Shown one piece after another: positions 1-16,789 of a stretch of DNA of 16,789 nt. Source of the DNA: Pseudonocardiaceae bacterium (GTDB taxonomy: Bacteria; Actinomycetota; Actinomycetes; Mycobacteriales; Pseudonocardiaceae); contig JAICSB010000025.1 of the NCBI GenBank assembly GCA_025937115.1, forward strand, positions 1 through 16,789, given 5' to 3'. The stretch's first letter is position 1; every line of letters starts with the position of its first letter. Made by a program: the position numbers and the translations under genes. The notes beneath the pieces were generated by a model, which saw nothing but the letters and a program-made list of their open reading frames with translations, was not told the DNA's origin and did not search any database.

Positions 1-1199
1 CTCGCCGCCTCCGGCTCGTCGGCAACGCCGTGGGTGCGTTCCTGCTGGGCAGCGTGGCTCTCGCCGGATGCAACTACCCGGCGATCACCGGAGGGGCCAA
101 CCCGATGGCTGGCTCGGCGTCATCAGACCCAACCGCGGCACCGGCACAATCAACGACCGTAGATCCACCAGCTGTTGTCCCACCAGCTGTTGTCCCACCA
201 GCGGTGGCCACGCCCGCGCCGGCAGCTGTGCTACCTCAACCCGAACCAGCGACGATTTGCGGTGACAACGACTACCGCAACGCGGACGGAAACTGCGCCC
301 ACCAACCCACTCCGATGGTGACACCCTCCGAAGCGGCCTCGCCGCCGGCGAGCTCGTCCGGTTCTTCAAGGGGATCGGTGGACCTATCGGCGCTCGCGGC
401 CAAGGTCGACCCCGGTTTGGTGGACATCAATACCCGGCTGAGCCACCAGAACGGCAGTGTCGCCGGTACTGGGATCGTGCTCAGCGCGTCCGGCGAGGTG
501 CTCACCAACAACCACGTGATCAGCGGCGGCATCAGCATTGACGTCACCGACGTCGGCAACGGCCAGACCTACCCGGCGACGGTTGTGGGCTATGACCGCA
601 GTCATGACGTCGCTGTGCTCCAACTGCAGAATGCCTGCAGACCGCCTCGATCGGGGACGCCAGCAGTGTTGCGGTCGGAGACGCGATCGCGGCGATCGGC
701 AACGCGGGTGGTCGCGGTGGCACCCCGAGCATCGTCGCAGGCACGGTCTCGGGCCTCGGCCACGCGATCACTGTCAGCGACGACATTGCCGGCAGCGCTG
801 AGCACCTCGTTGGGATGATCCAGGTCACCGCAGACCTCCAGCCCGGTGACCCCGGTGGCCCGCTGGTGAACGCCGCTGGGCAGGTCGTGGGTATCGACAC
901 CGCAGCTGCTACCGGGTCCCACTCCTCCGATGCTGAGGGATTCGCAATCCCGATCAACGATGCGATCGCGATCACCAAGCAGATTGAGGACGGTACCGCC
1001 TCTCCGAGCGTACACATCGGACCGACCGGCACCCTCGACATCGTCGCCCAGACACGGGGTTGCGGTCGATTCCCCCACGGCGGTGATCACCCTGCTGGTC
1101 AGCCATCACCCCGGAGACCTGGTGCAGCTGGTGTTGCTGGATCCGTCGGGTCAGCAGCACCATGCCACGGTGCTGCTGGTGGTCGGCCCGCCAACCTGA
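1..1199 (+). pseudogene. HtrA/DegP-like S1C serine protease lipoprotein, frameshifted and PDZ-deleted; 5' end outside the window
   Basis: Remnant of a secreted trypsin-like protease with a C-terminal PDZ domain. The frame is open to the left edge (basic RRLR codons from base 3), then a hydrophobic stretch ending in the lipobox LAGC near base 70, so this was an exported lipoprotein. A Pro/Ala/Ser-rich linker leads to the protease domain with TNNHVISGG (catalytic His) and SHDVAVLQLQ (catalytic Asp). At about base 635 the frame shifts by one base. Coding continues in the second frame with LQTASIGDASS and reaches QPGDPGGPLVNAAGQVVGIDT, where canonical GNSGGP reads GDPGGP, so the nucleophilic Ser is Asp. 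After about base 1055 most of the PDZ domain is missing, and its last part (AVDSPTAVITLLVSHHPGD) resumes in the original frame, ending at TGA 1197-1199. The frameshift, internal deletion and lost nucleophile argue for a dead gene. A GTG at base 30 could be read as a start but would cut into the signal peptide. Confidence 0.85.
165..202 (+). repeat. 15-base tandem repeat in the protease linker, 2.5 copies
   Basis: The unit ccaccagctgttgtc occurs at 165-179 and 180-194, with a partial third copy to 202. In frame it encodes PPAVV repeats of the Pro/Ala-rich linker between the lipobox and the protease domain. Its length is a multiple of three, so copy changes keep the frame. Confidence 0.9.
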
Positions 1200-1250
1200 C
1201 GACGAGAACCGGGTTGTAACGGCTACAGCGCGAATGGCGATGACATGGGT

Positions 1251-1302
1251 AGCCCCCGTGACGCTGTTGGACCCCCGACCTGGCGGCCTCACTGGGGCTT
1301 TT
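1251..1302 (+). terminator. Intrinsic-type terminator after the protease remnant
   Basis: Arms agcccccgtga (1251-1261) and tcactggggct (1289-1299) pair at 10 of 11 positions around a 27-base loop and run into TTTT (1299-1302). It lies about 50 bases after the pseudogene stop and before the transporter ribosome-binding site, so it would separate the two transcripts. Confidence 0.6.
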
Positions 1303-1378
1303 CCCTGTCCTACCTCCGTCTGTGCTGCCGATTCGGCCCGGACTTGGCAAGCTGTTACCCAGCATCCAAGGAGGCCAG

Positions 1379-2794
1379 ATGGCCATGTCCGGCGTGGACC
1401 AGCGGACCACCGCCAAGGTGATCCTGATATCGGTGGTCGCCGCCGTCGGCGGCTTCCTCTTCGGCTTCGACACCGCGGTGATCAACGGCGCGGTGGACTC
1501 CATTCAGGGAGCCTTTCAGCTCAGCCCTGGCCTCACGGGTTTCGCGGTGTCTTGTGCGCTGCTCGGTTCCGCCGTGGGCGCGTGGTACGCCGGCCGGACC
1601 GCGGACCACCTGGGCCGGGTGCGGGCCATGGTCATCGCCGCGGTGCTCTTTGCTGTCAGCGCGGTCGGGGCTGGACTGGCCTTCTCGGTGTGGTCGCTGA
1701 TCGCATGGCGGTTCATCGGCGGCCTGGGCGTCGGGATGGCCTCGGTAATCGCTCCGGCCTACATCGCCGAGGTCGCGCCCGCGCACATCCGCGGCCGGCT
1801 CGGCTCGCTGCAGCAACTGGCCATCGTCTCCGGCATCTTCGTCGCGTTGCTGTCCGATGCGTTCCTGGCAAACCTCGCCGGCGGGGCGAGCCAGCAGCTC
1901 TGGTTCGGTCTGTCGGCTTGGCGGTGGATGTTCCTCGCCGGGCTGGTCCCCGCCCTGGCCTACGCCGTGCTGGCCCTGCAGATTCCGGAATCGCCCCGAT
2001 ATCTGGTGGCCAAGGGAGAGCTCATCCGCGCTGCTGAGGTGCTGCGCGAGGTGTTGGGCGCCCGAAGCGTCGAAGCCGTGCAGCGCAAGGTGCAGGACAT
2101 CGTGGTCAGCCTGCGACGCGAGGACCAACACGCACCGAGGTTGTCGGACCTGCGCGGACCTCGTCTCGGGCTGCTCCCCATTGTGTGGGTGGGGATCCTG
2201 CTATCGATCTTTCAGCAGTTCGTCGGCATCAATGTGATCTTCTACTATTCGACCAGCCTGTGGCGTTCGGTTGGATTCAGCGAGTCGGACTCGCTCACGA
2301 TCACCGTCATCACCTCGGTGACCAACGTCCTGGTCACGCTGATCGCCATCACCATCGTCGACAAAGTGGGTCGCAAACCGATGCTGCTCGGCGGATCGTT
2401 GGGTATGGCGGTGACCCTGGGAACGATGGCCGTGTGCTTCTCTCAATCGATCGGCATCGGCAAGGACGTCAGCCTGCCTCAGCCATGGGGAACGATCGCG
2501 CTGATCGCCGCCAACCTTTACGTCGTGTCATTCGGCACGACCTGGGGGCCCGTTGTCTGGGTGCTGCTCGGCGAGATGTTCCCCAACTGGATTCGGGCGG
2601 TCGCGCTTGCCGTGGCCGCCGCCGCTCAGTGGCTGGCCAACTTCGCCATCACCACGACGTTCCCGGTCCTGTCGAATGCCGGCTTGTCCTTCGCCTACGG
2701 GCTCTACGCGGTCTTCGCCGCGCTGTCCTTCGGGTTCGTACTTAAGGCGGTTAAGGAGACCAAGGGCCGCGAACTGGAAGACATGACAGGTTAG
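1379..2794 (+). CDS. Sugar-porter family MFS transporter
   Basis: Twelve-helix integral membrane protein predicted to import a monosaccharide, probably by proton symport (the usual mode of GalP/XylE/GlcP-type porters). It is 471 residues, within the usual 450-500. Family landmarks appear in order: GGFLFGFDTAVINGA in helix 1 (residues 24-38), the DHLGR loop after helix 2 (76-80), RFIGGLGVGM and PAYIAEVAPAHIRGR (about 111-140), PESPRYLVAKG at the start of the central cytoplasmic loop (203-213), QQFVGINVIFYYS in helix 7, DKVGRKP, WGPVVWVLLGEMFPNWIRA in helix 10, and KETKGRELEDM near the C-terminus. The start is ATG 1379, four bases after the strong Shine-Dalgarno AAGGAGG (1368-1374). An in-frame ATG at 1385 has a more usual 10-base gap and is a fair alternative. 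The substrate cannot be read from sequence. It is transcribed towards the serine-cycle cluster, with no evident functional link. Confidence 0.92.
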   Translation: MAMSGVDQRTTAKVILISVVAAVGGFLFGFDTAVINGAVDSIQGAFQLSPGLTGFAVSCALLGSAVGAWYAGRTADHLGRVRAMVIAAVLFAVSAVGAGLAFSVWSLIAWRFIGGLGVGMASVIAPAYIAEVAPAHIRGRLGSLQQLAIVSGIFVALLSDAFLANLAGGASQQLWFGLSAWRWMFLAGLVPALAYAVLALQIPESPRYLVAKGELIRAAEVLREVLGARSVEAVQRKVQDIVVSLRREDQHAPRLSDLRGPRLGLLPIVWVGILLSIFQQFVGINVIFYYSTSLWRSVGFSESDSLTITVITSVTNVLVTLIAITIVDKVGRKPMLLGGSLGMAVTLGTMAVCFSQSIGIGKDVSLPQPWGTIALIAANLYVVSFGTTWGPVVWVLLGEMFPNWIRAVALAVAAAAQWLANFAITTTFPVLSNAGLSFAYGLYAVFAALSFGFVLKAVKETKGRELEDMTG

Positions 2795-2807
2795 TGGACA
2801 TGGCGCA

Positions 2808-2847
2808 GCGGTGGCCTTAGCCCACCGGGGACCTTGCAGGCCACCGC
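2808..2847. terminator. Inverted repeat between convergent genes, possible bidirectional terminator
   Basis: A perfect 9-base inverted repeat (gcggtggcc at 2808-2816, ggccaccgc at 2839-2847) with a 22-base loop. It starts 13 bases after the transporter stop and lies 15 bases past the stop of the convergent small-peptide gene. There is no T-tract, which is common for actinobacterial terminators, so termination is inferred from position and symmetry. Confidence 0.5.
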
Positions 2848-2862
2848 CGCACGCCCTACCAG

Positions 2863-3075
2863 CTAGTCCTTGAGTTCAAAGAGGCCGGCCAGCCCACTGC
2901 CACCATTAGCACGACTCCCGATGATCGCCGCAAGCCCACTGCGCTGCAAGCGGGGGTCGGTGAGCGATTCGCTGCCTTCACCGGGCTCGATGTAGCCGTA
3001 GTAGCAGTCGTTGTCGCAGGTGTCAGGACGTCGTAAATTGCCGTCACCCATTGTGAAGATATCTGCAATCCTCAT
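2863..3075 (-). CDS. Small Cys/Asp/Gly-rich peptide, unknown; possible RiPP precursor
   Basis: Encodes 70 residues beginning MRIADIFTMGDGNLRRPD. I do not recognise a family. The start is ATG 3075, preceded by AAAAGGAGCG ending two bases before it, a strong Shine-Dalgarno. The same frame runs upstream to 3129 but has no comparable site there. The peptide has three visible parts: a short amphipathic N-terminus, a central segment with two Cys spaced CDNDC (residues 20-24) followed by YYGY and an acidic PGEGSE stretch, and a Gly/Ala-rich C-terminus (SGLAAIIGS, GGSGLAGLFELKD). There is no signal peptide or membrane helix. Local G+C is low: I count 31 of 60 for 3001-3060, against about 70 % in the serine-cycle genes. 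It shares the cluster's strand, 353 bases beyond the glycerate kinase stop. A short leader-like N-terminus, Cys pair and Gly-rich tail would suit a modified-peptide precursor, but no maturase is adjacent, so this is only a candidate. Confidence 0.6.
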   Translation of the reverse strand: MRIADIFTMGDGNLRRPDTCDNDCYYGYIEPGEGSESLTDPRLQRSGLAAIIGSRANGGSGLAGLFELKD

Positions 3076-3427
3076 AACGCTCCTTTTCGCTTCAGCCGAT
3101 GGACGAGTTGTGCAGGCCACAGAACTCAAGCGACCTAGGGAGGTTGTACAACGTTGTGCCGCCCGTGAGATTATGCGGAGATGATGTGCACGCCTGGGAC
3201 CGTCTTACGAGACGATGCCCCAATCGTCGACGCAGTTCAGCGTTAGCGAGCTCTTCCCCCGTGTCGCAACGACAGCATGTCAATCCGCCGTATTCGGCAG
3301 CCCCCAGGTGACCTGAGCTGGCCTCCTCACTCTCCGTGGTCACGCAGTTACGAAGCTAGGCCATACGGTGACTCAGCGCAACAACAACTTTGGGTACATG
3401 AGTTGTCACAGTGAGTAACGAAGAGGC
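3076..3427. other. Intergenic region between glycerate kinase and the small peptide gene
   Basis: These 352 bases hold no convincing gene; the open frames present lack ribosome-binding sites and recognisable products. Visible structure is an overlapping palindrome GTTGTACAACGTTGT at 3143-3157, upstream of the peptide gene, and a weak ACAACT/AGTTGT hairpin (3384-3389, 3401-3406) just after the glycerate kinase stop on the minus strand. I see no tRNA: there is no TTCGANTC-type T-arm. Confidence 0.6.
3143..3157. promoter_or_regulatory. Overlapping palindrome GTTGT-ACAAC-GTTGT, possible operator
   Basis: Two perfect 10-base palindromes overlap here: GTTGTACAAC (3143-3152) and ACAACGTTGT (3148-3157). 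The site lies 68-82 bases upstream of the small peptide start, a plausible place for a regulator of that gene. No regulator is identified, and such short palindromes also occur by chance. Confidence 0.3.
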
Positions 3428-4696
3428 TCAGGTGACGAGGACGGCGCGGAAGTCGTTGACGTTGGTCAGGGTGGGACCGGTTACCACCTGATCACCCAGC
3501 GTGGCGAAGAAACTGTGCCCGTCGTTGTCGGCCAGCGCCGCTGCGGCGTCCACCCCAAGCTGCGTGCCGCGGCGCAGGGTGTCAGGTCCGATCAGGGCTC
3601 CGGCCACCTCTTCCGTCCCGTCCACGCCGTCGGTGTCGCAGGCGATGGCGTAGACGTGCTCGGCCCCGCGCAGGGCCAGTGCCAGAGACAGCAGCAGTTC
3701 GACATTGCGGCCGCCGCGGCCGGTGCCGCGCACGGTCACGGTGGTCTCGCCGCCGGAGAGCAGCACGCACGGCGGCGGCGCCGGCTGGCCATGGCGGCGC
3801 ACCTGGCGGGCGATGCCGGCCAGCACGATCCCGACCTCCCGAGACTCGCCCTCCAGCGAGTCACTCAGGATCACCGGTGAGACTCCGGCCTGGCGGGCCA
3901 CCGCCGCGGCGGCTTCCAGCGACTGCTGCGGGGTGGCGATCACGTGATTGGTCACCCGGGCCAGCCGCAGGTCGTCGGGTCCAGGGCACCCTGGCGACGT
4001 CGCCAAGTGCTCCCGGACTACCGGCGGCACCGGGACGTTGCAGGCCGCCAGCACCGCCAGTGCCTGCGCCGGAGCGGACGGCTCTGCCACGGTGGGCCCG
4101 GAGGCGATCACGGCGGGGTCGTCGCCAGGCACGTCGGAGATCAACAATCCCACGGTCGCAGCCGGGAACGCCGCCGCCGCCAGCCGGCCGCCTTTGATCG
4201 CGGACAGGTGCTTGCGCACCAGGTTCATCGCTGCGATCGACGCCCCGGAGCGCAGCAGTGCGGTGTTGATCGCTTGCTTGTCGGCCAGAGTGATGCCCGG
4301 CGCGGGCAACGTCAGCAGAGCCGAGCCGCCGCCGGAGATCAGCGCCAGCACCAGGTCGTCCGCACCGAGGTCGGACACCAGCTCTAGGATCCGGCGGGCG
4401 GCCCACTCACCGGCGGCGTCGGGCACCGGATGCGCCGCCTGCACGATCTCCACGCGCACGCACGGCACCGCGTGGCCGTAACGGGTCACCACGAGTCCGC
4501 TCAGCGGACCGTCCCAGGCCTGCTCGACCGCCTGCGCCATCCGCGCCGAGGCCTTCCCGGCCCCGACCACAACCACCCGCCCGGGCGGCCGCGCCGGCAG
4601 GAATCCCGCGACTCGCTGCAGCGGGTCCGCGGCCGCCACCGCCGCATCGAACATCGCCCGCAACAGCCCTGCCGGATCACCCACTTGCGCACTCAC
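3428..4696 (-). CDS. gckA: Glycerate 2-kinase, MOFRL family
   Basis: ATP-dependent cytosolic kinase converting D-glycerate to 2-phosphoglycerate, the step that returns serine-cycle carbon to central metabolism. It is 422 residues, normal for the type-2 (GckA/TtuD) family. The N-terminal domain shows VVVVGAGKAS (residues 41-50, with the catalytic Lys of this family), QAAHPVPD (86-93), SGGGSALLTLP (121-131) and LLISDVPGDDPAVIASGPT (184-202). The C-terminal MOFRL domain follows from about residue 300, with LLSGGETTVTVRGTGRGGRN. The start is GTG 4696 with only a weak purine-rich site upstream. Seven residues into the protein another GTG occurs, so the exact start is uncertain. It is the last gene of the cluster, separated from the upstream reductase gene by 110 bases containing a long hairpin. 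The context makes glycerate, rather than a tartrate-pathway intermediate, the likely substrate source. Confidence 0.9.
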   Translation of the reverse strand: MSAQVGDPAGLLRAMFDAAVAAADPLQRVAGFLPARPPGRVVVVGAGKASARMAQAVEQAWDGPLSGLVVTRYGHAVPCVRVEIVQAAHPVPDAAGEWAARRILELVSDLGADDLVLALISGGGSALLTLPAPGITLADKQAINTALLRSGASIAAMNLVRKHLSAIKGGRLAAAAFPAATVGLLISDVPGDDPAVIASGPTVAEPSAPAQALAVLAACNVPVPPVVREHLATSPGCPGPDDLRLARVTNHVIATPQQSLEAAAAVARQAGVSPVILSDSLEGESREVGIVLAGIARQVRRHGQPAPPPCVLLSGGETTVTVRGTGRGGRNVELLLSLALALRGAEHVYAIACDTDGVDGTEEVAGALIGPDTLRRGTQLGVDAAAALADNDGHSFFATLGDQVVTGPTLTNVNDFRAVLVT

Positions 4697-4725
4697 GCCA
4701 CGCCCACCGCAACGACGCGGAATGT

Positions 4726-4786
4726 CGTGAACTCAACGAGACCGACATCGGAGAGGGCTGCGGACGTCGGTCCCGTCGAGTTCACG
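4726..4786 (-). repeat. Long imperfect inverted repeat between the reductase and glycerate kinase genes
   Basis: Arms of 21 bases (4726-4746 and 4766-4786) match at 19 positions. On the minus-strand transcript, which is the sense strand of the operon, both mismatches become G-U pairs. The stem also extends inwards by G-U, U-A and C-G to 24 pairs around a 13-base loop. On the plus strand the same two positions would be A-C mismatches. No U-tract follows. It could be a terminator or attenuator that lowers glycerate kinase expression, an mRNA-stabilising stem, or a dispersed palindromic element. Confidence 0.75.
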
Positions 4787-4806
4787 GACAGTGGCGCGCG
4801 GCAGGC

Positions 4807-5775
4807 TCACGCCACCCGGCAGGATGGCTCGCGGCCCGCTAGGAAATCCTGCAGGTTGTCCAGGACAAGCATGCCCATGGCGGTGCGGGTTTCCAGAGTC
4901 GCGCTGCCCAGATGGGGCAGCAGCACGGCGTTGTCCAGCTTGAGTAAATCCTGCGGGATCTCGGGTTCGCCCTCGTAGACGTCGAGTCCGGCGCCGGCGA
5001 TCGTCCCGGATCGCAGCGCCTCGATCAGCGCGCTCTGGTCGATGACGTCGCCGCGGGCGCTGTTGACCAGGAATGCGGTGGGTTTCATCCTGGCCAGCGC
5101 CGCGGCGTCGATGAGGTGGGTGTTCTCGGCGCCGCCGGGCATGTGCAGTGAGACGAAGTCGGCGACGGCCAGTACTTCGTCGAGGGTGCCGACGCGGCGG
5201 GCGCCGGGGATCCCGTGGTCGGGCTCGAAGTCGGCCGGGTCGTAGAAGACCACCGGCATGCCGAAGCCGAAGTGCCCGCGGCGGGCCAGCGCCACTCCGA
5301 TCCGGCCCATGCCCACGACGCCCAGCGTCTTGCCGGTGACGTCGGCACCCATCATGTGGGTTGGCCGCCACCCGGTCCAGCGCCCGGCGCGGACCTCGCG
5401 TTCCCCCTCGCTGGCCCGGCGCGCGGCCATCAGTAGCAGGGTCATCGCGGTGTCCGCAGTGGTGTCGGTGAGCACTCGCGGGGTGTTGGTGACGACGATC
5501 CCCACCTTGGCCGCGGCGGCGGTGTCGATGTGGTTGTAGCCGACGCCGAAGTTGCCGAGGAACTTCGTCCGCAGTTCCCCCTCGAACAGCTCAGCGGGCA
5601 GCCGGTCGGAGACGGTGGGCAGCACGACGTCGGCGTGCTCCAGCGCGGCGCGTAACCCGTGGGCCCCGAGCGGGACGTCGTCAGCGTTGAGCCGCACGTC
5701 ACTGAAACGCCGCGTCAGCTCGTCCTCGACCGGGGCCGGCCAGCGTCGGGTGACAACGATGACGGGCTCATCCAC
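4807..5775 (-). CDS. hprA: D-2-hydroxyacid dehydrogenase, probable hydroxypyruvate/glyoxylate reductase
   Basis: NAD(P)H-dependent cytosolic reductase, most likely reducing hydroxypyruvate (made by SgaA) to D-glycerate for the adjacent kinase. At 322 residues it fits the family. The substrate domain has GNFGVGYNHID (residues 74-84). The nucleotide domain has the Rossmann motif VGMGRIG (154-160) and YDP about 18 residues later (178-180), where an acidic residue usually favours NADH. The catalytic triad is visible as Arg in NSARGDVID (R241), Glu in DVYEGEPEIP (E270) and His in LLPHLGSAT (H288). The start is GTG 5775 with Shine-Dalgarno GGAGGA five bases upstream; an ATG at 5771 is out of frame. 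It follows mtkB by 21 bases and is probably co-transcribed with it. From sequence alone, glyoxylate or another 2-keto acid could also be a substrate; the pathway context decides for hydroxypyruvate. Confidence 0.88.
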   Translation of the reverse strand: MDEPVIVVTRRWPAPVEDELTRRFSDVRLNADDVPLGAHGLRAALEHADVVLPTVSDRLPAELFEGELRTKFLGNFGVGYNHIDTAAAAKVGIVVTNTPRVLTDTTADTAMTLLLMAARRASEGEREVRAGRWTGWRPTHMMGADVTGKTLGVVGMGRIGVALARRGHFGFGMPVVFYDPADFEPDHGIPGARRVGTLDEVLAVADFVSLHMPGGAENTHLIDAAALARMKPTAFLVNSARGDVIDQSALIEALRSGTIAGAGLDVYEGEPEIPQDLLKLDNAVLLPHLGSATLETRTAMGMLVLDNLQDFLAGREPSCRVA

Positions 5776-5796
5776 GGCGATCCTCCAGCAGGTTGG

Positions 5797-6693
5797 TCAC
5801 GAGCGCGCGTGCTCGGAGAGCACGCGCGCCACAGTCTCCCCGATGCACGACGGATCAGCCGCCACCGTAATACCGGCCGCCGCCAAAATCTTCGTCTTCT
5901 CCTGGGCGGATTCCCCGATGGAAGACACGATCGCACCAGCGTGCCCCATCTTGCGGCCCTTGGGGGCCGACAGCCCGGCGATGTAGGCGATCACCGGTTT
6001 GGTCATGTGATCGCGGACGTAGTCCGCACCCTCGGCTTCCTGCGGGCCACCGATCTCGCCCACCATGACCACCGCGTCGGTGTCCGGGTCGGTTTCGAAC
6101 AGTTCCAGATGATCGCGGAAGGAGGACCCGTTCACCGGGTCACCGCCGATCCCGACCGAGGTGGACACGCCGATGCCCAGCGCCTTCATCTGCGACGCGG
6201 CCTCGTAGCCCAGGGTGCCCGAGCGCCCGATCACTCCGACCCGTCCGGGGAGGTAGATATGGCCGGGCATGATGCCCAGCAGGGATTTTCCGGGTGAGAT
6301 GGTGCCTGCGCAGTTAGGCCCGGTGAGCCTCATTTTTTGCTGGACGCGGTAACGGCGCATGTAGCGCTTGACCCGCATCATGTCCTGCATAGGGATGCCA
6401 TCGGTGATGCAGACGCAGAACCGGATCCCCGCGTCGGCTGCCTCCATGAGGGAGTCAGCGGCGAATGGTGGCGGCACGAACACGATCGACGCGCTCGCCC
6501 CGGTCTCGGCCACGGCGTCCTTCATCGTGTTGAACACTGGGCGGTCCAGCACGCGGTCGCCACCCTTGCCTGGAGTAACACCGGCGACGACGTTGGTGCC
6601 GTAGTCGATCATCTCCTCGGTGTGGAAGCGCCCGATGCGGCCGGTGATGCCCTGCACCACCACGCGGGTGTGCTCATCGATCAGGATAGCCAT
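5797..6693 (-). CDS. mtkB: Malate-CoA ligase (malate thiokinase) alpha subunit
   Basis: Alpha subunit of the enzyme that makes (S)-malyl-CoA from malate, CoA and ATP, the activation step of the serine cycle. It carries the CoA-binding Rossmann half QGITGRIG (residues 14-21), PGKGG (41-45), GPNCAGTISPGKSLLGIMPG (125-144) and the phosphohistidine site GRKMGHAGAI with His251. The length (298) and segments such as CITDGIPMQDMMRVKRYMRR and IGEIGGPQEAE-type sequence match my recollection of Methylobacterium MtkB better than SucD. SucD is the main alternative, but the neighbours mcl, sgaA and mtkA favour MtkB. The start is ATG 6693 with GGAGAAGG just upstream. Unusually, it is not adjacent to mtkA: about 2.1 kb with two ATP-grasp genes lies between them. 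The 128-base gap upstream could hold a promoter, but I do not see a clear one. Confidence 0.93.
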   Translation of the reverse strand: MAILIDEHTRVVVQGITGRIGRFHTEEMIDYGTNVVAGVTPGKGGDRVLDRPVFNTMKDAVAETGASASIVFVPPPFAADSLMEAADAGIRFCVCITDGIPMQDMMRVKRYMRRYRVQQKMRLTGPNCAGTISPGKSLLGIMPGHIYLPGRVGVIGRSGTLGYEAASQMKALGIGVSTSVGIGGDPVNGSSFRDHLELFETDPDTDAVVMVGEIGGPQEAEGADYVRDHMTKPVIAYIAGLSAPKGRKMGHAGAIVSSIGESAQEKTKILAAAGITVAADPSCIGETVARVLSEHARS

Positions 6694-6821
6694 ACCTTCT
6701 CCGGACCCCCAACAGACATGAAATGCCAGCGCAAACGGTACTACGTCGGCGACTGCCGCTGCGCCACGTCGGCCAGATTCGTAGGGCCTGGCGCCGCAGC
6801 CGCACCCATGGCCGTGACAAG

Positions 6822-7697
6822 TTATTCAACTGACGATGGTAGACATGCCAACAGTACCGCCCGAGTAAGATCATCGTCGAAGTAGGGGAGCATACTAGTA
6901 AAATCGGGACAAGAGTTCACCTCAAGTACGAGTGGGCCACGCGCCGTTCGTAAAAGGTCGACTCCGGCATGGCCGAGCCCGAGGGCGCGGGCCGCATCTT
7001 CGGCCAACTTGTTCTCGCTCGGTGTCAGGTTGACAGGACACTGTGTTGCTCCGCCCGCAATGTTGCTTCGCCACTCGTTCCCGGCAGCTGTCCTTAGAGT
7101 CGCTGCCAGTAGACGCCTGCCGGTTATTACAGCCCTGATGCTGCGACCATAGAATTCTGCAACTTCTGGTTGTAAGATCAGGGCTCCAGGTCCCTCAGAT
7201 TCCAGTTCATGAAAGGCCTGTGTCAGCATGGCCGCATTTTCAGCGCGACGAACCCATCGACCTTGCGCACCGTGCGTGCGCTTTATAATCACCGGATATT
7301 GAATCTCTCTTGCGACCGAGAGGGCGCGTTCTAGGTCAAGCGAACAGATAGTGCTCGGTACCTGCGCAAGTGCGGTATGCGACAGCTGTACCGCGGTCGC
7401 CGCCTTATCGTCCACTGTCAGCACGCTATCTACGGGGTTTTGCATGTACGTTCGCCGCGCAAATATGCGGAAGGCATGTACTGCTGTCGGGAATCCAAAG
7501 AGAAGATAAGGAGCCATGCTGGTAATCTCAATAGTCCCCGCAGCGTCGCGGACCGCCGCTTCGCCATTGAAGTTGATGGCGAGGGTAAGCGTCGGAAGAT
7601 CGATGACTCGGATCGGAACCTTAAGTTCATCGGCTGCTTCGGCAAGCCGATCAGACACGTTCGGAGCATACGGGTTGCGGGCGATGCCGAGCGTCAT
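6822..7697 (-). CDS. RimK-like ATP-grasp ligase, first of the pair by position (downstream gene)
   Basis: Predicted cytosolic ATP-grasp amide or ester ligase of the RimK/LysX/CofF/MptN type, which add amino acids, often glutamate, to a cofactor or peptide. The acceptor is unknown. It is 291 residues. An N-terminal pre-ATP-grasp domain (1-90) is followed by VDDKAA (95-100), nucleotide-lid Lys in VIIKRTHGAQGRWV (136-149), the RimK-like GRSIRAVITGRRLLAATLR (184-202), EWRSNIAGGA (208-217) and the metal-binding LEVNS with Glu259 and Asn261. All key ATP-grasp positions look intact. The start is ATG 7697, which overlaps the stop of the preceding ligase gene as ATGA, so the two are translationally coupled. 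The frame also runs upstream to 7796, but that part lies inside the neighbour. G+C is low (30 of 60 at 7141-7200, 32 of 60 at 7441-7500), unlike the flanking mtk genes. I cannot assign a substrate. Confidence 0.85.
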   Translation of the reverse strand: MTLGIARNPYAPNVSDRLAEAADELKVPIRVIDLPTLTLAINFNGEAAVRDAAGTIEITSMAPYLLFGFPTAVHAFRIFARRTYMQNPVDSVLTVDDKAATAVQLSHTALAQVPSTICSLDLERALSVAREIQYPVIIKRTHGAQGRWVRRAENAAMLTQAFHELESEGPGALILQPEVAEFYGRSIRAVITGRRLLAATLRTAAGNEWRSNIAGGATQCPVNLTPSENKLAEDAARALGLGHAGVDLLRTARGPLVLEVNSCPDFTSMLPYFDDDLTRAVLLACLPSSVE

Positions 7698-8608
7698 GTG
7701 GCAGTGCCTCCCGGCCGGCGCACCATGGCGAGTCGAAGTATAGCGCCAGCGACGTCGGCGCCTGTCACCGCAGAGATACCAGCGAAGCCAGCCCACGCGT
7801 CAACCTCTAGGACCCGAATGGTTCCATCGTGGTCCTCAATTAGGTCGACGCCGCCGTAATCGAGTCTGCAGGCCTCCAATGCTTTCACCGCAGTGGATGC
7901 GGCTGGGTGATCTAGCGGGAGCCGGGTAGCGGTTGCGCCAAGAGTGAGGTTAGCTCTCACCTCACCGGGAGCCGCTTGGCGCTGCATTAATGCCACACAA
8001 GCACCGTTTACGACAAAAGCGCGCAGGTCGCGACCGCCCCCATTAACTAAAGGCTGGACGAGGTAGTGCTCCCTCGCGAGCTGCAGCGGAGACTGTTGTC
8101 TGAGATCGTCGTCCGCCCAGGCAGTCAAGAGCTCACCTGTCGAGCCGAAAGCTCGGATTCCTTCGCCCCGAACACCGTGAGCCGGCTTCACAATTAAGCC
8201 ACGCTGGTCTTTGAACGACTCTAGGGCGTCTTCGCTTGGCTCCACCATGGCAATCGTGCGAACGATTGGTACCTGACAACGGTGCAACGCAAGGTATGTC
8301 GATAACTTGTCTCTTGAACAGTATGCGGCTTCTGGCTCGTTGAGGACGATGGCTTTTTCGAAGGCCCACAACTTTAATGCAGGAACCACTATCCCTTGGA
8401 ACGCTGCGACCGTGCGATGCATGACGACTTTCGGCTGGACCGGCTTGCCATCATAACACGCAGAGATTCCCCCATTCGTGCAGCGAATCTGAAGCCGATG
8501 AGGCTCCCAAGTTGTGAGGCGAATGCTGCAACTCCGCGCAGCTTCACAGAGAAGTTCCCAGTTGGCAAGCTGCACATCGGGATAATGCAGCACCACAAAG
8601 TCCTCCAT
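7694..8608 (-). CDS. RimK/MptN-like ATP-grasp ligase, second of the pair (upstream gene)
   Basis: Predicted ATP-grasp ligase of 304 residues, distantly similar to its partner. Motifs: CSRDKLSTYLAL (97-108), nucleotide-binding KPAHGVRGEGI (141-151), NGGGRDLRAFVV (189-200), EVRANLTLGA (216-225), YGGVDLIE (251-258) and LEVDAWAGFAGISAVTG (267-283). The last segment resembles the EVN-x-x-PGW-x-GL-x-x-VTG pattern I recall from tetrahydromethanopterin or F420 glutamate ligases, except that the usual metal-binding Asn is Asp270. The start is ATG 8608; the longer frame to 8779 has a low-complexity Arg/Ser-rich N-terminus and overlaps mtkA. No Shine-Dalgarno precedes ATG 8608, but a TACCAT box sits 7 bases upstream, as expected for a leaderless transcript. 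It overlaps the downstream ligase by ATGA. G+C is low (30 of 60 at 8281-8340). Possible acceptors include a folate- or furan-type C1 carrier, coenzyme F420 or a peptide; none is proven. Confidence 0.85.
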   Translation of the reverse strand: MEDFVVLHYPDVQLANWELLCEAARSCSIRLTTWEPHRLQIRCTNGGISACYDGKPVQPKVVMHRTVAAFQGIVVPALKLWAFEKAIVLNEPEAAYCSRDKLSTYLALHRCQVPIVRTIAMVEPSEDALESFKDQRGLIVKPAHGVRGEGIRAFGSTGELLTAWADDDLRQQSPLQLAREHYLVQPLVNGGGRDLRAFVVNGACVALMQRQAAPGEVRANLTLGATATRLPLDHPAASTAVKALEACRLDYGGVDLIEDHDGTIRVLEVDAWAGFAGISAVTGADVAGAILRLAMVRRPGGTAT

Positions 8609-8615
8609 CGAAAAG

Positions 8616-8621
8616 ATGGTA
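8616..8621 (-). promoter_or_regulatory. Candidate leaderless -10 box of the ATP-grasp genes
   Basis: TACCAT on the minus strand fits TANNNT and lies 7 bases before ATG 8608, so transcription could begin at the A of the start codon. The absence of a Shine-Dalgarno there fits. No clear -35 is seen. Confidence 0.5.
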
Positions 8622-8629
8622 CACGCCCC

Positions 8630-8660
8630 GAGTGGCCGGTACGGGGGAGACGAGCCACTC
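8630..8660. promoter_or_regulatory. Inverted repeat around the -35 region of the ATP-grasp promoter
   Basis: Perfect 7-base arms GAGTGGC (8630-8636) and GCCACTC (8654-8660) with a 17-base spacer flank the expected -35 position of the promoter at 8616-8621. It could be an operator, or the remains of a terminator for the mtkA transcript ending 129 bases upstream; there is no T-tract. Confidence 0.35.
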
Positions 8661-8788
8661 TTTCCGCGACACGAGTCAGCACAGCTGCGCGATGAAACCG
8701 AGAGATCGCCGCACAGGGCCGCGTTAGCGCGTGCTGCTGGTGGGCGTGTCCGTCGTCGGGATGGCGATGTCCTTGCCAACCGACCCTT

Positions 8789-9961
8789 TTAGAAACCGAC
8801 GGTGCCCACGACGGCGACGGCCTTGTGGGCCGCCTCAGCCAGGCTGTCCGCGGTGATGATGGGCAGTCCGGAGTCTCGCAAGATCTGATGGCCGAGATCG
8901 ACGTGCGTGCCGGCCAGCCGCACCACCACTGGGATCTTGACGTCGAGCTCTTTGAACGCGGCCACAATGCCCTGGGCTACCCAGTCGCAGCGGTTGATGC
9001 CGGCGAAGATGTTGATCAGCATCGTCTTGACCTTGGTATCGTGCAGCACCGCGCGAAACGCCTTGAGAACCCGCTCTGGTGACGCGCCGCCACCGATGTC
9101 CAGGAAGTTCGCCGGCTCACCACCCGCTACTTTGATCATATCCATGGTCGCCATGGCCAGGCCCGCACCGTTGATCATGCAGCCGATGTCGCCGTCGAGG
9201 CCGACGTAGGCCAGCCCGCGGTCGGCGGCGTGGCTTTCCCGGGCGTCTTCCTGGCTACGGTCCCGCAGCTCGGAGATGTCGAGGTGGCGAAATAGTGCGT
9301 TGTCGTCAAAGGACATTTTGGCGTCGAGCGCGACCATGCTGCCCTTGGTCGTCACGGCCAGTGGGTTGATCTCCAGCATGGTGGCGTCGAGGTCCCGGAA
9401 GGCCCGGTAGGCGCGGCGGAATATCCGGCTGGCCTCGGCGAGCAGCGCCGGTTCCAGGCCGAGCGCGAAAGCGATCTCCCGCGCCTGGAACTCGAGAAAT
9501 CCGGCCGCGGGCTCGATGGTCGTGCGCACCAACGTTTCGGGCTTGGTGGCCGCCAGCTCCTCGATGTCCATGCCACCCTCGGCGGAGGTGATGATGCACA
9601 CCCGCTCGATGCGGCGGTCCAGCATGATGCAGAAGTACAACTCGCGGGCGATGTCGGTGGCCTCCTCAACGTACACCCGGTAGATCAGCTTGCCGCGCGG
9701 CCCGGTCTGCTTGGTGACCAATCGCCGGCCGAACATGTCGTTCGCGACGTCTTGGACGTCACGGTCGGAACGGCACACCTTCACTCCGCCGGCTGCACCG
9801 CGGCCGCCGGCGTGGATCTGGGCCTTGACCACCCAGGCGGACCCGCCGATCTCGGTGCACCGGTAGGACGCCTGCTCGGGGTTGTAGGCCAGGCCGCCAA
9901 CGGGAGTCGGTACGCCGAAGCGGGCCAGGATCTCCTTGGCCTGATATTCGTGAATGTCCAC
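8789..9961 (-). CDS. mtkA: Malate-CoA ligase (malate thiokinase) beta subunit
   Basis: ATP-grasp beta subunit of malate thiokinase, which with MtkB forms (S)-malyl-CoA for cleavage by Mcl. From GTG 9961 it has 390 residues beginning [12 protein letters not shown], the same length and start as the Methylobacterium MtkA I recall. Visible motifs are the ATP-binding [16 protein letters not shown] (46-61), [10 protein letters not shown], the metal-binding [20 protein letters not shown], and the CoA-ligase half with [28 protein letters not shown] and [15 protein letters not shown] sequence. A TTG at 9967 is in frame, but the purine-rich GAGAGGG lies 6 bases before GTG 9961 and adjoins the TTG, so GTG is preferred. 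The gene begins 11 bases after mcl and is probably the last gene of the glyA-sgaA-mcl-mtkA unit. SucC is the alternative; the neighbourhood favours MtkA. Confidence 0.94.
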
Positions 9962-9972
9962 GCCCAACCCTC

Positions 9973-10926
9973 TCAGGCCCGGCTCGCGGCGGCGGTCCGG
10001 ATCGCCTCGTCCATCGCGATCACGGTCTGGGCCATCCGCTCAGAGGCGGCGTCGATCATCTTGCCGTCCACCGCCGCGGCACCCTTACCCTGCGCCTCGG
10101 CTTGGCGTAGCGCTTCGATGATCCGCTGCGCTCGGTCGACTTCGGCTGCCGGTGGGCTGAACACCTCATTGGCCAGCGCGACCTGGCTGGGATGGATCGC
10201 CCACTTACCCTCAGCGCCCAACGCTGCGGCCCGCCGTGCAGCAGCGCGGAAGCCGTCGGGATCGGAGAAGTCGCCGAACGGGCCGTCGATCGGGCGTAAC
10301 CCATAAGCCCGGCAGGCCACGATCATCCGGGACAGCGCGAAATGCCACTGATCACCGGGATAGTCCGGATTCAGACCACCAATGCTCACCGTGCGGGCGC
10401 GGTTGCTCGCGGCGTAGTCGGCCACCCCGAAATGCAGCGCCTCCAACCGGCCAGGACTGCTCGCGATGGCTTCGACGTTGGCCATTCCCAGCGCGGTCTC
10501 GATCAGCGCTTCGATGCCGACCTTGTTCGGGTAGCCCTTGGCCTGCTCGATCTGGTTGACGAGTGCTTCCACGCAGTACAGATCCGCCGGCACCCCGACC
10601 TTGGGCACCAGGATGGTGTGCACCCGGTCGCCGGCCTGCTCCATCACGTCGATGACGTCGCGGTACATGTAGTGGGTGTCCAGGCCATTGATCCGCACCG
10701 ACACCGTCTTGCCTTTGGCAGCCCAATCGATGTCGCGCAGCGCCTCGACGACATTGCGGCGGGCCTGCTCCTTGTCGCCGGGGGCGACCGCATCCTCCAG
10801 ATCGAGGAAGACGAAGTCGGCGGCGCTGTCCGCCGCTTTGTCGATGAAGCTGGTGTTCGATCCCGGCACCGCCAGCTCACTGCGTTGCAACCGGGGCTGA
10901 CGCATCGGGTGCAGGGTGTGGCTCAT
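9973..10926 (-). CDS. mcl: L-malyl-CoA lyase (beta-methylmalyl-CoA lyase type)
   Basis: Cleaves (S)-malyl-CoA to glyoxylate and acetyl-CoA in the cytosol. Glyoxylate then accepts the amino group from serine, and acetyl-CoA is the assimilated product. It is 317 residues, of the CitE/HpcH TIM-barrel family. Features: [12 protein letters not shown] (13-24), [13 protein letters not shown] (40-52), substrate-binding [14 protein letters not shown] with Arg78, metal ligands Glu143 in [14 protein letters not shown] and Asp170 in [24 protein letters not shown] (212-225) and KWAIHPSQV (241-249). These blocks match the Methylobacterium MclA I recall, but a loop near residues 186-194 is shorter by roughly 15 residues. 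The start is ATG 10926, which overlaps the sgaA stop as ATGA. The same frame is open far upstream, but that part is a shadow of sgaA. A CitE-like citramalyl-CoA lyase is a less likely alternative given mtkA next to it. Confidence 0.93.
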
Positions 10927-12125
10927 TCGGGGCCAGCCTCGGCTTCCAGCGCCGCGGTCGCGCAGCGGTAGTAGTCCTGGGCCGCCGCGACGCCGGCCCC
11001 GAGCTCGATCTTGGCCCCGGCGTCGGCCAGCGACATCTCCGCGCAGGCCAGCGCGGCGAGGCAGGCCACCTCGTTGAGATGTCCGAGGTGGCCGATCCGG
11101 AACACCTTGCCCGCCACCTTGGACAGACCGCCCCCGAACGACGTTCGGTACCGGTGGTACCCGATCCGGCAGACCTCCGCGGAGTCGACGCCCTCCGGGG
11201 TGCGGATCGCCGAGACGGTGTCGGAGTACCACTTCGGGTCCAGCGCACAGAGCGACAAGCCCAGCGCGTCGACCCCGCGACGAATCCCTTCGGCGAGCCT
11301 GTGGTGCCGCGCGAACACCTGCGGCAGGCCTTCGTCGAACAGCAGGTCCAGCGCGGCCCGCAGCCCATGCAGCATCGGCGTGGACGGGGTGTAGGGGAAG
11401 TAGCCCAGATCGTTGCTGGCGAGCATGTCCTCGAAGCTGAAGTAGCAGCGCGGCATCGTCGAGGACTTGTGCGCCTCCAGCGCCTTGGCGCTGACCCCGA
11501 GCAGGGCCATCCCGGCCGGCATCATCAAGCCTTTCTGCGAGCCGCTCACCGCTAGGTCGACGCCCCAGGCCTCCTGCTCGAACGGGATAGACGCCAGCGA
11601 CGACACCGCATCGACGTACAGCAGCGCGTCCGAGCCGGCCGCGTCCATCACCGCGCGAACCGCGGCGATGTCGGAGGTCACCCCGGTGGCGGTCTCGTTG
11701 TGGCACACGAAGACACCCTTGATGGTCTTGTCCTCGCCGAGGTGACGCGCGTAGTCCTCCAGCGGGACGCCCTCGCCCCATTCCCGCTCGATGCAGATGA
11801 CGTCGAGGCCCAGGCGCTTCGCCATGGTGGCCCAGAGCTGCGAGAACTGGCCGAAGCTCGACATCAGCACCCGGTCGCCCGGGTTGAGGGTGTTGGTGAT
11901 CGCCGCCTCCCACGCCCCGGTCCCGGAGGAGGGATACATGACCACCCGGCCGGTCTCGTTGGCGAAGACCGTCTTGAGATCTGCGAACAGCGGCAGGGTC
12001 AGCTCCGGGAAGTCCGGTGCCCGGTGGTCCTGCATCGGCACGTTCATCGCGCAGCGCACGGCGTCCGGCACATTGGTGGGACCAGGAATGAACAGGTGCA
12101 TGGGTCCGGCAGGCACCCGCGTCAC
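10923..12125 (-). CDS. sgaA: Serine-glyoxylate aminotransferase
   Basis: PLP-dependent class V aminotransferase that converts serine and glyoxylate into hydroxypyruvate and glycine, linking the glyA and mcl products to the reductase. It is 400 residues. Seen: [13 protein letters not shown] (11-23), [16 protein letters not shown] for PLP phosphate binding (65-80), CHNETATGV (141-149), [11 protein letters not shown] with PLP-contacting Asp172, [13 protein letters not shown] with the Schiff-base Lys198, and [19 protein letters not shown]. The start is GTG 12125, overlapping the glyA stop as GTGA, with AAGGGCG just upstream. Its stop overlaps the mcl start, so glyA, sgaA and mcl are coupled. Alanine-glyoxylate activity is also common in this family, but the serine-cycle neighbours support serine as donor. 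Confidence 0.94.
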
Positions 12126-13411
12126 CGCCCTTCAGGGTGGGGTGTGAGCTGGGGATACAGCGGGTAACGCTTGGCCAGTACCCGGGTGCGTTCGCGCAGC
12201 GACGCTCGTTTGGCCTCGTCGAGCTCCCCGGTGAGTGTTTCAGTGATGATCTTGCCGATCTCCCGGAAGTCGGTTTCCTGCAGCCCCCGAGTGGCCAGCG
12301 GGGCGGTCCCGATCCGCAGGCCGGACGCGACGGCCGGCGGTCGCGGGTCGAAGGGCACCGCGTTGCGGTTGACGGTGACCCCTATCTCGGCGAGCCGGTC
12401 CTCGGCCTGCTTGCCGTCCAGCGGAGATTCCCGCAGGTCGGCGAGCACCAGGTGGACGTCGGTGCCGCCGGTGAGGACGTTGAGCCCGCCGCCGAGCATC
12501 TCCTCGGCGAGCACTCGGGCGCCGGCGCGGGTGCGCCGTTGACGCTCCCGGAACTCCTCCGATGCGGCGATCTTCAAGGCCACCGCCTTGGCGGCGATCA
12601 CATGCATCAGCGGGCCGCCCTGCCACCCCGGGAACGTCCGAGAGTTGATCTTCTTCTTGAACTCCTCCTTGCAGAGGATCATGCCGCTGCGTGGACCGCC
12701 GAGGGTCTTGTGGATCGTCGTGCTGACGACGTCGGCGTAGGGCACCGGGCTGGGGTGTTCACCGGCGGCGACCAGCCCGGCGAAGTGCGCCATGTCGACG
12801 AACAGGTAGGCGCCCACCTCGTCGGCGATCTCCCGGAAGCGGGCGAAATCGAGCTGGCGGGGGTAAGCCGACCAGCCGGCGAGGATCATCTTCGGCCGGT
12901 GCTCCTTGGCCAGCCGGGCGAGCTCGTCCATGTCCACCCGGGAGGTCTCCCGGTCCACGCCGTAGGGCACCACGTTGTAGTTCAGCCCGGAGAAGTTGAT
13001 CCTCATGCCGTGCGTGAGGTGCCCGCCGTGGTCGAGCTTCATCCCCAGGAACGTGTCGCCGTTGTCCATCAGCGCGCTGAAGACGATCGCGTTGGCCGAC
13101 GCGCCGCTGTGCGGCTGCACGTTGGCGTGCTCGGCTCCGAACAGCTCCTTGGCCCGGTCGATGGCCAGCTGCTCAGCCACGTCGACGTGCTCGCAACCGC
13201 CGTAGTAGCGCCGGCCCGGGTAACCCTCCGCGTACTTGTTGGTGAGCACCGAGCCCTGGCAGTCCAGGACGGCTTGGGGCACGAAGTTCTCCGACGCGAT
13301 CATCTCCAGGGTGTTCTCCTGGCGGGCGAGCTCGTTGGCGAGCACCGCGGCGATCTCGGGGTCGACCTCGGAGACCGGCTTGGTGAAGAAGTCAGCGGGC
13401 AGCGCACTCAT
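12122..13411 (-). CDS. glyA: Serine hydroxymethyltransferase
   Basis: PLP enzyme making serine from glycine and 5,10-methylene-tetrahydrofolate, the entry of C1 units into the serine cycle. It is 429 residues, normal for bacterial GlyA. Landmarks: [10 protein letters not shown] (36-45), [17 protein letters not shown] (58-74), [11 protein letters not shown] (97-107), [14 protein letters not shown] with PLP-contacting Asp206 and His209, and [13 protein letters not shown] with the Schiff-base Lys235, where canonical sequences usually read THKTLRGPRGG. The start is ATG 13411 with GAGGA seven bases before it. It is the first gene of the cluster and overlaps sgaA by four bases. It may be a pathway-dedicated second copy alongside a housekeeping glyA elsewhere, which is usual in serine-cycle methylotrophs, but the window cannot show that. 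No obvious promoter was found in the 130 bases upstream; TAGGCT on the minus strand near 13480 is only a weak -10 candidate. Confidence 0.97.
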
Positions 13412-13541
13412 CAGCGAATCCTCGGCTCGTAGGGCTGCAGCGTCGGCAGGGATAGCGATCGGCGAACCCCCTCTCGGTCAGCCTATCGACGCAACGCCCG
13501 GACAGACAGCTTCGTCTCCTGACCGCTGGCCTGCCTGTCGT

Positions 13542-13922
13542 CTACCGGAGCAGCCGGACCCGGATGGGCAGGTCGAGATCGGCCCACGCGCGGTCAGCGG
13601 TCAAGACCTCAGGGGGTGTGCTGCGAACTGCTAAAGCCAGACAGCAACGATCGCCCAACGACAGCGCACGTCCACCGGCGATCGCGCGCATCGCCCCGGC
13701 GAGTTCGGCGTCCTCCTCCAGAACGGGTTCGATCGTGACGCCTGCGGCCGCGAGCAGCTGGCGAACCCGGCTGACGTCTATGTCGGCGTCCACCAGCTTC
13801 CCGATGACCTCGGCCAAGTTCGCCGCGCCGAAAGACGCGGCGTGCAGCTCATCTGCCACGAGGTCGGCGCCCGGCTCATCGTGGACCAGGGCCAAGACGG
13901 CGGACGCGTCCAGCACGATCAT
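13542..13922 (-). CDS. vapC: VapC-type PIN-domain toxin
   Basis: Predicted metal-dependent endoribonuclease toxin of a type II toxin-antitoxin pair. It has 126 residues, typical for VapC. The PIN acidic residues are present: Asp5 in [12 protein letters not shown], Glu38 in NLAEVIGKL, Asp91 in [11 protein letters not shown] and Asp110 in [11 protein letters not shown]. The site therefore looks intact and active. The start is ATG 13922, overlapping the antitoxin stop as ATGA. It lies 130 bases upstream of glyA on the same strand, so read-through into the serine-cycle genes is possible but unproven. The RNA target cannot be read from sequence. Confidence 0.92.
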
Positions 13923-14161
13923 TCGGCGGCTGCGGCAAGGCGACGTTCGGCCAGCAGTTCGTCAACGAGCGAGCGAGCTTTCGGGATGCTCGCCGCCAGG
14001 CCGCGCAACTCAGCCGCAGCGTCCTGCTGCCGCTCGAGCACGAGCCGTTGACCGGCCAGATGTAGGTGCAGGCGATCGCCGGGAGCTAGGCCAAGTGCGG
14101 CCCGGACGTCGGCCGGAATGACCAAGCGACCCTGCTGACCCAGCACCAGCGTGGCATCCAT
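13919..14161 (-). CDS. vapB: AbrB/VapB-type antitoxin
   Basis: Eighty-residue DNA-binding antitoxin expected to neutralise the adjacent VapC and repress its own promoter. The N-terminal half is a swapped-hairpin AbrB/SpoVT domain: [21 protein letters not shown], then [18 protein letters not shown]. The C-terminal half (about 50-80) is an Ala/Leu/Arg helix ([17 protein letters not shown]) of the kind that wraps the toxin. The start chosen is ATG 14161, where the AbrB domain begins; the frame continues to 14197, but those residues add nothing recognisable. The coding end overlaps vapC by four bases. Confidence 0.88.
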
Positions 14162-14323
14162 CTCTCGATAATGCCACGATACGCTCTCGGGTGCCACGAA
14201 TCGCTGACCGCGTACAGCGTCACGAATGGCATTTCCGGTCGAAGACTGACATGGTCAGTGTCCACATGCGAAGTTGATCAAAGTGGGGGACCAGGTCGGC
14301 GGCGTCGCGACGGTGCCCAGCCC

Positions 14324-14329
14324 TACCAT
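14324..14329 (+). promoter_or_regulatory. Candidate leaderless -10 box of the 427-residue unknown protein
   Basis: TACCAT lies exactly 7 bases before ATG 14337, and no Shine-Dalgarno precedes that ATG. This matches the TANNNT-7-ATG layout of mycobacterial leaderless genes and supports this start over the in-frame ATG at 14274. Confidence 0.5.
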
Positions 14330-14336
14330 CTTGCGC

Positions 14337-15620
14337 ATGTCGCCGGTGTCTCGTGGTCGCAAGAACAAGAAGAGTAAGACCACCTCCAGTCTGCGGGGTG
14401 CTTCGCGCACGTATGGAACGCAGACAGCTCAACCGCAATCGGCGTTCAGGGTGTTGCAGTCGCTGCTGGGTCCGCCGCGGCGACCAGCTTGGTTCGACTC
14501 CTCGAGCAAGGCTGTCCTCGATCGGGCCGGCGTGGTCATGGCGGCGCGGGGGCCCCGGGAGCTTGAGTCGGCGACGGCGGAGCTGTTGGGCGCCGAGTTG
14601 CACCGCGTCCTGCGGGAGGAACACGAAGGTTTGTGGTTCAGCTGGTGGTTCGAGGAGCTCGCGGAGGCCGCGACGGCTCGGATCCGGGAGGAGGCTGGCC
14701 GCCGAAACGGAGCGTGGGAGCCACCGTGGCGATTGCTGCACGGTCTCACCTCGATCGGGTCACCGGCGCTGCAATCCATGGCGCGCACGGCATTGGAGCG
14801 CGCGAAGAGGGAGTTGCGGGGTGATCCGGCGGTGCGCCAGCAGCCGGCCTGGCTGCGGCAGCTCGGGCGGATCACGGCCACCGGTGAGGTGTGGGAGATG
14901 CGCGACGCATACGGCGCGCGTATCGCGCTGATCGCTGGTTTTTCCTATCCCGATGGGGTGGACCGCTCGGTGTTCCTGTTCGACATCGACGCGTGCGGGT
15001 TCGTCGAGATCGTCCATGCGGGTGTCTTCGACGACGTGCAGCAGGCGGCCACCGCGTGGCAAACGATGGTGGGTGATACGGCGGACAGCGCACGGCCCGA
15101 GCGGGTCGTGACCGCGGAGCGCCTGCTCTGCCTCGTCCATTGCGATTCCGAAGAAGCGGCTCTCCGGGGAACCGAATCGCGGACGGTGCTCGACAACTGG
15201 TTCCGGGCGCGCCGCCGGATCCACGATCTCGCGGATACGCTGCGGAAGCGGGGAATGCCACTGCCGACGGCGCGATCGTTGTACCACGGCCTCGACACAG
15301 ATCCGATGGCAGAGGCGTTCGCGGGCTGGTATGGGCACCGGCACGGGACAGAACCCGATACCGAGGCTGCCAGGGCGCTGGCCGAGGAGTGGATGGAGGG
15401 GACGCTGCCCGACACCTGGCATGCGGTCTCGCCCCATCGAGTTGAGTTCCAGCTCTCGTTGATCAACGATTGGATCCCTGATGATCCGATCACCATCGCG
15501 GCGAAGGCGTTGTTGCCCGAATGGGTGCGATGGCACGGTGAGCAGGCCGGTCTGTCCGAGCACCTTGTCGACCGCGGGGTCGCTGTCGCCGCGGGCGGTG
15601 TCCGGGCGGCATCGGACTGA
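14337..15620 (+). CDS. Hypothetical protein, 427 residues, unknown function
   Basis: I do not recognise a family. From ATG 14337 the protein has a strongly basic, Ser/Arg/Lys-rich N-terminus (SRGRKNKKSKTTSSLRG) that could bind nucleic acid or be disordered, then an Arg/Glu-rich mainly helical region. Trp/Phe pairs stand out (FSWWFEEL, WEPPWRLLHGL). A central segment, ARIALIAGFSYPDGVDRSV followed by FLFDIDACGFVEIVHAGVF, looks like an alpha/beta core. The C-terminal part again alternates helices with Trp-containing turns (EEWMEGTLPDTWHAV, LPEWVRWHGEQAG). There is no signal peptide, membrane helix or recognisable catalytic motif. It starts 175 bases from vapB, divergently, and ends 85 bases before the second toxin-antitoxin pair. 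Coding quality (GC-rich third positions, no frameshift over 427 codons) supports a real gene. Confidence 0.8.
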   Translation: MSPVSRGRKNKKSKTTSSLRGASRTYGTQTAQPQSAFRVLQSLLGPPRRPAWFDSSSKAVLDRAGVVMAARGPRELESATAELLGAELHRVLREEHEGLWFSWWFEELAEAATARIREEAGRRNGAWEPPWRLLHGLTSIGSPALQSMARTALERAKRELRGDPAVRQQPAWLRQLGRITATGEVWEMRDAYGARIALIAGFSYPDGVDRSVFLFDIDACGFVEIVHAGVFDDVQQAATAWQTMVGDTADSARPERVVTAERLLCLVHCDSEEAALRGTESRTVLDNWFRARRRIHDLADTLRKRGMPLPTARSLYHGLDTDPMAEAFAGWYGHRHGTEPDTEAARALAEEWMEGTLPDTWHAVSPHRVEFQLSLINDWIPDDPITIAAKALLPEWVRWHGEQAGLSEHLVDRGVAVAAGGVRAASD

Positions 15621-15679
15621 GCGGTCCTCCGGGTTCGGGTCGTCATCGCTCGCGAATGTTCGCTGCGGTCTGGACACGG

Positions 15680-15698
15680 GTCTGACCATTGGTCAGAC
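15680..15698. promoter_or_regulatory. Palindromic operator candidate of the RHH/MazF pair
   Basis: GTCTGACCATTGGTCAGAC is a perfect 8-base inverted repeat with a 3-base centre, ending 7 bases before the antitoxin ATG at 15706. Type II antitoxins with ribbon-helix-helix domains usually bind such palindromes over their own promoter, so autoregulation is the likely role. Confidence 0.6.
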
Positions 15699-15705
15699 TG
15701 GAAGC

Positions 15706-15945
15706 ATGACCGTCAAGGTTGGCATCTCACTGCCGGACGCGACTCATGCTCGGGCGCTGCAGCATGCACGCAGCGCCGGAACCACACTGTCAGGGCTGGT
15801 AGACGCGGCACTAAAGGCAGAATTGACGCGCCGCGAGCTGGCTGACCACGTGATGATGCTCGCCGAGGCCGACGATGTTGAGCGGCTGCGTGCACGTGCG
15901 CACTCGCGAAGCCGCGCGCTATCCGCGTGGAAGACCGGACGGTGA
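15706..15945 (+). CDS. Ribbon-helix-helix antitoxin, MazE-like
   Basis: Seventy-nine-residue predicted antitoxin. The N-terminal strand and two helices (MTVKVGISLPDATHARALQ, then AGTTLSGLVDAALKAEL) fit a ribbon-helix-helix DNA-binding domain. The charged C-terminal half (LADHVMMLAEADDVERLRA, then AHSRSRALSAWKTGR) would bind the toxin. ATG 15706 is used because the domain begins there and it follows the palindromic operator at 15680-15698. The frame is open upstream to 15481, but that overlaps the preceding gene. The stop overlaps the toxin start as GTGA. Confidence 0.78.
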   Translation: MTVKVGISLPDATHARALQHARSAGTTLSGLVDAALKAELTRRELADHVMMLAEADDVERLRARAHSRSRALSAWKTGR

Positions 15946-16271
15946 CGGCGCTAGGCCACACCACGCCGAGCCAGGGCGATGTCCTCATCTCCAACCCGTC
16001 CCCGCTGACCGGAGAACGCGAGTTGGCCATGGTGGTGTCGGCGGACATCTATAACGCCGCGGGCGGGCCTACCGTGCTGATCGCCGAGATCGAGACCGGC
16101 ACCCGCTACCGCGCTACTGCCTATGCCACCGAGACCGACTACGGCGTCGTGCTCGCCGACCGGGTGGTATGGATGCCGGTAGACATGCTTGGCGAGCACT
16201 TCGGTCGCTTGACCGACGCACAGCGGGATCAGGTCGTCGACCAGATCGTGGCCGTCCTGCGAGGCCAATAG
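15942..16271 (+). CDS. MazF/PemK-like toxin
   Basis: Predicted endoribonuclease toxin of 109 residues paired with the upstream antitoxin. The N-terminus SQGDVLISNPSPLTGERELAMVVS follows the GDV-to-VVS pattern of the MazF/PemK fold, then a strand-rich region (VLIAEIETGTRYRATAY), VLADRVVWMPVDML, and a final helix (LTDAQRDQVVDQIVAVL), all in the expected order. The canonical Arg-containing loop of MazF is replaced by SPLTGERE, so the match is moderate. GTG 15942 is chosen because it overlaps the antitoxin stop (GTGA). GTG 15927 is in frame but lies inside the antitoxin. A divergent CcdB-like member is an alternative. Confidence 0.72.
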   Translation: MTALGHTTPSQGDVLISNPSPLTGERELAMVVSADIYNAAGGPTVLIAEIETGTRYRATAYATETDYGVVLADRVVWMPVDMLGEHFGRLTDAQRDQVVDQIVAVLRGQ

Positions 16272-16588
16272 CGCAGCCGCCCCGCCTCGGAGCGCTCGGA
16301 TTGGTTTGTGCCGCGGGCCCGATCCGGTCACAGCCGTGGGCCGGTGTCGCCTCGAGTAGGTGGCGCGCGGTGTTGGCTTCGACGCGTTACTTGCCGGCCA
16401 GTAGGTGATCGGCCGGGATGCCTTTGGCGAATACCCGTTCCCCGCTGGCCGGCCGTAGCCGCGTTGCCAGCCAGCATCCGCAAGGACTGGCGCTCGCCTT
16501 GGGAGGGCGCTGCCTGACGAAAACCGGGCAGTCCCATCTGACTCGCGGCGGAAGGGGCTTGCCTGTACCAGGAGCTACGATCCGACGC
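16272..16588. other. Intergenic region before the HTH gene
   Basis: These 317 bases hold no gene I can support. A 73-codon minus-strand frame (16387-16608) has no ribosome-binding site or known motif. A 9-base inverted repeat (GCCGGCCAG at 16393-16401, CTGGCCGGC at 16445-16453) with a 43-base loop is the only other structure noted, and it is weak in such GC-rich DNA. Confidence 0.5.
16576..16581 (+). promoter_or_regulatory. Candidate leaderless -10 box of the HTH gene
   Basis: TACGAT fits TANNNT and ends 7 bases before ATG 16589. It is the third occurrence of this spacing in the window. Confidence 0.5.
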
Positions 16589-16789
16589 ATGCCCGATTCG
16601 CCTGGCATGAATTCTGAGCTACTGGCTGACCCACGGATGCGTGCTGCACTCGCTGAGCGTGACGTCGCTGGTGTCTACCGTCTGCTGACCAGGCACGGGA
16701 TCAGCCAGCGGGAGATCGCAGCGGCGACGGGTCAGTCACAGTCTGAGATCTCGGAGATCCTCAAGGGCCGTCAGGTGCAGGCATACGAC
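16589..16789 (+). CDS. XRE-type helix-turn-helix regulator, truncated by the window edge
   Basis: The first 67 residues are present and the frame is open at the right edge. After a short N-terminal region (NSELLADPRMRAALAERDV), a lambda-repressor-like HTH is clear: YRLLTRHGISQREIAAATG, then QSQSEISEILKGRQVQAYD. The GISQREIAAATGQSQSEIS part (residues 37-55) holds the turn and recognition helix. The start is ATG 16589, supported by the -10 box at 16576; an in-frame ATG at 16607 is possible. The effector domain lies outside the window, so its targets cannot be judged. Confidence 0.8.
   Translation, partial: MPDSPGMNSELLADPRMRAALAERDVAGVYRLLTRHGISQREIAAATGQSQSEISEILKGRQVQAYD

Follow-up and report, generated by a model that had tools for sequence, protein, structure and literature searches.

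A ligase gene pair between mtkA and mtkB: probable relocation of a resident module into a serine-cycle operon

The two subunits of one enzyme are normally encoded side by side. In a 16,789-nucleotide stretch of contig JAICSB010000025.1 from a soil Pseudonocardiaceae bacterium (referred to here as the window), two genes for RimK-like ATP-grasp ligases lie between mtkA and mtkB, the genes for the subunits of malate-CoA ligase. How did they come to be there, and do they serve the operon that they interrupt? A preliminary description of the locus had read them as a foreign two-gene module inserted into the operon, which may supply something that the pathway uses.

Two ligase genes inside a serine-cycle operon

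The operon begins with glyA, and ligA and ligB stand between mtkA and mtkB:

12122-13411, minus strand: glyA, serine-cycle cluster
10923-12125, minus strand: sga, serine-cycle cluster
9973-10920, minus strand: mcl, serine-cycle cluster
8789-9967, minus strand: mtkA, malate-CoA ligase subunit beta (NCBIfam NF010647, 658.7 bits, cut-off 604)
8609-8623, minus strand: putative leaderless ligA promoter, with a -10-like TACCAT 7 bases before the ATG
7694-8608, minus strand: ligA, RimK-like ATP-grasp ligase, 304 aa (PF08443, AlphaFold model)
6822-7697, minus strand: ligB, RimK-like ATP-grasp ligase, 291 aa (PF08443, predicted structure)
5797-6693, minus strand: mtkB, malate-CoA ligase subunit alpha (NF004230, succinate-CoA ligase alpha, 432 bits, cut-off 336)
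4807-5775, minus strand: hpr, serine-cycle cluster
3428-4696, minus strand: gck, serine-cycle cluster

The name mtkB was assigned from the position of the gene in the cluster. The gap at 6694-8788 measures 2,095 bp, in agreement with the roughly 2.1 kb given before for the two RimK-like ligase genes; as also described, these overlap (4 bp, ATGA, at 7697-7694) and share the minus strand with the operon. The window's sga (10923-12125) scores 551 bits against BhcA, an aspartate-glyoxylate aminotransferase, under the cut-off of 650, and its substrate assignment is uncertain.

Both ligases exceed the gathering cut-off of 21 for the RimK family PF08443, ligA with 72.9 bits and ligB, scored as a longer frame, with 80.6 bits. 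The AlphaFold model of ligA (pLDDT 91) is nearest in the PDB to RimK 7qyr (TM 0.83), and that of ligB (pLDDT 90) is nearest to RimK 5zct and 7qys, and also to ArgX/LysX. Since dN/dS is low (0.16 for ligA and 0.23 for ligB between the window and G001; 0.14 and 0.13 between the window and G002), both genes look maintained.

The G+C content is 0.581 in ligA and 0.564 in ligB (GC3, 0.60 and 0.55), and it is 0.656 in both mtkA and mtkB (GC3, 0.865 and 0.846). The lower G+C noted in the preliminary description is therefore real, but its contrast of about 50% against 70% in mtkA was exaggerated, the figures being 56-58% and 66%. In four congeners that carry ligAB its G+C is also low, 0.56-0.64. Low G+C is a property of the ligAB module in the genus, and it may date from the module's entry into the genus.

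The putative promoter has counterparts in L001, L002, L003, and L006, where TACAAT or TACTAT stands at the same distance from the ligA ATG. L005 has TATAAT 12 bases ahead of the ATG, and L004 has no evident -10-like element. A consensus promoter scan did not report the TACCAT element at 8609-8623; it found one other minus-strand promoter-like site, within ligB (7531-7503). On the minus strand of 6500-9000 there were no terminator-like sites, and mtkB is presumably transcribed by read-through from upstream or from ligA.

Gene order and ancestry in the relatives

A search for mtkA in 297 sampled genomes of the family (E ≤ 1e-150) gave 19 loci in 18 genomes, including all 11 of the genus. At each of the 19 loci mtkB directly followed mtkA in the same orientation, no more than 240 bp past its aligned end, and the spacing was about 5-90 bp in the 11 loci examined. 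The window's nearest relative, G305, whose mtkA is 98% identical, has the two genes adjacent. The presumed normal adjacency of mtkA and mtkB thus holds, and the window's order is not one that all relatives share. Among the genomes searched, ligAB between mtkA and mtkB was found in this one record, with no second genome showing it. The interrupted order is derived.

We then looked for the pair elsewhere, as the preliminary description had proposed. Genome contigs scanned with the ligB alignment yielded eight loci, L001 to L008: four in Pseudonocardiales metagenome-assembled genomes (MAGs) and one each in Blastococcus, Levyibacteriota, Actinomycetota, and Frankiales. In four congeners the pair lies upstream of glyA. 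The distance is 0.3-0.45 kb in L001, L002, and L006, where the serine-cycle genes follow with adjacent mtkA and mtkB; in L003 it is about 10 kb, with PabAB-type, aminotransferase, and other genes intervening. Beside the pair in L004, L005, L007, and L008, none of the window's serine-cycle genes was seen at ≥50% identity.

Some neighboring features deserve mention. The roughly 9 kb between ligB and glyA in L003 (10881-19790), with its PabAB-type and aminotransferase genes, is perhaps a biosynthetic cluster. The stretch from a RadA-like gene (identified by domains in L006) to glyA seems to be a variable slot. In the window, a PIN-domain gene and a MazE/AbrB-type antitoxin gene (13542-14197) stand directly upstream of glyA, at the spot where the congeners G001, G002, and G004 have ligAB; neither was found in the 16 other loci searched, including that of G305.

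The pair is patchily distributed. When all candidates were scored, ligB was present in 4 of the 11 genus genomes and undetected in the other 7, all of which have mtkA; these absences are soft, because genome completeness was not given. In even draws from larger groups, with 6 or 8 candidates scored per genome, ligB occurred in 4/297 genomes of the family, 2/298 of the order, and 1/396 of the phylum (G002 is counted in each of these samples and in the genus). It was not found in G305 or in the window's other near relatives. The representative of ligB cluster P0001 is identical to the window's ligB and lies on a separate contig of 1,059 bases (source lgn). The identical ligA cluster, P0121, is listed for two contigs, although it carries a mark assigning it to the window itself.

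Where do the ligases belong by descent? Since its nearest match, G305, is a member of the genus of G002, we infer that the window belongs to that genus too. The core alignment comprised glyA, sga, mcl, mtkA, mtkB, and hpr, with genes of <60% query coverage or <55% identity dropped; G331 is absent from the mtkB part, its gene being partial. In the core-gene tree, the window falls with G305 (0.949 nucleotide identity) in a clade with G408, G383, G430, and G331, beside G001 to G004. In a tree of seven ligAB sequences with L004 and L005 as the outgroup, the window stands outside (G002,(G001,(G003,G004))) with support of 0.91-0.98, the same branching as in the core tree. The ratio of ligAB to core distance, worked out by hand from identities, is about 1.3-1.8 whether or not the pair compared includes the window. 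The ligases and the operon genes thus branch alike, a finding that the preliminary description had listed as contrary to its proposal.

Protein trees that include metagenome relatives place the window's genes with unplaced sequences: ligA with P0122 and P0123 (support, 0.99) and ligB, with weaker support, with P0002 to P0004, in neither case with G001 to G004. Taken alone, the trees fit descent within the genus. That no ligB was found in G305 and the near relatives means either repeated loss or that the window regained ligAB from a deeper congeneric branch.

Scars, an FGase remnant, and a mosaic mtkB

The sequence around the pair carries further features:

8741-8788, minus strand: left scar, degraded mtkA-mtkB intergenic sequence together with about 30 bp from the mtkB 5′ end, by shuffle-tested alignment
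8644-8694, plus strand: remnant of an FGase gene, 51 bp, 87% identical in a 54-column alignment with L002 8814-8867, which lies within FGase
6694-6776, minus strand: right scar, decayed remnant of the mtkA 3′ end plus intergenic sequence, abutting intact mtkB, by shuffle-tested alignment
6196-6693, minus strand: divergent 5′ part of mtkB, with the switch to a G305-like allele between 6235 and 6196

The scars were tested against 10 of the 11 genus members, leaving out G003; the segments were picked after seeing BLAST extensions, and the relatives are not independent. In the anchored alignment of the left scar, the score was reached by 0 of 1,000 shuffles for 9 of the 10 relatives and by 2 of 1,000 for one. 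An unanchored local test against four relatives gave 71, 34, 3, and 5 of 1,000, which is weak for two of the four. For the right scar, the anchored figures were 0 of 1,000 for three relatives, 2, 5, and 11 for three, and 41-152 for four, and the unanchored test against four relatives gave 2, 0, 303, and 2 of 1,000. The left scar and the FGase remnant are well supported, the right scar less strongly so. The base after the FGase remnant resumes the sequence immediately ahead of ligA, so the start of FGase was deleted. For the orphan pieces between scars and genes (8741-8695 and 6821-6777), we found no convincing source. Judging from sequence, the flanking junction copies and the FGase remnant would be traces of duplication and deletion. 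In L002, a 72-bp copy (93%) of a ligA segment lies beyond the FGase gene (8263-8333), a second sign of past duplication.

By eye, the scars look more decayed than the distance between the window and G305 would give (0.87 identity at four-fold sites). Such decay is compatible with an older rearrangement that took place in a donor lineage.

The mtkB gene is a mosaic with a sharp edge. Aligned with G305, the window has 55 differences at positions 0-458, one at 497, and none at 498-811; thus, the first ~460-500 bp are 88% identical to the nearest relative and the next 314 bp are 100% identical. Fisher's test for the switch gives a P value of about 2e-13 (54/458 versus 0/313), with limits chosen after inspection. 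Over the first 450 columns, identity between the window and 8 of 10 congeners is 0.864-0.889, and with G354 and G369 it is 0.83; the same eight congeners are 0.88-0.96 identical among themselves. After position 450, G003 was omitted, its row being misaligned there (identity, 0.3-0.5). The 5′ part of mtkB thus seems, like ligAB, to derive from a deep branch within the genus. The last ~140 bp of mtkA are G305-like (0.98-0.99), so the block runs from about 8790 to 6235-6196. Probably, ligAB and half of mtkB were acquired together, as a single block, from a different lineage of the genus, or else the contig is a mosaic of strains.

We consider it likely that a resident module was relocated into the operon by duplication and deletion and then passed on by recombination together with part of mtkB. 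The pair, originally with a divergent FGase-type amidohydrolase gene, would be a resident module of a Pseudonocardiales genus, and in the sampled carriers of the genus it stands before glyA, upstream of the serine-cycle operon. In a congeneric lineage, the region would have been duplicated, in the simplest case from FGase into mtkB. Complementary deletions may then have left the module between mtkA and mtkB, flanked by a truncated mtkB start and, on the opposite side, a truncated mtkA end, with a scrap of FGase. By homologous recombination this allele, including the first ~460-500 bp of mtkB, would then have entered the window's lineage. We infer both the duplication-deletion route and recombination rather than an assembly mosaic.

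An assembly mosaic is unlikely, although it has more in its favor than the other alternatives. The contig would be a strain chimera, in which the assembler left a G305-like genome near the end of mtkA and returned to it inside mtkB, and the order would belong to the other strain only. Immediately past the switch point in mtkB, the window is indeed identical to G305 for 314 bp, and the order is known from one record. Similarity to G305 also dips in sga, parts of mtkA, and hpr, so the edge in mtkB is not the only one of its kind; these dips fit a recombining population or a strain-mixed assembly. However, a chimera requires two switches at one insert. Because the block contains the scars and the FGase remnant, some lineage with this order should still exist, and the identical ligB representative on its separate contig also speaks against it.

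A single-step horizontal insertion of a two-gene module from outside the genus, as first proposed, is improbable. It would account for the G+C and GC3 of ligAB being below those of the flanks and for the patchy distribution (4 of 297 family genomes plus a Blastococcus and a Levyibacteriota MAG), and the derived order and the separable nature of the module are parts of that proposal which stand. What lacks support is that DNA from outside the genus was inserted directly: the nearest genome relatives of ligAB are congeneric and branch as the core genes do, the congeners' copies are G+C-poor too, and such an insertion leaves the duplicated junctions and the divergent start of mtkB unexplained. 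Searches with ligB against plasmids, phages, and viral contigs gave no match, and we rejected a mobile-element origin.

A probable passenger module and what it may do

If the preferred reading, relocation of a resident module, is right, do the ligases nevertheless serve the operon? It is very improbable that they were recruited for it, for example to glutamylate a one-carbon carrier like MyfB or MptN: the pair shares the operon's strand, lies inside it, and in four congeners stands close by, and RimK-type glutamate ligases of this kind, such as MyfB and MptN, which glutamylate methylofuran and methanopterin, are known in methylotrophs (PMC8141765), but seven genus genomes have mtkA with no detected ligB, Fae was not found in the genus, the MptN model scores far below its cut-off, and in four loci none of the window's serine-cycle genes was seen beside the pair.

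The figures are as follows. Fae, a marker of the dH4MPT/methylofuran route, was found in 0 of the 11 genus genomes, with the control positive in 2 of 14 known genomes. Against the MptN equivalog model NF040720 (cut-off 350), ligA scores 114.5 bits and ligB 93.7 bits, and we regard glutamylation of methylofuran or methanopterin as unlikely. The suggestion that the pair may supply something the pathway uses is unsupported: a recurrent -10-like element of its own precedes ligA, and in other loci the pair lies upstream of glyA or elsewhere. The best reading is that the ligases are not part of the serine cycle and that the insert looks like a passenger.

The module itself recurs. A near-full-length divergent FGase accompanies ligA-ligB in four of the eight loci (L001, L002, L004, and L005); L008 begins inside ligB and cannot show it, and the window has the remnant only. 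Against PF05013 (gathering score, 28.9), the FGase scores 29.6 bits in L002 and 24.1 bits in L004. Within the genus it occurs in 2 of 11 genomes, both with ligB. In L005, a Levyibacteriota MAG, the frames of FGase, ligA, and ligB are open (4111-6587) and the ATGA overlap is kept; the module's G+C of 0.41 matches that of its contig, and uvrB adjoins. This suggests transfer between phyla. In L004 (4943-6220) and L008 (770-2047), related genes of ~425 aa (38% over 343 columns), with no Pfam match above cut-off, are convergent with ligB.

Other known systems fit less well. The LysX equivalog TIGR02144 (cut-off 275.6) gives 92.5 bits for ligA and 102.8 for ligB, and TIGR00768, the RimK family alpha-L-glutamate ligases, falls slightly short of its cut-off of 143.4 (123.9 and 130.6 bits). 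A LysW-carrier system was rejected; the FGase and ligA starts of L002 are 44 bp apart, with no space there for a carrier gene. The gene preceding FGase in L002 (7052-8248) matches TIGR04188, the model for the methyltransferase of ATP-grasp peptide maturase systems (402 bits, cut-off 380), and L003 has a 141-bp remnant of it (82%) just upstream of ligA (8781-8921). None was found in the window, in L001 (whose contig ends there), in L004 to L008, or in eight further genus loci. Graspetide maturation was therefore set aside, and the methyltransferase is kept as a lead and not counted as part of the module; moreover, ligA has 25.9 bits to the maturase model TIGR04187 (cut-off 350), with no listed match for ligB. 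The sole match of FGase to a solved structure, 20 bits to a cytochrome P450 entry, was disregarded. Among the literature matches listed for ATP-grasp and RimK, none contained N-formylglutamate amidohydrolase.

By analogy with the family, each ligase would activate a carboxylate as an acyl phosphate and form an amide. The two may act in sequence on a carboxylate, and the FGase-like hydrolase may trim or remove the product. Tentatively, FGase-ligA-ligB could be an uncharacterized amide-ligation and hydrolysis module making a new peptide-like conjugate, in the genus perhaps with a graspetide-type methyltransferase; its ATGA overlap would be kept in Actinomycetota and the Levyibacteriota MAG, and in soil Pseudonocardiales it would shift around the serine-cycle locus and could pass between strains on homologous mtk flanks.

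At close to base resolution, the locus illustrates how two genes can come to separate the subunit genes of a single enzyme with no mobile element in evidence, through decayed duplicated junctions and a recombined half gene. The enzymes are familiar; the rearrangement is the instructive part. It also warns that operon membership is not proof of shared function, and it makes FGase-ligA-ligB a target for biochemistry.

How does the locus compare with known systems? The cluster glyA-sga-mcl-mtkA-mtkB-hpr-gck has the same genes and order as in L002, and the window differs in having the ligase pair between mtkA and mtkB. With the ATP-grasp amide ligases of the RimK/MptN/LysX-ArgX type (PF08443), ligA and ligB have in common the fold and a conserved acidic site, and their best PDB matches are RimK, followed by LysX/ArgX. 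The site residues D247, E259, and N261 of ligB and D255 and E268 of ligA, which we take to bind metal, occupy invariant alignment columns; at the position of ligB N261, ligA has D270 in 27 of 27 aligned rows. Unlike those enzymes, both ligases stay under every curated cut-off of the NCBIfam models that they match, and they form an overlapping pair, adjoined by an FGase-type hydrolase in half of the loci. For gene-order change by duplication and complementary deletion, the literature matches listed were mitochondrial by title or abstract, and we cite no bacterial precedent. As in that process, the moved block here is flanked by decayed copies of the target junction; what differs is the combination with import of the rearranged allele.
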